The translations under genes were made by a program, and so were the position numbers. The notes beneath the pieces were generated by a model. It was given only the letters and a program-made list of their open reading frames with translations, ran no database searches and was not told where the DNA came from. Positions 1 through 64,000 of a stretch of DNA of 64,000 nt are shown piece by piece. Source of the stretch: Acidobacteriota bacterium (GTDB lineage Bacteria > Acidobacteriota > Thermoanaerobaculia > Gp7-AA8); NCBI GenBank assembly GCA_021325515.1, contig JAJPHC010000054.1, forward strand, positions 62,001 to 126,000, in the 5' to 3' direction. Numbering within the stretch: position 1 is the stretch's first letter; every line of letters begins with the position of its first letter.

Positions 1-804
1 GAGCGCCGCTATTACGTCGCGAGAGCCGGCGAATCGGCGATCGGCTTTCTCGTCGCGGTTCCCGTGTACGACCGCGGCGGCTGGTTCTTCGAGGACATCA
101 TCCGCTCCCCTGCCGCGCCGAACGGAACCGCGGAGTTGCTGATCGATGCGGCCATGCGCGATGCCGCCAGCGACGGATGCCCGTTCGTCACCCTCGGCCT
201 TGCACCACTCGCGGGAGAGAAGCGCTGGCTGCAGGTGACGCGCTGGCTGATGCGCGGCTTCTACAACTTCGAAGGGCTTCGGTCGTTCAAAGCGAAGCTC
301 CGGCCCCACGGCTGGACTCCGATCCATCTCGCATGGCCCGCCGGACGGACCGCAGCCGGCTCGCTCTTCGACGCGCTCGATGCCTTTGCCGGCGGACACA
401 TCTTCCGCTTCACGCTGCGCGCCGTGCTACGCGCCCCGGCGCCGATGCTCGCCACGCTCGGAATGCTCCTGATCCCCTGGACGATCGTCATGAGCCTCGC
501 CGAGACGAGACGCTGGTTCCCCTCGCGATTCGTGCAGCTCTCGTGGTGCCTGTTCGACATCGCGATGTCGTCGGCGCTGCTCTCATTGAGCGCGCGATGG
601 CGGCGGCCCCTCGCGATCGCGGCCTGCGCAGCAGCGGCCGCCGACGGCATCCTCACCACGGCCCAGGCCGTCACGTACAACGCGCGGAAGTTGCGCGGCG
701 TGCGCGACGCGCTGATCATCGCCGCCGCGATTGCAGCCCCGCTCGCCGCCGCAGCGATTCTGTTTGGCGGATTGAAACATCGTTCGGCCTCGATTCAGGA
801 ATGA
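1..804 (+). CDS. DUF2156 / LPG-synthase C-like membrane protein (5' truncated)
   Basis: The reading frame is open from base 1, so the gene begins outside the window; at least 267 codons are present. The first ~100 residues look like the end of a GNAT-fold DUF2156 domain (the catalytic half of MprF-type lysyl-phosphatidylglycerol synthases): a strand with GFLVAVP, then a WFFEDIIR segment, a TLGLAPL strand and a YNFEGLRSFKAKLRP segment. About four hydrophobic helices follow (roughly residues 140-260 of the visible part). In known relatives the fold transfers an amino acid from aminoacyl-tRNA to a lipid or peptide, but the substrate cannot be read here. A 45-bp gap separates it from the peptidase gene downstream. 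Confidence 0.72.
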   Translation, partial: ERRYYVARAGESAIGFLVAVPVYDRGGWFFEDIIRSPAAPNGTAELLIDAAMRDAASDGCPFVTLGLAPLAGEKRWLQVTRWLMRGFYNFEGLRSFKAKLRPHGWTPIHLAWPAGRTAAGSLFDALDAFAGGHIFRFTLRAVLRAPAPMLATLGMLLIPWTIVMSLAETRRWFPSRFVQLSWCLFDIAMSSALLSLSARWRRPLAIAACAAAAADGILTTAQAVTYNARKLRGVRDALIIAAAIAAPLAAAAILFGGLKHRSASIQE

Positions 805-849
805 TGCGCAGCGGTATCGCGCGTAATGCAGAAAGTCCTATTCAAAACC

Positions 850-2898
850 ATGAGCAAACGACTCTCTCTCATCCCTCTCCTCACCCTATCGCTTGCAGTA
901 ACCGTCTCAGCAGCCGAAACCGCTCCGGCGTCCAGTGCACACTACGGCCCCTGGGGCGTCGACCTTGCGGCGATGGACCGCTCCGTGAAGCCCGGCGATG
1001 ACTTCAATCGCTACGTCAACGGCAAGTGGATCGACAACACCCCGATCCCTCCGGACAAGTCCAGCCTCGGCTCGTTCATCGTGCTGCGCGATCTCTCCGA
1101 CCAGCGAGTCCGCACGATTCTCGATGCATGGGCCGCCGACACGACGTTGAAGCCCGGCAGCGATGAAGCGAAGGTCGCGGCGATCTATCGCACCTTCCTC
1201 GATGAGGCCACGGCCGAGAAGCTCGACATGAAGCCCGTCGAGCCGATGCTCGACGCGGTGAAGCAGGCGAAGACGCGCGAGGACATCGCACGCATCATGG
1301 CCGGCACGCATACGAGCTTCGGCTCGACGTTCATTGCCGCGCATGTCATGGATGATCTGAAGCATCCCGACGTCTATGCGCTCTATCTGTCGCAGTCAGG
1401 CCTCGGGCTTCCCGATCGCGAGTTCTATCTGCGCGACAACTTCAAGCCGCAGCGCGAGCGCTACCAGAAGTACGTCGCCGGCATGCTGCGCATGATCGGC
1501 TGGAACGAGCCGGAAACGAGCGCGGCGGAGATCGTCGCGCTGGAGACGAAGCTCGCGGAGACGCACTGGACGCGCGCAGAGAATCGCGATCGCGACAAGA
1601 CCTACAACCTGATGACCGTCGCGGAGCTGGAGAAGAGCGCGCCCGGCTTCCCGTGGCGCCTCTATCTCGACGCGGCCGGTTTGTCGAAATCGGCGACCGC
1701 GATCGTCCGCCAGAACACGATGCTGCCACGCATGGCGCAGCTCTTTGCTGCAACTCCTGTGGCGACGCTGCAGGCATACGAGGCATTCCACATCATCGAC
1801 GAAGCGGCACCACGGCTCTCGAAGCGGTTCGTCACCGCGAACTGGGAGTTCCGCTCGAAGTTTCTCAACGGCGTGCCGGAGCAGCGGCCGCGCTGGAAGC
1901 GCGCCGTCGCCGCGGCCGACAACGCGATGGGCGAAGCGATCGGCCGCACGTATGTCGCGAAGTACTTCCCGCCGGAGTCGAAGGCAAAGGCGGAGCAACT
2001 CGTCGCCGATCTCCGCACCGCGATGAAGGCGCGCATCGAGAACGTCTCGTGGATGTCGCCGGAGACGAAGCAGCATGCGATTCAGAAACTCGCGCAGTTC
2101 GGCGTGAAGATCGGCTATCCGTCGAAGTGGAAGGACTACTCGAAGCTCGAAGTCCGCGAGGGGGATCTCGTCGGCAACACGCTTCGCGCATCGAAGTTCG
2201 AGTGGGAGATCGACGTGAATCGCATCGGCGCGAAAGTCGACAAGGCGGAGTGGGGCATGACGCCGCAGACGGTCAATGCCTACTACAACCCGCCGAAGAA
2301 CGAGATCGTGTTTCCCGCCGCGATTCTGCAGCCGCCGTTCTTCGATCCGTCCGCCGATATGGCGGTGAACTATGGCGCGATCGGCGGCGTGATCGGACAT
2401 GAGATCACGCACGGCTTCGACGATCAGGGACGCAAGTCCGACGGCGACGGCTCGCTGCGCGACTGGTGGGCGCCGGAAGATGCGAAGAAGTTCGAGGCAC
2501 AAGCGGCGCGCCTCGGCTCGCAGTACGAGGCGATCGACTTCGCCAATCTGCCGAACATCCACATCACCGGCCGCGCCACCATGGGCGAGAACATCGCCGA
2601 CCTCGGCGGCATCCTGCTCGCGCTCGACGCCTACAAGGTGTCGTTGAAAGGGAAGCCGGCGCCCGTGCTCGACGGGTTCACCGGCGAACAGCGCGTCTTT
2701 CTCGGATGGGCTCAGGTGTGGCGCGCGGTCGAGCGCACCGATGCTCTGCGCCAGCGCATCATGACCGACCCGCATTCGCCGGACATGATTCGCACCTTCG
2801 CACCGCTGCGGAATGTCGACGCCTGGTACACGGCGTTCGGAGTGAAAGAAGGCGACAAGGAGTACGTGAAGCCTGAGGATCGCGTCCGAATCTGGTAG
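850..2898 (+). CDS. M13 family (neprilysin-like) zinc metallopeptidase
   Basis: Exported endopeptidase of 682 residues, close to the usual M13 length. A signal peptide (MSKRLSLIPLLTLSLAVTVSA) favours the ATG at 850 over an in-frame ATG at 826. The zinc motif HEITH has its histidines at about 517 and 521 and the catalytic Glu at 518; the third ligand lies in ENIADLGG (Glu about 580). The family substrate-binding motif is present as NAYYNPPKNEIVFPAA, and the C-terminus is RVRIW where many M13 enzymes have CRVW. It probably cleaves oligopeptides in the periplasm. It ends 7 bp before the convergent VOC gene. Confidence 0.95.
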   Translation: MSKRLSLIPLLTLSLAVTVSAAETAPASSAHYGPWGVDLAAMDRSVKPGDDFNRYVNGKWIDNTPIPPDKSSLGSFIVLRDLSDQRVRTILDAWAADTTLKPGSDEAKVAAIYRTFLDEATAEKLDMKPVEPMLDAVKQAKTREDIARIMAGTHTSFGSTFIAAHVMDDLKHPDVYALYLSQSGLGLPDREFYLRDNFKPQRERYQKYVAGMLRMIGWNEPETSAAEIVALETKLAETHWTRAENRDRDKTYNLMTVAELEKSAPGFPWRLYLDAAGLSKSATAIVRQNTMLPRMAQLFAATPVATLQAYEAFHIIDEAAPRLSKRFVTANWEFRSKFLNGVPEQRPRWKRAVAAADNAMGEAIGRTYVAKYFPPESKAKAEQLVADLRTAMKARIENVSWMSPETKQHAIQKLAQFGVKIGYPSKWKDYSKLEVREGDLVGNTLRASKFEWEIDVNRIGAKVDKAEWGMTPQTVNAYYNPPKNEIVFPAAILQPPFFDPSADMAVNYGAIGGVIGHEITHGFDDQGRKSDGDGSLRDWWAPEDAKKFEAQAARLGSQYEAIDFANLPNIHITGRATMGENIADLGGILLALDAYKVSLKGKPAPVLDGFTGEQRVFLGWAQVWRAVERTDALRQRIMTDPHSPDMIRTFAPLRNVDAWYTAFGVKEGDKEYVKPEDRVRIW

Positions 2899-2904
2899 CC
2901 GATC

Positions 2905-3363
2905 TCACTCGTGTCCCCTCTCTCGGCTGCGGGAGAGGGGCATGCGGTCCGAGCTCGCGCTGTTCACCATCCATTGCACGCCGAATCGATCGGTCAGCAT
3001 GCCGAAGCCGGGCGACCAGAACGTCGGCCCGAATGGCGCGTCGACCGATCCTCCGGCCGCGAGCGCATCGAACATTCTCTGACCATCCGCTGCACTCGCC
3101 GGCGTGAGACAGGCGCGGAAGCCGCGCATGCCGGGATAGGGCGCGGTGTCCATCCAGTCGGAGGCCATCAACACCCCGCCGCCATCGATCTCGAGACGCG
3201 CATGCATGACCTGCTCGCGCCTCTCCGGCGGAACGTTTCCCCCACCGTCCGGCATCTCCTTCGCCTTCATGATCTGCGGCGTGCCGCCCAGCGCTGCGGC
3301 GTAGAACTGCACGGCATCCGCGCAGTTGCCATCGAAAAACAGATAGACGTTGATCTGCGTCAT
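2905..3363 (-). CDS. VOC family (PhnB-like) protein
   Basis: 152-residue protein of the vicinal-oxygen-chelate fold, PhnB/glyoxalase-like subgroup: N-terminal MTQINVYLFFDGNCADAVQFY, a central HARLEIDGGGVLMASD strand and a C-terminal WSPGFGMLTDRFGVQW segment. These are typical of the group often annotated as 3-demethylubiquinone methyltransferase-like, most of which have no known substrate. Start at 3363 is chosen because a GAGGAG Shine-Dalgarno lies just upstream; a longer frame to 3402 would add 13 unlikely residues. The last codons lie in a GC-rich hairpin repeat. Confidence 0.85.
   Translation of the reverse strand: MTQINVYLFFDGNCADAVQFYAAALGGTPQIMKAKEMPDGGGNVPPERREQVMHARLEIDGGGVLMASDWMDTAPYPGMRGFRACLTPASAADGQRMFDALAAGGSVDAPFGPTFWSPGFGMLTDRFGVQWMVNSASSDRMPLSRSRERGHE
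2915..2940. repeat. CCCCTCTC/GAGAGGGG hairpin repeat
   Basis: Perfect 8-bp arms at 2915-2922 and 2933-2940 inside the last codons of the VOC gene and just past the convergent M13 gene. Related hairpins occur at 57840-57868 and 60196-60223, so it looks like a dispersed palindromic element that may also act as a bidirectional terminator. Confidence 0.6.
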
Positions 3364-3398
3364 CGATTGCTCTTCTCCTCGTTCGCCAAAAAGGCGCC

Positions 3399-4073
3399 TC
3401 ATGATCTCGGGTAGATCTCGCGCACTTCGTCGAGCAACGCGCCGGTCTCGACATCGACGCGACGCTCAACTCCGTTGATCGACAGAACCACGACTTCACG
3501 CCGGTCACTCTCATGACGGAGCGCGAACTGTACTCGCCCGTGCGACATGTTCATCTGCTGCACGTCCCATGGCGTCACGGCATCGCGCAGCCGGATCGTC
3601 GCCACGCGAGCACCATCGCCTCGAATGATCATCAGCAGCGGATCGAGCCCCTCGGCTTCCGGATAGCAGCCTCCGCCGCCGAAGTACCGATAGGCGACGA
3701 GATACTGCCCCGAGTCCGAAACGAGCACGTCCGAGAATGAATCCTGTTTGATCGCGACCTCGCGAATGAGCGATCGGCGGGAGTCGTACAACGCGGCGGT
3801 CACAAACTCCGGACGCGGCGCCGCCTCAAAGACCTGGTTGCCTTCGAAGTCGTACACCGGCGGATCGTCGAGATGCATCACCTTTCCCGCGCGCTCGCTC
3901 GTGAAATCAGGAATCTCCGGCCACCAGCGCACCACCGCCAGAAAGCGTCCGTTCGCCGACACGACAGGCGTGTTCTCGACGAGATCGTTCGAATCCCAGC
4001 TGCGCAGCGAGCATGCGTCCGCGGGACCCGCAAGGGCCAGCACGGCCGCCGCGAGCGCGAACAACGGCTTCAT
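3399..4073 (-). CDS. Exported hypothetical protein
   Basis: 224 residues with a clear signal peptide (MKPLFALAAAVLALAGPADA, cleavage before CSLRSWDS). I do not recognise the family. The mature part is beta-rich with repeated strand patterns such as SANGRFLAVVRWW and SDSGQYLVAYRYFG, which resemble WD40/propeller-like blades, and ends DEVREIYPRS. Start at 4073 is preferred over 4100 because it begins the signal peptide; a TAGGGT hexamer sits 8 nt upstream. It lies 53 bp downstream of the hybrid kinase on the same strand and could be co-transcribed. No function is assigned. Confidence 0.7.
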   Translation of the reverse strand: MKPLFALAAAVLALAGPADACSLRSWDSNDLVENTPVVSANGRFLAVVRWWPEIPDFTSERAGKVMHLDDPPVYDFEGNQVFEAAPRPEFVTAALYDSRRSLIREVAIKQDSFSDVLVSDSGQYLVAYRYFGGGGCYPEAEGLDPLLMIIRGDGARVATIRLRDAVTPWDVQQMNMSHGRVQFALRHESDRREVVVLSINGVERRVDVETGALLDEVREIYPRS

Positions 4074-4126
4074 GCTGTGAACCCTAACGCCGCGCAGCAC
4101 CTCGCCGCGGTCACAGTGCGGTGACT

Positions 4127-7100
4127 CTATGTCTCGCGGACCGAGGTTTCGAGCTTCGATCGGAGCCCGATCCAGCGGTCGATCACGTGCGTCAGCGCGT
4201 CCGGCTCGACCGGTTTCAGGATCTGGTCATCGACACCGGCGGCCGGTGCATCGTCCGCGCTCATCGCGATGATCGGCAGGCGCTCGCGTCCCGGCGCGAG
4301 ACGGATGCGGCGCGTGGCCTCGACGCCATCCATCCCCGGCATCTGCACATCCATCAGCACGAGATCGAACTCCGTCCGCGACGCGATCTCCACCGCTTCC
4401 GTTCCGCTCGCGGCAAGCGTGACCTTCACTCCCTGCGCGCGAAGGATCTCTTCCGCGACCTGGCGGCAGATCCGGTCGTCGTCGACGACGAGCACGCGGC
4501 GCGGCTGCGACTCGTAGCTGTATTCGACGCCGAGGTGCTCCTTGAGCTTGGCGAAGAGGAGCGATTCGCGGAAGGGCTTCGCGACGAAGTCATCGCAGCC
4601 GGCGGCCAGGATCTCTCTGCGCTCATGCTCCAGCGCGCTCGCCGAAAGCGCGATGATCGGAACGCGCGCGCGTCCTTCATGACGCTCGCGCGCACGAATG
4701 CGCCGCGTCACTTCGAGGCCGTCCATTCCCTGCATCCGCTTGTCCATCCAGATGAAGTGAGGCCGCCAGTGCTGCCACATCTCGAGCGCTTCCTCACCAT
4801 TCGCTGCCTCGCGCACCTCGAAGCCGGCCGACGCGAGAAGCCTCGTCAGCACCGCCCGATTCAGAGCCGTGTCGTCGACGACGAGCAGCCGGACGGGCGG
4901 ATGTCCGTCCGCGAGCGCGATGACCCGCCGCCGCTCGTTCTCCACCGCCGCGGCTTCGACGCCGGCTGCGGGGAGCGGCACGTCCAGCGTGAACGTCGAG
5001 CCATGACCGATCTCGCTCTTCACCTGAATGTCGCCGCTCATCAATCGCGCGAGATCGCGCGAGAGCGCGAGGCCGAGTCCCGTTCCCTCCTTCGTCCGCT
5101 GTCCGCTCTCCGTCTGCACAAACGGCTCGAACAGACGCGCCATCTCCGACTCCGCGATTCCCGGACCGCTGTCCTCGACCTCGAACGCGGCGCGGTCGCC
5201 GCTCCAGTGCACGCGCAGCGTGACGAAGCCATGCTCGGTGAATTTCACGGCGTTCCCGAGAAGGTTGAGCAGAATCTGACGAAGCTTGCCGGGATCGCCC
5301 ATGACCGCATGCGGCAGCGCCTCCCCCTCCAGCGTGCACGTCATCCGCAGGCCCTTCTCCTCGGCCCTCATCCTCAGCACGTTTTCGACATCGTGAACGA
5401 GCGTCGCGAGGTCGAATGCCTCCCGCTCGACCGTGACGCGGCCGGCCTCGATCTTCGACAGCGACAGCACGTCGTTGATGAGGCCGAGCAGATGCTCTCC
5501 GCTCTTGATGATGATCTCGAGACCTTCGCGGTCTTCAGGATCACGGTTGCGCCGCCGCATCATCAGTTGCGCGAAACCCAACACCCCGTTGAGCGGCGTG
5601 CGGAGCTCGTGGCTCATGTTGGCCAGAAAGGCACTCTTCGCGCGGCTGGCGGCGAGCGCGCGCTGCTCCGACTCGCGCAGCTCCGCGGTTCGCTCGCGCA
5701 CGACTGCCTCGAGCATCGCCGCATGATGGTGGAGAGCCCGCAGCCGCAGGCGGACCAGCGCGTAGATAATGCCGATGACCAGCAGCGCGAACGCGGCACG
5801 CGCCGGAATCGTCTCGTACCAGAACGGCGGGATGGAGACGTCCGCCACGAGCGGCGCCGACCACCGCGCCGATCCCTCAACCCGCGCCTGCACCTCGACG
5901 CGCCATGTGCCCGCGCCGAGATTCTCCACGTCGAGATGCTCTTCGCTCGATGGCGCCGACCAGGCCTCGCGAAGGCGCGGGAGTCTAACTCGATACTGCA
6001 GCGGCTGCGGGCTGAGATACGCGGCCGTCCATTTGAGATGGAGCGCCCGCCGTTCCGCCGCCGGCTCCGCGCGCCACCGGAGCGTGAGCGGAGGCTCGGG
6101 CACTGGAGCGACGTGCGGATCGAATCGCGCCAGACCGCTCATCGTCCCGAAATAGACCGAGCCATCGTCATCGACGATCAGGCCGTTGAGATTGCACTCC
6201 TCCTGAATCAGCCCTTCGCGCGAGTCCCATGCCGTCCACTTGCCGCCGAGGAATCTGCCGGCACCGGCGGAACCGCCGGCCCAGATCGCGCCATCGCGTC
6301 CGCGGGCGAGCGAATAGATCGTCGGTCCGGGCAGGCCGTCCGCCTCGCCGTAACGCAGCCATTTGCCATTGCGCAGCACGGCAGCGCCGCCGATGCCGCC
6401 GATCCACGTCTCGTCATTCGCGAAGAGGATCGCGTTGACCGAGTCGGGAATCGCACCATTCGTGCGCGAGGTGAGTTGCTCGACGGCGTCGCCGCGGCAG
6501 ATCGCGATGCCGCGCAGCGTCGCGATCCAGAGCTCGCCTTTCGCGTTCCATTTCATGTCGCGCACATGCAGGTCGGGCAACTGTCGATTGATGGCGTCGA
6601 CGGCGTGCCATCCGTTGTCATCGCGGACGAACACGCCCTGCGTCGAGCTCCCCGCGAACCAGCGGCCATCAGGACTGCGGAACAGGCCCATGACGAATCC
6701 GGATGGGAGCGTCAGTACCTGCCGAAACTTTTCTCCCGGCTTCGCTTCGTAGATTCCGAAACGCGTTCCGGCGATGAAGAACCCCGGCTCCGGTTCGACG
6801 ACGTGGCGGACGTCGTTCGTCAGACCGTCAGCCGCGTCGTAGCGGCGCGGCGCGCCATCGCTGAGTTTCAGGAATCCGCTTTGGAAGAGCGATACGAGCA
6901 GGGTATGCGGCTGCGCGCCGCGGCTCAATCCGAACGCGGCGATATTGAGCTTCACAGGACTCGAAGGATCGGCGACCGTGCGATGCGACCACGGCTCGCC
7001 GATCCACTGCGTGAGCCCGATCGCATTCAAGCCGAACCAGAGATTGCCTTCGCGGTCGGGAAGAATCGCGTTCACGCCGCCTTCGAACGGCACATTGCGC

Positions 7101-7921
7101 CCATCCCAGATCGTCCACGGAAGTTCCGCATTGCCGAACACCAGCGGGCCGCCGCCGTAGGCACCGAGCCAGATGCGGCCGCGCCGATCTTCGGCCATGC
7201 TGCGAAACGCGGCACGCGGCCAGGGTGTGAAGGGAGCCTGCTGCCAGCCGCTTGCGCCGTTGCTCCAGTGGATCGTTCCCGCAAGCGTGGAGACCCAGAC
7301 GCGGCCGTCGTGCGCGACGATCATCGTGCCGGGACGGCCGGGGAGCGCGCCGGGAATGGCGTCGATGCGGCTGCCCATGAGCCGCAGCGCGGTCGTCTCC
7401 GTCGCGATCCAGAGAGAGCCATCGTGGCCGGCCGCGATGATCGCCGCCTTCGCCGGCAACGGCACCTCATGCCACTTGTTGCCCGCGAGTCGCCACAACG
7501 ACCCTTCGACGTCGCACATCCAGAGCACGCCGTCGCTCGTTTCCGCGAGCGCAAGCGCGCCTTTGCGCGTCGCGATCAGGCGCCACGACGTGCCGTCGAA
7601 GAGATGCACGCCGGCCGCGGATGCCGCATAGACATTCTTCGCACCCGCCGCAATCGCGGTAATGACTCCGCGGCGCGGCGCATTCGCGACATTCGCGACT
7701 GGCGCGAGCGTCCGTCCATCGAAGGTCGCCACGCCGTCGAGCGTCGCGATCCACAGCAGGCCGTCGCGATCCTGCACGAGTCCCATGACCGACGACTGCG
7801 GAAGCCCGTGATAGTTCGCCTTGCTGAAGATGCGGAAGGCGCGAGCCGGACACCAGTCGTCGGCGCGAGCGCAAAACGCGATCGCGGACAGCACGAGCAG
7901 CGCGCGAAACGTGCGGGGCAT
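4127..7921 (-). CDS. Hybrid histidine kinase with periplasmic propeller sensor and two receiver domains
   Basis: 1264 residues. Signal peptide; two-component-regulator propeller repeats to about residue 600 (repeated LWIAT/LWFG blade motifs); Y_Y_Y-type Ig domain to about 710; one transmembrane helix near 720-740 (ARAAFALLVIGIIYALV); HisKA with phospho-accepting His771 in MSHELRTPLNG; HATPase_c with N box (LLNLLGNAVKFTE), DSGPGIAE and GTGLGLALS boxes; first receiver with Asp1060 in the unusual context WMDKRMQG; second receiver with Asp1191 in LMDVQMPGMDG. No DNA-binding output domain is present, so a separate partner must carry the signal, unlike Bacteroides HTCS proteins. Ligands in this class are often oligosaccharides, but none can be assigned here. 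Confidence 0.95.
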   Translation of the reverse strand: MPRTFRALLVLSAIAFCARADDWCPARAFRIFSKANYHGLPQSSVMGLVQDRDGLLWIATLDGVATFDGRTLAPVANVANAPRRGVITAIAAGAKNVYAASAAGVHLFDGTSWRLIATRKGALALAETSDGVLWMCDVEGSLWRLAGNKWHEVPLPAKAAIIAAGHDGSLWIATETTALRLMGSRIDAIPGALPGRPGTMIVAHDGRVWVSTLAGTIHWSNGASGWQQAPFTPWPRAAFRSMAEDRRGRIWLGAYGGGPLVFGNAELPWTIWDGRNVPFEGGVNAILPDREGNLWFGLNAIGLTQWIGEPWSHRTVADPSSPVKLNIAAFGLSRGAQPHTLLVSLFQSGFLKLSDGAPRRYDAADGLTNDVRHVVEPEPGFFIAGTRFGIYEAKPGEKFRQVLTLPSGFVMGLFRSPDGRWFAGSSTQGVFVRDDNGWHAVDAINRQLPDLHVRDMKWNAKGELWIATLRGIAICRGDAVEQLTSRTNGAIPDSVNAILFANDETWIGGIGGAAVLRNGKWLRYGEADGLPGPTIYSLARGRDGAIWAGGSAGAGRFLGGKWTAWDSREGLIQEECNLNGLIVDDDGSVYFGTMSGLARFDPHVAPVPEPPLTLRWRAEPAAERRALHLKWTAAYLSPQPLQYRVRLPRLREAWSAPSSEEHLDVENLGAGTWRVEVQARVEGSARWSAPLVADVSIPPFWYETIPARAAFALLVIGIIYALVRLRLRALHHHAAMLEAVVRERTAELRESEQRALAASRAKSAFLANMSHELRTPLNGVLGFAQLMMRRRNRDPEDREGLEIIIKSGEHLLGLINDVLSLSKIEAGRVTVEREAFDLATLVHDVENVLRMRAEEKGLRMTCTLEGEALPHAVMGDPGKLRQILLNLLGNAVKFTEHGFVTLRVHWSGDRAAFEVEDSGPGIAESEMARLFEPFVQTESGQRTKEGTGLGLALSRDLARLMSGDIQVKSEIGHGSTFTLDVPLPAAGVEAAAVENERRRVIALADGHPPVRLLVVDDTALNRAVLTRLLASAGFEVREAANGEEALEMWQHWRPHFIWMDKRMQGMDGLEVTRRIRARERHEGRARVPIIALSASALEHERREILAAGCDDFVAKPFRESLLFAKLKEHLGVEYSYESQPRRVLVVDDDRICRQVAEEILRAQGVKVTLAASGTEAVEIASRTEFDLVLMDVQMPGMDGVEATRRIRLAPGRERLPIIAMSADDAPAAGVDDQILKPVEPDALTHVIDRWIGLRSKLETSVRET

Positions 7922-8013
7922 GATTTATCGGACCGGTGCCAGTGTACACGGGCATGCGGCGGAGGTGCGCGTCGCCATCATTCCATCCGGCCACGGACGC
8001 CGTTCGTCCCATC

Positions 8014-8019
8014 TACAAT
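8014..8019 (+). promoter_or_regulatory. -10-like TACAAT before the MATE gene
   Basis: TACAAT ends 9 nt before the ATG at 8029 and no Shine-Dalgarno lies between them, suggesting a leaderless or near-leaderless transcript. No convincing -35 was found at normal spacing. Confidence 0.45.
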
Positions 8020-8028
8020 TGCCCCCTC

Positions 8029-9396
8029 ATGCGCGAGTTCAGAGAACTGATGAAGCTCGCACTTCCCGTCGCGATCGCGCAGGCGGGAACGCAGCTCATG
8101 GGCGTCGTCGATGTCGCGGTGCTGGGGAGGCTGGGGCCGCGGGAGCTCGCGGCAGCGGGGGCAGGGAATGCTGTGTTCTTCGCATTCTCCGTGCTCGGCA
8201 TCGGCATCGTGCTGGGGATCGATCCGCTCGTGTCGCAGGCCGTCGGCGCGGGCGATCATGCGCGCGCGCGCCGCGCGCTTTGGCAGGGCGTCTGGCTGGC
8301 GATCATCGTCACGACGATTCTCACGATCATCCTGCTGATCGGCGCGTCGTTCATGTGGGTCATCGGCGCACCGGAGCTGGTGGAGCACGCGCGCGCGTTT
8401 CTCGTCGTGAGGACGACGAGCCTGCTCCCCTTCCTGCTCTTCTTCGTCGTCCGTTCGTATCTGCAGGCCTACGGCCGGACGCAGGCGCTGATCATCGCCA
8501 TGGTCGTCGCGAACATCCTGAACCTCGGGGGCGATCTGCTGCTCGTCTTCGGAGGTGCGGCGCTGCCGGCGTGGTGCGGGCCGTTGCGCGCGATTCCGGC
8601 GCTCGGCGTGCCGGGGGCCGCGCTGGCCACGACGATCTGCACGATCGCGGAGGTGGCGATCGTGGCCATCCCGCTGCGCTCGATCCCGGTGAAGGGTCAT
8701 CAACATGTTGACCATCGCCCGAGTCCGCGCGACGTCCTGCGCGCGCTGCAGGTCGGCCTGCCGATCGGCTTCCAGATGGGTGCGGAAGTCGGCATCTTCG
8801 CGCTCGTCGCTCTGCTCGCCGGTCACTCCGGAGCGCTGCAGCTCGCCGCGCATCAGGTGGCGATCAGTCTCGCGTCGTTCACGTTCACGCTCGCGCTGGG
8901 GATCTCCGCCGCGGCGTCGGTGCGCGTCGGGCTCGCGATCGGCGCACGCGATCAGGCGGCGACGCGCCGCGCCGGGCACGTCGCGTTTCTCGGCGGCGTG
9001 ATGCTGATGGGTACGAGCGCTGCGATGTTCGCCTTGATTCCGCGCCAGCTCGCGCGAATCCTCACCGATCAGCCGCGCGTGCTCGATGCGGCGGTACCAC
9101 TGCTGATGGTGGTCGCGTTCTTCCAATTGTCTGACGGCATTCAGGCGGTCGGCGCCGGCGTGCTTCGCGGCGCGGGCGACACCCGTTACACGCTCTACGC
9201 GAACCTGGCCGGGCACTGGCTCATCGGGCTCCCCGTCGCGCTCTTTCTGGGGTTTCATCTCGGCTGGGGCGTCGTCGGATTGTGGTGGGGGCTCTTCGCG
9301 GGATTGACGGTCGTGGCGGCTGCTCTGCTGCTGCGATTCGAGCTTCTGTCGCGGCAGACGATCGAGCCTTTGCATGTCGCGCCGGAGGCGACTTAG
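8029..9396 (+). CDS. MATE family multidrug/cation antiporter
   Basis: 455-residue inner-membrane protein with about twelve hydrophobic helices in two MatE halves (starting near residues 5 and 235). NorM/MdtK-like features include the N-terminal [22 protein letters not shown] and the second-half [18 protein letters not shown]. It would export cationic compounds using a Na+ or H+ gradient. The in-frame ATG at 7936 would add a non-membrane, low-quality extension, so 8029 is used. The hybrid kinase is divergent upstream. A TCAACATGTTGA palindrome lies inside the gene at 8700-8711. Confidence 0.93.
8700..8711. repeat. TCAACATGTTGA palindrome, copy 1
   Basis: 12-bp perfect palindrome within the MATE coding sequence (reads as part of Gln-His-Val-Asp). 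The same core occurs at 61928-61939 and 62779-62790, and a variant at 54028-54041. Confidence 0.7.
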
Positions 9397-9442
9397 TTCT
9401 GCTACAGTTGCGCCGAAAAATCGGGCTGAAGATCGGAGCGTC

Positions 9443-10426
9443 ATGGAATCGAGTCTCGAGATCGGATTTCTCCGCGTTACAGAGAAAGCGGCCATCGCCG
9501 CGGCGCGGACGATGGGTTACGGCAAGCGGAAGTATTCGGATCAGGTTGCAGTCGAGTCGATGCGCGAAGAGCTCAACCGGCTCAAGATGCGCGGCACGAT
9601 CGTCATCGGCGAAGGAGAGCGCGACAAGGCACCGATGCTCTACGTCGGCGAGCCGCTGGGACGCGGCTGGACGGAAGGCGAGATCTATCCGGAAGTCGAT
9701 ATCGCCGTCGATCCTCTCGAAGGCACGAACCTCTGCGCGACCGGTTCGCCGGGATCGATCGCCGTCCTCGCCGCTTCCGAAAAGGGCGGCCTGCTGAACG
9801 CACCCGATGTCTACATGGACAAGCTCGTCGTCGGTCCCACGGCCGCGGAGTATGTCGATCTCCAGAAGTCCGTCACCGAAAACCTCGGCCAGCTCGCCGA
9901 AGCATTCAAGCGCGACATCGACGAACTGACCGTCGTCGTACTCGATCGCGAGCGTCATCACGATCTCATCGCGCAGATCCGCGAAGCCGGCGCGCGCATC
10001 AAACTGATCAGCGACGGCGATCTCTCCGCCGGCATCTCGGCCGCCGTGCGCGGCACCGGCATTCATTGCGCGATGGGCATCGGCGGCGCGCCCGAAGGCG
10101 TCCTCACCGCGGCCGCCATGCGCTGCCTCAACGGCCGCATGCAGGGACGCCTCAAGCCTCTCGAGAAGTGGCAGGAAGAGCGCCTCCGCTCGATGGGCTA
10201 CGTCGATGGCAACAAGGTGTACGACACCGCGGAGCTTGCCTCCGGCAACGACATCATCTTCTCCGCCACAGGCGTGACCGACGGCGATCTGCTGCGCGGC
10301 GTCCGCTTCTTCGGCGGCGGCATCCGCGTTTCTTCGCTCTTCATGTCGCTGAAGTCGAATCAGATTCGCTTCGTCGACACGATCTATCGCGAAGAGGGCT
10401 CGCGCCTCGCGGTTTCGTTTACTTAG
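9443..10426 (+). CDS. glpX: Class II fructose-1,6-bisphosphatase
   Basis: 327 residues, a normal GlpX length. Hydrolyses fructose 1,6-bisphosphate to fructose 6-phosphate in gluconeogenesis. Family signatures: [15 protein letters not shown] (residues 57-70) and the metal-binding [11 protein letters not shown] (86-96), followed by SPGSIAVLA and, later, [14 protein letters not shown]. Start at 9443 has GGAG a few bases upstream; the in-frame start at 9374 would overlap the MATE gene. It is probably transcribed separately from the MATE gene, 46 bp upstream, and ends just before a strong inverted repeat. Confidence 0.95.
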
Positions 10427-10430
10427 GCAT

Positions 10431-10486
10431 GTACGACAGGCGCCCTCGCCTGTCCGCGCGATGGACAGGCGAGGCACCTGTCCTAC
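10431..10486. repeat. Long inverted repeat (REP-like / bidirectional terminator)
   Basis: Arms 10431-10455 and 10463-10486 pair almost completely around the 7-nt loop GCGCGAT; the core is CTCGCCTGTCC / GGACAGGCGAG. It lies between convergent glpX and the pseudouridine synthase, and its right arm includes the latter's stop codon. A related short copy sits at the other end of the same gene (11337-11361). Confidence 0.75.
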
Positions 10487-11325
10487 ACCTGTCCCATGAA
10501 CTCCTGAAACACCCTCGGCAGCGGCGCGGTGAAGCTCAGCTTCTTTCCGGTGGTCGGGTGGACGAAGCCGAGGAGTTTGGCGTGGAGGCCGAGGCGGCCG
10601 AGGGGATTCGTTTGCGAGCCGTAGAGCGTGTCGCCCACGACAGGGTGGCCTTTCTCCGACAGGTGCGCGCGGATCTGATTCTTGCGTCCGGTCTCGAGTG
10701 TGATCTCCAGAACGGAGCACTCGTGCACGCGCGCGATCGTTCGATAGTGCGTCACCGCGCGCTTCGCGTCCGGGTGTGACTCGCCGGCGCTGACCATTTT
10801 CAAATCGCGGCGCTCGCGCAGATGCGACTCGATCGTGCCGCGGATCGGATCGACGTAGCCTTCGACGATCGCGACGTAGATCCGCTCGATGTCGTGCGCG
10901 GCGAACCTCTCCTTCAGCCGCTCGCGCGTCTCGTAGTTCTTCGCGAAGACGAGCACGCCGGAGGTCTCGCGGTCGAGGCGGTGCACGACATGAACGCGCT
11001 CCTCCCCTTTCTGTTTCAGATAGGAGTTCAGGTACGCCTGTGCGGTCGATTCGCGTTCGCGCTCGGTGGCCACGGTCAGCAGGCCGGCGGATTTCAGAAC
11101 GACGAGCAGATCGCCGTCTTCATACAGGAGGCCGAGCGACGGCGGGAGAGCGATGCTCACCGCTTTGCCGGCGACGTCGATTCGATCCTCGCCGCCGATC
11201 TCCCGCTTCGCGTTCTTTTCGACTTCGCCGTTGACGCGCACGCGGCCGTGCTGAAGCAACTGGCGCAGCGTCGTCTTCGACGAGTCGGGAAACTGCCCGG
11301 TGAGAACATCGAGGAGTGTGCGCAA
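10483..11325 (-). CDS. RluA family RNA pseudouridine synthase
   Basis: 280 residues: N-terminal S4-type RNA-binding segment (residues ~10-60, LRQLLQHGRVRVNGE) and a PseudoU_synth_2 catalytic domain with the RluA motif HRLDRETSG, catalytic Asp118. Later family blocks TGRKNQIRAHLSEKGHPVVGD and LGLHAKLLGFVHP are intact. It isomerises uridine in rRNA or tRNA; which position (RluC, RluD or another) cannot be read from the sequence. The gene stands alone between two related inverted repeats. Confidence 0.92.
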   Translation of the reverse strand: MRTLLDVLTGQFPDSSKTTLRQLLQHGRVRVNGEVEKNAKREIGGEDRIDVAGKAVSIALPPSLGLLYEDGDLLVVLKSAGLLTVATERERESTAQAYLNSYLKQKGEERVHVVHRLDRETSGVLVFAKNYETRERLKERFAAHDIERIYVAIVEGYVDPIRGTIESHLRERRDLKMVSAGESHPDAKRAVTHYRTIARVHECSVLEITLETGRKNQIRAHLSEKGHPVVGDTLYGSQTNPLGRLGLHAKLLGFVHPTTGKKLSFTAPLPRVFQEFMGQV

Positions 11326-11336
11326 CGGACGGAGTG

Positions 11337-11361
11337 TAGGACAGACGGCGTGCCTGTCCTA
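11337..11361. repeat. TAGGACAG...CTGTCCTA inverted repeat
   Basis: 8-bp perfect arms (11337-11344, 11354-11361) around a 9-nt loop, sharing the GGACAG core with the repeat at 10431-10486. It lies between divergent genes, and its right end merges with the -10-like TAAACT of the next gene. Confidence 0.6.
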
Positions 11362-11365
11362 AACT
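11360..11365 (+). promoter_or_regulatory. -10-like TAAACT before the AIM24-like gene
   Basis: TAAACT ends exactly 6 nt before the ATG at 11372; no Shine-Dalgarno is visible. This fits a leaderless mRNA. The hexamer overlaps the end of the upstream inverted repeat. Confidence 0.45.
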
Positions 11366-11371
11366 TCCATC

Positions 11372-12115
11372 ATGCAATACAAGATCGTTGGTGACGTCAT
11401 GCAGGCGCTGACAGTCGAGCTGGCGCCGAACGAAGAGCTGTACGCCGAAGCGGGAGCGATGCTCTACATCGGGCAGGGGATCGATCTGCAGGCGAAGATG
11501 CAGGGCGGCCTGATGAAAGGCCTCATGCGAAAGTTCCTCGCCGGCGAGTCGCTCTTCATGAGCTGCTTCCGCGCGGCGGGACCGAACGCGAAGATGGCGC
11601 TGGCGAATCCGATCGCCGGCAAGATCTTTCCGCTCGAGCTGAACGGCAACACCATTCTTGCCGAGCGCAACGCGTTCCTCTGCGCCATCGGCAACGTCGA
11701 TCTCTCCGTCGCCTTCACGAAGAAGTTCGGCGCGGGACTCTTCGGCGGCGAGGGCTTCATCCTGCAGAAGATCACCGGCCAGGGGCTCGTCTTTCTGCAC
11801 GCGGGCGGCAACATGCTCGATTTCGATCTCGCCGCGGGTGAGCAGTTGCGCGTCGACACAGGCTGCATCGTCTCGATGGCCGATACCGTGACGTACGACA
11901 TCCAATTCGTCGGCGGTTTTCGCAACGCGCTGTTCGGAGGAGAAGGGCTGTTCTACGCGACGCTCACCGGACCGGGACACGTCGTGCTGCAGACGCTTCC
12001 CTTCAGCCGGCTGGCCAACCGCATCGCGGCGGCCGTCGGATCAAGGCGCGAGGAGTCGAAGGGATTGGGCGGGCTGGCGGGGAACATCATCGGCGACATC
12101 ATCTCCGGTGATTAA
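11372..12115 (+). CDS. TIGR00266 / AIM24 family protein
   Basis: 247 residues of the AIM24 (former DUF124) beta-sandwich family, known in bacteria as TIGR00266. Typical features: N-terminal ELAPNEELYAEAGAMLYI, a central FGGEGFILQKITGQGLVFLHAGG block, and a second LFGGEGLFYATLTGPGHVVLQTLP block, ending in a glycine-rich tail that may insert into a membrane. The biochemical role is not established; the mitochondrial namesake affects inner-membrane organisation. It is followed closely by a small membrane protein gene. Confidence 0.9.
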   Translation: MQYKIVGDVMQALTVELAPNEELYAEAGAMLYIGQGIDLQAKMQGGLMKGLMRKFLAGESLFMSCFRAAGPNAKMALANPIAGKIFPLELNGNTILAERNAFLCAIGNVDLSVAFTKKFGAGLFGGEGFILQKITGQGLVFLHAGGNMLDFDLAAGEQLRVDTGCIVSMADTVTYDIQFVGGFRNALFGGEGLFYATLTGPGHVVLQTLPFSRLANRIAAAVGSRREESKGLGGLAGNIIGDIISGD

Positions 12116-12150
12116 GGGCGGAAGGCGCGAAATTTGCAGAGGCCGCAACT

Positions 12151-12369
12151 ATGCGGCATTCGGTCATCATACGATCGCGCTTTGGCAATCTGCTGCTAGC
12201 TGCCCTCGGCGCACTCTCCCTTCTCGCATCGATGACGCTGATCGGAATCCTGCTCTACTCCGCGTCGATCGACGAGATTGTGCTGGAGATCCTGCTGCTC
12301 GCGTGCGCCGCTGCCGGCTGGTGGTTTCTTACGACGAGCGTACGGAACCTGCGAACCCACGGGCGTTGA
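12151..12369 (+). CDS. Small two-helix membrane protein
   Basis: 72-residue frame with two hydrophobic helices (about residues 12-36 and 43-62) and a basic C-terminus (TTSVRNLRTHGR). No family recognised. AGAGG lies about 8 nt before the ATG. It is 35 bp downstream of the AIM24-like gene on the same strand, so the two may be co-transcribed. Its last 41 bp overlap the end of the convergent aminotransferase gene, which lowers confidence. Confidence 0.5.
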   Translation: MRHSVIIRSRFGNLLLAALGALSLLASMTLIGILLYSASIDEIVLEILLLACAAAGWWFLTTSVRNLRTHGR

Positions 12370-13207
12370 GCTCCAGCGCGTCGAACAACTGCTGAAGGGT
12401 CGTCGTCACCTCTCCGCGTCGGCTGTTGCCGACGACGCGCCCGTCGATTTCGGTTACAGGCATGACGCCCTGCGTCGTGCTCGTGACGAAGGCTTCGGCG
12501 AGATGGAAGAGCTCCGCCTCGCGCAGCGGGCGCTCGTCGACACGAATGTGCGCGGCGATCGCCAGATCGATGACCCTGTCGCGCACCACGCCGGGCAGCA
12601 CATGTTCGTCGAGCGGGTGCGTGATGACGCGGCCGTCGATGACGGCGAAGAAGCTCGAGCTCGCGCCCTCGCGTACGACGCCATCCTGGATGAGGATCGC
12701 TTCATCGGCGCCTGCACGTTGCGCCTTCTTCTTCGCGATCGCATTGGCCAGCAGGTTCACCGATTTCACCTGGCACTGCTTCCAGCGCAGGTCGGGCGCC
12801 GTCATCACCTTGATGCCACGCTCCTTGCGCGCCGCGTCGGGAAAACGGTAACGGCGTGAATAGGCGATCGCGGTCGGCTGGAGATTCTCCCCCCAGAAGT
12901 GCGCGCGCTCTTCCTCGCCGCGCGTGACCTGGATGTAGACGATGCCGTCGCCGAACTCCGTGCGCTCGAGGATCTCGCGCATCGTCTCGCGGAAGCTCGC
13001 CTCGTCCCGCCATGGATTGCCGATCTCGATCTCGCGCAGCCCGCGCTCCAGACGGCGATAGTGCTCGCTCAGAAATGCGGGCGCGTGTTCGGTGAACTTG
13101 AACACTTCATAGACTGCGTCTCCGAACTGAAAGCCGCGGTCCTCGACGCCGATGACGCGCTCCGCGGTCGTCGTGAAACGGCCGTTGCACCAGAGAACGT
13201 CAGGCAT
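12329..13207 (-). CDS. Class IV PLP aminotransferase (D-amino acid aminotransferase-like)
   Basis: 292 residues of fold-type IV, the family of D-amino acid aminotransferase, branched-chain aminotransferase and aminodeoxychorismate lyase. The PLP lysine is Lys148 in QVKSVNLLANAIAKKKA; the phosphate-binding VVREGASSSFF and STTQGVMPV loops are present. The N-terminus (WCNGRFTTTAERVIGVEDRGFQFGDAVYEVFK) matches Dat-like enzymes, which would supply D-Ala/D-Glu for peptidoglycan. Its ATG lies inside the end of the SpoIIE-type phosphatase gene (8-bp overlap), so the two are translationally coupled. Confidence 0.88.
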   Translation of the reverse strand: MPDVLWCNGRFTTTAERVIGVEDRGFQFGDAVYEVFKFTEHAPAFLSEHYRRLERGLREIEIGNPWRDEASFRETMREILERTEFGDGIVYIQVTRGEEERAHFWGENLQPTAIAYSRRYRFPDAARKERGIKVMTAPDLRWKQCQVKSVNLLANAIAKKKAQRAGADEAILIQDGVVREGASSSFFAVIDGRVITHPLDEHVLPGVVRDRVIDLAIAAHIRVDERPLREAELFHLAEAFVTSTTQGVMPVTEIDGRVVGNSRRGEVTTTLQQLFDALELNARGFAGSVRSS

Positions 13208-14399
13208 TCGCGGTGGCCTTCACGATGACGACCGTGCGGTCGTCCTCGCCCTCTCTCCCCCACTTCGCGACTTTCGCCAGCACTTCCTGCGCGATCTCCT
13301 GCGCCGAGCGCGTGCGGTTCTGCTTGACGATGCGCTGCAGCCGGTCGAGGCCGAATTCGCGATCGTGGCTGTCATGCGCCTCGACGATGCCGTCCGAATA
13401 GAGACAGAGCAGATCGCCCGGATCGAGCTTCGCGAAGCCGCGCGTGTACGTCGCGTCGGGAGTCGGCCCGAGGACGGGACCGCCGTTCTTCAACAGCTCG
13501 ATCTGATTTCCCTTCAGCAGGAAGGGATAGTTGTGGCCGGCGTTGGAGTAAATCAGGATGCCGCCGGTCTCGAGCTCGCCGTAGAAGAGCGAGACGAACT
13601 TCGTGGTGAGGCGGCTGCGATGGATGATGTGATTCAGTTTCTCCATCGTCCGCACGATCTTGAAGTCGCGGTCGGTCGCCATGCGCAGGCCCATGTAGAT
13701 GTCGCGCACGACGAGTGCCGCGGGCAGGCCATGGCCCGAGCCGTCCGCAATCGCGAGACCGAGAATCGATTCGGAGATCGGGATGAAATCGTAGAAGTCG
13801 CCGCTGACGATTTCCGCCGGCACGGTACGGCCCCAGATGTCGAAGCCGGAGTACTGCGGCACGCGCGAGGGAAGGATCGACTGCTGGATGCGCTGCGCCT
13901 CGACGATCAGCGATTCGAACCGCTCGGCGCGAAGCCGCTGATTGACCGTATAGCGAATCAGGTTGAGCGAAAAGAGAATCGCTTCGCGCCCGAGATCGGG
14001 AGCGACGTCGAATGCCAGGATGTAGTTGTCGTCGCCGGCGGAAATGGCTGCGAATCGCCGGGCGCCGAGACGATGCTCGAGCACGGGATCGATGCCGGGA
14101 TCGTCGCCGTCCATGACGATGATCCCGTTCTCGATGACCAGCTCCACCGGCTTGTAGTCCCTGGCGACGGTGATCCCCAGCGATGCATTGCGATGCGACT
14201 CGCCGAAGCGGGCCACGAGGACATAGCAATTGTCCTCTGCTGCATATTCGTAAATGCGGCCGCCGGTGATCCCCAGCTCATCGCGAAAGTTGAGCGCGAT
14301 CGTCTCGGCAATCGAAGCGATGGTGAAGCGCGTGGTCTCGGCAGACTCGATCTGCTCGAGCGTGCGTTCGACCTTGGTGAGTAATCGTTTGTAATCCAT
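13200..14399 (-). CDS. PP2C/SpoIIE family serine phosphatase with N-terminal sensor domain
   Basis: 399 residues. The first ~150 resemble a GAF-like sensor, followed by a short helix (RAERFESLIVEAQRIQQSILPSR) and a SpoIIE/RsbU-type PPM phosphatase domain. Metal ligands are in EIVSGDFYDFI and IADGSGHGLPAAL; C-terminal blocks include YSNAGHNYPFLL, YSDGIVEAHD and EDDRTVVIVK. These enzymes usually dephosphorylate anti-anti-sigma (STAS) proteins in partner-switching stress pathways; no STAS or RsbW gene is nearby. First gene of a two-gene operon with the class IV aminotransferase. Confidence 0.92.
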   Translation of the reverse strand: MDYKRLLTKVERTLEQIESAETTRFTIASIAETIALNFRDELGITGGRIYEYAAEDNCYVLVARFGESHRNASLGITVARDYKPVELVIENGIIVMDGDDPGIDPVLEHRLGARRFAAISAGDDNYILAFDVAPDLGREAILFSLNLIRYTVNQRLRAERFESLIVEAQRIQQSILPSRVPQYSGFDIWGRTVPAEIVSGDFYDFIPISESILGLAIADGSGHGLPAALVVRDIYMGLRMATDRDFKIVRTMEKLNHIIHRSRLTTKFVSLFYGELETGGILIYSNAGHNYPFLLKGNQIELLKNGGPVLGPTPDATYTRGFAKLDPGDLLCLYSDGIVEAHDSHDREFGLDRLQRIVKQNRTRSAQEIAQEVLAKVAKWGREGEDDRTVVIVKATANA

Positions 14400-14435
14400 C
14401 CTGGCGCGTGAAAACGCGCGAAGAATATCAGACCG

Positions 14436-14687
14436 CTACTTCTTCTCGCGTTGAGCGCGGAGGAGGTCAACGCGCGCCTGCTCGTAGCGGTCTTTGAAGG
14501 CGTTCATCTCTTCGATCGAGCGGAACTTGTGGACACCTTTCGGGATCGCCAGCGGCGGCGTGATGCCGCCGGCGAGCTTGTAAATCGCGAAGATGCGGCC
14601 TGCCCGCTCCTCCGGATTCGCACCTTTCCAGCGCTGACGATCGAACTCGTTCATTTCTTCGATCGTTCGAAATTTTCGAACCGGCAT
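14436..14687 (-). CDS. Small protein with duplicated FR(T/S)IEEMN motif
   Basis: 83 residues, charged, without signal or membrane segment. It contains an internal repeat: KFRTIEEMNEFDR near residue 5 and KFRSIEEMNAFKDR near residue 54, suggesting duplication of a short helical unit. Family unknown to me. It follows the nucleotidyltransferase gene by 12 bp on the same strand and is the last gene of that operon. The pairing resembles a toxin-antitoxin layout, but that is only an inference. Confidence 0.7.
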   Translation of the reverse strand: MPVRKFRTIEEMNEFDRQRWKGANPEERAGRIFAIYKLAGGITPPLAIPKGVHKFRSIEEMNAFKDRYEQARVDLLRAQREKK

Positions 14688-14699
14688 CGCTAGTGCTCT

Positions 14700-15170
14700 C
14701 TACTCCTTCAGATCGTACATCTCGCGCAATGCGTGGGCGTCGAGCTTGTCCTTGTAACGAACCGTGTTCTTCTTCATCTCGTACAGAGCCTGCGGGGTCA
14801 CAACGCGAACCGGCACGCCCTTGATTTCGAGAGTTTGTGAGGGAAGCTCTGCATACGCAAACGCTTCGCCCAGTCTGGAAACGATGTCGATCCAGTAGCC
14901 AACGTCCGGAGGGTTGTAATTCACGCTCGGGTAGTCGCCGATCAGGTCGTCATCCCGGATTTCATCGATATTCGGATCGTCCCAGATCGAACGCAACGCA
15001 CGCTTGATGCGCGCAACGTTCTCGGGTGAAGGAGCCACAAAAAAATCGACGTCTTCCGTGCTGCGGCCGAGACCGTGAAAGTTCACTGCGATTCCGCCAA
15101 AGATCTTGTAATCGACGCCCTCCCGATTGAATGCAGCGACGATCTCGAGAACCTTGTACGGGTCGATCAT
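14700..15170 (-). CDS. Nucleotidyltransferase-fold protein (DUF6036/AbiEii-like)
   Basis: 156 residues with a minimal nucleotidyltransferase signature: FGGIAVNFHGLGRSTEDVDFFV, with the Gly-Gly at 25-26 and the metal-binding Asp40 and Asp42. The remainder has ADP/NMP-transferase-like features such as GYWIDIVSRLGEAF and VRVVTPQALYEMKK, then KDKLDAHALREM. Related proteins include AbiEii/MenT-type toxins and uncharacterised NTases. Its ATG directly follows the stop codon of the phosphodiesterase gene with no gap, so translation is probably coupled. Confidence 0.82.
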   Translation of the reverse strand: MIDPYKVLEIVAAFNREGVDYKIFGGIAVNFHGLGRSTEDVDFFVAPSPENVARIKRALRSIWDDPNIDEIRDDDLIGDYPSVNYNPPDVGYWIDIVSRLGEAFAYAELPSQTLEIKGVPVRVVTPQALYEMKKNTVRYKDKLDAHALREMYDLKE

Positions 15171-17288
15171 CTATTTCAATTCTACGCCGTCCAACTCATA
15201 CGGCGGCTTCACGCCCAGCGTTCCCAGCACCGTCGGATACACGTCCGCGATGTACGGCGCGCGGTCCGTCGTCAGCTTCTTGTTCATGAAGAAGATGCCC
15301 TTCACGATCTCCGGATCGACCGAGCAGTGATCGCCGCTCCAGACCTGCTTGTTCGGCTCGAGCAGATTCTTCGGAATGCCGCCCAGCGACGTCTGCCACG
15401 AAACGCGATAGCCGTCGTTGTTCGTCACGAAGAGATCGGGGATCATGTTCGGGTCGAACTGCTTGTAGACCTCTTCGCGCGCGATGACACGCCGCACGGG
15501 ATGCTCGCCGGTCTCCGGATCGGTGAACTGCACCAGCCGCTCCTTCAACTCCTTCTTCAGCGCCTCGGCTTCCGGCCCCGGATTGACGATGCCCTGCGCC
15601 TCGCGCCCCTTCGTGTTGATGTAGAGCTCCCCCAGTCCCATCGCATACGCGCGCGTCTTCGACCAGTCGACGTTCTCCCAGAACTGCCCCTGATCGAAGA
15701 GCATCTCGACGTTGCGCTCCTTCACCTGCACGCCGCTCTTCAGCACCATGTAGCCGTTCATCACCAGCCACGTGTCGTAGTTCACCGACTTGCGGAATGA
15801 TGCGAATCCGTGATCGCTGAGCACGATGAGCGTCGCGTTGTGCTTCTCCGCCGCCGCCATCGCGTCGCCGACGATGCCGTCCATCAACTGATACGCGCGC
15901 AGGAGTGCATCGCTCCATTTCGCCGCCAGCGCCGCGTCATACGCGGGATGCTGCGGATCCATGAGCCGCCAGAACACGTGGCCCACGCGATCCGGAAACT
16001 CGAAGCACTGCACCATCAGATCCTTGTCGCCCGCGAGGAACGAATCGAACATCTTCCTGTTCTGCGCGACTGTGAAATTCATGTCGTCCCAGAACATCTG
16101 CTCATCTGCAAACCCCTCGGAGATCGCCCAGGTGTCGATCTGCCATCCGAGTGTCTTGTAGAGGCCGTACTTGCCCGCGAGCTCCGGCGCCCACTTCGCC
16201 GGCGTCGAGATGCGGAAGCCGGGAGGCAGATTGCGCGGGTCGAAATTGATCGGCGAGAGATAGAGCTTGATCTCCGGCGCAATGCTGATGAGATGAAAGC
16301 GGCTCACGCCGCGCAACTTGATGAGCGGATTGAAGGGAAAGACGAAGTCCGTCCAGCCGCTCCAGTCCCCCGGCTTCATCGTCAGCTTCTGTCCGCTCTC
16401 TTCGATCGTGATCGACTGGCGATCCTGCGCGACGGTGATCGTCATCGGGATCTTGATGTACGGCGGTTCCTTGAAGAGTTTGTTCGGCGGCCCCTGGATC
16501 TCGGTCGGAATCACACCTTTGTTGTCGATGAGCTGCACCACTTCGATCGAGAACTCATTCGAGCCGCTGCGGTGGAAGTCGAGCTCCGACGTGAAGTAGA
16601 ACGGCTTCCCGACGCGGCCCGACACGTCGGGCACGCCGAGGCCGGAGAGCAGATAGCCATCATGAAAGTCGGTGGCGGGAAACGTGACCGGCACGTGCAC
16701 GACCATCGTTTTTCGGCCGGCGCTGGCCGCGACTTCCCAGAACGGGATTCCCTGACGCCGGTTGATGACCCCCGGGCGCGTCTCCGGCAGATATCGCTTC
16801 GCGCCGATGAACGCGCCCGCCGCGGCGATGATCGCGACGACGAGCACGGCTGCGCGCGCGCGGCGGAACGGGATCGCGAGCATCGCGAGAAGCACGAAGA
16901 CGAGTGCGGCCGCCGCCATCGGATTCTTTGCGCCGAGGAGGAAGGGCTCCTTCGTCTCATCGAAGGCGGCGAAGACCGGCAGGTAGTTCTTCGGATCGCG
17001 CCGAAGAAAATCGAAGATGCCGGTGCGGCCCGGATCAATTCCGGTCGAGAAGGTCGACCAGGAGACCGGCGTCTGCGCCGGCGTCGTCGGCAGCAGCGGG
17101 CGGAACGTGCCGTTCGCACGGAGCCGCGCCATGTTCGGCAGCTTTCCTTCGTCCATCCACTTCTGCGTGTAGCGCGCGTCGACGCCGTCAAAGCCGAGGA
17201 CGATGACTTTCTGCTGCGCGGCGGAAAGCGACAGCGTCAACGAGAGGAGCAAAGCCGTTGAGAACAAACGGATAGCGGGCGGACACAT
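15171..17288 (-). CDS. Exported/membrane alkaline-phosphatase-superfamily phosphodiesterase
   Basis: 705 residues of the type I phosphodiesterase/nucleotide pyrophosphatase family. A signal peptide is followed by the first metal motif GFDGVDARYTQKW (Asp about 34), the nucleophile region TPAQTPVSWSTFSTG, and C-terminal VLSDHGFASF. Two hydrophobic helices at about 123-165 interrupt the catalytic region and may anchor it in the membrane. Known relatives hydrolyse nucleotide sugars, phospholipids or transfer lipid head groups; substrate not evident. A TATGAT hexamer lies 8 nt before the ATG, without a Shine-Dalgarno. First gene of a three-gene operon. Confidence 0.9.
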   Translation of the reverse strand: MCPPAIRLFSTALLLSLTLSLSAAQQKVIVLGFDGVDARYTQKWMDEGKLPNMARLRANGTFRPLLPTTPAQTPVSWSTFSTGIDPGRTGIFDFLRRDPKNYLPVFAAFDETKEPFLLGAKNPMAAAALVFVLLAMLAIPFRRARAAVLVVAIIAAAGAFIGAKRYLPETRPGVINRRQGIPFWEVAASAGRKTMVVHVPVTFPATDFHDGYLLSGLGVPDVSGRVGKPFYFTSELDFHRSGSNEFSIEVVQLIDNKGVIPTEIQGPPNKLFKEPPYIKIPMTITVAQDRQSITIEESGQKLTMKPGDWSGWTDFVFPFNPLIKLRGVSRFHLISIAPEIKLYLSPINFDPRNLPPGFRISTPAKWAPELAGKYGLYKTLGWQIDTWAISEGFADEQMFWDDMNFTVAQNRKMFDSFLAGDKDLMVQCFEFPDRVGHVFWRLMDPQHPAYDAALAAKWSDALLRAYQLMDGIVGDAMAAAEKHNATLIVLSDHGFASFRKSVNYDTWLVMNGYMVLKSGVQVKERNVEMLFDQGQFWENVDWSKTRAYAMGLGELYINTKGREAQGIVNPGPEAEALKKELKERLVQFTDPETGEHPVRRVIAREEVYKQFDPNMIPDLFVTNNDGYRVSWQTSLGGIPKNLLEPNKQVWSGDHCSVDPEIVKGIFFMNKKLTTDRAPYIADVYPTVLGTLGVKPPYELDGVELK

Positions 17289-17296
17289 GCGGCGGC

Positions 17297-17302
17297 ATCA
17301 TA
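17297..17302 (-). promoter_or_regulatory. -10-like TATGAT before the phosphodiesterase gene
   Basis: Minus-strand TATGAT ends 8 nt before the ATG at 17288, with no ribosome binding site between, consistent with a leaderless start. The region where a -35 would be falls in a heptamer tandem repeat. Confidence 0.45.
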
Positions 17303-17311
17303 CTTGTAACC

Positions 17312-17365
17312 AGTGCTGAGTACTGAGTGCCGAGTGCTGAGTACTGAGTGCTGAGCTGAGTACCG
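17312..17365. repeat. Tandem GTRCTGA heptamer repeat
   Basis: Eight consecutive degenerate heptamers (GTGCTGA, GTACTGA, GTGCCGA and so on, one shortened to GCTGA) fill the space between divergent genes. The same heptamer appears four times direct and four times inverted at 56699-56766. Confidence 0.75.
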
Positions 17366-17383
17366 AGTGATCGTGAGGAATTG

Positions 17384-18913
17384 ATGAAACGCGAAGCGAT
17401 TGTTTTTCTTTGTGCGGCGGCGTTGCTCGCCGCTTGTGGCGGCAGCGAGAAGAAGTCGGCCGGCGGCGAGACGGCGAAGGACACGCTGGTCATCGCGTTC
17501 GACGGCTCTCCCGCCAATCTCGATCCACGCGTCGGGACAAATGCATACGACGGCCGGATCTGGGACATGGCGGCCAGCGGACTGATCAAGCTGACTCCGA
17601 CCGGCGATTTCACCGGCGATCTCGCCGAGAAGTGGGAGACGCCCGACGACAAGACGATCGTCTTCCACCTCAATCCCAACGCGAAGTTTCAGGATGGGCG
17701 TCCGGTCACGGCGAAAGACATCAAGTACACGTTCGACTCGATGATGCCGGAGTCGTTCAATAGCCCGAAGCGGTCGGGCTATTCGGTTGTCGCATCGTTC
17801 GACGCGCCGGACGATCACACCTTCATCGTCCGTATGAAGGAGCCGAACGCCGGCATCTTCGACAATTTCCCCTTCCTCGCCGTGCCGCAGGGTGCCGACC
17901 CGAATGTGTTCGCACGCTCGCCGGTCCTCGCGGGGGCCTATCGCGTCGCGGAATTCAAGCCGGACGAGAAAGTCACGCTGAAGGCGTTCGATCAGTGGAT
18001 CGGAGGCAAGCCGAAGATTCCGAACGTCGTCGTCCGCATCATCCCCGATGCGACCACGCGCGTGCTCGAGCTCCGCCGCGGATCGGTGAACTTCGAGATC
18101 AACTCCGTTCCCTACGATCAGGTCGAGCAGTTCAAGAAGGACTCGAACTTCAAAGTCATGACCGCGCATGGCGGCGCGTATCAGTACATCTGCTTCAACC
18201 TTCACGATCCGATTCTCGCGAAGCGCGACGTGCGCGAGGCGATCGCGCATGCGATCGACCGCAATCGCATCGTGCGCGACCTGCTGCACGGTTACGGCGC
18301 CGTGACCGACACGATGTTCCCGCCGGGACACTGGGCGCGCGCGGAGAATCTTCCCAGCTACGGGTACGATCCGGCGAAGGCGAAGCAGCTCCTCGATGCC
18401 GCCGGCTACAGACAGAACGGCAACACGCCGCGCTTCAAGCTGCTCTACAAGACCTCGACCGATGCCGAGGCGAACCAGCAGGCGGAGATGATCCAGCAGA
18501 TGCTGAAGGACGTCGGCATCGACATGCAGATCCAGTCGAGCGAGTTCGGCACGTTCATGGACGATGTGAAGAACGGGCGCTTCCAGATGTTCTCACTGCG
18601 CCGCGCCGGCATCTCCGATCCCGACTTCTACTACACGATCTTCCATTCGAAGAGCCTCGCGCCGAACGGACAGAATCGCGGCTACTACGTGAATCCGCGC
18701 GTCGATCAGTTGATCGAGCAGGGCCGCTCGACGTTCGATCGCGCCAAACGGAAGGAAGCGTACGGCGAGGTGCAGAAGATTCTGGCGACCGATCTGCCGT
18801 ACATCTCGCTCTATCACCGCGACAACGTGGCGATCATGCGCAGCAACATCGACGGCTTCGAGATGTATCCATCGGGATTTCTCCTCTCCGTGCCGAAGAT
18901 GACGATCCGATGA
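17384..18913 (+). CDS. ABC transporter substrate-binding lipoprotein (peptide/SBP_bac_5 family)
   Basis: 509 residues. A lipoprotein signal ends in the lipobox LAAC, so the mature protein is anchored by the cysteine at about 18. Family 5 solute-binding features: N-terminal DTLVIAFDGSPANLDPR, the signature around DGRPVTAKDIKYTFDSM, and PLxQ-type C-terminal regions with DLPYISLYHRDNVAIM. These proteins bind oligopeptides, nickel or glycosides and deliver them to a Dpp/Opp permease; no permease gene is adjacent. Start at the ATG 17384 follows GAGGA with good spacing. Ends in a hairpin shared with the convergent barrel gene. Confidence 0.93.
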   Translation: MKREAIVFLCAAALLAACGGSEKKSAGGETAKDTLVIAFDGSPANLDPRVGTNAYDGRIWDMAASGLIKLTPTGDFTGDLAEKWETPDDKTIVFHLNPNAKFQDGRPVTAKDIKYTFDSMMPESFNSPKRSGYSVVASFDAPDDHTFIVRMKEPNAGIFDNFPFLAVPQGADPNVFARSPVLAGAYRVAEFKPDEKVTLKAFDQWIGGKPKIPNVVVRIIPDATTRVLELRRGSVNFEINSVPYDQVEQFKKDSNFKVMTAHGGAYQYICFNLHDPILAKRDVREAIAHAIDRNRIVRDLLHGYGAVTDTMFPPGHWARAENLPSYGYDPAKAKQLLDAAGYRQNGNTPRFKLLYKTSTDAEANQQAEMIQQMLKDVGIDMQIQSSEFGTFMDDVKNGRFQMFSLRRAGISDPDFYYTIFHSKSLAPNGQNRGYYVNPRVDQLIEQGRSTFDRAKRKEAYGEVQKILATDLPYISLYHRDNVAIMRSNIDGFEMYPSGFLLSVPKMTIR

Positions 18914-18917
18914 AACG

Positions 18918-18946
18918 CTAGTGCTCTGTCCTCGACAGAGCACTAG
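18918..18946. terminator. Perfect 12-bp hairpin between convergent genes
   Basis: CTAGTGCTCTGT (18918-18929), 5-nt loop CCTCG, ACAGAGCACTAG (18935-18946). It follows the substrate-binding protein gene by 4 bp and contains the stop codon of the convergent barrel gene. There is no T-run, so termination is inferred from position; it may be a dispersed repeat. Confidence 0.6.
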
Positions 18947-20451
18947 AACGCGTGCGTCGTGGCGATGCTCAGCACGCCACGACGCCGCTGCGGAGCGTAG
19001 GCGTAATCCATCCGGATGATGGCTCCGTCGTAGTGCGGAATCCCGATCCGCACACCGATGCCGAAATCGCTCTTCACTCGTGCGGCACCTGCGAAGCCTG
19101 CATCCGCAAACGCGGCGACGCCCGGCGAGAAGATCTGCAGCAGATCGCGCCCGAGATAGAGGCGGTATTCCGCGTTGAGCAAAAGGCGCCGGCTTCCTTC
19201 GAACGCGAAGTCCGGATACGCGCGCAACCCATTCCGGCCGTCGGCGAAGAACTGGACGTCGCGATCGAGCTTCCATCCGGCATCGGCCCGCAACCTCGCG
19301 ACGATCGCCTGCGGATGCCGCGCCGCCAGCTTCGCAACCGCACGCACGTCGGCGGAGACGACCTCATTGCCATCACCGCGCGCAGAGCCGGTGAGCTGTC
19401 CCGTGACGAATGCCGTCTCCCCCAGCCGAGCTCCATCGCCCAGCACGACGCGGCCTCGCCATGTCTTTGATGACACCGCGGCGTGAAACGCCACTGCGTG
19501 GCCGAGATTGAAATCCTGAACGCGCGAGTCGTCGATGTAATCGAGACTCAGCGGCGAGAAGCCGGCCGACTCGAAGCCCGCGTCGATGAAATGAAGATGA
19601 CGACTATCGGGCAGCAGGGCGCCCGAGCTGAATTCGTCATCCGTCCAATCGATGCCGGCGACGAGACGATCCGTGCGGTGCACCTCATTGCGGATGGCCA
19701 GCGCGCCGGCAACCGTAACCGCGCGATGCCGCTGCTCGAAGGCAGAGAGGATGCGGCCATCCTCGTAGATCCTCTCGATGCGCCGAAGATGGTCCAGCGC
19801 AATCGAACCCGTCCACGGCGTCGTGTACGAGAACTGCGGCCGCGTGATGGACAAGCGCTGCTCCGCACCATCCGAGTTGTCCGCGACGTACGCGTCGAGA
19901 TTCGAATAGGGGCCGAATGCCGCCGGGTCGCGATACTCGATTCCTCTCGCCGTCCGGTAGACGTCGCGATCGATCGCAAGTTCCAGCGACTCGGCACCGC
20001 CGAACAGATTCTTCTGTGACAAGGCGGCACTGAAAACCGAGCGGCCGCCCTCATTCGAAAAATCGCCCGTCAGATCGGTCGTCCAGGCATCCGTGGTCAC
20101 GACCGTGATGTCGACGACGCCGTCGTGGGGCGTGCCGGCCGTAACCAAAACGCTCTCCAGAGAGTCCAACTGCCTGAGATTTCGTTCGCTCTCCGCAAGA
20201 AGCACGGGATCGAAACGATCTCCCTCATGAAACAGAAGAAATTTTCGAATGAACGACGCACGCGTCTGCGCATGGAGCCGGTTCACCGCGCGATAGAACG
20301 CGCCGCCGCCCTCTGAGAACACCGGATGAGCGTCGATCGTGACACGGCCGACCCGCATGGATGCGGACGTCTCGAACAATACGGAAAGGAGAATTGCGAG
20401 TAGCGTGAGCGCAAGATAGCACTGCAGCGTGTCATACTGCGCGCACCTCAC
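18943..20451 (-). CDS. Omp85/BamA-like outer-membrane beta-barrel protein
   Basis: 502 residues. After a hydrophobic export signal (CYLALTLLAILLSVLFETSA) comes one POTRA-like segment (about residues 60-120, with FIRKFLLFHEGDRFDPVLLAESERNLRQL split across it) and then alternating strands typical of a 16-stranded surface-antigen barrel. The final residue is Phe (TTHAF), the signal recognised by the BAM machinery. It is shorter than BamA and has one POTRA, so it may be a two-partner-secretion or patatin-associated type rather than BamA itself. The GTG start at 20451 is only 17 bp from the divergent HAD start. Confidence 0.8.
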   Translation of the reverse strand: MRCAQYDTLQCYLALTLLAILLSVLFETSASMRVGRVTIDAHPVFSEGGGAFYRAVNRLHAQTRASFIRKFLLFHEGDRFDPVLLAESERNLRQLDSLESVLVTAGTPHDGVVDITVVTTDAWTTDLTGDFSNEGGRSVFSAALSQKNLFGGAESLELAIDRDVYRTARGIEYRDPAAFGPYSNLDAYVADNSDGAEQRLSITRPQFSYTTPWTGSIALDHLRRIERIYEDGRILSAFEQRHRAVTVAGALAIRNEVHRTDRLVAGIDWTDDEFSSGALLPDSRHLHFIDAGFESAGFSPLSLDYIDDSRVQDFNLGHAVAFHAAVSSKTWRGRVVLGDGARLGETAFVTGQLTGSARGDGNEVVSADVRAVAKLAARHPQAIVARLRADAGWKLDRDVQFFADGRNGLRAYPDFAFEGSRRLLLNAEYRLYLGRDLLQIFSPGVAAFADAGFAGAARVKSDFGIGVRIGIPHYDGAIIRMDYAYAPQRRRGVLSIATTHAF

Positions 20452-20468
20452 CTCCGCAGGATTTCTCG

Positions 20469-21143
20469 ATGCTATTCATACTGGATTTCGATGGAACGAT
20501 TGCGCCTCGCGATACGGTCGACGCGCTCCTGGAACGCTTCGCGCTGCCCGAATGGGAAGCGATCGAACAACACTGGGTTCGCGGCGAGATCGACTCCCGG
20601 CAGTGCATGAGCGCGCAGATCGCGCTGGTACGCGGCGACGAGGACTCTCTGCTCGAGTTCCTCCACGGAGTGGAGATCGACCCGACGTTTGCGGAGTTCA
20701 TCGAGTACGCGCGAACGATTGCGCGGCTGGCCGTCGTGAGCGACGGCCTCGACTACCCGATCCGGCATGCTTTGCGGAAGATCGAGCCTGCGATTCCGAT
20801 CTACTCCAACGCCCTTGGATTCCGGCCCGGCGGACTCGATCTGTCATTCCCCTACTCCGCCCCGGACTGCAAGGTCGGCAGCGGCGTGTGCAAGTGTGCC
20901 GTTGCCCGGTCGTTGAACGGCGGCGCCGGCTCGCAGGTGATTCTCGTAGGCGATGGACGCTCGGATCTCTGTCTGGCGCGCAATGCCGACTACGTTTTCG
21001 CGCGTGGCTCGCTGCTTCGCTTTTGCCAGGAGGAGAACATTCGCCATTCGCCGTTCGAGAGTTTTGCCGACGTGCTCGAGATCGTCCGCGGATGGGAAAC
21101 GGCCAGGGTAAGACCGTTCCCTACTGCGGCGAGAGTCGGCTGA
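20469..21143 (+). CDS. HAD-IB (MtnX/SerB-like) phosphatase
   Basis: 224 residues with the HAD motifs: DFDGTIAPRDTVD (nucleophile Asp at about 6), motif II in LAVVSDGLDYPI, and motif III/IV in ILVGDGRSDLCLAR. The KVGSGVCKCAVAR segment resembles MtnX-type 2-hydroxy-3-keto-5-methylthiopentenyl-1-phosphate phosphatases of the methionine salvage pathway, although no other mtn gene is nearby and SerB-like activity is possible. Cytoplasmic. Its last 23 bp overlap the convergent FecR-type gene. Confidence 0.82.
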   Translation: MLFILDFDGTIAPRDTVDALLERFALPEWEAIEQHWVRGEIDSRQCMSAQIALVRGDEDSLLEFLHGVEIDPTFAEFIEYARTIARLAVVSDGLDYPIRHALRKIEPAIPIYSNALGFRPGGLDLSFPYSAPDCKVGSGVCKCAVARSLNGGAGSQVILVGDGRSDLCLARNADYVFARGSLLRFCQEENIRHSPFESFADVLEIVRGWETARVRPFPTAARVG

Positions 21144-22059
21144 CGACCAGCGCACCGTGCGCACGCGTGACGCGCAGTCCCGCGGTCGGAGCGATCTCCT
21201 GCGCGGTTTCGACAGGCGAGAGCTCGCTGGTCGCACCGTGCATGAGCGTGGCTCGCGCGATTTGCTCCACGCCCTCTTCATAGCGCAGCTCGAGCCCGCT
21301 TTCATGAGAACAGTACTCGAGCAGCGCGGCCATCGACCGGCCCTCGATCGCGAATGGCGGCGCGATGGAGGCTGTCCAGCTCTCACTCCCGTCCGCGAAC
21401 GATGCGAGCTCCGCGACGCCGTCCGCAGCGACGTTCGACTCGAAACCCGACATTACGCGCACGTGGTTGGCCTTCGTCGAGAGATCGACGCTCCCTTCAC
21501 GCACGCGAACGGTGAGACGATCACGAACACGAACCTCGAATCGCGTCCCGATGTCGCGCACGCTGCCAAACGGCGTACGTACCTCCACGGCATTTCCGGC
21601 GCGGCCACCCGACTCGACATACAGCGCGCCTTGCCGCAATTCGACGATGCGATCCGACACGAACCGCAGGGTCGTGTCGTTGTCGATCCGGAGCGACGGT
21701 CCATCGATGACTCGCAGCGATACACGGCTGGCGGGTGATGTATGCAGCCATGCGCCCGTAAATACTTTGCCGCGGCGAAATGGAGGATCGAGTGGGCCGC
21801 GGGAGAGCTCGACGCTGGCGACGGGACTCGCGGGCACGAACGTCTCGGTCATACGCGGCATCACGACTAAGAAGAACGCTGCGACCGCGGCCGCTGCTGC
21901 CAGTGTTCCAACGGTCAGAGCCCGGCGCAGCGTCCGCCTCCGCACCTGCTGTCTCCACAGCGGGCGCACTGCCGTACGGATCCGTTCCTCACCTCCTGCC
22001 GGAAGCTCGGGACTCGCCGCAAGACGCAACAGCCGTTCGATGGTCTCATCCTCAGACAT
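21121..22059 (-). CDS. FecR-type transmembrane sigma regulator with C-terminal STN-like domain
   Basis: 312 residues. A short cytoplasmic N-terminus (MSEDETIERLLRLAASPELP) precedes a transmembrane helix (about 53-72, TVGTLAAAAAVAAFFLVVM), a FecR domain with VELRQGALYVESGG and VRTPFGSVRDIGTRFEVRV, and a C-terminal ~75-residue STN-like fold (FAIEGRSMAALLEYCSHESG). In Fec-type systems this protein binds the ECF sigma factor and relays a signal from the outer-membrane receptor. The start at 22059 is chosen because its ATG overlaps the sigma gene's TGA (TGATG), giving coupled translation. A longer frame to 22200 lies inside the sigma gene. Confidence 0.88.
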   Translation of the reverse strand: MSEDETIERLLRLAASPELPAGGEERIRTAVRPLWRQQVRRRTLRRALTVGTLAAAAAVAAFFLVVMPRMTETFVPASPVASVELSRGPLDPPFRRGKVFTGAWLHTSPASRVSLRVIDGPSLRIDNDTTLRFVSDRIVELRQGALYVESGGRAGNAVEVRTPFGSVRDIGTRFEVRVRDRLTVRVREGSVDLSTKANHVRVMSGFESNVAADGVAELASFADGSESWTASIAPPFAIEGRSMAALLEYCSHESGLELRYEEGVEQIARATLMHGATSELSPVETAQEIAPTAGLRVTRAHGALVVSRLSPQ

Positions 22060-22622
22060 CACGATGTCCTTCCCGCCAGTTCCGTGAACGCGTCGCGGAA
22101 TGCGCCGCGTGCGCGCGTCAGCAGCGACTCTGCTGCCTTCGGTGTCATCGCCAGGCGGCCGGCGATTTCCTGCACGCTCAACCCGTTCACATATTTCCAT
22201 TCCAGGGCCGAGGCGTAATGCCGCGGCAGATGATCGAGGACGATCCGGACCGCACGCCCGATCTCCTTCCGCTCATGCTCGCGATCGGGAGTGTCTTCCA
22301 GCGCCGGCAGCGACTCGAGCACGGCGCGAACATCGGGATCGTCGTCCGCGACCTCCGTCCGCGCGTCCTTCCGGACGGCGGCAATTTCGAATCTGGCGAA
22401 GCCGCACATCCAGGAAAAGAGAGGTGCCTCCCCTCGCCACGATTCGAGTCTCGGGATCACCTTCTCGAAGATGGTCTGAACGATGTCGAGCGCGAGATCA
22501 GCATTTCCTGCAAGGCGGCGATATGCAAATCGATAAAGCCGGGGGTAGTAGTCGGCGACGAACTGGTCGAACGCCGCTTCGTCCCCACGGAGAAGGCTGC
22601 GCACGAGTTCGCGATCGGTCAT
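22059..22622 (-). CDS. ECF-type RNA polymerase sigma factor
   Basis: 187 residues from the ATG at 22622 (an ATG at 22628 is also possible). Region 2: FDQFVADYYPRLYRFAYRRLAGNADLALDIVQTIFEKV, with the FSWMCGFARFEI region contacting core and -10. Region 4: LPRHYASALEWKYVNGLSVQEIAGRLAMTPKAAESLLTRAR. A short acidic linker (VADDDPDVRAVLESL) separates them. It would direct RNA polymerase to a small regulon, probably including the receptor upstream. It lies 45 bp after the TonB-dependent receptor and overlaps FecR by 1 nt. Confidence 0.93.
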   Translation of the reverse strand: MTDRELVRSLLRGDEAAFDQFVADYYPRLYRFAYRRLAGNADLALDIVQTIFEKVIPRLESWRGEAPLFSWMCGFARFEIAAVRKDARTEVADDDPDVRAVLESLPALEDTPDREHERKEIGRAVRIVLDHLPRHYASALEWKYVNGLSVQEIAGRLAMTPKAAESLLTRARGAFRDAFTELAGRTS

Positions 22623-22667
22623 CCTCATACGTGAGTGCGCGAAGGCGCGGAAATCCTTCGCGGCTGT

Positions 22668-24893
22668 TCAGAATTTCCAGGTCGCTGCAAATGAGGGAAA
22701 GATCGGCACCGGCGAACGCTCTTCACGGCGAACGCCGGGCGTTCCATCATTTCGGAGATACGCCGCCACATCCGTGATGCAGCAGACATTGTCGTGATTC
22801 GTCAGGTTGATCAGATCAAACGTGAGTGCCAGGTTCCCATGGCGCAGCGGGATCGAGCGCGACAGGCGGGCATCGGCACGAAACCATGCCGGCAGCCGGC
22901 CGCTGTTTCGCGGCGCCTGGACGAGCTCCGGTTTTCCGTCAACCAGTTCCGCGCGAAAGGGAGTCGTCGGCCAGCCGGTGTGCCACGACGCGGCGATGCC
23001 CGCATTCCATCCGTCGCCGAAGTCTGCATTGAATCCGCCGGCGGCCGCGTATGGCTGGTCCCAACTGCGAGGAACGTGGCGGCCCTCGATGGTGTCGATC
23101 GCGCGCGAGCTGGCGAAGGCCATCCACCAGCTCGAGGCGCGAGTCGCGCTTCCGGTCAGGCGCAGCTCGATTCCTCTCGCACGGCTCCGTTCCGGCGCCA
23201 CTCTCACGCGATCGTCCTGCGCCTCGGGAAAGACGTCGATCGGATTGAGCATGTTCTCGTAACGCGGACGCACGTGGAGCATCGGCTTGTCGAACGCCTC
23301 GATCCGCAACGTGACCTTTTTGTCGATTTGATGCTCGAAGCTGATCGTTCGATGTTCCCCCGTTTCCGGCGGAGCCAGACGCGTCACCCCATCTTCGACC
23401 TGCAATTCATTGAGGCGCTGCGACTGCGCATATCGCCCCCAACCGATGCGCAGATTCGAGTCGGGAGTCAGCGACCAGAGCACACTGAGCCGGGGGCTGA
23501 CTTCTTCGTATCCGCCGATCGACTGGCGATCCCACCGCACGCCTCCTTCTGCGATCACTCGCTCGGACAACTGAATACGATCCGATGCATAGAGTCCGAC
23601 CGTTTCTTCATGAGGACGGAGATGAACATCGACGCGCGTCGCGTTTCCCGAGTTCCTCGTGTAGTCATAACGGGCGTCCGTCGTCTTTGCGTCGAACCCG
23701 AACTTGATCTGTTGCAGAACCGCCAGCGTGGCCCGCCAGTCCTGTTTCACCTCTACGAAATTGAACGATCGCCCGTCGCTGATCCGCAGCGGATCGGAGG
23801 CCTCGATACTCCCTACGCGATCGCGCGCGAGACGGCCGACCGCGACGATGTTTCGGACGGACAGCGCGTCGTTCCAATCGGTGTTCGTCGTCAGCCAAAC
23901 ATGCACGCTGTTCTCTTCCGCGGCACTTCGATCCAATTCGGCTGCCTTCGTGTTGCGATACGAGAGGTTGTCGTACGCGGCGAGAAAGGTAAGGCCGGCG
24001 TTCGTACGTCCGAATCGGTGCTCGACCTTCCCGACCAGGTCATAGCAGTCCGTGTTGATCAGCTCCTTCGGTTTCGTGTCGAGATTGAGAATGACGTCGG
24101 GATACCAGGCGCGCGCCGTCAGGAGCCACTTCGTCTGCTGATCCGCGGACGCCCCCGCGGTCGTGAAGCGGCCGTTCATCGTCCCCGCCGAAATCGTATG
24201 TTGCTCATTCGACGGATTGAGCAGGTTCATGTCGATGACACCGCCCATGCGGTCACCCCACTCGACCGGAAATGCGCCGGTCATGAGATCGACGCGCCCG
24301 ATGGATGCCGAGTCGAGCGAAGAGAAGATGTTGAAGAAGTCCTTGAGGTGAAATGGCTCGCTCAACTCGAGGCCGTCGAGTGCGATCACCGTTTCATCTG
24401 CGGCACTGCCGCGGACATTGACGGTTGCCGAAGCGTCGCCGCCCGCGACACCGGGGAGAACCTGGATCGCGCGCGTCAGGTCTTCCACCGGATTCGGCAG
24501 GCGATCGAGATCCTCTCGAGATAATCCCTCGCTGGCAGAGGGCTCGTTCGTGATGCGAACGTGGCTCGGTATCACCACGATCTCTTCGCTGAAATGCGGA
24601 TGCGGCGGCGGCGGTGCCGGCGCCTGCGGTTTCGGCGCGGGCACGACGAGCAGTTCGTGATGCGCGCCCTCGACGACGCGCAAACCAAACGGCGCCAGAA
24701 TCGCCTCGAGACGTTTCCGAGGCGTCGATGGAGGGGGCTCCTGCTGCACGCGCATATCCGGCCGCACCAGGGCGCTGGTGTAAATGACGACAGGCAACCC
24801 CTCGCGCTGCAATTGTGAGATCGCCTCGTCCAACCTCAATCCGGCGAGCGAATGCAGTGCGAGAGTGAGAGCGAAGAGAGCCCGCGCCGCCAT
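22668..24893 (-). CDS. TonB-dependent receptor with N-terminal STN domain
   Basis: About 741 residues. Signal peptide, STN (secretin/TonB N-terminal) domain at about 18-85 (LRLDEAISQLQREGLPVVIY), a Pro-rich linker, a TonB-box-like EEIVVIPS, a plug with TRAIQVLPGVAGGDASATVNVRG, and a 22-strand-type barrel ending in Phe (TWKF). Imports a bulky ligand across the outer membrane with TonB energy; the STN domain implies that it also signals to FecR. Substrate unknown; plug features such as DGLELSEPFHLKDFFNIFSSLD do not settle it. GTG at 24896 or ATG at 24893 could start it; TATGAT lies 6-9 nt upstream. Confidence 0.92.
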   Translation of the reverse strand: MAARALFALTLALHSLAGLRLDEAISQLQREGLPVVIYTSALVRPDMRVQQEPPPSTPRKRLEAILAPFGLRVVEGAHHELLVVPAPKPQAPAPPPPHPHFSEEIVVIPSHVRITNEPSASEGLSREDLDRLPNPVEDLTRAIQVLPGVAGGDASATVNVRGSAADETVIALDGLELSEPFHLKDFFNIFSSLDSASIGRVDLMTGAFPVEWGDRMGGVIDMNLLNPSNEQHTISAGTMNGRFTTAGASADQQTKWLLTARAWYPDVILNLDTKPKELINTDCYDLVGKVEHRFGRTNAGLTFLAAYDNLSYRNTKAAELDRSAAEENSVHVWLTTNTDWNDALSVRNIVAVGRLARDRVGSIEASDPLRISDGRSFNFVEVKQDWRATLAVLQQIKFGFDAKTTDARYDYTRNSGNATRVDVHLRPHEETVGLYASDRIQLSERVIAEGGVRWDRQSIGGYEEVSPRLSVLWSLTPDSNLRIGWGRYAQSQRLNELQVEDGVTRLAPPETGEHRTISFEHQIDKKVTLRIEAFDKPMLHVRPRYENMLNPIDVFPEAQDDRVRVAPERSRARGIELRLTGSATRASSWWMAFASSRAIDTIEGRHVPRSWDQPYAAAGGFNADFGDGWNAGIAASWHTGWPTTPFRAELVDGKPELVQAPRNSGRLPAWFRADARLSRSIPLRHGNLALTFDLINLTNHDNVCCITDVAAYLRNDGTPGVRREERSPVPIFPSFAATWKF

Positions 24894-24902
24894 CACTCGG
24901 CG

Positions 24903-24930
24903 ATCATACTGCGGTCTGAGGATGTCTCAA
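24903..24930 (-). promoter_or_regulatory. Sigma-70-like promoter of the TonB receptor operon
   Basis: On the minus strand: -35 TTGAGA (24930-24925), 16-nt spacer, -10 TATGAT (24908-24903), 6-9 nt before the start codon. This is the most complete promoter I see in the window. Its -35 directly abuts the inverted-repeat element at 24931. Confidence 0.65.
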
Positions 24931-25141
24931 TCCTGAGCGAAGCGAAGGATCAACGAAGGCGCCGGGAAAACGGTTCTCGCAGGCCCTGCTCCCGAAGAAT
25001 GCGGCGCGCTATACCCTGGGTCTTCGTCGAGCGACAGCAACGGGTGCCAGATCCTTCTTCCCCGCCTTCGCATCCTTCACAAGTCAGGCCGGGAAGAACC
25101 GTTCTCCCGGCGCCTTCGTTGATCCTTCGCTTCGCTCAGGA
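24931..25141. mobile_element. MITE-like element with 47-bp terminal inverted repeats
   Basis: Arms 24931-24977 and 25095-25141 match at 46 of 47 positions in inverted orientation; they begin TCCTGAGCGAAGCGAAGGAT at the outer end. The ~117-bp centre has no coding frame. A smaller palindrome (CTCAGGATG / CATCCTGAG) overlaps the right end. No transposase is encoded, so it would be a non-autonomous or REP-type element. It occupies most of the 380-bp gap between divergent genes; the rest holds the receptor promoter and the aminotransferase leader, with GGAG/GGA before the ATG at 25277. Confidence 0.75.
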
Positions 25142-25276
25142 TGAATGCATCCTGAGGAATGACACGAAGGATTTTCTGCAGAACTGACACTTACCTCAGT
25201 AAGATGTGCGGCCGGTCTCGGGGGGGATCGTGCTTCACGGATTGTCCAAGCCCAGATTCAACGCACTGGAGATGGA

Positions 25277-26698
25277 ATGACGATTACGTTCAACCCCGAT
25301 GAGACTTCCCTTGAGCCACTGATCCAATCTGCATCGACCGAGGAACTGCTACAGAAAGACAGCGAGTACTGCTCCTTCGGTGACACGGTCCACTACGCGG
25401 ATCCACCGAAGATCTTCGAACGCTGTGAGGGAAGCTATCTCTTCGACGAGAGCGGCACGTCCTATCTCGATCTGCAGATGTGGTATTCGGCCGTCAACTT
25501 CGGATACGGCAATCCGCGGATCAACGAGGCGTTGAAGCGGCAGATCGACACGCTGCCGCAGCTTGCCTGCCAGTATCTCCATCGCGAGAAAGTCGAGCTG
25601 GCCGAAGCGCTCTGCAACGTGATGGAGAAACGCACCGGCGTGAAGGGCCGCGTGCACTTCAACGTCGGCGGCGCGCAGGCGGTCGAAGACTCGCTCAAGC
25701 TCGTGCGCAACGCCACAGGGCGCAGCCTGAACTTCGCCTTCATGGGCGGTTATCACGGGCGAACACTCGGCGCCTCGGCGATCACGTCGAGCTATCGCTA
25801 TCGCCGCCGCTTCGGACATTTCTCCGATCGCGCGCAGTTCATCCCCTTCCCTTACTGTTTCCGCTGCCCCTACGACAAGACTCGCGAGAGTTGCGAGCTC
25901 TTCTGCGTGGACCAGTTCGAACGTCTGTTCGACACCGAGTACCACTCCGTCTGGGATGCAAAGGCGTCGCAGTCCGAGTTCGCCGCGTTCTACATCGAGC
26001 CGATTCAGGGAACGGGCGGCTATGTCATTCCGCCGGAGGGATACTTCGAAGAGCTCACGCGCATCCTTCACGAGCGCGGCATTCTCATCGTGGTCGATGA
26101 GATTCAGATGGGCCTGTATCGCACCGGCAAGTTCTGGTCCTTCGAACATTTCGGCCTCAAGCCGGACGTCGTGGTCTTCGGTAAGGCGTTGACGAACGGA
26201 CTGAACCCTCTGTCGGGGATCTGGGCGCGCGAGGATCTCATCTCGCCCAGCGTGTTCCCGCCGGGATCGACGCATTCGACGTTCTCCTCCAACACCCTGG
26301 GCACGGCGACCGCGCTCGAAGTGATGCGCATGCTCGGTGAGTCCGATTACGAGAGCAGTGTGATGGAGAAGGGTGCTTATTTCCTCGCCCGGCTTCAGGA
26401 TCTCAAGTCGCGCTGGAAGATGATCGGCCATGTGGACGGTCTCGGCCTCGCGCTGCGAATCGAGATGTGCAAAGAGGATGGCTTCACGCCGAACAAGGAC
26501 TTGACGAACGCGATCTTCGACGAAGGGCTGAAGGGCGACATCGAAATGCACGGCCGGAAGTACGGCCTGGTTCTCGACGTCGGCGGCTATTACAAGAACG
26601 TCTTCACCCTCGCTCCCTCACTCGAGATTACCGAGGACGAGATCGACCTCGGCCTCGCGCTGATCGAATCGCTGCTCCTGCGTTGTGGTGCGTGCTGA
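25277..26698 (+). CDS. Class III PLP-dependent aminotransferase/racemase-like enzyme
   Basis: 473 residues of the ornithine/GABA aminotransferase family. PLP Lys303 lies in VVVFGKALTNG, the ring-binding Asp274 in IVVDEIQMGLYRTG, and the phosphate loop in NVGGAQAVEDSLKL. A cysteine-rich insertion (YCFRC at 193-197, then C206 and C210) resembles archaeal-type GABA aminotransferases and amino-acid racemases. It could make or use an omega-amino substrate. First gene of a seven-gene operon; the hydrolase gene follows by 4 bp. The long 5' gap with the MITE-like element marks the start of the cluster. Confidence 0.9.
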   Translation: MTITFNPDETSLEPLIQSASTEELLQKDSEYCSFGDTVHYADPPKIFERCEGSYLFDESGTSYLDLQMWYSAVNFGYGNPRINEALKRQIDTLPQLACQYLHREKVELAEALCNVMEKRTGVKGRVHFNVGGAQAVEDSLKLVRNATGRSLNFAFMGGYHGRTLGASAITSSYRYRRRFGHFSDRAQFIPFPYCFRCPYDKTRESCELFCVDQFERLFDTEYHSVWDAKASQSEFAAFYIEPIQGTGGYVIPPEGYFEELTRILHERGILIVVDEIQMGLYRTGKFWSFEHFGLKPDVVVFGKALTNGLNPLSGIWAREDLISPSVFPPGSTHSTFSSNTLGTATALEVMRMLGESDYESSVMEKGAYFLARLQDLKSRWKMIGHVDGLGLALRIEMCKEDGFTPNKDLTNAIFDEGLKGDIEMHGRKYGLVLDVGGYYKNVFTLAPSLEITEDEIDLGLALIESLLLRCGAC

Positions 26699-26702
26699 CG
26701 AC

Positions 26703-27566
26703 ATGACCCGGAACCGATACGACATTTTCGAAAAGGGGGGCGACACCGGCGTCCTTCTCTCTCACGGCATCACCGGTGCTCCCACGGAGATGAAACCGCT
26801 GATTCGCAAGCTTGCGAGCAGCGGGCTCACCGTCTCCTGCCCGGCACTCGCGGGCCATTGTTCGACCCTGGGCGAGTTGAAGAAGACGCGATGGACCGAC
26901 TGGTACGCGACGCTCGAGCAGTCGTTGATGGAATTGCGCGAGCAGTGCAGCACCGTGTTCGTCGGCGGGCTTTCGATGGGCGCTCTTCTCGCGCTGCGCC
27001 TCGCGGCGCGCCATCACGACGACGTGGCAGGCGTTGCAACGCTCTCCGCAACGTTCTTCTATGACGGCTGGAACGTCCCACGCTTCCGCCAGCGCTACCT
27101 GCTGCCGATCGCGATGTACACACCGATCCGGTACTTCTACTCGTGGCATGAGCCGCCGCCGTTCGGGATCAAGGACGAGCGGTTGCGCAACATCATCGCG
27201 GCGGTGTACGCGAATGACGCGTCGCAAATGCCGGAGAAGTACGGCTACTCCGAGTTTCCGGGTGTCACGATCCGGGAGACGTTCCGCCTGATCAAAGCGG
27301 TGAAGCGCGAGCTCGCGAAGGTCACCGCTCCGCTGCTGATCGTTCACGCGACGGAAGACGATATGGCCACGCTCGAGAATGCGCGCTATCTCCAGCGAAA
27401 CGTCGCATCATCGGACGTGGAGACGTTCTTCGTCGATGACACCTATCATGTACTCACGCTGGACCGGCGAAAGTACGACATCGCCGATCGTGTTGCATCG
27501 TTCATCGACGCGCGGCTGCCCGAGGCCGAGCAGACTTTGGAGTTCTCGCATGACATCCACGGCTGA
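26703..27566 (+). CDS. Alpha/beta hydrolase (carboxylesterase/thioesterase-like)
   Basis: 287 residues of the serine hydrolase fold, close to EstA/monoglyceride-lipase-like carboxylesterases. Oxyanion region LLSHGITGAPTEM, nucleophile Ser91 in GGLSMGALLAL, acid in HATEDDMATLEN and His in DDTYHVLTLDRRKYD. Cytoplasmic, with no signal peptide. The position between a PLP enzyme and an acyl carrier protein gene suggests it may release or edit an acyl intermediate. The ATG at 26703 is preferred to an upstream in-frame start at 26685. The end overlaps the ACP gene by 17 bp. Confidence 0.88.
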   Translation: MTRNRYDIFEKGGDTGVLLSHGITGAPTEMKPLIRKLASSGLTVSCPALAGHCSTLGELKKTRWTDWYATLEQSLMELREQCSTVFVGGLSMGALLALRLAARHHDDVAGVATLSATFFYDGWNVPRFRQRYLLPIAMYTPIRYFYSWHEPPPFGIKDERLRNIIAAVYANDASQMPEKYGYSEFPGVTIRETFRLIKAVKRELAKVTAPLLIVHATEDDMATLENARYLQRNVASSDVETFFVDDTYHVLTLDRRKYDIADRVASFIDARLPEAEQTLEFSHDIHG

Positions 27567-27816
27567 CACGCTCAAAAAGATTCTCACCGAGAAGTTCCAC
27601 GTCGACGAGTCGAAGATTCAGCCCGAGGCATCGCTCGACAGCCTGGGCCTCGACTCGCTCGATCTGATCGAAGTGCTCTTCGAAGTCGAAGAGACGTTCG
27701 ACATTCGTGTGCCGCAGGAAGGCTCGACGATTCGCGCGGCAACGATCCAGGAACTGCTCGACACGATCAAGGGTCTCGTCGAACAGAACGCGGCCACGAA
27801 GGCCGAGTCCGCATGA
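27550..27816 (+). CDS. Acyl carrier protein
   Basis: 88 residues. The phosphopantetheine attachment site is LDSLGLDSLDLIEVLFEVEE, with Ser36 at the same number as in E. coli ACP; helix I (TLKKILTEKFHVDESKI) and helix III (STIRAATIQELLDTIKG) fit the fold. A second-copy ACP in a cluster with its own ketosynthase usually serves a dedicated acyl pathway rather than bulk fatty acid synthesis. The start overlaps the hydrolase gene, and its stop overlaps the ketosynthase ATG (ATGA), so translation is coupled on both sides. Confidence 0.95.
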   Translation: MTSTADTLKKILTEKFHVDESKIQPEASLDSLGLDSLDLIEVLFEVEETFDIRVPQEGSTIRAATIQELLDTIKGLVEQNAATKAESA

Positions 27817-29048
27817 CCAGCCGGCGGGTCGTCGTCACCGGCGTCGGCGTCGTCTCGCCGCACGGCAGCGATCCCTCGACGATGTTCGACCGGCTGATGG
27901 CCGGCGAGTCGGCAATTCGCGAGGTGTCCTTCGACGTCAACGCAGCGTACTCGAACATCGCAGCGCCGGTCGACTTCGATCCGGCGCCGCACTTCCCTCC
28001 CTCCGTGCGCCTCGAGAATGTCGACCGCGTCTCACAAATGACGATCGTCGCCGCAACATCGGCGTTCGCTGACGCCGCCCTGCAGCTCGACGACGCGCAG
28101 AAGCTTCGAGCAGGAGTCTCCTTCGGCACCGGAATGGGATCGGCGACCGCACTCGAAGAGACGCATCTCCAGGTCTTTTCGCGCGATCCCGAACGCGTGC
28201 GGCCGATGACGGTGTTGAAGGTGATGAACAACGCCTCGCCCGGACACATCGCCATCAAGTACGGCTTCGGCGGACCGAACCTGACGTTCTCGTGCGCCTG
28301 CGCTTCGTCTGCCGTATCGATCGGTGAAGCGTACAGGCAGATTCGCCACGGATACGCGGACGTGATGATCGCAGGCGGTGCGGAAGCACCGCTGACGTAT
28401 ACGTTCTTTCGCGGATGGGATGCCATGCATGTCCTCGCGCCGGTGGACCGCGAGAATCCATCAGCGACCTGCAAGCCGTTCGCGAAGAATCGCACCGGCC
28501 TCGTGCTCGGCGAAGGCGCAGCGATGGTGGTCCTCGAAGAGCGCGAGCTCGCGCTGAAACGCGGAGCGCGCATTTATGCAGAGTTGATCGGATACGGATC
28601 TTCAAACGACGCCTCGCACATCACGAAGCCTTCGGTCGCAGGACAGGCGCGGGCGATGCAGCTCGCGCTCGAGGATCAGGGGACGTCGCCGGATGCCGTC
28701 GACTACGTGAACGCGCACGGAACCGCCACGGCAATCAACGACCCGACGGAGACACGAGCGATCAAGCAGGTCTTCGGCGATCGAGCGTCCAGGATTCCGG
28801 TCAGCTCCACCAAGTCGATGCACGGCCATCTCCTCGGCGGTGCCGGTGCACTCGAATTTGCCATCTCCGTACTCGCGCTCAATCGCAGCGCGATCCCGCC
28901 GACCGCGCATCTCGACTCGCCCGATCCGGAGTGCGATCTCGATTACGTCCCGTCGAAGGGAAGACGCGACGTCAGCCTGGGCTGCGTGATGTCGAACTCG
29001 TTCGCGTTCGGCGGCACGAACGCCGTGCTCCTCGCGCGCAGCGCATGA
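27813..29048 (+). CDS. Beta-ketoacyl-ACP synthase (FabF/KAS II-like)
   Basis: 411 residues of the condensing-enzyme family. Catalytic Cys163 in TFSCACASSAVS, His302 in NAHGTATAINDPTE, Lys334 and His339 in SSTKSMHGHLLGGAGA, and a C-terminal MSNSFAFGGTNA. All catalytic residues are intact, so it should perform decarboxylative condensation on an ACP-bound acyl chain. No ketoreductase or dehydratase accompanies it, so it may elongate once or work with host fatty acid enzymes. ATGA overlaps on both sides (ACP upstream, DMT downstream). Confidence 0.94.
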   Translation: MTSRRVVVTGVGVVSPHGSDPSTMFDRLMAGESAIREVSFDVNAAYSNIAAPVDFDPAPHFPPSVRLENVDRVSQMTIVAATSAFADAALQLDDAQKLRAGVSFGTGMGSATALEETHLQVFSRDPERVRPMTVLKVMNNASPGHIAIKYGFGGPNLTFSCACASSAVSIGEAYRQIRHGYADVMIAGGAEAPLTYTFFRGWDAMHVLAPVDRENPSATCKPFAKNRTGLVLGEGAAMVVLEERELALKRGARIYAELIGYGSSNDASHITKPSVAGQARAMQLALEDQGTSPDAVDYVNAHGTATAINDPTETRAIKQVFGDRASRIPVSSTKSMHGHLLGGAGALEFAISVLALNRSAIPPTAHLDSPDPECDLDYVPSKGRRDVSLGCVMSNSFAFGGTNAVLLARSA

Positions 29049-29404
29049 TGCCGCCGCTCGCGATCGCGCTCTGGCTCGCGAACATCGTGCTCGACACGGC
29101 CGGGCATCTCATCTTCAAGTCCGTCGCGGCCGGGGATGATGACCTCAAGATTCGCCGCTGGAAACGGATGCTGTCGTCGCCGCGATTGTGGGCCGGCGGC
29201 ATCTGCTTCGGCCTGGAGTTCGTGATCTGGTTCGCGCTCCTGTCGCTGATCCCGCTCTCACTGGCCATGCTCATCGGCTCCATCAACATCGTCGTCGTGA
29301 TGCTCGCCGGAAGGGTGGTGTTCCGCGAGACCCTCGATGGCGTGCGCATCGCCGCAATGTGCCTGATCACGATCGGCGTCGCGCTCGCGGGAGGAGCCGG
29401 TTGA
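29045..29404 (+). CDS. Half-size DMT/EamA-type membrane transporter, subunit 1
   Basis: 119 residues, four hydrophobic helices, one EamA/SMR-type repeat: WLANIVLDTAGHLIFKSVA, then SSPRLWAGGICFGLEFVIWFALLSLIPLSLAM and a final GVRIAAMCLITIGVALAGG. Its size and layout match the small DMT proteins that act as dimers, such as EmrE or the ArnE/ArnF pair that flips undecaprenyl-linked aminoarabinose. ATG at 29045 overlaps the ketosynthase stop. It is directly followed by a second half-size gene, so a heterodimeric flippase is likely. Confidence 0.82.
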   Translation: MMPPLAIALWLANIVLDTAGHLIFKSVAAGDDDLKIRRWKRMLSSPRLWAGGICFGLEFVIWFALLSLIPLSLAMLIGSINIVVVMLAGRVVFRETLDGVRIAAMCLITIGVALAGGAG

Positions 29405-29787
29405 GCCGGCGCGCGTTCTACGCGCTCGGCTTCGGCGCGCTGATGTTGTCCGATACATGGACGCAGGTCGCGTTCAAGCTGGCCTCACTACAAACCGGCC
29501 CCTTCGCGCTTACGCCCGGCTGGCTGAAAAGCGCAGCGCTCGCACCCTGGATCTACGGAGCGATCGCAGGCTACATCTGCTCATTCATCACCTGGATGAC
29601 TTTGTTGAAGCATGCGCCGGTCGGCCCGGCGTTCGCCGCTTCGCATCTGGAAGTCGTCCCGGTCCTGTTGATCTCGGTGCCGCTGTTCGGCGATCGATTG
29701 ACGATGTTGCAATTGATCGGCGCGGGATGCATCGTGCTGGGCGTAATCCTCCTGAGCTCGAGCAAATCGAAACAAAGCGATGCCTGA
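29401..29787 (+). CDS. Half-size DMT/EamA-type membrane transporter, subunit 2
   Basis: 128 residues from a TTG start at 29401 that overlaps the previous stop (TTGA); no ATG or GTG fits the membrane-protein frame near this point. Four helices: AFYALGFGALMLSDTWTQVAFKLA, APWIYGAIAGYICSFITWMTLLKHAPVGPAFAASHLEVVPVLLISV split by short loops, and MLQLIGAGCIVLGVILL. The C-terminal half is more EamA-like than subunit 1. Together they form an ArnE/ArnF-like pair. The last 8 bp overlap the DegT-type gene. Confidence 0.75.
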   Translation: MSRRAFYALGFGALMLSDTWTQVAFKLASLQTGPFALTPGWLKSAALAPWIYGAIAGYICSFITWMTLLKHAPVGPAFAASHLEVVPVLLISVPLFGDRLTMLQLIGAGCIVLGVILLSSSKSKQSDA

Positions 29788-30994
29788 TGCATGGCGCGAG
29801 ATCCCGCCGACCGCAGGACTTCCTCTGCGGGCTAGCGACCTGATCCCTCGCTCCGGCAAAACGCTGCAAGATGCAGTCGCGGCGTTCCTCGGCGTCCCCG
29901 CCGTTCAGCTCGAATGTTCCGGCACGGCGGCGTTGATCGTCGCGTTGACGGCTCTGATGCGCCACAGTCCGCGCCGCCGCCGCGTCGTTCTGCCTGCGTA
30001 TACATGTCCACTCGTTGCTCTGGCGGTGATGCACTGTGGATTGACGCCGGTTCTTTGCGATGTGCGCCGCGATCATTTCGACTTCTCGCCGGAGATGCTC
30101 GCATCGCTCGTCGACGACGAGACGCTCGCCATCATTCCGACACACCTCGGCGGGCGCGTCGCAGACGTGACGGCCGTCAACGAGCTCGCTCGTCGCTACC
30201 AGGCGACGGTCATCGAGGACGCGGCGCAGGCGCTCGGAGCTCAATGGCATGACCGCGCCGCGGGAACGGCGGGCGATCTTGGATTCTTCAGCCTTGCCGT
30301 GGGCAAAGGATTGACTCTGTACGAGGGCGGAGTCCTGTTCGCGCGCGATGACGCGATGAGACGCCAATTACGCGAGGAAAGCCGGCGCGTGGCGCCCTTT
30401 CGTCCGGGCTGGGAGATCCGTCGCTCGCTGCAACTCCTCGGATATACAGCGTTCTATCGTCCATCCGCGCTGCGCTATGTTTACGGACGTCCACTGCGCC
30501 GCGCGCTTGCGCAGCACGATCTCACCGGTGCCGTCGGCGACGATTTTCCGGGCCCGATTCCCTTGCACACTCTCGGAGGCTGGCGTCGTTCGGTCGGCGT
30601 GAATGCGCTGAAGCGCTTGCCCGGATTCATCGCCATGACGACCGATCAGGCGAAGCAGCGCAAGACCATCATCGAGAGCATTGAAGGTGTCACCGTCATC
30701 GGCGATCCTGACGGCAGCCGAGGTACATGGCCGTTCTTCATGGTGTTGATGCCGGGGCGGGAAGCGCGCGATGCGGCATTGGGGCGATTGTGGACCGCGG
30801 GCCTTGGAGTGAGCCGCCTGTTCATTCACGCCATTCCCGACTATCCGTCGTTCGCTGCGCAGTTCGCCGGCGCGGACGTTCCGAACGCACGGGACTTCGC
30901 GGCGCGCATGCTGACCATCACCAATAGTCCGTGGTTGGGGGAAGACGATTTTCAACGGATTCTCGCAACGCTCGGAGAGGCGGTCACATCATAG
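29780..30994 (+). CDS. DegT/DnrJ/EryC1/StrS-family PLP aminotransferase
   Basis: 404 residues. PLP Lys176 is in FFSLAVGKGLTLYEGG and the cofactor Asp147 in VIEDAAQALGA; the substrate/phosphate loop is CSGTAALIVAL, and LPAYTCPLVALAV matches the family's PAYTC block. These enzymes aminate nucleotide-linked or cyclitol sugars (ArnB is one), but this member has a longer C-terminal part than usual and could use another keto substrate. Last gene of the operon. Its stop overlaps the convergent ureohydrolase gene by 6 bp. Confidence 0.88.
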   Translation: MPDAWREIPPTAGLPLRASDLIPRSGKTLQDAVAAFLGVPAVQLECSGTAALIVALTALMRHSPRRRRVVLPAYTCPLVALAVMHCGLTPVLCDVRRDHFDFSPEMLASLVDDETLAIIPTHLGGRVADVTAVNELARRYQATVIEDAAQALGAQWHDRAAGTAGDLGFFSLAVGKGLTLYEGGVLFARDDAMRRQLREESRRVAPFRPGWEIRRSLQLLGYTAFYRPSALRYVYGRPLRRALAQHDLTGAVGDDFPGPIPLHTLGGWRRSVGVNALKRLPGFIAMTTDQAKQRKTIIESIEGVTVIGDPDGSRGTWPFFMVLMPGREARDAALGRLWTAGLGVSRLFIHAIPDYPSFAAQFAGADVPNARDFAARMLTITNSPWLGEDDFQRILATLGEAVTS

Positions 30995-31819
30995 ATGTCC
31001 GAGAAGGGAGACGAGGCGACGATTCACGAGGCGATGCATTTCGCGGGACAGCTCCAGCGAATCGCCGGAAATCTCAGGCTGGTCATCAAGAGCACTGAGG
31101 ATGCGCTTCAACCGGCTGCGATAGCGATACGCCGAGACGTCGCCCACCACGTCGCAGCCGATGACCCGCTCTTTCACACTCTCAACCAGAGACTGCACCT
31201 CGTGAAGATGCATCACTCCCTGATCCCAATTCGTCTGGACGACTTCTGGTGCAAGCACATCCTTGTCGATGGAAAGATAGATCGGATCCGGCGAGAGGGA
31301 CTGCAGCAACGCGCGCGACATCTCGGCGGCGCCCTCGAATGACTGCGAGGCGCGCACACCAAGCATGCGCAGCATGCGCAGGCTGCGTCCCAGACACCAG
31401 TACACGACCTTCCCGCTCCTCAACGGTCCCAGGTGATTTTCAAACGCATGGAAGGACTCCACATCGGGAGAAGTGATTCCCGCCACGTGAACGCGGGACA
31501 CCTCGGGAAGCCGCGCCACGTGCGCGACCCAGGAGCCACAGTGGATTCCGAACGGGTAGCGCATGTTGTCAGGATGGTTGTCGAGAACGAGCACCTGCAC
31601 TCGCCTTCTCTGTCTGGCGATCAACTCGGCGCTGACGTGATGAAAATCTCCGCTGCCCATGAACACGATGCCAGCCGGTTCGAATGGAGGGAGTGCGCGC
31701 AACGCAGCCTCTGCACAACCGAAGCGAATCTCTTCTTCTCTGTTGCGCAGATCGATCATCTCGGCGCCGTCCAATCCGGCAACCGAACCATCGAAATCAA
31801 GAATGACTGTTCGCGACAT
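30989..31819 (-). CDS. Arginase/ureohydrolase-superfamily protein
   Basis: 276 residues from the ATG at 31819 (31825 also possible). Di-metal ligands of the ureohydrolase fold are recognisable: SGDFHHVS (His60/61), DNHPDN (Asp80, His82, Asp84) and LSIDKDVL (Asp185, Asp187), the counterparts of GxxH, DAHxD and SxDxD. The family cleaves C-N bonds in arginine, agmatine, formiminoglutamate, proclavaminate or acetylated polyamines; this sequence is divergent and the substrate is open. It overlaps the upstream FemAB-like gene by 23 bp on the same strand. Confidence 0.78.
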   Translation of the reverse strand: MSRTVILDFDGSVAGLDGAEMIDLRNREEEIRFGCAEAALRALPPFEPAGIVFMGSGDFHHVSAELIARQRRRVQVLVLDNHPDNMRYPFGIHCGSWVAHVARLPEVSRVHVAGITSPDVESFHAFENHLGPLRSGKVVYWCLGRSLRMLRMLGVRASQSFEGAAEMSRALLQSLSPDPIYLSIDKDVLAPEVVQTNWDQGVMHLHEVQSLVESVKERVIGCDVVGDVSAYRYRSRLKRILSALDDQPEISGDSLELSREMHRLVNRRLVSLLGHL

Positions 31820-32861
31820 CGGCATACCAGCGGCGATCCGGCTCGAACCATCGCTTCGAACATTTGAGCACGAGCCGGAGAAACGGATTGCGAATCCGGA
31901 CGGCGTGCATCGTCGGCGTGAACCGCGCACCGAGCTGCCGCTTCACTTCGGGATCCGTCCAGCCCGCGATGTACACGCCGTATCCGTGCTCCAGCGCGTA
32001 CTCGAGATTGTGAAACCAGCTCACCGCGTACAGATCGTGATCGCGCGCGGCGGGATACTCGAAGCCGACGTACTTGTCGATGAGCCTGTCTTCGATCGCG
32101 AAGCAGAGATTCCATCCGATGAACCGCCCGCTGGCGCGATAGCAGAACAGGGTTCCGCCGCAGGAAGCGTCTCGAAGGAGGGAGCGGAAGAAGTCTTCGG
32201 TGAGAAAGTCGAAGTGCACGTCGCTCTGCTCGTACACATTCCGGTAGAGCCTGTGAATCTCTCCGATGAAGTCGTCGCTGTCGAATCGCGCATCGCCGGC
32301 GCGAATCGCTTCGACCTCGATTTGTTTCCGGCTCCGAAGCTTGCGGCGAAGAGTCTTTCGCCGTGAGTGCGAAAAACGCGACAGAAATTCGTCGATCGAG
32401 CCGAAGTCGATCGGTACATAAGCGAGCGCCTGTCCTTCCATCAGAGTGAATCCTGCAGCGACACAAGCTTCAGCAAACCTCTGTGCATGGCCGATGGCAG
32501 CCGTACCGACGAGCACCGCTTCGACGGGGAGATCCTTCACGATCAGGAAGGGATCATCCGTCCCGGCGAGCAGAAGCGAGAGGACGGAGGACGGAGGCTG
32601 GCCGGCCGGGAGCGGCACATACTCGGACACGGTGGTGCCGGCGAACGTTGCGGTCACTTCGAAAAGGCGCCGCCAGAAGCGCGCGAACGGAAGCGCGTCG
32701 ATGCGCTTGCGAATTCGCGGCTCGAGCGTCGTGAGCAGATCGAAACGTGCGCGAAACAGAGGCGGATCGATTCCGATGCAGACGAACCCTTCGGGTGGCG
32801 TCAGGCTGAAATGGCGAATCAGCCGTGGCGGCTCGAGCAGATTATGTAGCTGCATGTCCAT
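31797..32861 (-). CDS. FemAB/GNAT-fold (peptidoglycan-biosynthesis-like) transferase
   Basis: 354 residues. The central and C-terminal parts look like the GNAT-type fold of peptidogalycan biosynthesis/recognition and FemAB-like proteins: FSHSRRKTLRRKLRSRKQ, then LYRNVYEQSDVHFDFLTEDFF, GGTLFCYRASGRFIGWNL and YAVSWFHNLEYALEHGYG. Known relatives add amino acids from aminoacyl-tRNA to peptidoglycan precursors or to lipids, or transfer acetyl groups. No signal peptide. The start overlaps the VirJ-like gene end by 20 bp and its own end overlaps the ureohydrolase gene. Confidence 0.75.
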   Translation of the reverse strand: MDMQLHNLLEPPRLIRHFSLTPPEGFVCIGIDPPLFRARFDLLTTLEPRIRKRIDALPFARFWRRLFEVTATFAGTTVSEYVPLPAGQPPSSVLSLLLAGTDDPFLIVKDLPVEAVLVGTAAIGHAQRFAEACVAAGFTLMEGQALAYVPIDFGSIDEFLSRFSHSRRKTLRRKLRSRKQIEVEAIRAGDARFDSDDFIGEIHRLYRNVYEQSDVHFDFLTEDFFRSLLRDASCGGTLFCYRASGRFIGWNLCFAIEDRLIDKYVGFEYPAARDHDLYAVSWFHNLEYALEHGYGVYIAGWTDPEVKRQLGARFTPTMHAVRIRNPFLRLVLKCSKRWFEPDRRWYADVANSHS

Positions 32862-33600
32862 GACTCAGAGCTGCAGACCAGATGATCCGGGCCAGCCGAT
32901 CATAAGCGCCGCAGAGGTGATGGCCGCCGGTCATCCCGATACGTGTGGCGAGCAGAGGGTCGAGCGCCGGACACAGCGAGTTGCGATCGCGGCGGCCGTA
33001 AATGCAGAGCACGCGTTTGCCGCGCATGCGCTCGACTTCGCTGCGCACTGGAACCTCCCGTGAAGATGGCGTGTCGCGAAAGAGATCGACAGGCGTGACT
33101 TCGAAATCGATCGTGCGATCCAGGCCGATGAGCGCAGACAATTCGACGCGCGGCTTCAGCCGGTCTGGCAGCCGATTGAACATGAACGGTAACACGCCGG
33201 CGCCGCGCGAGTAGCCGCAAAGGATGACGTGAGGCGCGTGCCACTCGAGTGAATAGTGCGTGATGAGCTTGCGCAACGCGCAGGCAGATTCGTCGGGAGT
33301 TCGTCGAACTGCGAAATACTCCGGCGCGACGAGGCCCACAACCGAGATGCCACGGCGATTCAGCCCTTCCGCAATTTCGCGATCGATCGCGCGCCAGCCG
33401 CCATCACCCGAGACGAGGATCGCGAGCCACCCCTCGTCGCGCGCCGCGCGGAGCTCGACCACGGGAAGATCCTCGACCGACGATTGATCGATGCAGGAGC
33501 AGAACGAAGCCGTTTGTGAAAATCGCGTACTTCCCGAAAAGATCACGAACAGGGCAGCCGCCAGCAGGCGCCGCCCGCGAAAGAGAAATTGGTTGAGCAT
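32842..33600 (-). CDS. VirJ/AcvB-like exported serine hydrolase
   Basis: 252 residues from the ATG at 33600, which begins a signal/anchor (MLNQFLFRGRRLLAAALFVIF). VirJ-domain features: SGDGGWRAIDREIAEGLNRRG, nucleophile elbow LCGYSRGAGVLPF, and C-terminal GGHHLCGAYDRLA supplying His. In Agrobacterium AcvB, this domain hydrolyses lysyl-phosphatidylglycerol in the periplasm; only the single VirJ-like domain is present here. A longer frame reaches 33768, but its extra residues look non-coding. First gene of the three-gene minus-strand operon. Confidence 0.82.
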   Translation of the reverse strand: MLNQFLFRGRRLLAAALFVIFSGSTRFSQTASFCSCIDQSSVEDLPVVELRAARDEGWLAILVSGDGGWRAIDREIAEGLNRRGISVVGLVAPEYFAVRRTPDESACALRKLITHYSLEWHAPHVILCGYSRGAGVLPFMFNRLPDRLKPRVELSALIGLDRTIDFEVTPVDLFRDTPSSREVPVRSEVERMRGKRVLCIYGRRDRNSLCPALDPLLATRIGMTGGHHLCGAYDRLARIIWSAALSHGHAAT

Positions 33601-33840
33601 CGACCGCGAGCCCTCGAACCCGCGAAACCGCGTGACCGGTAGACACGACCCAGCCGTCCAGTGGCGACACTCTCGCAGCCCGGGAGCTGGCTCAGGGGAT
33701 AGCCAACTCGCGAGAATGCCGCCGCTGGGCGGCTGCGTCGCGGAGAAGGTTCCGAGCAGCGCTCGCATCCCGCCGGTCTCCGGATCGGGAGGAAGGAAAT
33801 CGGAGAACAGCTACGCGCTGTCAACCGAAGGAGACCGGTC
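33601..33840 (-). other. Structured leader region upstream of the VirJ-like operon
   Basis: This 240-bp stretch has no credible gene but several inverted repeats: 33773-33781 with 33830-33838 (9 bp), 33807-33811 with 33817-33821, GCCGCC/GGCGGC at 33718-33733, and 33684-33692 with 33701-33709 (one G-U). It could be an RNA leader of the operon; I could not match it to a riboswitch class I know. Confidence 0.35.
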
Positions 33841-33875
33841 GGGGTGCCGGCGCTGCGCGGACCTTGTCCGTCGTT

Positions 33876-34214
33876 TCAGCGCGCGGGCGGAGAGCGGGGA
33901 TCAGCGTGCTTGACGATCGCGAACGCGGGATGCACGAGCGGGCGCACACTCACCCGCGCGATCGTCGTCAGGCCGATGAGGAGGACGAAGGCGACGAGCA
34001 CCGCTGCCAGCACTTCGAAGGTGGCGCGATCGGCGCTGAGATCGTCGGAGACGGAAATGACCGGGAACAGCAGCGCCACCGTGCAGAGGAGCGCGGCGAC
34101 GGCATAGTGCTTTCGATGGCTGACCGCGCGAGGCAGAAGAATCGCGAACGCCGCGATTGCGACGGCAATCCAGAGTCCGTTGAGGATCAGCTCAGCCACG
34201 GCCACGCTATGCAT
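33876..34214 (-). CDS. Hypothetical three-helix membrane protein
   Basis: 112 residues from the ATG at 34214 (a GTG at 34232 would add six). Three hydrophobic helices at about residues 6-25, 37-55 and 65-85, with a short basic loop AVSHRKHYA between the first two and FPVISVSDDLSADRATFEV before the third. The C-terminal tail (HPAFAIVKHADPRSPPAR) is polar. The family is not assigned. It lies downstream of a hairpin after the glutamine synthetase gene on the same strand and is probably transcribed separately or by read-through. Confidence 0.65.
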   Translation of the reverse strand: MHSVAVAELILNGLWIAVAIAAFAILLPRAVSHRKHYAVAALLCTVALLFPVISVSDDLSADRATFEVLAAVLVAFVLLIGLTTIARVSVRPLVHPAFAIVKHADPRSPPAR

Positions 34215-34235
34215 CGTTTGAGTAAGGAGCACAGC

Positions 34236-34260
34236 GGAGCGGCTCTACACAAGCCGCTCC
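34236..34260 (-). terminator. Hairpin downstream of glutamine synthetase
   Basis: GGAGCGGCT (34236-34244), 7-nt loop, AGCCGCTCC (34252-34260): perfect 9-bp stem beginning 19 bp after the glutamine synthetase stop. No T-run follows on the minus strand, so it is a weak terminator or a 3'-end stabiliser. Confidence 0.5.
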
Positions 34261-34278
34261 GGGCTCATTCAGTATACG

Positions 34279-35292
34279 TTAGTCACCGCAAACGGTTTCG
34301 ATGAGAATCGCACAAACCTGATAAGGGTCCATGTTCGCCGCAGGACGGCGGTCTTCGAAATAGCCACGTCCTGTTGCAGTCGTGGCCATCGGAATCCGCA
34401 CCGATGCGCCGCGATCGCTGATGCCGTAACGGAACGCGTGAATCGGCGCGGTTTCGTGCAGACCGGTCAGGCGCTCCTCGTTGTGCGCGCCGTAGACCTT
34501 GATGTGATCGTCGTGGCGCTTCTCGAGTTTCTTCATCGCCTCTTCGATCACCTTGATGCCGCCCTCTTCGCGCATCGCCTTCGTCGAGAAATTCGTGTGC
34601 GCCCCTGCCCCGTTCCAGTCGCCCTTCACCGGCTTGGGATAAAGCGTCGCGCTCACTCCGAACTCTTCGCCGATGCGATACAGCAGCCAGCGCGCGAGCC
34701 AGAGCTCGTCGGCGACATCCGGCGCACCCACTGCACCAATCTGGAACTCCCACTGCGCAGGCATGACCTCGGCGTTCGTGCCGACGATGTGAATGCCGGC
34801 GCGAATGCACGCATCCGCATGGGCCTCGACGATGTCACGGCCGAAGACTTCGTCGCTGCCGACGCCGCAGTAGTAACCGCCCTGGGGCGCGGGAAATCCG
34901 GACTCCGGCCAGCCGAGCGGACGATTCCCTTCGAAGAACGTGTACTCCTGCTCGATCCCGAACCACGGATCGTGATCCTTGTACTTGTCCGCAACCTCGC
35001 GCAGATGCGCGCGCGTATTGCTCCAGTGCACGCTGCCGTCAGGATTCAGGACTTCGCACAGAACGAGAATGTCGTTCTCGCGATGAAGCGGATCGGGAAC
35101 GATTTTCACGGGACGCAGCAGCAGATCGGAAAAGTGCCCGCTCGCCTGGTATGTGCTCGAGCCGTCATATCCCCACTCGGGAATCTGATCCACACTCTTG
35201 ACCGGGCCGTCGAGGATCTTCGTCTTCGAACGGAGTTTGGCCGTCGGTTTCTGTCCATCAATCCAAATGTACTCGGCAGTAATCTTCGCCAA
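34279..35292 (-). CDS. glnII: Glutamine synthetase, type II (GSII)
   Basis: 337 residues, the length of eukaryote-like GSII rather than GlnA (about 470). Makes glutamine from glutamate, ammonia and ATP. Motifs: beta-Grasp WGYDGSSTYQA, ATP/Glu site WFGIEQEYTFFEG, GTNAEVMPAQWEFQIG, and KPVKGDWNGAGAHTNFST; NRGASVRIP appears as DRGASVRIP. The start is a TTG at 35292 preceded by a perfect GGAGGT at 6-nt spacing; the longer frame to 35397 adds residues with no similarity to the fold. Transcribed alone, divergent from the CREST-family gene. Confidence 0.93.
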   Translation of the reverse strand: MAKITAEYIWIDGQKPTAKLRSKTKILDGPVKSVDQIPEWGYDGSSTYQASGHFSDLLLRPVKIVPDPLHRENDILVLCEVLNPDGSVHWSNTRAHLREVADKYKDHDPWFGIEQEYTFFEGNRPLGWPESGFPAPQGGYYCGVGSDEVFGRDIVEAHADACIRAGIHIVGTNAEVMPAQWEFQIGAVGAPDVADELWLARWLLYRIGEEFGVSATLYPKPVKGDWNGAGAHTNFSTKAMREEGGIKVIEEAMKKLEKRHDDHIKVYGAHNEERLTGLHETAPIHAFRYGISDRGASVRIPMATTATGRGYFEDRRPAANMDPYQVCAILIETVCGD

Positions 35293-35347
35293 TGCAGGAC
35301 CTCCAGAAGTTGTGTTTTTGTAAGGAAAACGAGGTACAGCGGGGTGG

Positions 35348-36100
35348 ATGAGGGAGGATAGCAGAATCTTTTTCAGGATGCGCAGCGCACTTTTCATTAC
35401 CGCGGTACTGGCGGCGGTGACGATCGCCGGAACGATGCTTTTCGTACCGCCGATTGCGCAGAGCGAGGCCTATCACTCGTTCGCGGACACGCGCACGATC
35501 CTCGGCATCCCCAACGGCTGGAACGTGTTGTCCAATCTCGGGTTCCTCCTCGCCGGCATCGTGACGCTGGTTCGCGGGCCGCGACGCCTCGCACCGGTTG
35601 TCTTCGGTGCCGGCCTGATCCTCACCTCGATCGGATCCAGCATCTACCACCTCGATCCCAACGACGCGACGCTCCTCTACGACCGCGCAGGAATGGTCGT
35701 CGCGCTGATGGCGGTGATCGCACTCCTGATCGAGGACTGCGACGGGAAGCACAGGCTCGCGACACTTCTGGCCGCCGAGGCCATCGGATTCACGAGCCTG
35801 GTGTGGTGGAAGACGACCGGCGATCTGCGGCTCTACGGAGTTGTGCAGTTCTTCCCCGGCCTCCTGATCATGATCCTCGCGATGCGCAAGCGGACTCGCC
35901 CTTCGCTGCTCTGGGTCATCGTGCTCTATGCGATCGCGAAAGCGTGCGAGTCCTTCGACAAGCCCATCTTCGACGCATTGCACGCCGTCAGCGGCCACAC
36001 GTTGAAGCATGTCGCGGCGGCGGGAGCGACTCTGGTGATCTCGAGCTGGATCAGCGGGAACCGCGAGCCGCTTCGGAAATATCGGGAGACGGCTCCATGA
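35348..36100 (+). CDS. CREST/ceramidase-like seven-helix membrane protein
   Basis: 250 residues, about seven hydrophobic helices. Conserved polar residues match the CREST superfamily (alkaline ceramidases, PAQR, Per1): SNLGFLLAG, GSSIYHLDPN, YDRAGMVVALMAV, then ACESFDKPIF and SGHTLKHVAAAG, which together give a Ser-His-Asp-His-His metal-site pattern. In alkaline ceramidases this site cleaves an amide-linked fatty acid; here the substrate is unknown. Start could be 35348 or 35378. The end overlaps the convergent GGDEF gene by 50 bp. Confidence 0.78.
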   Translation: MREDSRIFFRMRSALFITAVLAAVTIAGTMLFVPPIAQSEAYHSFADTRTILGIPNGWNVLSNLGFLLAGIVTLVRGPRRLAPVVFGAGLILTSIGSSIYHLDPNDATLLYDRAGMVVALMAVIALLIEDCDGKHRLATLLAAEAIGFTSLVWWKTTGDLRLYGVVQFFPGLLIMILAMRKRTRPSLLWVIVLYAIAKACESFDKPIFDALHAVSGHTLKHVAAAGATLVISSWISGNREPLRKYRETAP

Positions 36101-37220
36101 CCGCTTCCTCGCCGGCACGCGAGATCACGACCTGATTCTTCCCGAGCGACTTCGCGCGGTACATCGCCGCGTCCGCCCGTTTCAGCAGCTGGTTCTTGTC
36201 CTGTTCGACGGGCAGATTGCTGGCGGGATCCGGAATGTGCTGCGCGACCCCGATCGATGCCGTGAGCACGCCGCGCAGGTGCAGCGGCGGCATCGAGAAT
36301 CCCCACTCGCGATCGAGGAAGCTCGACTTCTCGATCGTCGCCCGGATCTCCTCGGCGATCGCGATGCCCTGATCGAGCGTCGTGTTCGGAAGAATCATCA
36401 CGAACTCGTCGCCGCCGTAGCGAGCCACCGTCGCATCGCCAAGCTGCACGATCCGCTTGAGATGAAAGCCGACCTCCCGCAGCGCCTGGCTCCCTGCGAG
36501 ATGCCCATGGCAGTCGTTGATCACCTTGAAGTGATCGAGATCCATGAAGATCAACACGGCTTCCTTGCCGCTCTTCCGCGCATCGGCCAGTGAGTCCGTC
36601 AGCCGCACGTTGAACCAGCGATCGTTGTACAGGCCGGTGAGGTCATCCTTCTTCGCGAGCTCGTGCGCGCGCCGCGCATCGAGCGCGTTCTGCAGAGTGA
36701 AGGATGTGTAGCCGGCGAAGATCTCCAGCAGCGTCATGTCGCGCTGCGAAAACGGTTTTCCGTCGAGGCGATTGATCAGCTCGAGCACACCGCAGACATG
36801 CTTGCCGATGTAGATCGGCACACAGACGATCGTTTGCGTCGTGTGCCCGATCTTCTCGTCGATCTGCGAGAAAAAGAATTGATCGTCCTTCACATCCGTG
36901 GAGAGATACGGCGTGCCCGTCTGATACACGCGGCCGACGATGCCGTGCTGCGCCGACAGGCGCTGGCCGATGAGATGTTTGCTCGACTCGCCGAAGGTTG
37001 CGATGAAGACGAGGTCGTTGTCCCGCCGGTTCGCGACCTTGCGGTAGGGATCATCGAGAAGAATCGATCCAGACTCGGAAGGAACGAACTCGTATGCTTT
37101 CTGAAGGATTTGCCGGAGGACGAGATCGAGGTCGACTTCGGTGCGGAGGCTGAGCCCGGCCTTGTGCCTCTCGAGGAATCGCTCGAGTTGGGGAACTTCC
37201 AGTGAGTGAAACTGGATCAT
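36051..37220 (-). CDS. GAF-GGDEF diguanylate cyclase
   Basis: 389 residues: a short N-terminal helix, a GAF domain at about 25-185 (SGSILLDDPYRKVANRR, HGIVGRVYQTGTPYLSTDV, CVPIYIGKHVCGVLELINR), and a GGDEF domain with KKDDLTGLYNDRWF and the intact active site RYGGDEFVMILP. It should make cyclic di-GMP from two GTP. An RxxD inhibitory site is not obvious before GGDEF. Cytoplasmic. Its ATG overlaps the stop of the upstream HExxH mini-protein (ATGA), so both are made together. Confidence 0.93.
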   Translation of the reverse strand: MIQFHSLEVPQLERFLERHKAGLSLRTEVDLDLVLRQILQKAYEFVPSESGSILLDDPYRKVANRRDNDLVFIATFGESSKHLIGQRLSAQHGIVGRVYQTGTPYLSTDVKDDQFFFSQIDEKIGHTTQTIVCVPIYIGKHVCGVLELINRLDGKPFSQRDMTLLEIFAGYTSFTLQNALDARRAHELAKKDDLTGLYNDRWFNVRLTDSLADARKSGKEAVLIFMDLDHFKVINDCHGHLAGSQALREVGFHLKRIVQLGDATVARYGGDEFVMILPNTTLDQGIAIAEEIRATIEKSSFLDREWGFSMPPLHLRGVLTASIGVAQHIPDPASNLPVEQDKNQLLKRADAAMYRAKSLGKNQVVISRAGEEAVMEPSPDISEAARGSR

Positions 37221-37531
37221 GATTCCTCTGGCTTCCCAGAAGTTTCGATTATAAGCGCCTCCTGTTCGAAGGAGATACGCCGGTAGGCCTCGTCCGGCGG
37301 AAGGCCGGCCCGGCGATGAGCGAGATATTCGCGAAGATACCGGAAGAGAAATCGCACGATTCCGAGGCGCGCCATCTGCTCGACGTGGACGCGCTCGTGG
37401 CGAAGAATGCGGTCGTACTCGGACTCAGGAAGAAGGTTCGAGAGATACACGCGCTTCCCGAGCGTGATCGCCGCAACGTCGTTCCGCAGCAACGGCCGAA
37501 GCCACCAGGGAAAGCCGATCCTTACATGCAT
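37217..37531 (-). CDS. Small HExxH-containing protein (minimal metallopeptidase-like)
   Basis: 104 residues with a zinc-type motif HERVHVEQ at about 44-51, preceded by LPESEYDRILRH and followed by an amphipathic stretch and a tail PPDEAYRRISFEQEALI. The layout (short protein, HExxHxxQ, nearby Glu/Tyr-rich tail) resembles the DUF4157-like minimal zincin core rather than a full peptidase. No signal peptide. Translationally coupled to the GAF-GGDEF cyclase by a 4-nt overlap, which is an unusual pairing. Confidence 0.72.
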   Translation of the reverse strand: MHVRIGFPWWLRPLLRNDVAAITLGKRVYLSNLLPESEYDRILRHERVHVEQMARLGIVRFLFRYLREYLAHRRAGLPPDEAYRRISFEQEALIIETSGKPEES

Positions 37532-37593
37532 TCCTCATGAGAGAACGTTCCCCGGCGCGATTCTCTTCGCGTCCACTCTCGGAGTCTGAGCGC

Positions 37594-37739
37594 TCAAGCG
37601 CGCAACGCGCGAAAAGCAATCGCGGTGACCCCGATTGCGAGCACCGGGAGAGTGATCGGACGAGCAGGTCTCCATCGCGCAGCTCCGTTCCAGAGACCGG
37701 CATCGCGAGGATCGCAAGCAGAAGCGCAACGCCACGCAC
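37594..37739 (-). pseudogene. Possible frameshifted two-helix membrane protein
   Basis: From a GTG at 37739 one frame encodes a hydrophobic helix (RGVALLLAILAMPVS); a second frame, after a shift near 37690, continues WNGAARWRPARPITLPVLA and IGVTAIAFRALRA to a stop at 37594. Together these would make a ~50-residue two-helix protein. This may be a decayed gene, a sequencing error, or chance; nothing else explains the 242-bp gap between the DUF4442 and HExxH genes. Confidence 0.25.
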
Positions 37740-37773
37740 ACCGAAGATACGGAGCCGCGTCGCCGCGCGCGTC

Positions 37774-38235
37774 CTACTTCTTCTTGAGCGACAGCGTCAG
37801 CTCGAACGTCGCCACCGGCTCCTCGCCAAGTTTCTTCGGGCACGTCGCGACGACGTGGACCGTCGACTCCTGCCGCTCGCCCGTCTCGATTGCGCGCTGC
37901 ACCGTCGCCTGGATCGACTCGCCGTCTTCGCACGTGAAGAGCACATCGTCTTCCGGCCGCTTCAAGAAGCTTCCCTTGACGTCCTTGAAGACGAATGCGA
38001 GCCGCGCCTTCTGCTTCTGCATCAAGTGAAATGCGATCAACCCGCCGGAGACGTCGGCGCCGATGCAGAGCGCGCCGAAGTACATCGAGCCGAGATGATT
38101 CTTCGTCTTCCAGTTCAGCGGAATCTGCACCAGGCAGCGCCGCTCGTTCACCTCGATGATCTTCGGAGACGCGAGCCAGAGCAGAAAGACGTTCTTCAGC
38201 GCCCAGAGCCGGACGCCCAGCGTTTCTTTGTTCAT
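37774..38235 (-). CDS. DUF4442 hotdog-fold (thioesterase-like) protein
   Basis: 153 residues of the PaaI/YiiD-like hotdog group. Family blocks: RRCLVQIPLNWKTKNHLGSMYFGAL, GADVSGGLIAFHLMQ and LAFVFKDVKGSFLKRP, with a C-terminal strand PVATFELTLSLKK. Hotdog proteins hydrolyse or bind acyl-CoA thioesters; DUF4442 members are uncharacterised. It overlaps the SDR gene by 4 nt (ATGA), so the two form an operon that may act on the same acyl or keto compound. Confidence 0.85.
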   Translation of the reverse strand: MNKETLGVRLWALKNVFLLWLASPKIIEVNERRCLVQIPLNWKTKNHLGSMYFGALCIGADVSGGLIAFHLMQKQKARLAFVFKDVKGSFLKRPEDDVLFTCEDGESIQATVQRAIETGERQESTVHVVATCPKKLGEEPVATFELTLSLKKK

Positions 38236-39002
38236 CGCTTCAGCTTACTGCGATCGATCTTCCGTTTTGCGTAGACGACGGTCATGCGGTCGAACAGCGC
38301 GCGCGGCAGGAATCGAAGTCCGCGCGTGAGCAGCGACATCGGCAGCGGAAACTCGATCACATCGTTTCCCGCTTCGAGCCGGCTGGCGATGTACTTCGCC
38401 GCGCGCGGCGCCTGCCAGAGGAACGGCATCTTCCTGTTCTTCTCCGTCATCGGTGTTGCGACGAACCCGGGATTGATGATCGTCACGCCGACGCCGAGCG
38501 GCTTCAACTCGATGCGGCTCGCTTCGAGAAACGACTGCATCGCCGATTTCGTCGCCGAGTAGACGGAGGACGACGGTAATCCCCGATGTCCGGCGAGCGA
38601 GGCGACACCGGCGAACCTTCCCGACTTCCGCTCGATCATCGACGGGATCACGGCGTCGAACAGATACATCATGCCGAGGATGTTGACGCGGACCATCTGC
38701 TCGGCATCGGAGAGATTGAACTCGAAGGCGAAGCTGGGAACGCCGACCCCTGCGTTGGCGATCGCAAGATCGAAGGGGCCGCCGAGCTCCGCCTCCCCTC
38801 GCCTCACCGCCGCATGAACGGCGGCAGCATCGCGCACATCGCATTCGATCGCGACCGCGCGCGGAAGCTCGCCTGCGAGCTTCGCCAGCATATCGCCGCG
38901 CCGCGCAAGCAGCGCGAGCTCCCATCCGCGCGACGCCAGCTCGCGCGCCAGCGCCTCGCCGATTCCGCTCGATGCTCCGGTGATGATGCAGCGCTTCGTC
39001 AC
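38232..39002 (-). CDS. Short-chain dehydrogenase/reductase (classical SDR)
   Basis: 256 residues. NAD(P)-binding TGASSGIGEALAREL at the N-terminus, the structural NAG in IANAGVG, catalytic Ser in ASLAGHRGLPSSS, and YSATK (Tyr/Lys) in the normal spacing; then INPGFVATPMT. A basic residue after the first strand (LLARRGD) suggests NADPH preference. The C-terminal extension (LPMSLLTRGLRFLPRALFDR) may bind membranes, as in DltE/YqjQ-like SDRs. Substrate unknown. Operon with the DUF4442 gene. Confidence 0.9.
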   Translation of the reverse strand: MTKRCIITGASSGIGEALARELASRGWELALLARRGDMLAKLAGELPRAVAIECDVRDAAAVHAAVRRGEAELGGPFDLAIANAGVGVPSFAFEFNLSDAEQMVRVNILGMMYLFDAVIPSMIERKSGRFAGVASLAGHRGLPSSSVYSATKSAMQSFLEASRIELKPLGVGVTIINPGFVATPMTEKNRKMPFLWQAPRAAKYIASRLEAGNDVIEFPLPMSLLTRGLRFLPRALFDRMTVVYAKRKIDRSKLKR

Positions 39003-39026
39003 GGCGCGCGATTATGTCATGCGCCC

Positions 39027-40877
39027 TCACGCCTGAAACTTCGGCAGCTTCACGCGATCCTTGAACACCGCCTCGAAGAGATCTCCGACTTTCGCCAGAC
39101 GCTCCGGCATCGTACGGATGTTGTACTTCAACGGATCGAGCTTCTTCGTGACCTCGTTCCATTTCAGCGGTGCGGAGACCGGCGCGCCGTCGATCGCGCG
39201 CGGCGAGTACGGCGCCACGATCGTCTTGCCGTAACCGTTCTGCATGCAGTCGAGATAGAGCCTGCCGCGGCGCTTGTTGATCGCGCGCTCCATCGTCATC
39301 CACGGCACCGACGCCGCGATCGCGCTGCCCACCTGACAGGCGAACGCGTTCGCCTCTTCGTGCGAATAGCCGCGCGCGATCGGAACGAAGACGTGAATGC
39401 CGCGTTTGCCGGATGTCTTCGGCACGCTCGGCAGCTTCAGATTGTCGAGCAATCGCCGCACGATCAGCGCGGCCTCGATCGCCTGCTCGATCCCCTTCCC
39501 CTTCGCCGGATCGAGATCGAAGACGACCCAGTCCGGCTCCTCGAGCTTCGGCGCATGTGAGCTCCACATGTGCACCGTGAGCACCGACATCTGCGCCAGC
39601 CATCGCAACGCCTCGGTGCTGTCGACGACGAGATGGCTCACGCTCTTCCGGCTGGAGACTCGCGTCGGTGTCGCGATCGTCGTCAGCCATCCGGGAGCTT
39701 CGCGGCCGAGGTTCTGATGAAACCAGGAGGGCTTGTCGATCCCCTGATTCCAATGTTCCAGCGTCAACGGACGGCCGGCGAGCGCGCGCATCATCGGCTT
39801 CGCCATCGCGACGTAGTACTCGGCGAGATCTTCCTTCGTGATCCCGTCGCGCGGATAGAGCACGCGCTCCGGATGCGTCAGCGTGACGGACCTCGGAACC
39901 GTCCGCGAGCCACCGCCACCGCGTTTCCGCGAAACCTTTTCCACCTCCACGGGTTCCTCCTTCACCACCTCGGCCGGCGTCTTGTCCTCGCGGAGTCCGA
40001 GAAAGGACGGGTGCCGCAGCCGGTTGTCCGAGGTCCACTCCGTGAAGGCGACCTGCGCGACGAGGCGGGGCCGGACCCATGTCGCATCGCGGACCCGCGG
40101 GGCATCCCTAACCATCGACTGCACCACGGCGTCCTTTGACAACACGTCCTTCAGCCAGACGCGCATCTTGTAGGAGAAGCCGGTGCCGACCTTGCCGGCA
40201 TAGTGGAGTTGTCCATCCTTCCCCATCACCGCGAGATGCAGCGACCCGACCTCGCGCGAGGAGTGCGACGAGGGCTGAAATCCGACGACCACCAGTTCCT
40301 GCTGATTGAGCGCCTTGATCTTCAGCCATTCCTTCGAGCGGCGTGTCTCATAGATCGACGTCCGGCGTTTGGCGATGATCCCTTCGTAGCCGTCATGAGC
40401 TGCTTCGCGCAGTGCCTCGGCCCACGGCTTGTCGATCTTCGCGGCGATCTTCACGCCGGCAGGTGCACGCCGCAGGAGTTTTTCGAGCAGCGCACGCCGC
40501 TCGTCGTAGCTCCGGAACCGAACATCCTTCCCCTCGTGCCAGAGGACATCGAAAAAGAAGATCACTTCGCGGTTGCCCTGCTGCAGAAGCTGGAACCGCG
40601 GAGTGCCGTTCTCATCGAGCGCCACGATCTCGCCGTCGAGGACGACATCGTCGAGCTTCAGCCTGGCGAGCGCCTGCGCCACGCGCGGAAACTTCGGCGC
40701 GAGATCGAGCTCGTTGCGGCTCCACATCGCCAGCCGGCCATCGCTGATTGCGACGAGCGCGCGGAATCCGTCATATTTCAGCTCGTACACCCAACCCGAC
40801 TCGTCCGCCGGCGCCGCGGTCGTGAGTGTCGCGAGCATCGGCGGAAAGACGCGTCGGAGCAGATCCTCTGGTTTCAT
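39027..40877 (-). CDS. ligD: ATP-dependent DNA ligase/primase-polymerase LigD (LIG-POL)
   Basis: 616 residues. The N-terminal ligase has the nucleotidyl lysine Lys34 in YELKYDGFRA, then LDGEIVALDE and EGIIAKRRTS, and an OB-fold up to about 300. A basic, glycine-rich linker (KVSRKRGGGGSRTVPR) leads to the polymerase domain (about 330-616) with VVFDLDPAKG metal site and KTSGKRGIHVFVP. It joins double-strand breaks with Ku by NHEJ. The phosphoesterase (PE) domain of many LigD proteins is absent and no Ku gene is in the window. Its start codon is 9 bp from a divergent gene. Confidence 0.93.
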   Translation of the reverse strand: MKPEDLLRRVFPPMLATLTTAAPADESGWVYELKYDGFRALVAISDGRLAMWSRNELDLAPKFPRVAQALARLKLDDVVLDGEIVALDENGTPRFQLLQQGNREVIFFFDVLWHEGKDVRFRSYDERRALLEKLLRRAPAGVKIAAKIDKPWAEALREAAHDGYEGIIAKRRTSIYETRRSKEWLKIKALNQQELVVVGFQPSSHSSREVGSLHLAVMGKDGQLHYAGKVGTGFSYKMRVWLKDVLSKDAVVQSMVRDAPRVRDATWVRPRLVAQVAFTEWTSDNRLRHPSFLGLREDKTPAEVVKEEPVEVEKVSRKRGGGGSRTVPRSVTLTHPERVLYPRDGITKEDLAEYYVAMAKPMMRALAGRPLTLEHWNQGIDKPSWFHQNLGREAPGWLTTIATPTRVSSRKSVSHLVVDSTEALRWLAQMSVLTVHMWSSHAPKLEEPDWVVFDLDPAKGKGIEQAIEAALIVRRLLDNLKLPSVPKTSGKRGIHVFVPIARGYSHEEANAFACQVGSAIAASVPWMTMERAINKRRGRLYLDCMQNGYGKTIVAPYSPRAIDGAPVSAPLKWNEVTKKLDPLKYNIRTMPERLAKVGDLFEAVFKDRVKLPKFQA

Positions 40878-40886
40878 ACGCTTCGC

Positions 40887-41120
40887 ATGTCACGCTACAT
40901 CAAGAATGTTGCCCGCGTCTCCGCCTCCCTCGGCCCCAGCGAGGAGCGCGGCTATGCCGTCTGGGCAGGCTACGATATTGTCGGCGTCGACGATGATCTG
41001 TCCGCCCTCGGGCTGCTGAAAGTGAGCGAGGCCGGCGATCGCGGCGTCACGACGTTCACGGCCGTCGAGCCGGATGACGTGGCCATGTACGAAAAACTCG
41101 GATTGCGGAGGAAGCCGTGA
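40887..41120 (+). CDS. Small hypothetical protein
   Basis: 77 residues, no signal or membrane segment: a compact acidic sequence with YIKNVARVSASLGPSEERGYA, then VDDDLSALGLLKVSEAGD and ending EPDDVAMYEKLGLRRKP. I do not recognise it. The start codon is only 9 bp from the divergent ligD start. Its stop overlaps the GTG of the following gene (GTGA), so the two small genes form an operon. Confidence 0.6.
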   Translation: MSRYIKNVARVSASLGPSEERGYAVWAGYDIVGVDDDLSALGLLKVSEAGDRGVTTFTAVEPDDVAMYEKLGLRRKP

Positions 41121-41347
41121 CGAACGATGAATTGAAGAGCGGTGCCGCGGCAGTCGCGGCGGAGATGAAATCCGCCGGTGAGACTCTCCCGCCGGAATTG
41201 AGGAAGCGATTCATAGAAGTCCGCACCGCGCTCTTCACACGCGGCATCTACGATCCTGTGCTGGTTCGATTCGACAGCTACACCGCACCGAAGGCATCCG
41301 TCTCGGAGATCGCGGAACAACTCACCAACGTGGCGGAATCGCTCTAG
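41117..41347 (+). CDS. Small hypothetical protein
   Basis: 76 residues from a GTG with a strong GGAGGAAG just upstream and a 4-nt overlap with the previous gene. Mostly helical: ELKSGAAAVAAEMKSAGETLP, then ELRKRFIEVRTALFTRGIYDP and PKASVSEIAEQLTNVAESL. No recognised domain. The good ribosome site and tight coupling support it being real. Confidence 0.6.
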   Translation: MTNDELKSGAAAVAAEMKSAGETLPPELRKRFIEVRTALFTRGIYDPVLVRFDSYTAPKASVSEIAEQLTNVAESL

Positions 41348-41349
41348 TC

Positions 41350-41799
41350 TCAGCTTGTCGTTTCGATCCGCCCTACGATGCGCAGGTAGCACGTTTCATC
41401 GCGCAATACCTGAACGGCGCCGCTGCTCTCCCATTGCCGGAATCGCTCCTGCACGCGCGGATGCTCGATCGCATCGCCGAACATCACATCGAGCACGGTT
41501 CGCGGAATCGCGGTCACGCCGCGCGTGCGTCCGCGATCCATGCTGACCTGAAGCGCATCGAGACGGAACTCGATGTCCTGCTCCAGCAGCGACGTGGAAT
41601 TGGCGAGCGAGGTTCCAAGTCCGATGAAGCTCTCGAACGGCATCGGACTGAACTCTCTGATGCCGCGCGCGCGCAACTCCTCTTCCGGAATCTCGTCCGC
41701 GAGAACGAGGCCCGGCACCTCGGTGCCGATTCCGTCGATCTCCCAGCCGATCCATCGCTCTTTTCCGAGCAGAGCGAGTCTCTGGATGTAGCGCGCCAT
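41350..41799 (-). CDS. Hypothetical protein
   Basis: 149 residues from the ATG at 41799; a longer frame to 41835 is less likely. Cytoplasmic-looking with alternating strands: RLALLGKERWIGWEIDGIGTE, IPEEELRARGIREFSPMPF, LEQDIEFRLDALQVSMDRG and a C-terminal ETCYLRIVGRIETTS. No known domain recognised. It is convergent with the small gene pair (2 bp between stops) and 58 bp downstream of the GT-C-like gene's side. Confidence 0.6.
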   Translation of the reverse strand: MARYIQRLALLGKERWIGWEIDGIGTEVPGLVLADEIPEEELRARGIREFSPMPFESFIGLGTSLANSTSLLEQDIEFRLDALQVSMDRGRTRGVTAIPRTVLDVMFGDAIEHPRVQERFRQWESSGAVQVLRDETCYLRIVGRIETTS

Positions 41800-41857
41800 C
41801 TTGCGCGGGAGACTAGCCCGATGCGTGCCAGGCAAATGTGACCCAACTCACAGGATT

Positions 41858-43366
41858 TCAACGGACGCGATAGATGTCGTAGTTCGGTAATCGCGCCGCA
41901 GGAATCAGCCGCGGCGAAAGCAGACGGAGCACGTCTTCTTCGTTGTCCATCGGCGTCCCGCCGTTCAATTGCAGCCGGTGCTTGACGATGAGCCACTTCG
42001 CGGGGAACCGTGCGATCGTCGCGGCATCATACGGATTGACCGTCCGATCGAACATCAGCACCGGCACGCCCGGGCGGCGGCCCGTCGTGAAGTAGAAGAG
42101 ATCTTCGCCAGGAAGAGAGAGGATCGCGTCATCGCGAGGGATGTTTCGATCGGTCCATGCGACCAGCGCTGCGAGTCCGGGCCGCCAGTCTTCGTGGATC
42201 TTCGCGTACTTCAATCGCTCTTCGAGAACGAGATATCGCGTGCCGCCGAGGAGGATCACGGCGACGAAAAGAGACGCGAAAGCGAGCACCGCGTTGTCCA
42301 CGCCGATCTCCGAGAAAAGGAACGCGATGAGAATCAGCAGGAGCGGCCAGATTCCGTAGGTCGATCCCCAGATGCTCTGAGACAGCAATGCGCCCTGAAT
42401 CGCGGCGAACAGAATGAAGACCACCGGCCGGCGGAGAAGCGGAAGCGCGAGAACGATGACGAGCGGCCAGGTGCGCAGAAGATTGATCTGAGGCTCGAGC
42501 GGATCATCGGCCGCAAAGAATCTCCAGGCCGTCCACATCCATGGCAGCGAAAGGATGATTGCTCCTGCGAGACGCGAACGGCGAAGCGCGAGGTATCCGG
42601 CAAGAGTGGCGGCGATCCAGAGCCAGAGGATCGGATCGAGATACGGCTCGAGCTGCCGCGGAAGGGGCGGAAGACGCCTCGCCGCGGCAAAACGAATCGT
42701 CCAGTGCACGTAGTTCGCGGCGCCGAAGATGGTAGCCACCAGGATGAGCGCGGCTCCCGATCCAATCGCGATGCCGGCGAGCGTGCGCCTGCGCCGCGCA
42801 AGCACGGCAACGAGAATGAATGCGGCGAGGAACGGCAGACCGATGTTCTGCTTGATGAAGAGCGGAGCGACCGCAAGGACACCGAGCGGAATGGATTTGT
42901 CGTTGCGGAGGAACAGCCACGTGATCGCGAGAATGCAGAGACAGCAGTCGGGATCGTAGAAGGGATGCGGAAAGATGCTGTAGATCCCCAGCGGAATCAG
43001 CGGCAGTGAAAGGAGAAGAGAGAGAGAGTCCGAGTTTGTGATTCTCCGTACGATGCTCCACGTGAGGAGCGTCGCAGCACCACCGCTGATCGCAGCCCAC
43101 GCGACGTGGTGCCAGAGCACGTGTCCCGTCAGCCGGATGATCAGTGCCTGCATGAGAAACGTCAGCGGCGCATAGGGAAAAGGAAAATCGCGATACGGGA
43201 CGTCACCGCACGCGATGCGCGAAGCGTTCTCGAGAACATACGAGAGATCCCACAGCACGGTCAGACGCGCGTTCTGCCAGACCACGACGAGTGCGGTCGC
43301 GGCCGCAAGCAGTCCCGCAACGAAGATGCGGACTTCCACCATTTTGCTGTTATTCTCTGGCTTCAT
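41858..43366 (-). CDS. GT-C-like polytopic membrane glycosyltransferase-type protein
   Basis: 502 residues from the ATG at 43366 (43342 also possible; a longer frame to 43687 runs through non-coding sequence and into tonB). About ten to eleven hydrophobic helices, with a first periplasmic loop containing WDLSYVLENASRIACGDVPYRDF, whose acidic residues match the catalytic loop of GT39/GT83-type enzymes. The soluble C-terminus (WTDRNIPRDDAILSLPGEDLFYFTTGR) is typical of the family. It probably transfers a sugar from a polyprenyl phosphate in the periplasm. Confidence 0.75.
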   Translation of the reverse strand: MKPENNSKMVEVRIFVAGLLAAATALVVVWQNARLTVLWDLSYVLENASRIACGDVPYRDFPFPYAPLTFLMQALIIRLTGHVLWHHVAWAAISGGAATLLTWSIVRRITNSDSLSLLLSLPLIPLGIYSIFPHPFYDPDCCLCILAITWLFLRNDKSIPLGVLAVAPLFIKQNIGLPFLAAFILVAVLARRRRTLAGIAIGSGAALILVATIFGAANYVHWTIRFAAARRLPPLPRQLEPYLDPILWLWIAATLAGYLALRRSRLAGAIILSLPWMWTAWRFFAADDPLEPQINLLRTWPLVIVLALPLLRRPVVFILFAAIQGALLSQSIWGSTYGIWPLLLILIAFLFSEIGVDNAVLAFASLFVAVILLGGTRYLVLEERLKYAKIHEDWRPGLAALVAWTDRNIPRDDAILSLPGEDLFYFTTGRRPGVPVLMFDRTVNPYDAATIARFPAKWLIVKHRLQLNGGTPMDNEEDVLRLLSPRLIPAARLPNYDIYRVR

Positions 43367-43444
43367 CCTGAAACGTTTTCTGGCTGCACGTGTGTGCAAC
43401 GAGTAAGATGGAAGTCTTGACCAAAATATCCGGCTCGGTGATCG

Positions 43445-44224
43445 ATGTTCGAAACTGTTGCACCTGAGACATTCGAACGGCGTAGCAAGCTCACATTCTA
43501 TGAGTCGCTCCCCGTGTCTCTGGCGGCGCATGGACTCGTCATTGCTGCCGCCGTCGTGATCGCCGTCTGGAACGTGCGATTTCCATCGCAGTCCCCGCGA
43601 GTCGTCCGCGCGTACCAGCTCGCCAGTTTTGAGCCACCGCCACCGCCTCCTCCTCCCGCTCCGCCAAAAGCCGCGGCGCCGGTTCAACAGACTCCTGTGG
43701 TGCCGGTGAAGATGCCGGAGGTTGCCCCGACGATCGTGCCCGATGTCGTACCGGTCGTGATGAATGATCCGCCGAAACAGGAAGCGCCGGCAACCGGCGT
43801 CGTGGGCGGGATCGAAGGCGGCGTCGAAGGTGGTGTCGTCGGAGGATCACCGACAGGAGTGAAGGGTGGAGAGCTCGGCGGACAAACGGGCGGCGTCATC
43901 GGCGGATTGCCGAAAGATGCGCCTGTCGTCATCGAGCGCGACAAGCCGCTTCCGATGTTCCCCGTCTCGCAGGTCTATCCGAGGTATCCGGAAGACGCGC
44001 GGCTTCGGAACTGGGAGGACTCGCTGATCGTCCGCTATGTCATCGGGAAGGACGGCCGGGTTAAGGATGTAATCGTGCTGGTTCCCCCCGGAAGGCCTGT
44101 GTTCGCCGAAACCGCTGTGAAGGCGATCCGCACCTGGCGTTTCAAGCCGATGGTCAAGGACGGCGAGACCCGCGAAGTCATCCACGAGCTGACGGTTTAT
44201 TTCAAGCTCGAGCACAGTGGCTGA
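43445..44224 (+). CDS. tonB: Energy transducer TonB
   Basis: 259 residues: one transmembrane helix (about 22-42, PVSLAAHGLVIAAAVVIAVW), a proline-rich stretch with nine consecutive prolines, a glycine/valine-rich low-complexity linker (GGIEGGVEGG and similar) spanning the periplasm, and a C-terminal TonB domain with YPEDARLRNWEDSLIVRYVIG, AVKAIRTWRFKPM and VYFKL. Couples the proton motive force to TonB-dependent receptors such as the one at 22.7 kb. No exbB/exbD genes are adjacent. Followed by a strong T-tract terminator. Confidence 0.93.
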   Translation: MFETVAPETFERRSKLTFYESLPVSLAAHGLVIAAAVVIAVWNVRFPSQSPRVVRAYQLASFEPPPPPPPPAPPKAAAPVQQTPVVPVKMPEVAPTIVPDVVPVVMNDPPKQEAPATGVVGGIEGGVEGGVVGGSPTGVKGGELGGQTGGVIGGLPKDAPVVIERDKPLPMFPVSQVYPRYPEDARLRNWEDSLIVRYVIGKDGRVKDVIVLVPPGRPVFAETAVKAIRTWRFKPMVKDGETREVIHELTVYFKLEHSG

Positions 44225-44230
44225 TCTCGC

Positions 44231-44255
44231 AAAACGTGATCCCCATCACGTTTTT
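44231..44255. terminator. Rho-independent terminator after tonB
   Basis: AAAACGTGAT, loop CCCC, ATCACGTTTT followed by one more T: a perfect 10-bp A-to-T-flanked hairpin 6 bp after the tonB stop. The T-run on the plus strand and the A-run on the other side would let it work in both directions. Confidence 0.88.
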
Positions 44256-44276
44256 CCGGCCTAACACCTGACCACT

Positions 44277-44328
44277 GGGTCAAACTCTGAACGGTGAGTT
44301 TCGTCACCTTCGGTATGAACGTTGACCC
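44277..44328 (+). promoter_or_regulatory. Nested inverted repeat in the leader of the secreted-protein gene
   Basis: Outer arms GGGTCAA (44277-44283) and TTGACCC (44322-44328) enclose inner arms GGTGA/TCACC (44293-44308). It lies 150 bp upstream of the gene. It could be an operator pair or RNA structure. The rest of the 252-bp gap holds a TGTGATCACA palindrome at 44380-44389 and a strong ribosome site (GGAGAGGG) before the ATG. Confidence 0.4.
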
Positions 44329-44476
44329 AATATGTGACGCATCCTCATTGTCCATCCTTTGTTTTCAATCACTTACATATGTGATCACACCTGGCAGAGC
44401 CGTTGCTCTATAGCCGACCCGTTCGCAGTACCAAGACTTAACAAAAACCAACTAGAACGGAGAGGGACCCCACAAA

Positions 44477-45331
44477 ATGAAGAAGGCTCTGGCGATCGTT
44501 TTTACTGCCGCTCTCGCGGCCTCTGCCTTTGCTCAGGAACAGGCTGTTGAGCTCAACCACGCCAACCACATCACTCCCAGCAAGTACGCTGGCGGTGGCG
44601 GTGGCGCCGGCAATCTGATCTACCACACGAATGGCGTCGTCATTCGTAACGCCCATGTGGTCTGCATCTTCTGGGGCCCATCCTTCACTGGCGCTGACGC
44701 CAGCTACGCGTCCGCAATGCAGTCGTTCCGCAATCAGTTCGGAACGACGCCCGAGTACAACACGATCACGCAGTACTACGGTGCGGATCCGGTGAGCGGC
44801 TACGGCAACATCGCGCAGAGCAACCTCGGCGGCGGAACGGCCGACTGGTTCGATACGTCGACGCCTCCGACCAATGTCACCGACGCGATCGTGCAGTCAG
44901 AAGTTCAGAAGTACCTCCAGACGCATGCCGTCGATTACAACGCGATCTATGAAGTGTTCCTCCCGTCGTCCAGCTACTCGTCCGACGGCACCTCGACGTC
45001 GTGCGGTGGTCCGAACCTCTCCTACTGCGCGTATCACAGCCACTACGTCGATGGCTCCGGCAACAACGTGAAGTACTCGATCGAGCCGTGGCCGGGCTGC
45101 AGCGGCTGCTCCGTCAGCGGCTTCACCACCGCGCAGAACCAGGAGCACTTCGTCTGCCACGAGACCCGTGAGGCCGTCACCGACGCCCTCGGCAATGCGT
45201 GGTTCGATCGCCGCGGCTACGAAGCCGACGACAAGTGCGCGTGGAGCCCGACGCCGTTCATCGGCACCGGCGGCTACGCGTACCAGTACGAGTGGTCGAA
45301 CGCCGTCAGCGGCTGCGTGAAGACCCGCTAA
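44477..45331 (+). CDS. Secreted protein, EXORDIUM-like/metal-motif family
   Basis: 284 residues with a clear signal peptide (MKKALAIVFTAALAASAFA). The mature part has NAHVVCIFWGPSFTG, a NQFGTTPEYNTITQYYG block, cysteine-rich CAYHSHYVDGSG, and a HETREAVTDALGNAWFD segment followed by GYEADDKCAW. This order resembles plant EXORDIUM/PHI-1-like and bacterial secreted proteins with an HE..EA(V/A)TDP..NAWYD motif, possibly binding metal. Function unknown. A strong ribosome site, a long leader and flanking strong terminators suggest high, independent expression. Confidence 0.75.
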   Translation: MKKALAIVFTAALAASAFAQEQAVELNHANHITPSKYAGGGGGAGNLIYHTNGVVIRNAHVVCIFWGPSFTGADASYASAMQSFRNQFGTTPEYNTITQYYGADPVSGYGNIAQSNLGGGTADWFDTSTPPTNVTDAIVQSEVQKYLQTHAVDYNAIYEVFLPSSSYSSDGTSTSCGGPNLSYCAYHSHYVDGSGNNVKYSIEPWPGCSGCSVSGFTTAQNQEHFVCHETREAVTDALGNAWFDRRGYEADDKCAWSPTPFIGTGGYAYQYEWSNAVSGCVKTR

Positions 45332-45352
45332 TACCAATCACGTCTCTTCCTT

Positions 45353-45385
45353 CGAGCCCCGGGAAACCGGGGCTCGATTTTTTTT
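45353..45385 (+). terminator. Rho-independent terminator
   Basis: CGAGCCCCGG, GAAA loop, CCGGGGCTCG, A, then eight Ts: a textbook intrinsic terminator 21 bp after the secreted-protein stop. Confidence 0.95.
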
Positions 45386-45392
45386 GCGCCGT

Positions 45393-45398
45393 TAGAAT
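45393..45398 (+). promoter_or_regulatory. -10-like TAGAAT before the DUF1028 gene
   Basis: TAGAAT ends 6 nt before the ATG at 45405 and starts 7 bp after the upstream terminator, leaving no room for a leader. A leaderless start is the simplest reading. Confidence 0.5.
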
Positions 45399-45404
45399 TG
45401 CGCA

Positions 45405-46355
45405 ATGCGAAAAGTACTCGCGTTACTCACCTTCCTCGCAGCGACAGCGCACGCACATAACGTCGCCACCTTCTCGATCGTCGCACGTGACCCGCAGACT
45501 AAAGAGCTGGGCGTCGCGGTAGCGTCGCGCTTCTTCAGTGTCGGCAGCGTTGTCCCTTATGCGAGCGCAACGGCTGGCGCGGTCGCGACGCAGGCCAATG
45601 CGAACGTCGCGTTCGGACCTCGCGGCCTCGAGCTGATGCAGCGCGGCGCGACTGCTGAGGAAACGATGCAGATCCTGTTGCGCGAAGATCCCGATCCGAG
45701 CGCGAGGCAGCTGGGCATCGTCGCGCGCGATGGGAGCTCGGCAACCTACAGCGGCCCGAAGTGCAACAACTGGGCGGGCGGACGCCACGGCCCCAACTAC
45801 GCCGTGCAGGGCAATATCCTCACCGGCGAAGCGGTCGTCGCCGCGATGGAAAAGACATTCCTCGAAACGAAAGGCACGCTCGCCCGCCGCATGTACGCCG
45901 CCCTCAAGGCGGGAGACACCGCGGGCGGCGATTCGCGCGGCCGGCAGTCGGCCGTCCTCATCGTGGTGAAAGAGGGCGCGGGCTATAACGGCAACAGCGA
46001 CCGTGCGATCGACATCCGCGTCGACGATCACAAGGATCCTTTCGGCGAGCTCGCACGGCTGCTCGACATCGCGGAGATGAATTACGCGTGGAACGAGGGA
46101 TGGACCGCGTTCACGCACAAGCGATTCGCCGAGGCGTTGGTCGCGCAGGAGCATGCGGCATCGCTCGCGCCGGAGAATCCTGAGCTGCTGTACGACCTCG
46201 CGGTCATCCGGCTGGCAGCGGGCAAACGCGCGGAGTCTCTCGATGCGCTGAACAAGGCGCTGCGCCTGAATCCGAAATTGAAGAAGCAGGCGTCCGCGGA
46301 TCCCGATCTCGAGGCGTTGCGCGGCGATCCCGCCTACCAGAAGCTGATCGAGTAG
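45405..46355 (+). CDS. Exported DUF1028-TPR protein
   Basis: 316 residues with a signal peptide (MRKVLALLTFLAATAHA). DUF1028, an N-terminal-nucleophile-hydrolase-like domain, covers about 19-225: ATFSIVARDPQTKELGVAVASR, YASATAGAVATQANAN, NYAVQGNILTGEAVV and GDSRGRQSAVLIVVKEG. A TPR-like tail follows (EGWTAFTHKRFAEALVAQEHAASLAPENPELLYDL split over two helices). Activity is unproven; the fold suggests an amidohydrolase or self-processing enzyme. It ends directly against the convergent SGNH gene. Confidence 0.92.
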   Translation: MRKVLALLTFLAATAHAHNVATFSIVARDPQTKELGVAVASRFFSVGSVVPYASATAGAVATQANANVAFGPRGLELMQRGATAEETMQILLREDPDPSARQLGIVARDGSSATYSGPKCNNWAGGRHGPNYAVQGNILTGEAVVAAMEKTFLETKGTLARRMYAALKAGDTAGGDSRGRQSAVLIVVKEGAGYNGNSDRAIDIRVDDHKDPFGELARLLDIAEMNYAWNEGWTAFTHKRFAEALVAQEHAASLAPENPELLYDLAVIRLAAGKRAESLDALNKALRLNPKLKKQASADPDLEALRGDPAYQKLIE

Positions 46356-47027
46356 TCAGAGAGCTTCGGCGATTCGCCGGGCGATGCAGGCATTCGCAAT
46401 CGCGCCCGGATGGAAGTGATCGATCGCGCTCAATCGATCTCTCGCGATGAAGAGATCGGCGATCGTGATTACCTGAACGCGGCGATCCTCGTGAAATCGC
46501 TCGAACAGCCGGGCGGTCCAGACATTCACGTCCGAATCGAGGAGCGGATTCCGATAGGGATCGTAAAGGGAGAGCAGAACGATTCGCGCATCGCTCTGCC
46601 TCTCGAGGTGCCGGACGATCCTCGCGACTCGCGATTCGACGGCGCGCATCATCATCCCCGGCAACGCTCGTGACAACGCGCGCGCCAGCGGATCACCGTA
46701 GAGATCATTGCCGCCGATCGACATCACGATCACATCCGCTCGTTGCAGCACCGCCCGTGCGGCCGGCGTTCCGATGACGCGCTCGACGTCGGCGGTTCGC
46801 GATCCATTCACGGCCAGATCGATCACGGCGTCATGCGCAAGGCCGAGACGCGCGAGTTCCTCGTCGACATGCTGCGCGAGCGTTCTTCCTGCCTCGTCCC
46901 CCGCACCGTGCGCAAGTGAATCGCCGGCGACCACGACCCGCAGCGCGTGCGCCGGAGACACACGATGCCTTGCCGGCGCTCGACCGCACGCAGCCAGCAG
47001 CAGACACGCGAGGATCGCTCGTCTCAC
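46356..47027 (-). CDS. SGNH/GDSL-type esterase lipoprotein
   Basis: 223 residues with a lipobox (LLLAACG) for lipid anchoring. SGNH blocks: I, VVVAGDSLAHGAGDE (nucleophile Ser); III, VIVMSIGGNDLYGD; V, AIDHFHPGAIANACIA (Asp/His). Block II Gly is in LAVNGSRTADV. It would deacylate or de-esterify a cell-envelope or extracellular substrate. The stop abuts that of the convergent DUF1028 gene, and it lies 9 bp downstream of the iminopeptidase-like gene on the same strand, so they may be an operon. Confidence 0.88.
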   Translation of the reverse strand: MRRAILACLLLAACGRAPARHRVSPAHALRVVVAGDSLAHGAGDEAGRTLAQHVDEELARLGLAHDAVIDLAVNGSRTADVERVIGTPAARAVLQRADVIVMSIGGNDLYGDPLARALSRALPGMMMRAVESRVARIVRHLERQSDARIVLLSLYDPYRNPLLDSDVNVWTARLFERFHEDRRVQVITIADLFIARDRLSAIDHFHPGAIANACIARRIAEAL

Positions 47028-47036
47028 ATCCCGGAA

Positions 47037-48014
47037 CTACGGACGCGGATGGAGAAAGTTGTCCACGGCTTCGATGAACATCCGCGGCTGATCGACGAAC
47101 GTCATATGCCCGCTCTTCGGCAGAATCACGAGCTTCGAGCCTTTGATCTTCGCGTGCATCGTCTCCGACAGCGACGGATCGCACTCGTCATGATCACCCG
47201 CCGTGATCAGCACAGGCACGTGCAGCGAGGCAAGGCGCTCGGTGTATTCGACCGATTTCAGATTCCCGTCGATCACGTATTCGCCGGTCGATCCCCACAT
47301 CTCGCGATACAGATCCCACGACGCATTGGCCGAGACGGGGTCGTACGTCGGATCCGGACGATTCTGATAGAGGTACGGGAAGTAGCCTTCGCCCCACGCC
47401 GCCGTCATGTACTCGGCGGTGTAGCGATTCTGCTCGTACGGCTTCCCATGACCGTACACGCCCTCCTTCTCCATCTTGTCGATGCGCTCGCGCAATTCGG
47501 CAGGCATCCGTTCCTTCATCCGGACGAACACCTGATTCATCGCACTCGTCGACGAGAATGTGCTTGCGAGGATGAGGTGCTGCAGGTGCGACTGATACTT
47601 CAGCGCATAGGCCTGCGCGAGCACGCCTCCGTAGGAATGGCCGAGGAGGTTGATCCTGCCGAGATTGAGAGCGCGGCGCACGGCCTCGACGTCCTCCACC
47701 ATGTTCTCGACGGTGTACTGCTTCGCGTCCTCGAGCTTTTCTGATCTGCCCGAGCCGCGCTCGTCGATGAACACGACGCGATTGTGCCGCGCAAGCGGAA
47801 GCAGCCACGGGAGGAAGTAGTCGTGCGACGCGCCCGGACCGCCGTGCACGATCACGAGCGGATCGCCGGCGCCGAGCGTCGCGTAGTAGATGAGGACTCC
47901 GTTCGCGTCCACGAACCCCTCGTGAAGCGGAAACACTTTCGGATTGTCTCCGGCAGCCGCTGCCAGGGAAAAACAGCACAACACGAGAAAGAGGGCGAGC
48001 GCTCGCTTCTGCAT
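47037..48014 (-). CDS. Exported proline iminopeptidase-like alpha/beta hydrolase (S33)
   Basis: 325 residues from the ATG at 48014, which opens a signal peptide (MQKRALALFLVLCCFSLAAA). S33 features: VIVHGGPGASHDYFLPWL (HGGPG), VVFIDERGSGRS, nucleophile elbow LLGHSYGGVLAQAYA, Asp in ITAGDHDECDPS and His in LPKSGHMTFVDQP. Cleaves N-terminal proline or another small amino acid from peptides, probably in the periplasm. The longer frame to 48122 is rejected. TACGAT lies 8 nt before the ATG. Confidence 0.9.
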   Translation of the reverse strand: MQKRALALFLVLCCFSLAAAAGDNPKVFPLHEGFVDANGVLIYYATLGAGDPLVIVHGGPGASHDYFLPWLLPLARHNRVVFIDERGSGRSEKLEDAKQYTVENMVEDVEAVRRALNLGRINLLGHSYGGVLAQAYALKYQSHLQHLILASTFSSTSAMNQVFVRMKERMPAELRERIDKMEKEGVYGHGKPYEQNRYTAEYMTAAWGEGYFPYLYQNRPDPTYDPVSANASWDLYREMWGSTGEYVIDGNLKSVEYTERLASLHVPVLITAGDHDECDPSLSETMHAKIKGSKLVILPKSGHMTFVDQPRMFIEAVDNFLHPRP

Positions 48015-48022
48015 ATTTCTGA

Positions 48023-48028
48023 ATCGTA
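48023..48028 (-). promoter_or_regulatory. -10-like TACGAT before the iminopeptidase-like gene
   Basis: Minus-strand TACGAT ends 8 nt before the ATG at 48014; no Shine-Dalgarno is visible. Consistent with a leaderless transcript. Confidence 0.4.
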
Positions 48029-48125
48029 AAGCATTTGCGGAGCAGGCCCGTGAATTGCACCGACCGCAACGGATTCGAAAGCTCATTGCCAGGTACGTAA
48101 CACCGATCATGGCGATCGACAAAGC

Positions 48126-48293
48126 CTCCGGGGGGAGCAGGCACCCTTTGCTGGCTGACGTTGCTTGCCAGGAATCACGCTCGGTGGCACGACCGTGCGT
48201 GGTTCCGCTCGGCGGCGGTATGGCCCGGCAGCAGGGTCATGGCCCGATTACCTCCACGTGACCCCGCACCGGTGACTCCGCCGTCATCGGTGC
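48126..48293 (+). ncRNA. Candidate structured 5' leader of the rubrerythrin gene
   Basis: The 372-bp gap 48015-48386 has no gene but contains stacked hairpins on the plus strand: 48126-48137 (CTCC/GGAG), 48151-48171 (CTGGC/GCCAG), 48171-48206 (15-bp stem with one G-U and one U-U), 48234-48264 (GGGTCATGG / CCACGTGACCC) and 48266-48293 (11-bp stem with one G-U). This density suggests a cis-acting RNA. I compared it by memory with Mn, cobalamin and c-di-AMP riboswitches and found no match. Confidence 0.4.
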
Positions 48294-48386
48294 ACTTTCG
48301 TTTGACGATGATCACGTTCGCACTGTGCCGTGTGTACTCGTGACGTTGCGACGAAAGCGCTTTCCTGAACGCGAAGGAGTCCGGCA

Positions 48387-48980
48387 ATGAAACGGATCAT
48401 CATCGCGATCACGACTCTCCTCTTCTTCTCGTCGGCCAGCAAGTCGCTGAATCCGATGCTCACTCGTTCAGTCCTCGAAGCGCTCCAGAATGAGCGCGCA
48501 GCCGCAGCGCGGTACGAGGCCTTCGCTGTTCGCGCAACCGAGGAAGGCTATCCGGGCGCTGCAGCGCTCTTTCACGCCGAGGCCAGGGCTGAGCTCGTCC
48601 ACGCAGCGCGGTTCGAGAACTTTCTCAAGTCGCGTGGCGTGGATGTACCGGCAGCCGATACGCCGGCAGCGACGGTCAGCTCGACCAGCAACAATCTGCG
48701 CACCGCGATCGACGCGGAGCAGCGCGAGCGGGACAGCACGTATCTGAAGGCGTACAACGACGCGAAGCTCGTCGGCGACGAAGAAGTGATCAAGCTCTTC
48801 GACGTGATTCGCGATGCGGAAACGGAGCACCTCAATCTCGACACTGCGGCGAATCGCGATTTGTCGAAGATGAAGCAGGCGCACCACTACTACGTTTGTG
48901 CGAAGTGCGGTTACACGACGGATCTCGATCTGCCGTTCTGCGCCTCATGCCGCGGGCATGAGATGGAGCGGTTCGAATAG
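48387..48980 (+). CDS. Exported rubrerythrin-like ferritin-fold protein
   Basis: 197 residues. An N-terminal hydrophobic signal (MKRIIIAITTLLFFSSASKS) is followed by a rubrerythrin four-helix domain: NERAAAARYEAFAVRATEEGYPG, HAEARAELVHAARFENF, AEQRERDSTYLKAYNDAKL and RDAETEHLNLD supply the carboxylate/His ligands of a di-iron site. A C-terminal rubredoxin-like ribbon has YVCAKCGY and FCASCRGHEM (two CxxC). Reduces peroxide; export to the periplasm is unusual for the family. GGAG lies 9 nt before the ATG and a structured leader precedes it. Confidence 0.9.
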   Translation: MKRIIIAITTLLFFSSASKSLNPMLTRSVLEALQNERAAAARYEAFAVRATEEGYPGAAALFHAEARAELVHAARFENFLKSRGVDVPAADTPAATVSSTSNNLRTAIDAEQRERDSTYLKAYNDAKLVGDEEVIKLFDVIRDAETEHLNLDTAANRDLSKMKQAHHYYVCAKCGYTTDLDLPFCASCRGHEMERFE

Positions 48981-49001
48981 GGTCTGGTATCGTTCCGCCG
49001 C

Positions 49002-50300
49002 ATGACGGACCGTCTGAACACGCTCTATTCGGAACACATCGCGACGCTGAAGCAGCGCGCCGACCGCGCACTGGCGGAGTCGAAGTACGACCACCTCGCC
49101 GTGCACGCCGGCGCGCAGCGGCTGCAGTTTCTCGACGACATGTACTACCCCTTCAAGGTGAACCCGCAGTTCAAGACGTGGGTTCCCGTCGTCGACAATC
49201 CGCACTGCTGGCTGCTCTACACACCGGGAAAGAAGCCGCACCTTCTCTACTGGCAGCCGGTGGACTATTGGCACAAACCGGCCGATACGCCGACGGGCTT
49301 CTGGGTCGAGCATTTCGAGATCACGCTGATCGCGAATCCGGAGGATGCGAAGCAACACTTCCCCGCGAACGGGCGCACGGCATTCGTCGGCGAAGGCGAG
49401 GAGAACCCGGAGACTCTCGTCAACATCCTCCACTGGGAACGCGCGTGGAAGACTGACTACGAGCTGGAGTGTCTCCGCCGCGCCAACGTGCGCGCTGCGC
49501 GCGGACATCGCGCGGTGTTGAAAGGGTTCCACGACGGTGCGACCGAGTACGAGTTGCACATCGACTACCTCCGCGCGACGGACCACACCGAGGAAGAGCT
49601 GCCGTACGGCAACATCATCGCGCTCAATGAGCACGCCTCCGTCCTGCATTACTACTTCCACGAACGCGAGCGTCTCGATCCTGCGCGCCGCCACTCGCTG
49701 CTGATCGATGCCGGCGCCGCCTTCAACGGCTACGCCGCCGACGTGACTCGCACCTACTCGGCGAATGAGAACGACGAGTTCCACGATCTGATCCTGGCCA
49801 TGGATGAGGCGCAGCAGGCGATCTGCGATGACGTTCGCCCCGGCGTGAGCTATCCCGATCTGCACCTTCAGGCCCATCACCGCATCGCCGACATTCTCGC
49901 GCGGTTCAACTTCGTGAATCTCGATGCCGCCGCAATCGTCGAGAAGCGCATCAGCTCGTTCTTCTTCCCTCACGGTCTCGGTCATTACCTCGGCCTGCAG
50001 GTTCACGATGTCGGCGGCTTCATGGCCGACAAGAGCGGCAGGACGATCGAGAAACCCGAGGGACATCCGTATCTGCGGCTGACGCGCGGCGTCGAGGCGC
50101 GCAATGTCTTCACGATCGAGCCGGGTCTCTACTTCATCGAACCGCTGCTCAAGGAGCTCGCCGCAAGTGAGAACAGCGGCTTCGTGAACTGGCCGAAGGT
50201 CGATTCGTTCCGAAAATTCGGCGGCATTCGCATCGAAGACAATCTCGCGGTGACGGAGAACGGCTCGGAGAACATGACGCGTGCGGCGTTCAACGGCTGA
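49002..50300 (+). CDS. pepQ: Xaa-Pro dipeptidase (M24B, PepQ)
   Basis: 432 residues, the PepQ length. N-terminal domain with HAGAQRLQFLDDMYYPFKVNPQFKTW, characteristic of the PepQ subgroup that also hydrolyses organophosphates in some species. Dimetal ligands: two Asp in LLIDAGAAFNGYAADVTRT, His in FFPHGLGHYLGLQVHDVGG, Glu in FTIEPGLYFIEPL and GGIRIEDNLAVTE. Cleaves dipeptides with C-terminal proline. Cytoplasmic. TATCGT ends 8 nt before the ATG. The end overlaps the convergent UDG gene by 11 bp. Confidence 0.95.
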   Translation: MTDRLNTLYSEHIATLKQRADRALAESKYDHLAVHAGAQRLQFLDDMYYPFKVNPQFKTWVPVVDNPHCWLLYTPGKKPHLLYWQPVDYWHKPADTPTGFWVEHFEITLIANPEDAKQHFPANGRTAFVGEGEENPETLVNILHWERAWKTDYELECLRRANVRAARGHRAVLKGFHDGATEYELHIDYLRATDHTEEELPYGNIIALNEHASVLHYYFHERERLDPARRHSLLIDAGAAFNGYAADVTRTYSANENDEFHDLILAMDEAQQAICDDVRPGVSYPDLHLQAHHRIADILARFNFVNLDAAAIVEKRISSFFFPHGLGHYLGLQVHDVGGFMADKSGRTIEKPEGHPYLRLTRGVEARNVFTIEPGLYFIEPLLKELAASENSGFVNWPKVDSFRKFGGIRIEDNLAVTENGSENMTRAAFNG

Positions 50301-50901
50301 ACGTCTTCCGCCACGCTGCGTGCGTCGTGATCAGGGCCAGCGATTGATCGAGGAGCGCCGCATTCTCCGGTTTGTTCAACCACGTCGAACGGCCGGACGG
50401 ATGCGGCAGCACAACGACGTCGAATCGCTTCCCGTTGCGTTTTGCGCGATGCAGCCGTCCCACTGCGTCTTTCAGTTGCGAAATCCCGAGCAGCACCGAG
50501 GAAGCCAGCGTGCCGACCGCGATCACGAGCTTCGGCGAGAGCATCGCGATCTCCGCATCGAGGTGCTCCGCGCAGCGGGCGATCTCTTCCGGTGAGGGAA
50601 CGCGGTCGCCACCCGCCTTTTCGTCGCGGCCGGGAAAGCAGCGGATGACGGCGCAGATGTGCACGCGCCTGCGAAACATCTCTTCGTCGACGCCGTGGCG
50701 CGCGAACCAGGTGAAGAGGCGCCGGCCCGCCGTGTAGGCGAATGGCTTGCCGTGCTCGAGCTCGTGCGGCCCCGGCGCCTGGCCGACGAGCATGACGCGC
50801 GCGTTCGCCACGGCCCCCGTCACCGGGCGTCCGATGACGTTCGGGCACGCGCGGCACGCGTAGAGGGTCTCCAGATGCCGGGCAAAGTCGTCTGATACCA
50901 T
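50290..50901 (-). CDS. Uracil-DNA glycosylase family protein (Fe-S type, family 4/5-like)
   Basis: 203 residues from the ATG at 50901. Fe-S-type UDG features: CRAC (Cys16, Cys19) at the N-terminus with further cysteines at 83, 88 and 110; uracil-binding LVGQAPGPHE with the GQAPG loop; and C-terminal VVLPHPSGRSTW (HPSxR). It excises uracil from DNA in base-excision repair. The start lies 11 bp from the divergent PLC-type gene start, so both promoters must sit within neighbouring coding sequence. A longer frame to 50982 is rejected. Confidence 0.9.
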   Translation of the reverse strand: MVSDDFARHLETLYACRACPNVIGRPVTGAVANARVMLVGQAPGPHELEHGKPFAYTAGRRLFTWFARHGVDEEMFRRRVHICAVIRCFPGRDEKAGGDRVPSPEEIARCAEHLDAEIAMLSPKLVIAVGTLASSVLLGISQLKDAVGRLHRAKRNGKRFDVVVLPHPSGRSTWLNKPENAALLDQSLALITTHAAWRKTFSR

Positions 50902-50912
50902 GAGCGCGGCTG

Positions 50913-51644
50913 ATGAAACGCGCCGCCCTCCTCCTCGTCTTCCTGCTTCCGATGACTGCTGCAAACGCCTGGACGCGCGCATCCGACAAGCGGATCGCGA
51001 AAAAGGCCGCAGCGCTCGCCCCGGCGGATCTCCGTCTCATGATCGAGCGATACAGCGGCGATTATCAGAAGGGCCTCGATCGCGCGGCGGCCGATGAAGG
51101 AAGCGCCTCGCATCATTACTTCGTCCTCTCCCGTGAAGGAAAGCTGCGCGACCGGATCGATGCTGAAACGCGGAGCGCAATCGCGGCAGTCCGCACCCGC
51201 AAGCCGATGTCGCAGCTCGTCGAGCACCTCGGCGTCCTAGCGCACCTCGTCGCGGATGCCAACAATCCTTTTCACGTCGTCAAGGACGACTCGTCCCTTG
51301 CGCTGATGCAGGACGACTTCGCGCAGTATCTGGAGCGCCGCATCCCGAAGTTCCCCACGGTGTTCTACGGACTCGATCCGCACTTCAGCATGCCGGGCTA
51401 CTTCGATCGGACGTTCAATCGCACGTCGCGCTTCTATCCGCTGGTGGGGTCGGAGTACAACCGCGTCGCGTCGTCATCAGCCTTCGACGATCGCTCCACC
51501 GCGTTCGGCATCGCTTCTGTCTGCTATTCACACGCGGTCACCGACCTCGTGAATCTGTACTACTACATCTGGAAGGAAGCCGGCGGCGACGTTCGCTCTG
51601 CGACCGCGTTGCGCGGCGGCAATTTGTTGTTGAATGGGAATTGA
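50913..51644 (+). CDS. Exported zinc-dependent phospholipase C/P1-nuclease-fold protein
   Basis: 243 residues. A signal peptide (MKRAALLLVFLLPMTAANA) leaves Trp20 at the mature N-terminus, the position used as a zinc ligand in this fold. Other ligands: ASHHYF, then HLGVLAHLVADANNPFHVV (two His and Asp) and a C-terminal SVCYSHAVTDLVNLYYY. This spacing resembles S1/P1 nucleases and bacterial PC-PLC. Substrate (phospholipid or nucleotide) is unknown. TACCAT lies 11 nt before the ATG. Its stop lies inside the purH start (11-bp overlap). Confidence 0.82.
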   Translation: MKRAALLLVFLLPMTAANAWTRASDKRIAKKAAALAPADLRLMIERYSGDYQKGLDRAAADEGSASHHYFVLSREGKLRDRIDAETRSAIAAVRTRKPMSQLVEHLGVLAHLVADANNPFHVVKDDSSLALMQDDFAQYLERRIPKFPTVFYGLDPHFSMPGYFDRTFNRTSRFYPLVGSEYNRVASSSAFDDRSTAFGIASVCYSHAVTDLVNLYYYIWKEAGGDVRSATALRGGNLLLNGN

Positions 51645-53163
51645 ACGCGCGATCCTCTCCGTATCCGACAAGACCGGAATCCTCGACCTTGCCCGCGCAC
51701 TCGCGGCAAAGAACGTGGAGATCCTCTCCACCGGCGGCACCGCAAAACATCTGCAGGATGCCGGCATTCCCGTGACGCCGATCGCCTCCTGGTCCGGCGC
51801 TCCCGAGATTCTCGGCGGCCGCGTGAAGACGCTCACGCCGAAAGTATTTGGAGCGATTCTCGCCGACCGCTCCAAGCCGGAGCACGTCGCCGACTGCGAG
51901 CGCCAGGGCATTCCGAACATCGATCTCGTCGTCGTGAATCTCTATCCGTTCGAGCAGACGATCGCGCGCGGCGGAGTGACCGTCGAGGAAGCGATCGAGC
52001 AGATCGACATCGGCGGCCCGTCGATGCTGCGCGCCGCTGCGAAGAATCACAAGCATGTGCTTCCTCTCTGTGATCCTCACATGTACGAAGAGTTCATCGA
52101 GCTCTTCGAGGCGGGCGAGATCACGGACGAGTTCCGGATGCACGCCGCAATCGCCGTCTTCTCCACCACGGCGATCTACGACCTGACGATCAGCCAGTAC
52201 CTGATCGAGCAGTCGCAGGGCGAAGCGGTCAGCGATGCATCCAGTGCGCCGCAATCGATGGAGCTGGAGCTGCAGAAGTTCCAGGATCTCCGCTACGGTG
52301 AGAATCCGCAGCAGAAGGCCGCGTTCTACATCGCGACGGAAGAGCCGCCGTTCCATCAGCTCCAGGGAAAGGAGCTTTCGTACAACAACCTGCTCGATCT
52401 CGATGCTGCGATCCGTCTGGCCAACGCGTTCCGCGAGCCCGCGATCGCGATCATCAAGCATACGAATCCATGCGGCGTCGCCCGCCGCGATTCGCTGCTC
52501 GATGCGCTGAAGGCGGCGATCGAGTCCGATCCGGTGTCGGCCTTCGGCGGCATCATCGGCTCGAATCGGGAGCTCGACGGCGCGTGCGCGCGTGCCGTCG
52601 CCGACATGTTCCTGGAAGTGATCGTCGCGCCATCATTCTCGGAAGAGGCTCTGGATGTGCTCGCGAAGAAAAAAAATCTGCGCCTCGTAACGACCAGCGC
52701 GACGCTTCCTGAATATGAGCTGCGCAGCGCGGCGGGCGGCATCCTCGCGCAGAATCCCGATCGCGTCAGCGGACGCGGTTCGTGGAACGTCGTGACGGAG
52801 AAGCAGCCGTCCGCGCAGGAGATGGCGGGACTCGAGTTCGCGTGGCTCGTCTGCGCGCATGTGAAGTCGAACGCCATCGTGCTGACGAACGAGTCGCAGT
52901 CGGTGGGAATCGGCGCCGGCCAGATGAGCCGCGTCGACGCCGCGAAAGTCGCGATCATGAAATCGATTCTTCCCGCTGCCGGATCCTTTGCCGCATCGGA
53001 CGCCTTCTTCCCCTTCCGCGATGGTCTCGACATCCTCGCGGACGCCGGTGTGCGCGCGGTCATTCAACCCGGCGGATCCGTACGGGATGCCGAGGTGATT
53101 GCCGCCGCGAACGAGCGAGGCATGGCGATGGTGTTCACGGGAGAGCGCCACTTCCGGCATTAG
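51634..53163 (+). CDS. purH: Bifunctional AICAR transformylase/IMP cyclohydrolase
   Basis: 509 residues, normal for PurH. The N-terminal MGS-like IMP cyclohydrolase domain has [26 protein letters not shown] and [16 protein letters not shown]; the C-terminal transformylase domain has [36 protein letters not shown] and [11 protein letters not shown], ending FFPFRDGLD and [12 protein letters not shown]. Performs the last two steps of de novo IMP synthesis. Its ATG overlaps the end of the PLC-type gene, suggesting co-transcription; no other pur gene is in the window. Confidence 0.98.
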
Positions 53164-53218
53164 AACGAACGTGGCTGATGCGATCGGCGGTTAGAATACG
53201 CCGCGCATCCGGAACCAA

Positions 53219-53755
53219 ATGGAACGAGCATCTGAAATTCGCCTGATCATCTCCGACGTCGACGGCGTCTGGACGGACGGCCGCATCATCTACGTCAGCG
53301 AACAGAGCGAGATCAAGGAGTTCAACGTTCGCGACGGCCTCGGCGTGAAGCTCGCGCAGAAGGTCGGGATTCCCGTCGCGCTGATCACGTCGCGCCACTC
53401 CGCCGCACTCGAGCGCCGCGCGCGCGAGCTCGGCATCAAGGAGCTCCGCCAGAGTGCTGTGAGCAAGCTGGGGGAGACCGAGCGGCTCGCGCAGAAGCTC
53501 GGTGTCGATCTTCGACAGGTTCTCTACATCGGCGATGACCTGCCGGACCTGGCGCCGATGGTCCGCGTCGGGATCTCTGCCGCACCGGCGGATGCTGCAC
53601 CCGAGGTGTATGCGGCGGCGGCGTGGAAGCTGACGCAGGCGGGCGGACGCGGCGCATTTCGCGAGATGGTCGAACGGCTGCTGCGCGAGCGCGGCGACTG
53701 GGAGTCTCTCGTTCAGGAACTGATGAGTGGCAAGTCAGAGGCGCAGAGCACTTAG
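53219..53755 (+). CDS. kdsC: KdsC-like 3-deoxy-D-manno-octulosonate 8-phosphate phosphatase
   Basis: 178 residues, a C0-type HAD phosphatase without a cap. Motif I DVDGVWTDGRI (Asp13, Asp15), NVRDGLGVKLAQK, motif II ITSRHS, and motif IV YIGDDLPDLAPM. It makes Kdo from Kdo-8-phosphate for LPS inner core; the next gene, an acyltransferase, supports a lipid A/Kdo context. TAGAAT lies 21 nt upstream of the ATG (53192-53197) as a possible -10. It overlaps the acyltransferase gene by 29 bp. Confidence 0.92.
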   Translation: MERASEIRLIISDVDGVWTDGRIIYVSEQSEIKEFNVRDGLGVKLAQKVGIPVALITSRHSAALERRARELGIKELRQSAVSKLGETERLAQKLGVDLRQVLYIGDDLPDLAPMVRVGISAAPADAAPEVYAAAAWKLTQAGGRGAFREMVERLLRERGDWESLVQELMSGKSEAQST

Positions 53756-54635
53756 AGGCCGTGTCGTTTACGCGATCCTGAAGGTCGCCGGCGCCGTGGT
53801 GCGCCGTCTCCCCCTCTCAGCCGGACGAGCATGCGGCGTCGCCCTCGGCGAGCTCGCCTGGCACGTCGCGCGCCGCGATCGGAAGCGAGGCATCGAAAAC
53901 ATCGGAATCGCTTTCCCCGACTGGCCGCTCGAACGCCGGCGCGACACGGTCCGCGCAACGTTTCATCATCTCGGCAAGGCGGTGTTCGAGATTCTCTGGA
54001 TGCCGAACATCAACCGCAAGAATCTCGGTCAACATATTGACTACATCGGCTTCGACAAGACTCTCGAACAGATGCGGAAAGGACGCAGCGTCATCGTCTT
54101 CACGGCGCATTGCGGCAACTGGGAGTGTCTGGCGTACGGAGTCGGAATGGCCTCGGAAGGTCTGCCCGTCAGCGTGCTGCAGCGCGAGCGCAACGAGGCC
54201 GACATCAATCGCTACATCAGCGATCTCCGCGCAAGCGCCGGCGTGCATACGATCGATCGCGGATCCGCGGGCGCGGCGCGAGAGATGATCCAGTCGATGC
54301 GGCGCGGCGGCATCCTCGCCTTCCTCATCGATCAGAACATCCGCACGGAGAGTGCGAAGGTTCCGTTTTTCGGAAAGCCCGCCCTCACGCCGATCGGGCC
54401 TGCAAAGCTCGCGATCCGCACGAGGGCGCTCGTGGTCGCAGGCTTCGTGGAACGCCAGCCGAATGGCAGGCATCTGATCCGATTTCATGAACCGTTCGAG
54501 GCAACCGGCGATCCGATCGAGCTCACCGCGAAGATGACGCAGCTCATCGAAGAGCAGATCCGCAACGTGCCCGAGCAGTGGGTCTGGTTCCACGATCGCT
54601 TTCGCGAGAGGCCGAAGTGGGATGTCTCGTCGTAG
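53727..54635 (+). CDS. LpxL/HtrB-type lysophospholipid/lipid A acyltransferase
   Basis: 302 residues from a GTG inside the kdsC end. An N-terminal amphipathic/transmembrane segment (AILKVAGAVVRRLPLSAGRACGVAL) precedes the HxxxxE active site HCGNWE (His128, Glu133), then LIDQNIRTESAKVPFFGKPA and the C-terminal VPEQWVWFHDRFRERP motif of HtrB/LpxL/LpxM enzymes. It would acylate Kdo-lipid A at the inner membrane. Coupling to kdsC places it in LPS synthesis. A GTCAACATATTGAC palindrome lies inside at 54028-54041. Confidence 0.9.
   Translation: MASQRRRALRGRVVYAILKVAGAVVRRLPLSAGRACGVALGELAWHVARRDRKRGIENIGIAFPDWPLERRRDTVRATFHHLGKAVFEILWMPNINRKNLGQHIDYIGFDKTLEQMRKGRSVIVFTAHCGNWECLAYGVGMASEGLPVSVLQRERNEADINRYISDLRASAGVHTIDRGSAGAAREMIQSMRRGGILAFLIDQNIRTESAKVPFFGKPALTPIGPAKLAIRTRALVVAGFVERQPNGRHLIRFHEPFEATGDPIELTAKMTQLIEEQIRNVPEQWVWFHDRFRERPKWDVSS
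54028..54041. repeat. GTCAACATATTGAC palindrome (variant)
   Basis: 14-bp perfect palindrome inside the acyltransferase gene; one central base pair differs from the TCAACATGTTGA copies. Confidence 0.6.
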
Positions 54636-54650
54636 GTTGCGCGGTTGCTC

Positions 54651-54732
54651 GGTTGCGCGGGCCGCGGTGGCGACTCCGGCAACGCTCGAGCATCCATCGT
54701 TCCCCACCGCGAGCCCGAGAGCCCGCGCAACC
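54651..54732. repeat. GC-rich inverted repeat between convergent genes
   Basis: GGTTGCGCGGGC (54651-54662) pairs with GCCCGCGCAACC (54721-54732), and inner arms CGCGGTGG (54663-54670) with CCACCGCG (54704-54711). It fills the gap after the acyltransferase and before the convergent FAD oxidase and may terminate both. Adjacent partial copies of GGTTGC suggest a dispersed repeat family. Confidence 0.55.
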
Positions 54733-54746
54733 GCGAGCCCCAACAT

Positions 54747-55970
54747 TCAAATCACAATCGTCTCGTGAATCGGCCTCTTCTCCCAGAAGCGCCGAATCGA
54801 CAACTCTGAACAATCGATCGTCTGATACGCGCCTGTCATCGCCAGCTCCGCCATCGCAAGACCTGCAGCGGGTGCTTCCATTGCGCCGTGGCCTGAGAAG
54901 CCTGTCGCGAACAGAAGATTCTTGTAGTGCGGGTGTTCTCCGAGGACGGCGTTGTGATCGACTTCGTTGGTGTCGTAGAGACCTGCCCACATCGACATCA
55001 GGCGGCAGCGTTCCATGCCCGGCACACGCTCCTGCATCACGAAGTTGATCTTCTCCTCGTAATACTGCGCATCGGCTGTCAGATCGAAGCCGGCCTCCGT
55101 GAACGGATCCGCGCGGCCGATCAGCAGGTTCGGTCCCTCGGGGCGGAAGTAGATGCCGTCGTCGATGATCGTCATCGGGATGCGATCGAATCCTTCGATC
55201 GGCGGGAGATTGGTGATGAACAGCATTCGCTTGAGCGGAACGACGGGCGGCAGATCGTCGCCGCGGACGCCGGACACCTCGAGCAGCGCGTTCGTCCATG
55301 CGCCTGCCGCGACGAAGACCTTCTCGCTTTTCAACATCGTGCCGTCGGAGAGCTCGATGCCGCGATACTCGCCATCCTCGATGTGCAGCCTCTTCACTTC
55401 GGTCCGCAGCCGCAGCTCGGCGCGCCCTGACATCCCCTCGATCGCGCGCTCGAAGTAGCCGACAGCGGCCGCGGATGGATCGAACGCCCCGCAGTCCGGT
55501 CCGAACACGCCGCCGCCGATCGCTTTCATTCCGAGCAGCTCGCTGACTTCGGGATCGATGTGATCGATGCCTGCCTTCAGCCCCGGCACTTTCTTCTCGA
55601 CTTCACGCGGCTCGAGGAACTCGATGCGGACGCCGTTCTTTTCCCATTCGGCGCCGAATGTCTTCGCGTTCTCGAACTTGTCTTCCGTCTGGCAGAAGAG
55701 ATAGCCGCGCTGATCGAAGCCGATCGGCCAGTCGAGCTCTTCGCGAAATTTCGCGAGCTTCCTGATCGAGTAGCTCGTGAGCCGCATGTTGATGGGAGTC
55801 GTCCAGATGTTGCGAAAGCCGCCGGCGGAGAGCGCGGTCGAGCCCTTGGAGAGCGCGTCTTCGCGCTCGAGGACGAGCACGCGTCCTTTGTAGCCGAGTT
55901 GCGACAGGTGATAGAGCGTGCTGCCGCCGATGATTCCACCGCCGATGATGATCAGATCGAAATCGGTCAT
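54747..55970 (-). CDS. FAD-dependent amine/amino acid oxidase (DAO family)
   Basis: 407 residues. FAD-binding IIIGGGIIGGSTLYHL with the acidic end VLEREDALS; ALSAGGFRNIW, then VFVAAGAWTNALL and the C-terminal LFATGFSGHGAMEAPAAGLAMAEL (ATGxSGHG) match sarcosine/glycine-oxidase, DadA and dimethylglycine-dehydrogenase-type enzymes. It oxidises an amine or D-amino acid; no signal for the exact substrate. Its ATG overlaps the comF-like stop by 4 nt, so the two are co-translated. Confidence 0.9.
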   Translation of the reverse strand: MTDFDLIIIGGGIIGGSTLYHLSQLGYKGRVLVLEREDALSKGSTALSAGGFRNIWTTPINMRLTSYSIRKLAKFREELDWPIGFDQRGYLFCQTEDKFENAKTFGAEWEKNGVRIEFLEPREVEKKVPGLKAGIDHIDPEVSELLGMKAIGGGVFGPDCGAFDPSAAAVGYFERAIEGMSGRAELRLRTEVKRLHIEDGEYRGIELSDGTMLKSEKVFVAAGAWTNALLEVSGVRGDDLPPVVPLKRMLFITNLPPIEGFDRIPMTIIDDGIYFRPEGPNLLIGRADPFTEAGFDLTADAQYYEEKINFVMQERVPGMERCRLMSMWAGLYDTNEVDHNAVLGEHPHYKNLLFATGFSGHGAMEAPAAGLAMAELAMTGAYQTIDCSELSIRRFWEKRPIHETIVI

Positions 55971-56683
55971 GTTGCCTTTGCAATCGCGACTGCGCAGACG
56001 CGCGCCGCCTCCTCTCTCACGAGCGCTCGCGCGCAGGCGCGGAGCGTCTCTCCGGTTGTGCAGATGTCGTCGACGATCAGGACCCGCTTCCCTTTCGCCT
56101 TCGGTGTGGCCTTGAATGCATCGCGCACGTTGCGCGCTCTCGCATCGCGTGCAAGAGACGACTGCGCGACGCCGCCCCGCCGCTTGCGAAGCAGCAGTTG
56201 CGTAGGCACGCCGATGCGGCGGCTCAATGCGCGCGCGAGGAGCTCGGCCTGGTTGTAGCCGCGCCGGCGCTCGCGGAGCCAGTGCATCGGCACGGGCACG
56301 ATCGCATCGAAGCCGGCGTCCCGCAGAGTCTCCTGCAGCACCGCCGCGAGCGGTTCAGCGAGAAAGTCGTGCCGCTCGAACTTCAGCGCGTGCAGCACGC
56401 GCTCGAGCGTGCCGGAGTAACGGCCCCACGCTTCGCACCAGTCGAGCGGCAGCGGGTCGACCATGCAGTCGAAACAGAGGTCGCCATCCGTCTCGCCGCT
56501 CCAGGGCATCGCGCAGGAACGGCACTTCCTCACGTTGAGCCGCGGAATCGAATCCCAGCAATCCGTGCAGACGGGACCGACACGAGCGCTCCACGGAAGC
56601 TCCCTCCGGCACGAAATACACCACGACGGCAGAACGATCCGCAGCGCCTCGCGTCCAAGATTCGAGACCGTGCTCGAGAACAC
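55967..56683 (-). CDS. ComF family phosphoribosyltransferase-like protein
   Basis: 238 residues. An N-terminal zinc-ribbon pattern (WCISCRRELPW, CTDCWDSI, CRSCAMPW, CFDCM) precedes a type I phosphoribosyltransferase fold: DAIVPVPMHWLRERRRGYNQAELLARAL and the PRPP loop VLIVDDICTTGETLRAC. ComF proteins (ComFC, GntX) take part in DNA uptake or 5-keto-gluconate use; natural transformation is most often inferred but unproven here. First gene of an operon with the FAD oxidase. Confidence 0.92.
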   Translation of the reverse strand: MFSSTVSNLGREALRIVLPSWCISCRRELPWSARVGPVCTDCWDSIPRLNVRKCRSCAMPWSGETDGDLCFDCMVDPLPLDWCEAWGRYSGTLERVLHALKFERHDFLAEPLAAVLQETLRDAGFDAIVPVPMHWLRERRRGYNQAELLARALSRRIGVPTQLLLRKRRGGVAQSSLARDARARNVRDAFKATPKAKGKRVLIVDDICTTGETLRACARALVREEAARVCAVAIAKAT

Positions 56684-56698
56684 GGCGACATTGTACGA

Positions 56699-56766
56699 GT
56701 ACTGAGTGCTGAGTGCTGAGGGCTGACGGGTTCAAAACTCAGCACCCAGGACTCAGCCCTCAGCAC
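56699..56766. repeat. Heptamer inverted repeat (GTRCTGA x4 / TCAGYAC x4)
   Basis: Four direct heptamers (56699-56726), a 12-nt spacer, then four inverted heptamers (56739-56766) form 28-bp arms. Same unit as the tandem repeat at 17312-17365. Lies between divergent genes, 12 bp upstream of a -10-like element. Confidence 0.75.
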
Positions 56767-56778
56767 CGAATTGCGAGG

Positions 56779-56784
56779 TATATT
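56779..56784 (+). promoter_or_regulatory. -10-like TATATT before the barrel gene
   Basis: TATATT ends exactly 6 nt before the ATG at 56791; no Shine-Dalgarno between. Leaderless pattern. Confidence 0.5.
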
Positions 56785-56790
56785 CACGCC

Positions 56791-57327
56791 ATGAAAAGAG
56801 CTTCCCTGCTGATCGCGTTCACCCTGCTCGTCACCGCTTCTGCATTCGCGCAGAACTCCTCCGAAATCGGATTCCTCCTCGGCGGCAGCAAGCGCTTCAT
56901 CTCCGGCGGCGACAAGTGGAAGGTGAGCAACTCCGTCCACGAATTCTGGTACGGCTACCACATCGAGCCGGACACGATGGTCAAGATCAAGGCGGGCGAG
57001 ATCACGATGCCGCTCGGCGACGAGGCAACCGTCAAAGCGACCAACGCAGAGAAGGGCCGCGTACAGCACGTCGATCTCCTGATCGATTACCGCTTCGATG
57101 AGATGTGGGGAACCACCGGCCTCTTCGCCGGCGCCGGTCTCTACCGCCAGCGCAGCGGACCGGGCACTGCCGAGGGAACGGATTACGGATTCAGCGCCGG
57201 CGTCAACGGCGACTTCCCGATGACGCGGCGTTACGGCATCGTCGTCGAGGGCGCGTATCACTGGATCAACTACAGCTACAAGCCGCGCGCGATCACGCTG
57301 ACAGGCGGACTGCGCATCAAACTCTGA
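56791..57327 (+). CDS. Small outer-membrane beta-barrel protein
   Basis: 178 residues from the ATG at 56791, which begins a signal peptide (MKRASLLIAFTLLVTASAFA). The mature protein alternates polar and aromatic residues as in an eight-stranded OmpA/OmpW-like barrel: SSEIGFLLGGSKRF, EFWYGYHIEPDTMVKIKAGE, LLIDYRFDEMWGTTGLFAGAG split by turns, and YGIVVEGAYHWINYSYKP, ending TLTGGLRIKL. Function unknown; such barrels may be porins or enzymes. A frame extended to 56713 would run through the heptamer repeat. Confidence 0.8.
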   Translation: MKRASLLIAFTLLVTASAFAQNSSEIGFLLGGSKRFISGGDKWKVSNSVHEFWYGYHIEPDTMVKIKAGEITMPLGDEATVKATNAEKGRVQHVDLLIDYRFDEMWGTTGLFAGAGLYRQRSGPGTAEGTDYGFSAGVNGDFPMTRRYGIVVEGAYHWINYSYKPRAITLTGGLRIKL

Positions 57328-57366
57328 CGCGGTACGCGCCTTGCTCCTCCACGTGTGGAGGAACCT

Positions 57367-57819
57367 ATGGCAAGCGAATCCCGCAACAATCAGCGTGTCG
57401 GCGACGTCATGACGCCTGACCCGGAGTGTGTCAGTTCGAAGGACCTGATCCGCGACGCGGCGCGCATCATGAAAAATGCCGACACCGGAGTCGTGCCCGT
57501 CGTCGATGGTAAGAAGATCATCGGCCTCATCACCGACCGCGACATCGTCGTCCGCTGCATCGCGGAAGGGAAAGACGTGAACAACGCTCGCGTGACCGAC
57601 GCGATGACGAAAGACGTCCGCAAGGTCGACGAGGACACGCCGATCAGCGAAGTCGTCGAGCTGATGTCCTCCGCGCAGGTCCGGCGCGTGCCCGTCGTGA
57701 ACAGGAACGACGAGCTCGTCGGCATCTTTTCGATGGCCGATCTCGCCACCGAGACACGCGAAGCGGCGCGGCTCGGAAAAGCGATGGAAGAGATCAGCGA
57801 AGGACCGGGAAACAACTAG
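57367..57819 (+). CDS. CBS-domain pair protein
   Basis: 150 residues comprising two CBS domains: RVGDVMTPDPECVSSKDLIRDAARIMKNADTGVVPVVDG (split across the first) with LIGLITDRDIVVR-type end, and RVTDAMTKDVRKVDED with RRVPVVNRNDELVGIFSMADLA. Such stand-alone pairs bind AMP, ATP or SAM and regulate partner enzymes. GGAGGA sits before the ATG at 57367, which is preferred to 57355. It lies 39 bp downstream of the barrel gene. Confidence 0.93.
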   Translation: MASESRNNQRVGDVMTPDPECVSSKDLIRDAARIMKNADTGVVPVVDGKKIIGLITDRDIVVRCIAEGKDVNNARVTDAMTKDVRKVDEDTPISEVVELMSSAQVRRVPVVNRNDELVGIFSMADLATETREAARLGKAMEEISEGPGNN

Positions 57820-57839
57820 GACCGGCCCTTCACTCCTGG

Positions 57840-57868
57840 CCCCTCTCCCCGCTTTGCGGGGCGAGGGG
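57840..57868. repeat. CCCCTC.CCCCGC hairpin repeat
   Basis: 13-bp arms 57840-57852 and 57856-57868 with one mismatch and a TTT loop; same family as 2915-2940 and 60196-60223. It sits after the CBS gene and 27 bp before the dipeptidase start. Confidence 0.65.
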
Positions 57869-57883
57869 AACGGCGCCTTCTGG

Positions 57884-57889
57884 TACTCT
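57884..57889 (+). promoter_or_regulatory. -10-like TACTCT before the dipeptidase gene
   Basis: TACTCT ends exactly 6 nt before the ATG at 57896, with no ribosome binding site. Leaderless pattern. Confidence 0.4.
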
Positions 57890-57895
57890 CGCGCG

Positions 57896-59062
57896 ATGCG
57901 CAAGGTTCTCTGCATCGCGTTCCTTTTCGCTCCCCTTCTCGCATTCGCGGCGGATGATGCGCCGCTTCCCGTCATCGTCGACACGCATGCCGATACTCCG
58001 ACCGAGTATCTGAAGCATCCGTTCGACCTCGGCGTGTGGAACACGTTCGGAATGGTCGACTACCCCCGGATGAAGTCCGGCGGCGTCGACGCCGAGTTCT
58101 TCGCCGCCTATGTTCCCGCGCGATATGCGGGAAAGGGGGCGGCCGCGTACTGCATGCGCATCATGGAGACCATCCACGAGATGGTGGATGACTATCCGAA
58201 GTGGGCGGGCTTCGCGACCTCGTCGAGCGAGATCCGCACGATCACGAACAACGGCAAGCGCGCGATCCTGATCGGCATCGAAGGAGGTCATGCGATCGAA
58301 GACTCACTCGACCTGCTTCGCGCGTTCTACCGCTTCGGCGCGCGCTACATGACTCTCACCCACACCAACTCGAACAACTGGGCTGATTCATCCGGGGACG
58401 CCGCGAAACACAACGGCCTCACGCCGTTCGGCAAGGAAGTCGTGCTGGAGATGAACCGCCTCGGCATGCTCGTCGACGTCTCCCACGTGAGCGACAAGAC
58501 GTTCTGGGACGTGATGGAGACGACGAAGGCTCCGGTCATCGCATCGCATTCCTCGGCGCGCGCGCTCTGCGATCATCCGCGCAACATGACCGACGACATG
58601 CTGCGCGCCGTGCAGAAGAATCATGGCGTGGTGATGGTGAACTTCTATCCGGTTTTTCTGTCGCAAACCGTGCGGGATGCCGCGAAGAAGCGGGATGAAG
58701 AGCTCAAGCCGCAGCTCGATGCGCTGAAAAAGAAGGACCCGTCGCAGGGCGATGTCTACGACGCCGGGAAAGATGAGCTCTACAAGGCTCATCCCCTTCC
58801 CAAGATCCCGTACACGGTCATCGTCGACCACATCGACCACATCGTCAAAGTCGCCGGCGTCGACACCGCCGGCCTCGGCTCGGATTTCGACGGCATCGAC
58901 GAGACGCCCTCCGGAATGGAGCACATCGCGAAGATCTCCTCGATCCGCACCGAGCTGAAGCGCCGCGGGTATTCGGAGACCGATGTCCGCAAGATCATGG
59001 GTGAGAACTTCATGCGGGTCTTCGCCGAGGCGGAACGGGTCGCGGCCGGGCTCAGAAAGTGA
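57896..59062 (+). CDS. Membrane dipeptidase (peptidase M19)
   Basis: 388 residues with a signal peptide (MRKVLCIAFLFAPLLAFA). Zinc ligands: VDTHADTP (His31, Asp33), IGIEGGHAIED (Glu129), VDVSHVSDKTFWD (His197), IASHSSARALCDHPRN (His218) and LGSDFDG (Asp). Cleaves dipeptides including L-D and beta-lactam-like bonds in renal-dipeptidase relatives; here it is likely periplasmic. A longer frame to 57854 overlaps the hairpin repeat and is rejected. Confidence 0.95.
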   Translation: MRKVLCIAFLFAPLLAFAADDAPLPVIVDTHADTPTEYLKHPFDLGVWNTFGMVDYPRMKSGGVDAEFFAAYVPARYAGKGAAAYCMRIMETIHEMVDDYPKWAGFATSSSEIRTITNNGKRAILIGIEGGHAIEDSLDLLRAFYRFGARYMTLTHTNSNNWADSSGDAAKHNGLTPFGKEVVLEMNRLGMLVDVSHVSDKTFWDVMETTKAPVIASHSSARALCDHPRNMTDDMLRAVQKNHGVVMVNFYPVFLSQTVRDAAKKRDEELKPQLDALKKKDPSQGDVYDAGKDELYKAHPLPKIPYTVIVDHIDHIVKVAGVDTAGLGSDFDGIDETPSGMEHIAKISSIRTELKRRGYSETDVRKIMGENFMRVFAEAERVAAGLRK

Positions 59063-59100
59063 CGGAATAGCCCGTCTCTCCCGACCCGTTTCGAACGGCG

Positions 59101-60177
59101 ATGAAACGACTGACCATCGGTCTCCTCGCCGCCCTTGCCGCCAGCGCTGCGTTTGCGGAAGACGTTCCCGCGCCGAAGCCACTGGACGCGAAAATCGATC
59201 GCGTCCTCCGTTCCTCACTCACGCGCTGCAAGGAGATGACCCTCTCGCAGCAGGAGTCGCCGATGAATCTGCCGGCGTCCTTCTCGTCGATTCTCGTGAA
59301 GGTCGAGAGCCCGCGCGCCGCGTGCGAAACGCAGACGCTCGTCGTGACATCGCGGCTCGGCGGCATCTACGTCGGCGTTCCCTGGATCATCCGCGACGTC
59401 GAAGGAAAGACGATCGAAGAGAAGCTGAAGAATTTCGCGTGGCAGTCGCTGCACATGAACTTCACGCCGGAGGTCGACCGCAGCGCACTCACGGCCGACG
59501 GACTCTTCAGAGTCACGATGGTGCAGACGACGGAGTTCGGCAAGATGCCGATGCAGGGAGAGGTCGATCCTGAAGGCAACGTGTTCTTCATGGGCCACTT
59601 CCAGCGATTGGTGGACGACACCAACGCAGCGCGTCTGAAGACGCTCGAGCCGTTCATCAGCGCGGCACCGCAGGAGGGATCGGCGAAGCCTTCCGTGACC
59701 GTGATCGAGTTCTCGGATTTCGAATGCCCCTCGTGCCAGCACGCGTCGGGCTACATGAATCCAATCATGTCGAAGTACAGCGATCAGGTGCGCTATATCC
59801 GCTACGACTTGCCGCTCGTCTCCATGCATCCCTGGGCGTTGTCGGCGGCGGTTGCCGGACGCGCGATCTACAAGCAGAAACCGGCGCTCTTCTGGGACTA
59901 CAAGAAAGAAGTGTATGAGAATCAGGAGAAGCTCTCGTCATTTACGATCGACGACTTCGCGCGCAGTTTCGCGAAGGATCACGAGCTCGATCTGGCGAAG
60001 TACGATGCCGACGTAAACTCCGCCGACCTTCGCGCCGACGTGTTGAAGGCCGCCGGAGCCGCGCTGACGAATGACGTGCGCTCGACGCCGACCTACATGG
60101 TGAACGGCGTGTTCATCGACGCCGGCGAAAACGGCAAGGGCCTCGAAGAGTACGTCGCGTCGCTGCTGAAGAAGTAG
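59101..60177 (+). CDS. Exported DsbA-like thioredoxin-fold protein
   Basis: 358 residues. Signal peptide (MKRLTIGLLAALAASAAFA); an N-terminal ~170-residue region of unknown fold with a conserved-looking LGGIYVGVPWIIRD; then a DsbA/Thioredoxin_4 domain with active site FECPSCQHA (Cys209-Cys212), a helical insertion (SMHPWALSAAVAGRAIYKQ) and the cis-Pro loop RSTPTYMVNG. Forms or isomerises disulfides in the periplasm. The extra N-terminal domain is larger than in DsbA. Ends before a hairpin repeat shared with the convergent DUF4410 gene. Confidence 0.9.
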   Translation: MKRLTIGLLAALAASAAFAEDVPAPKPLDAKIDRVLRSSLTRCKEMTLSQQESPMNLPASFSSILVKVESPRAACETQTLVVTSRLGGIYVGVPWIIRDVEGKTIEEKLKNFAWQSLHMNFTPEVDRSALTADGLFRVTMVQTTEFGKMPMQGEVDPEGNVFFMGHFQRLVDDTNAARLKTLEPFISAAPQEGSAKPSVTVIEFSDFECPSCQHASGYMNPIMSKYSDQVRYIRYDLPLVSMHPWALSAAVAGRAIYKQKPALFWDYKKEVYENQEKLSSFTIDDFARSFAKDHELDLAKYDADVNSADLRADVLKAAGAALTNDVRSTPTYMVNGVFIDAGENGKGLEEYVASLLKK

Positions 60178-60195
60178 CCGTGGCTCTCCCCCGTC

Positions 60196-60223
60196 CCTCT
60201 CTCCCCGCAGGCGGGGAGAGAGG
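60196..60223. repeat. CCTCTCTCCCCGC / GCGGGGAGAGAGG hairpin
   Basis: Perfect 13-bp arms (60196-60208, 60211-60223) in the 64-bp gap between convergent genes; the closing pairs must open to make a loop. Likely bidirectional terminator or member of the CCCCTC repeat family. Confidence 0.65.
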
Positions 60224-60241
60224 ACAGGGTGAGGAGTGTTC

Positions 60242-60862
60242 TTAGAACTGCTGCAGGATGTGGACGATATCCTGCCCCGTCGCGTGAATGCTGTCGCGCA
60301 TCACCTGTGCGTCGCTTCCGCCGGCGACCTTCCACGTACCGCCTGAACGCCGCTCCTGCGTGAAGCGAAGCAACACCTGCCCCGTCTCCGCATCGACGAG
60401 CTCGCCCGTGGACTTGCTGCCGGCAGCGCCGGCGCCGTATCCCACGAGATAGCGCTTCGCACGCGAGCCTGCGGAGACGTCGAGCACCGAACCGCGAAGG
60501 ATCAGCGTCCTGTGCGACTTCGGCGCGCTCTGCGCCGTCTCCACTTTCATCTTCCCCTTCACTTCATCGCGCAACGCCTCGGTCAGCGTCTCGGTATATC
60601 CATCGACGACGCTCTTGATGGTGTCATACGACTTGTCCTTCGGATCGGGCAGCGGCGTCTTCGACGTGTCGAAGGGGATCACGACGATGCGGTCGTAGTC
60701 CGATGCCGCGAACTTCTTCACGATCTCGATCTGATCGATATCCGGTCCCCAGTTCTTGTAGGAACCGGGATCGGTCGCGGGCTTCGCGTTTCCACGAGCC
60801 CAGGCGAGCGGCGTGACGATCAAAGCAACGAGCACGAACAGCAGCAGCTTTTTGTTTGTCAT
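60242..60862 (-). CDS. Exported DUF4410 protein
   Basis: 206 residues from the ATG at 60862, with GGGAGG 5-6 nt upstream and a signal peptide (MTNKKLLLFVLVALIVTPLAWA). The mature part fits DUF4410: YDRIVVIPFDTSKTPLPD, TETLTEALRDEVKGKM, LILRGSVLDVSAGSRAKRYLVGYGAGAAGS (split) and GELVDAETGQVLLRFTQER. Members are periplasmic or lipid-anchored and of unknown role. The frame to 60901 is not needed. It is 57 bp downstream of the Nudix gene on the same strand. Confidence 0.85.
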   Translation of the reverse strand: MTNKKLLLFVLVALIVTPLAWARGNAKPATDPGSYKNWGPDIDQIEIVKKFAASDYDRIVVIPFDTSKTPLPDPKDKSYDTIKSVVDGYTETLTEALRDEVKGKMKVETAQSAPKSHRTLILRGSVLDVSAGSRAKRYLVGYGAGAAGSKSTGELVDAETGQVLLRFTQERRSGGTWKVAGGSDAQVMRDSIHATGQDIVHILQQF

Positions 60863-60919
60863 GTGTCCTCCCTTGTTCCCCTCACTCCAGGCCTTACGCA
60901 CGGGGGGCGAGGGAAACGA

Positions 60920-61498
60920 CTAAATAGTTTGCCAGACCAGATCGAGAAATGCTTTCAGCATCCGGCCGGTGAGACCCCATATCTCGTACGGACCGTGATG
61001 GTAGAAGTAGGCGGGATACTTCCGATTGCGGAACGTCACGTATCTCACTTCCGGATTGTGTTCCGCGAGAAGTACGTCGATCGGAACTTCGAACGTTTCG
61101 ACGACTTCCGACTCCTGCATGACATAGTCGATGCGCTCGTGCACGATCCCGGCGAAGGGTGCGACGAGATAGCCGCTGTTCGTGACCACATCGTCATGAC
61201 GGCCGAAGATCTCGACGTGCTGCTCAGGGATGCCGACTTCCTCCTTCGCCTCGCGCCGCGCAGCTTCCTCGAAAGACTCCCCCGCTTCGACGGCGCCGCC
61301 CGGGAACGCGATCTGCCCGCTGTGCGCCGCGAGATTCTCGGCGCGGCGTGTGAAAAGAAGCGACCACCCCTCGGGCGTTGCGATCAACGGGATCAGGACG
61401 GCGGCGCGGCGAAGAGACGGCGCTTCGATCTCGATCGCCGGCCGTTTGGCGAAGAGCGTGCGCAGACGGCGCAACGCGTGGTCATCGAACCGGACCAA
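60920..61498 (-). CDS. CoA pyrophosphatase-type Nudix hydrolase
   Basis: 192 residues from a TTG at 61498 preceded by a perfect GGAGGT at 5-nt spacing; an ATG at 61525 with no ribosome site would add nine residues. Nudix box GGAVEAGESFEEAARREAKEEVGI (read in two parts), plus the CoAse-specific LLFTRRAENLAAHSGQIAFPGG before it. Hydrolyses CoA or acyl-CoA to 4'-phosphopantetheine and 3',5'-ADP. Its start lies within the last 17 bp of the glycosyltransferase gene, so translation is probably coupled. Confidence 0.92.
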   Translation of the reverse strand: MVRFDDHALRRLRTLFAKRPAIEIEAPSLRRAAVLIPLIATPEGWSLLFTRRAENLAAHSGQIAFPGGAVEAGESFEEAARREAKEEVGIPEQHVEIFGRHDDVVTNSGYLVAPFAGIVHERIDYVMQESEVVETFEVPIDVLLAEHNPEVRYVTFRNRKYPAYFYHHGPYEIWGLTGRMLKAFLDLVWQTI

Positions 61499-62875
61499 GC
61501 CGCACCTCCGCGAATGGCTCGGCATCGAGCATAGGAATTCCCTGGATCGCGTGCGACAGCCGCACGACGCCCTGCATGCGAGCGAGTTCGATGCGGACGG
61601 ACGCTCCCGGCTCGAGATCGCCCGGGAGGTCGAACCACTCGCCGTTCGCGATCAGACGATAGCCCGGCTGGCCATACACGCGCGCGCGCAGCGAGACATC
61701 GCCGGCATTGCGCAGCGTCACGGAACATTCGTCGGATGCCACGACTTCGAGCCGCGGGAAGAGCGGCACGGTCCTCCGCGCAGCGGCAGACTCGTATGGA
61801 GCTCCAGTGCGATCAATGACACCGAGGTAACCCTGGACGGAATGCTCGATGGAACAGTTGGCGGCCAGCCACTCCCGCTGCCGCGCCGCGAGCGGGGGCA
61901 CGTCGAAATCGCGCAGCATGAAGTCGGTCAACATGTTGACCTCATCGGCGCCGAATGGAATCTTCGTCACGCAATCGGCGGGAAACTCGGCGAACTGCGC
62001 GTAATCGCTGACCGCGACCGGCTTTCCTGCATCCAGCGCGCGGATCAAGGTGCCCGAGGTTTCGCCGGCAGACGGATAGCGAAGGTTCACGAAGCGATCG
62101 GCTGCCGAGTAGTACGACGCGAAGTCGTCATCGGCAACATAGCCGGTGAAGGCGATGCCGTCGCCGCGCATCTTCGCGACGTCGATGTTCGGCGCCGGCT
62201 CGCCCACCACGAGGAGCGTGAGGCTCTCGTTTTTCGCACGCGCGCGGCGAAAGGCCTCGAGCACGACCTCCGCCCGCTTCGCCGCGGTGAGGAATCCGAA
62301 AAGGCCGATCACGCGGCCGGGCGGCCTTTCGATCTGCCTGCGCGGCTCTTCATGCACGAACGGATGCGGCACGACGTACACGGGTGTTTCGACGCCGAAC
62401 GAGAGAAGGCGCTCCGCCGCCCATCGGTTGTGCACGATCACAGCCTGCGACCGGCCTGCGAGCTCGATCGACGCCGGCAGGAGGAAGTTGCCGATCTCGT
62501 CGTGCATCCCCGCCGCACGTCCGCGTGCCCACGCTTCGCCGGCGTCGCCGTGGCTCGCACGAAGCGCAGCCACATAGCCCTCGACATCGCCGCGCGCCAA
62601 GGTCATCTCGACGATCAGGTGATGCAGCACGACGTCATGCAGCACTGCGATACCAGGCTGCCGCATCGCTGCGCGATAGATCTCCTCGTGAAAGGGATTG
62701 TTACCAAGGTGATAGATGGCGACGGCGTTGGACTCCCCTGCCGCCGGCAGCATGCCGCCTGCTTCCTGAACATCAACGTCAACATGTTGACGAAGTGCAG
62801 GCACCACCATCGACGAATAGTGCGCGATTCCGCTCTTCGCGGGAGGCATCGGCGAATACCAATGCACACGCGTCA

Positions 62876-62876
<1 letters not shown>
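61482..62876 (-). CDS. GT4-type glycosyltransferase with C-terminal beta-sandwich domain
   Basis: 464 residues. GT-B fold: N-terminal MTRVHWYSPMPPAKSGIAHYS and acceptor-domain VLHDVVLHHLIVEM; donor domain with IGLFGFLTAAKRAEVVLEAF, LTLLVVGEPAPNIDV and the nucleotide-sugar loop RYPSAGETSGTLIRALDAGKPVAVSD. After about 350 an Ig/CARDB-like segment (SVTLRNAGDVSLRARVYGQPG) is appended. Adds a sugar to an unknown acceptor. Its ATG overlaps the prfB stop (TGATG), so it is cotranslated with RF2. Two TCAACATGTTGA palindromes lie inside. Confidence 0.88.
61926..61941. repeat. GGTCAACATGTTGACC palindrome
   Basis: 16-bp perfect palindrome in the glycosyltransferase gene, in a different reading phase from the copy at 62777 (Val-Asn-Met-Leu-Thr). 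Confidence 0.75.
62777..62792. repeat. CGTCAACATGTTGACG palindrome
   Basis: 16-bp perfect palindrome near the 5' end of the same glycosyltransferase gene, 851 bp from the previous copy (Gln-His-Val-Asp phase). Confidence 0.75.
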
Positions 62877-63980
<1,104 letters not shown>

Positions 63981-64000
63981 ATCGATTGGGGGCGCGAGGC

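What the first reader, a model, noticed from the sequence alone, without database searches (positions are those of the whole stretch)
14436..17288. Nucleotidyltransferase plus repeat-motif mini-protein downstream of a phosphodiesterase
The NTase ATG directly follows the phosphodiesterase TAG, and the 83-residue partner follows 12 bp later. The partner contains two copies of KFR(T/S)IEEMN. AbiEii/MenT-type NTases act as toxins with small antitoxins, but here the toxin-like gene is first and sits in a metabolic operon. It may be a new NTase-partner pair.
Basis: partly seen in the sequence, partly recalled or inferred. Interest (0 to 1): 0.5.

Follow-up and report, generated by a model that had tools for sequence, protein, structure and literature searches.

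The report
Nucleotidyltransferase with duplicated-motif small partner
A small enzyme of a kind that other bacteria use as a growth-stopping toxin is followed by a tiny protein carrying the same nine-residue motif twice, and the two genes stay together across a bacterial phylum, so they probably form a toxin-antitoxin pair with a partner type that no library searched here names.

Summary
The 156-aa NTase (15170-14700, minus) starts right after the phosphodiesterase TAG; the 83-aa partner (14687-14436) starts 12 bp later and carries KFRTIEEMN and KFRSIEEMN.

The pairing is real. In 297 Acidobacteriota genomes, 26 of 27 close NTase homologues have the partner directly downstream on the same strand; the 27th lies at a contig end. 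Three Planctomycetota loci also have it. The repeat is a family trait (36 of 39 partners beyond chance). The partner matches nothing in Pfam, NCBIfam, PADLOC or PHROGs.

The NTase keeps the AbiEii/MenT active-site residues, almost invariant in 31 copies, and models onto MenT1 (Z 13.4). Broken NTases beside intact partners outnumber the reverse 8 to 1, which hints that the NTase is the toxin but is not significant alone.

The 'metabolic operon' is incidental: the pair sits at the PDE-SpoIIE junction in only 5 of 14 family genomes that have it.

Best reading: a toxin-first, AbiEii/MenT-like toxin-antitoxin module whose small partner uses two motif copies to hold the NTase. Toxicity, binding and mechanism are untested; the complex could not be modelled.

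The parts
14700..15170 (-). NTase, 156 aa, compact AbiEii/MenT-like nucleotidyltransferase (putative toxin); residues G25, R36, T38, D40, D42, D95, K133, D141, D144
   Evidence: ORF; PF08843 26.4 bits over cut-off 22.5; residue conservation in 31 copies; model pLDDT 89.7; MenT1 Z 13.4
14436..14687 (-). Partner, 83 aa, two copies of the h-x-K-F-R-[ST]-h-E-E-[MA] motif (putative antitoxin)
   Evidence: ORF; no Pfam/NCBIfam/PADLOC/PHROGs family; pairing; internal repeat
14649..14675 (-). motif copy 1, KFRTIEEMN (partner residues 5-13)
   Evidence: sequence
14502..14528 (-). motif copy 2, KFRSIEEMN (partner residues 54-62)
   Evidence: sequence
15171..17288 (-). upstream neighbour: type I phosphodiesterase/nucleotide pyrophosphatase-like protein, 705 aa; not part of the module
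   Evidence: PF01663; synteny
13200..14399 (-). downstream neighbour: SpoIIE-type protein phosphatase, 399 aa; not part of the module; marks the other side of the insertion site
   Evidence: PF07228; synteny

Best explanation
The two genes form a two-gene toxin-antitoxin-like module. The NTase is a compact member of the AbiEii/MenT group that, when free, would attach nucleotides to an RNA target (tRNA 3' ends in the MenT precedent) and stop growth. The partner, translated right behind it, would bind the NTase and keep it inactive, each KFR[ST]hEE motif (a short extended stretch leading into a helix) being a contact site. Shown here: genes, order, conserved pairing, duplicated motif, conserved catalytic residues, MenT1-like fold of the model. 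Inferred: enzyme activity, RNA target, toxicity, binding, and that the partner is the antitoxin and not the toxin.
For: Pairing: 26 of 27 NTases of 100 bits or more have the partner directly downstream, same strand; the 27th ends 19 bp from its contig end. Planctomycetota loci L038, L039, L040 have the same order. Active-site residues: S/T38 31 of 31, D40 30 of 31, D42 31 of 31, D95 30 of 31, K133, D141 and D144 31 of 31, which correspond to MenT1 T39, D41, K137 and D152 as read in passages of PMC10435456 and to AbiEii motifs I, II and IV in PMC3985639. Fold: MenT1 8an5 Z 13.4 over 148 residues. Decay: 8 loci have a frameshifted or truncated NTase beside an intact partner (G066, G141, G096, L040, G041, G151, G245, G022), one has the reverse (G295 C326). 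The three partners whose motif repeat has decayed (L119, L127, L130) all lack an intact NTase. At the family site the pair diverges faster than its neighbours: to the window, PDE 78-82%, SpoIIE 74-79%, NTase 48-67%, partner 32-55% identity, and it has a patchy presence.
Against: Nothing tests toxicity. The 8-to-1 decay bias is not significant by itself given that the NTase gene is about twice as long (binomial about 0.15, my arithmetic), some frameshifts may be assembly errors, and one intact NTase does sit beside a broken partner. LnuA (Z 13.4) and ANT(2'') (Z 12.0), which are antibiotic-modifying enzymes, match the fold about as well as MenT1. The residue pattern of motif III differs (R138 at K+5, AbiEii R180 at K+7). 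No match was found in phage or IMG/VR records, and only three weak NTase matches in plasmids, unlike many mobile TA systems. The partner has no recognised DNA-binding or antitoxin domain.
Confidence: 0.65

Rival explanations
1. The NTase is the protective member and the partner is the toxin: the NTase would inactivate the small protein by adding nucleotides, as MntA does to HepT in type VII modules.
For: An NTase beside a small protein is the layout of HEPN-MNT modules (passages of PMC2701414; abstract of PMC7641770, listing), and NTase-first order would suit a protective gene made first.
Against: No member of the partner alignment hits a HEPN or any other Pfam family (0 of 10). The NTase hits AbiEii and not a minimal-NTase family. 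Intact orphan partners exist while orphan intact NTases of this group were not seen except one beside a broken partner, the opposite of what this rival predicts.
Confidence: 0.12
2. The NTase is a house-keeping or small-molecule enzyme (for example LnuA/ANT(2'')-like) and the partner is its obligate subunit or activator; no toxicity is involved.
For: Fold matches to LnuA Z 13.4, ANT(2'') Z 12.0 and TM1012 Z 13.6; strong purifying selection on both genes; chromosomal location without phage or plasmid carriers.
Against: Patchy presence inside one family with repeated loss, fast divergence, partner retained after NTase decay, and PF08843 with the AbiEii motif II and DxxD pattern. The known antibiotic NTases work without such a partner (recalled).
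Confidence: 0.18
3. The pair is functionally tied to the phosphodiesterase and SpoIIE phosphatase as a regulated metabolic operon.
For: In five genomes of the family (G000, G007, G011, G014, G017) PDE, NTase and partner are contiguous and SpoIIE follows (after an extra PF05635 gene in G011), and their NTases form one clade (97/94). A Planctomycetota locus, L039, also has PDE homologues 0.3 kb from its pair, but downstream.
Against: Nine of 14 genomes with the PDE-SpoIIE junction lack the pair. Besides L039 and a remote 29% SpoIIE-domain match in L109, none of the other 38 loci searched outside the five site loci and L037 (the same contig stretch as L097) has PDE or SpoIIE nearby.
Confidence: 0.05

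Closest known systems
MenAT1 (MenT1 toxin with MenA1 antitoxin, Mycobacterium tuberculosis)
   Same: NTase fold (Z 13.4); S/T-x-D active-site stretch with the Thr that is auto-phosphorylated in MenT1; small partner (83 aa; MenA1 68 aa) with no recognised DNA-binding domain (passages of PMC10435456 and PMC11375011)
   Different: MenA1 lies upstream of MenT1, the partner here lies downstream; MenA1 is not found by the partner profile in PDB sequences at E <= 10; a duplicated motif instead of one bridging helix; NTase 156 aa against 196 aa for the MenT1 chain
AbiE (AbiEi/AbiEii, type IV toxin-antitoxin, DUF1814/COG2253)
   Same: PF08843 profile; hG[G/S], R-x3-DhD and DxxD residues (passages of PMC3985639)
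   Different: AbiEi is a two-domain DNA-binding antitoxin; here a small protein without a Pfam family encoded after the NTase; motif III spacing differs
DUF2204 / DUF6036 nucleotidyltransferases (Pfam, function unknown)
   Same: 5 and 3 of 8 NTase homologues match these profiles at E <= 0.1
   Different: AbiEii is the best and commonest match (8 of 8); no function or partner known to me for these families; a search for DUF6036 with nucleotidyltransferase found 0 papers
HEPN-MNT (type VII toxin-antitoxin)
   Same: NTase beside a small protein
   Different: no MNT or HEPN profile match

Membership tests
AbiEii/DUF1814 NTase (PF08843) | profile score above Pfam cut-off | tested here: met
   26.4 bits against 22.5 for the window protein; 8 of 8 homologues match at E <= 0.1
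AbiEii/DUF1814 NTase (PF08843) | motifs I and II, hG[G/S] ... R-x3-DhD | tested here: met
   G25 31/31, R36 31/31, D40 30/31, D42 31/31; definition from passages of PMC3985639
AbiEii/DUF1814 NTase (PF08843) | motif III, Lys with a following Arg (K173, R180 in AbiEii) | tested here: inconclusive
   K133 31/31 and R138 31/31, but spacing +5 instead of +7
AbiEii/DUF1814 NTase (PF08843) | motif IV, +DxxD | tested here: met
   D141 and D144 31/31; K140 in the window protein; the positive charge was not counted in the other copies
AbiE type IV system | AbiEi/COG5340 DNA-binding antitoxin gene next to the NTase | tested here: not met
   partner is 83 aa, downstream, no Pfam match in 10 of 10 members
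MenAT1 | MenT fold with phosphoacceptor S/T two residues before the first Asp of DxD | tested here: met
   8an5 Z 13.4, 148 residues, 3.4 A; S/T38 in 31/31
MenAT1 | MenA1-type antitoxin encoded upstream | tested here: not met
   order reversed in 26 of 27; no PDB sequence match to MenA1
MenAT1 | toxicity by nucleotide addition to tRNA, neutralised by the partner | not testable with these tools
   needs expression and transfer assays
HEPN-MNT type VII | HEPN-domain partner and minimal-NTase profile | tested here: not met
   no such Pfam hit at E <= 1 for NTase or partner
LnuA/ANT(2'') antibiotic NTases | fold | tested here: met
   LnuA Z 13.4, ANT(2'') Z 12.0
LnuA/ANT(2'') antibiotic NTases | substrate activity on lincosamides or aminoglycosides | not testable with these tools
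   needs an enzyme assay

The most novel reading that the evidence does not exclude
The partner is a bivalent antitoxin: the two copies of one short linear motif each grip an NTase protomer, so that one 60-90-residue protein clamps two enzymes, possibly provoking auto-phosphorylation of T38 as MenA1 does to MenT1 T39. A related NTase branch with an upstream partner carrying a single copy (loci L135, L136) would be the one-site form.
Probability: 0.3. Interest if true: 0.6.

Novelty: new variant of a known kind. Interest (0 to 1): 0.47.

Why it matters
If it works as proposed, it adds a partner family, not named in any library searched here, to the AbiEii/MenT toxins. It would show a toxin-first gene order for them and offer a very small antitoxin with a clear, testable valency. 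MenA antitoxins are known to be diverse, with one proposed common mechanism (passages of PMC11375011); a duplicated-motif antitoxin would be a clean test of it. It also shows how such a module can sit inside, and repeatedly vanish from, a stable chromosomal operon.

Tried and rejected
Metabolic-operon reading: rejected as a general explanation, because only 5 of 14 PDE-SpoIIE junctions hold the pair. HEPN-MNT: no profile support. Phage or plasmid carriage: no relative in IMG/VR with either profile, no phage match, no plasmid match for the partner, three weak plasmid matches for the NTase (28.9% over 94% of the query in Azospira; 47% over 33% in two Acidisarcina records), not followed up.

Complex model: the NTase TAG was read as Gln to give the in-frame NTase-partner read-through for folding. 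The NTase part folded, the partner part stayed at pLDDT 33-63 and no contact can be read from it. Alignments A5, A6, A7 and A10 placed partner rows wrongly and were not used. A2 used the wrong strand for two rows and was replaced by A3.

PDB sequence searches gave no significant match: NTase best E 0.012, an unrelated oxidoreductase; NTase profile best E 0.26, with MenT1 8an4 at 0.34; partner profile best 0.6. A G008 ORF at the same junction (69 aa, one motif-like stretch) has no clear relative among 18 family genomes (G011 0.04 only) and is left unexplained. Literature: searches showed no paper on this pair; PMC10435456 was read as outline, abstract and passages, PMC11375011, PMC3985639 and PMC2701414 as passages, the rest as search listings only.

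Rows dropped: the repeat test used 39 partners and left out L120 (broken), L132 (two motifs, remote NTase), L133 and L134 (first motif missing or at a contig edge), L135 and L136 (single-motif type). Orphan partners G045 and G260 were not examined. One search lists G141's frameshifted NTase as two rows, one in each score class. The decay binomial (about 0.15) and the Fisher value for decayed motifs (3 of 10 against 0 of 29, about 0.01; two of the three share a genus) are my own arithmetic, not from a call. The profiles A1 and A3 were built from loci found beside each other (one A3 row, L036, is an orphan), but the two phylum searches were run independently.

Full report
What is there. The window lies in an acidobacteriote genome, G000:C11; a close family relative is a Thermoanaerobaculia MAG (L037). 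On the minus strand a 705-aa phosphodiesterase (17288-15171, PF01663) is followed without a gap by a 156-aa NTase (15170-14700), then after 12 bp by an 83-aa protein (14687-14436), then by a 399-aa SpoIIE-type phosphatase (14399-13200, PF07228). The small protein holds KFRTIEEMN and KFRSIEEMN.

The NTase. It matches AbiEii (PF08843) at 26.4 bits against a cut-off of 22.5; DUF2204 is second and below its cut-off. Among 8 close homologues all 8 match AbiEii, 5 DUF2204 and 3 DUF6036 at E <= 0.1. NCBIfam, PADLOC and PHROGs give nothing relevant. A four-sequence alignment gave a model with mean pLDDT 89.7. Foldseek and VIA-align place it with TM1012 (Z 13.6), MenT1 (13.4), LnuA (13.4), ANT(2'') (12.0) and MenT3 (10.3). 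In 31 intact copies the residues that correspond to the catalytic set of MenT1 (T39, D41, K137, D152; PMC10435456, passages) and AbiEii (PMC3985639, passages) are almost fixed: S/T38 31, D40 30, D42 31, D95 30, K133 31, D141 31, D144 31. So an active NTase is very likely; what it modifies is not known.

The partner. It has no family in Pfam, NCBIfam, PADLOC or PHROGs and no sequence match in the PDB (best E 0.6). A profile of ten homologues finds 42 places in 38 of 297 Acidobacteriota genomes. The consensus is [VIL]-x-K-F-R-S-[VIL]-E-E-[MA] near the N terminus and, after about 45 residues, G-V-x-[KR]-[FY]-R-[ST]-[IL]-E-E-[AM]; in 36 of 39 proteins the second copy matches the first beyond shuffles at p <= 0.05. 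The three failures (L119, L127, L130) all lie where the NTase is broken or gone. The low-confidence fold suggests that each motif leads into a helix.

Pairing. The NTase profile, searched independently in the same 297 genomes, gives 49 places at E <= 1e-15. Of the 27 with 100 bits or more, 26 have a partner within 105 bp downstream on the same strand; the remaining one (G083:C119:20-409, minus) has only 19 bp of contig on that side. Of the 22 weaker places 5 have one near, two of them upstream partners of a single-motif type (G016, G132 C7) and one a fragment of the frameshifted G141 gene. In the own family all six NTases with E <= 5.3e-43 have the partner (one, in G006, fell below the threshold but is visible as an ORF). 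Outside the phylum, of the five genome-contig loci one is the family relative L037, three are Planctomycetota loci with the partner, and L041 holds only an NTase fragment without it.

Orphans and decay. Of 42 partner places, 31 lie within 500 bp of an NTase place. Of the other 11, four (G041, G151, G245, G022) abut short NTase remnants, G129 has a distant NTase half a kilobase downstream, G053 lies at a contig edge, G004, G138 and G199 show none, and G045 and G260 were not examined. Frameshifted NTases with intact partners occur in G066, G141, G096 and L040; a frameshifted partner with an intact NTase occurs once, in G295 C326, a genome with a second, intact pair. Eight to one points to the NTase as the costly member, but the NTase gene is about twice as long, so the bias is not significant alone and some frameshifts may be assembly errors. 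Both genes are under purifying selection (dN/dS 0.08-0.32 where dS is not saturated).

The site. The SpoIIE gene was found in 16 of 18 family genomes. In 14 the PDE lies upstream of it in the same direction; G004 and G005 differ. The pair fills the junction in 5 (G000, G007, G011, G014, G017) and is missing in 9, where the gap is 7-165 bp (six genomes), holds a 69-aa ORF (G008), or is 456-470 bp (G009, G013). The five NTases form one clade (97/94), but the five genomes are scattered on the SpoIIE tree, which needs five changes by its best topology and at least two by well-supported branches. One ancestral arrival followed by repeated loss fits best; exchange of the site between lineages is not excluded. 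The pair diverges faster than its neighbours. Away from the family no locus has this context, apart from L039, where PDE homologues lie on the other side of the pair, and a remote 29% SpoIIE-domain match in L109. The operon is therefore a place, not an explanation.

Mechanism. The most likely reading is a toxin-antitoxin module of the AbiEii/MenT kind in reversed order (0.65). Steps shown: pair, order, conservation, active-site residues, fold, duplicated motif. Steps inferred: toxicity, RNA target, neutralisation by binding, and valency. MenA1, a 68-aa antitoxin, bridges two MenT1 protomers and can provoke phosphorylation of T39 (PMC10435456 and PMC11375011, passages). The equivalent S/T38 is kept in 31 of 31 here, and two motif copies would be a natural way to bridge two NTases; this is the bold reading (0.3). 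Rivals are an NTase that protects against the partner (0.12) and a non-toxic enzyme with a subunit (0.18).

Known or new. It is not MenAT1 or AbiE by the tested features: the partner is unrelated in sequence, follows the NTase, and lacks the AbiEi domains. The literature searches showed no description of it. I file it as a new variant of a known kind.

Noticed in passing
L009-L031, for example L011, L013, L014, L017, L019, L023, L031: Many more distant NTases of the same family genomes have a different 58-95-aa ORF just upstream, overlapping the NTase start, often with a T-P-x-E-R-L stretch. Two of these small ORFs (L011, L017) have no Pfam match above cut-off. They look like antitoxin-first pairs; not counted systematically.
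   Followed up: partly
G008:C155 (L148/L153), PDE-SpoIIE junction: A 69-aa ORF overlaps the PDE stop where relatives have the NTase pair; it has one motif-like stretch (GVYKYHSYLEM) and no NTase; no clear relative in 18 family genomes.
   Followed up: partly
PDE-SpoIIE junction of G011, G013, G009 (L139, L143, L144): The same junction has also taken up a four-helix-bundle gene (23S_rRNA_IVP, PF05635, identified in G011; alike by eye in G013 and G009), bordered by short repeated GGCTGTCGGC-like stretches in inverted orientation in G009.
   Followed up: partly
L039 5007-8428: A Planctomycetota pair has two phosphodiesterase homologues (31.6% and 29% to the window protein) 0.3 kb downstream; in the window the phosphodiesterase is upstream. 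Chance or a real link is open. The window phosphodiesterase has no close second copy in its own genome.
   Followed up: partly
L121 3641-4507 (G050): A 133-residue open frame carries the partner motifs plus a C-terminal part with an L-T-P-E-Q-R-L stretch, between an upstream intact NTase and a downstream second NTase match; it may join two partner types. No Pfam match.
   Followed up: no
G105 C107 2454-3501 (L103): Two partner genes flank one NTase: one divergent upstream on the other strand, one downstream on the same strand.
   Followed up: no
window 17310-17370: A run of short GTGCTGAGTACTGAGT-like repeats lies between the phosphodiesterase and the divergent solute-binding-protein-like gene.
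   Followed up: no
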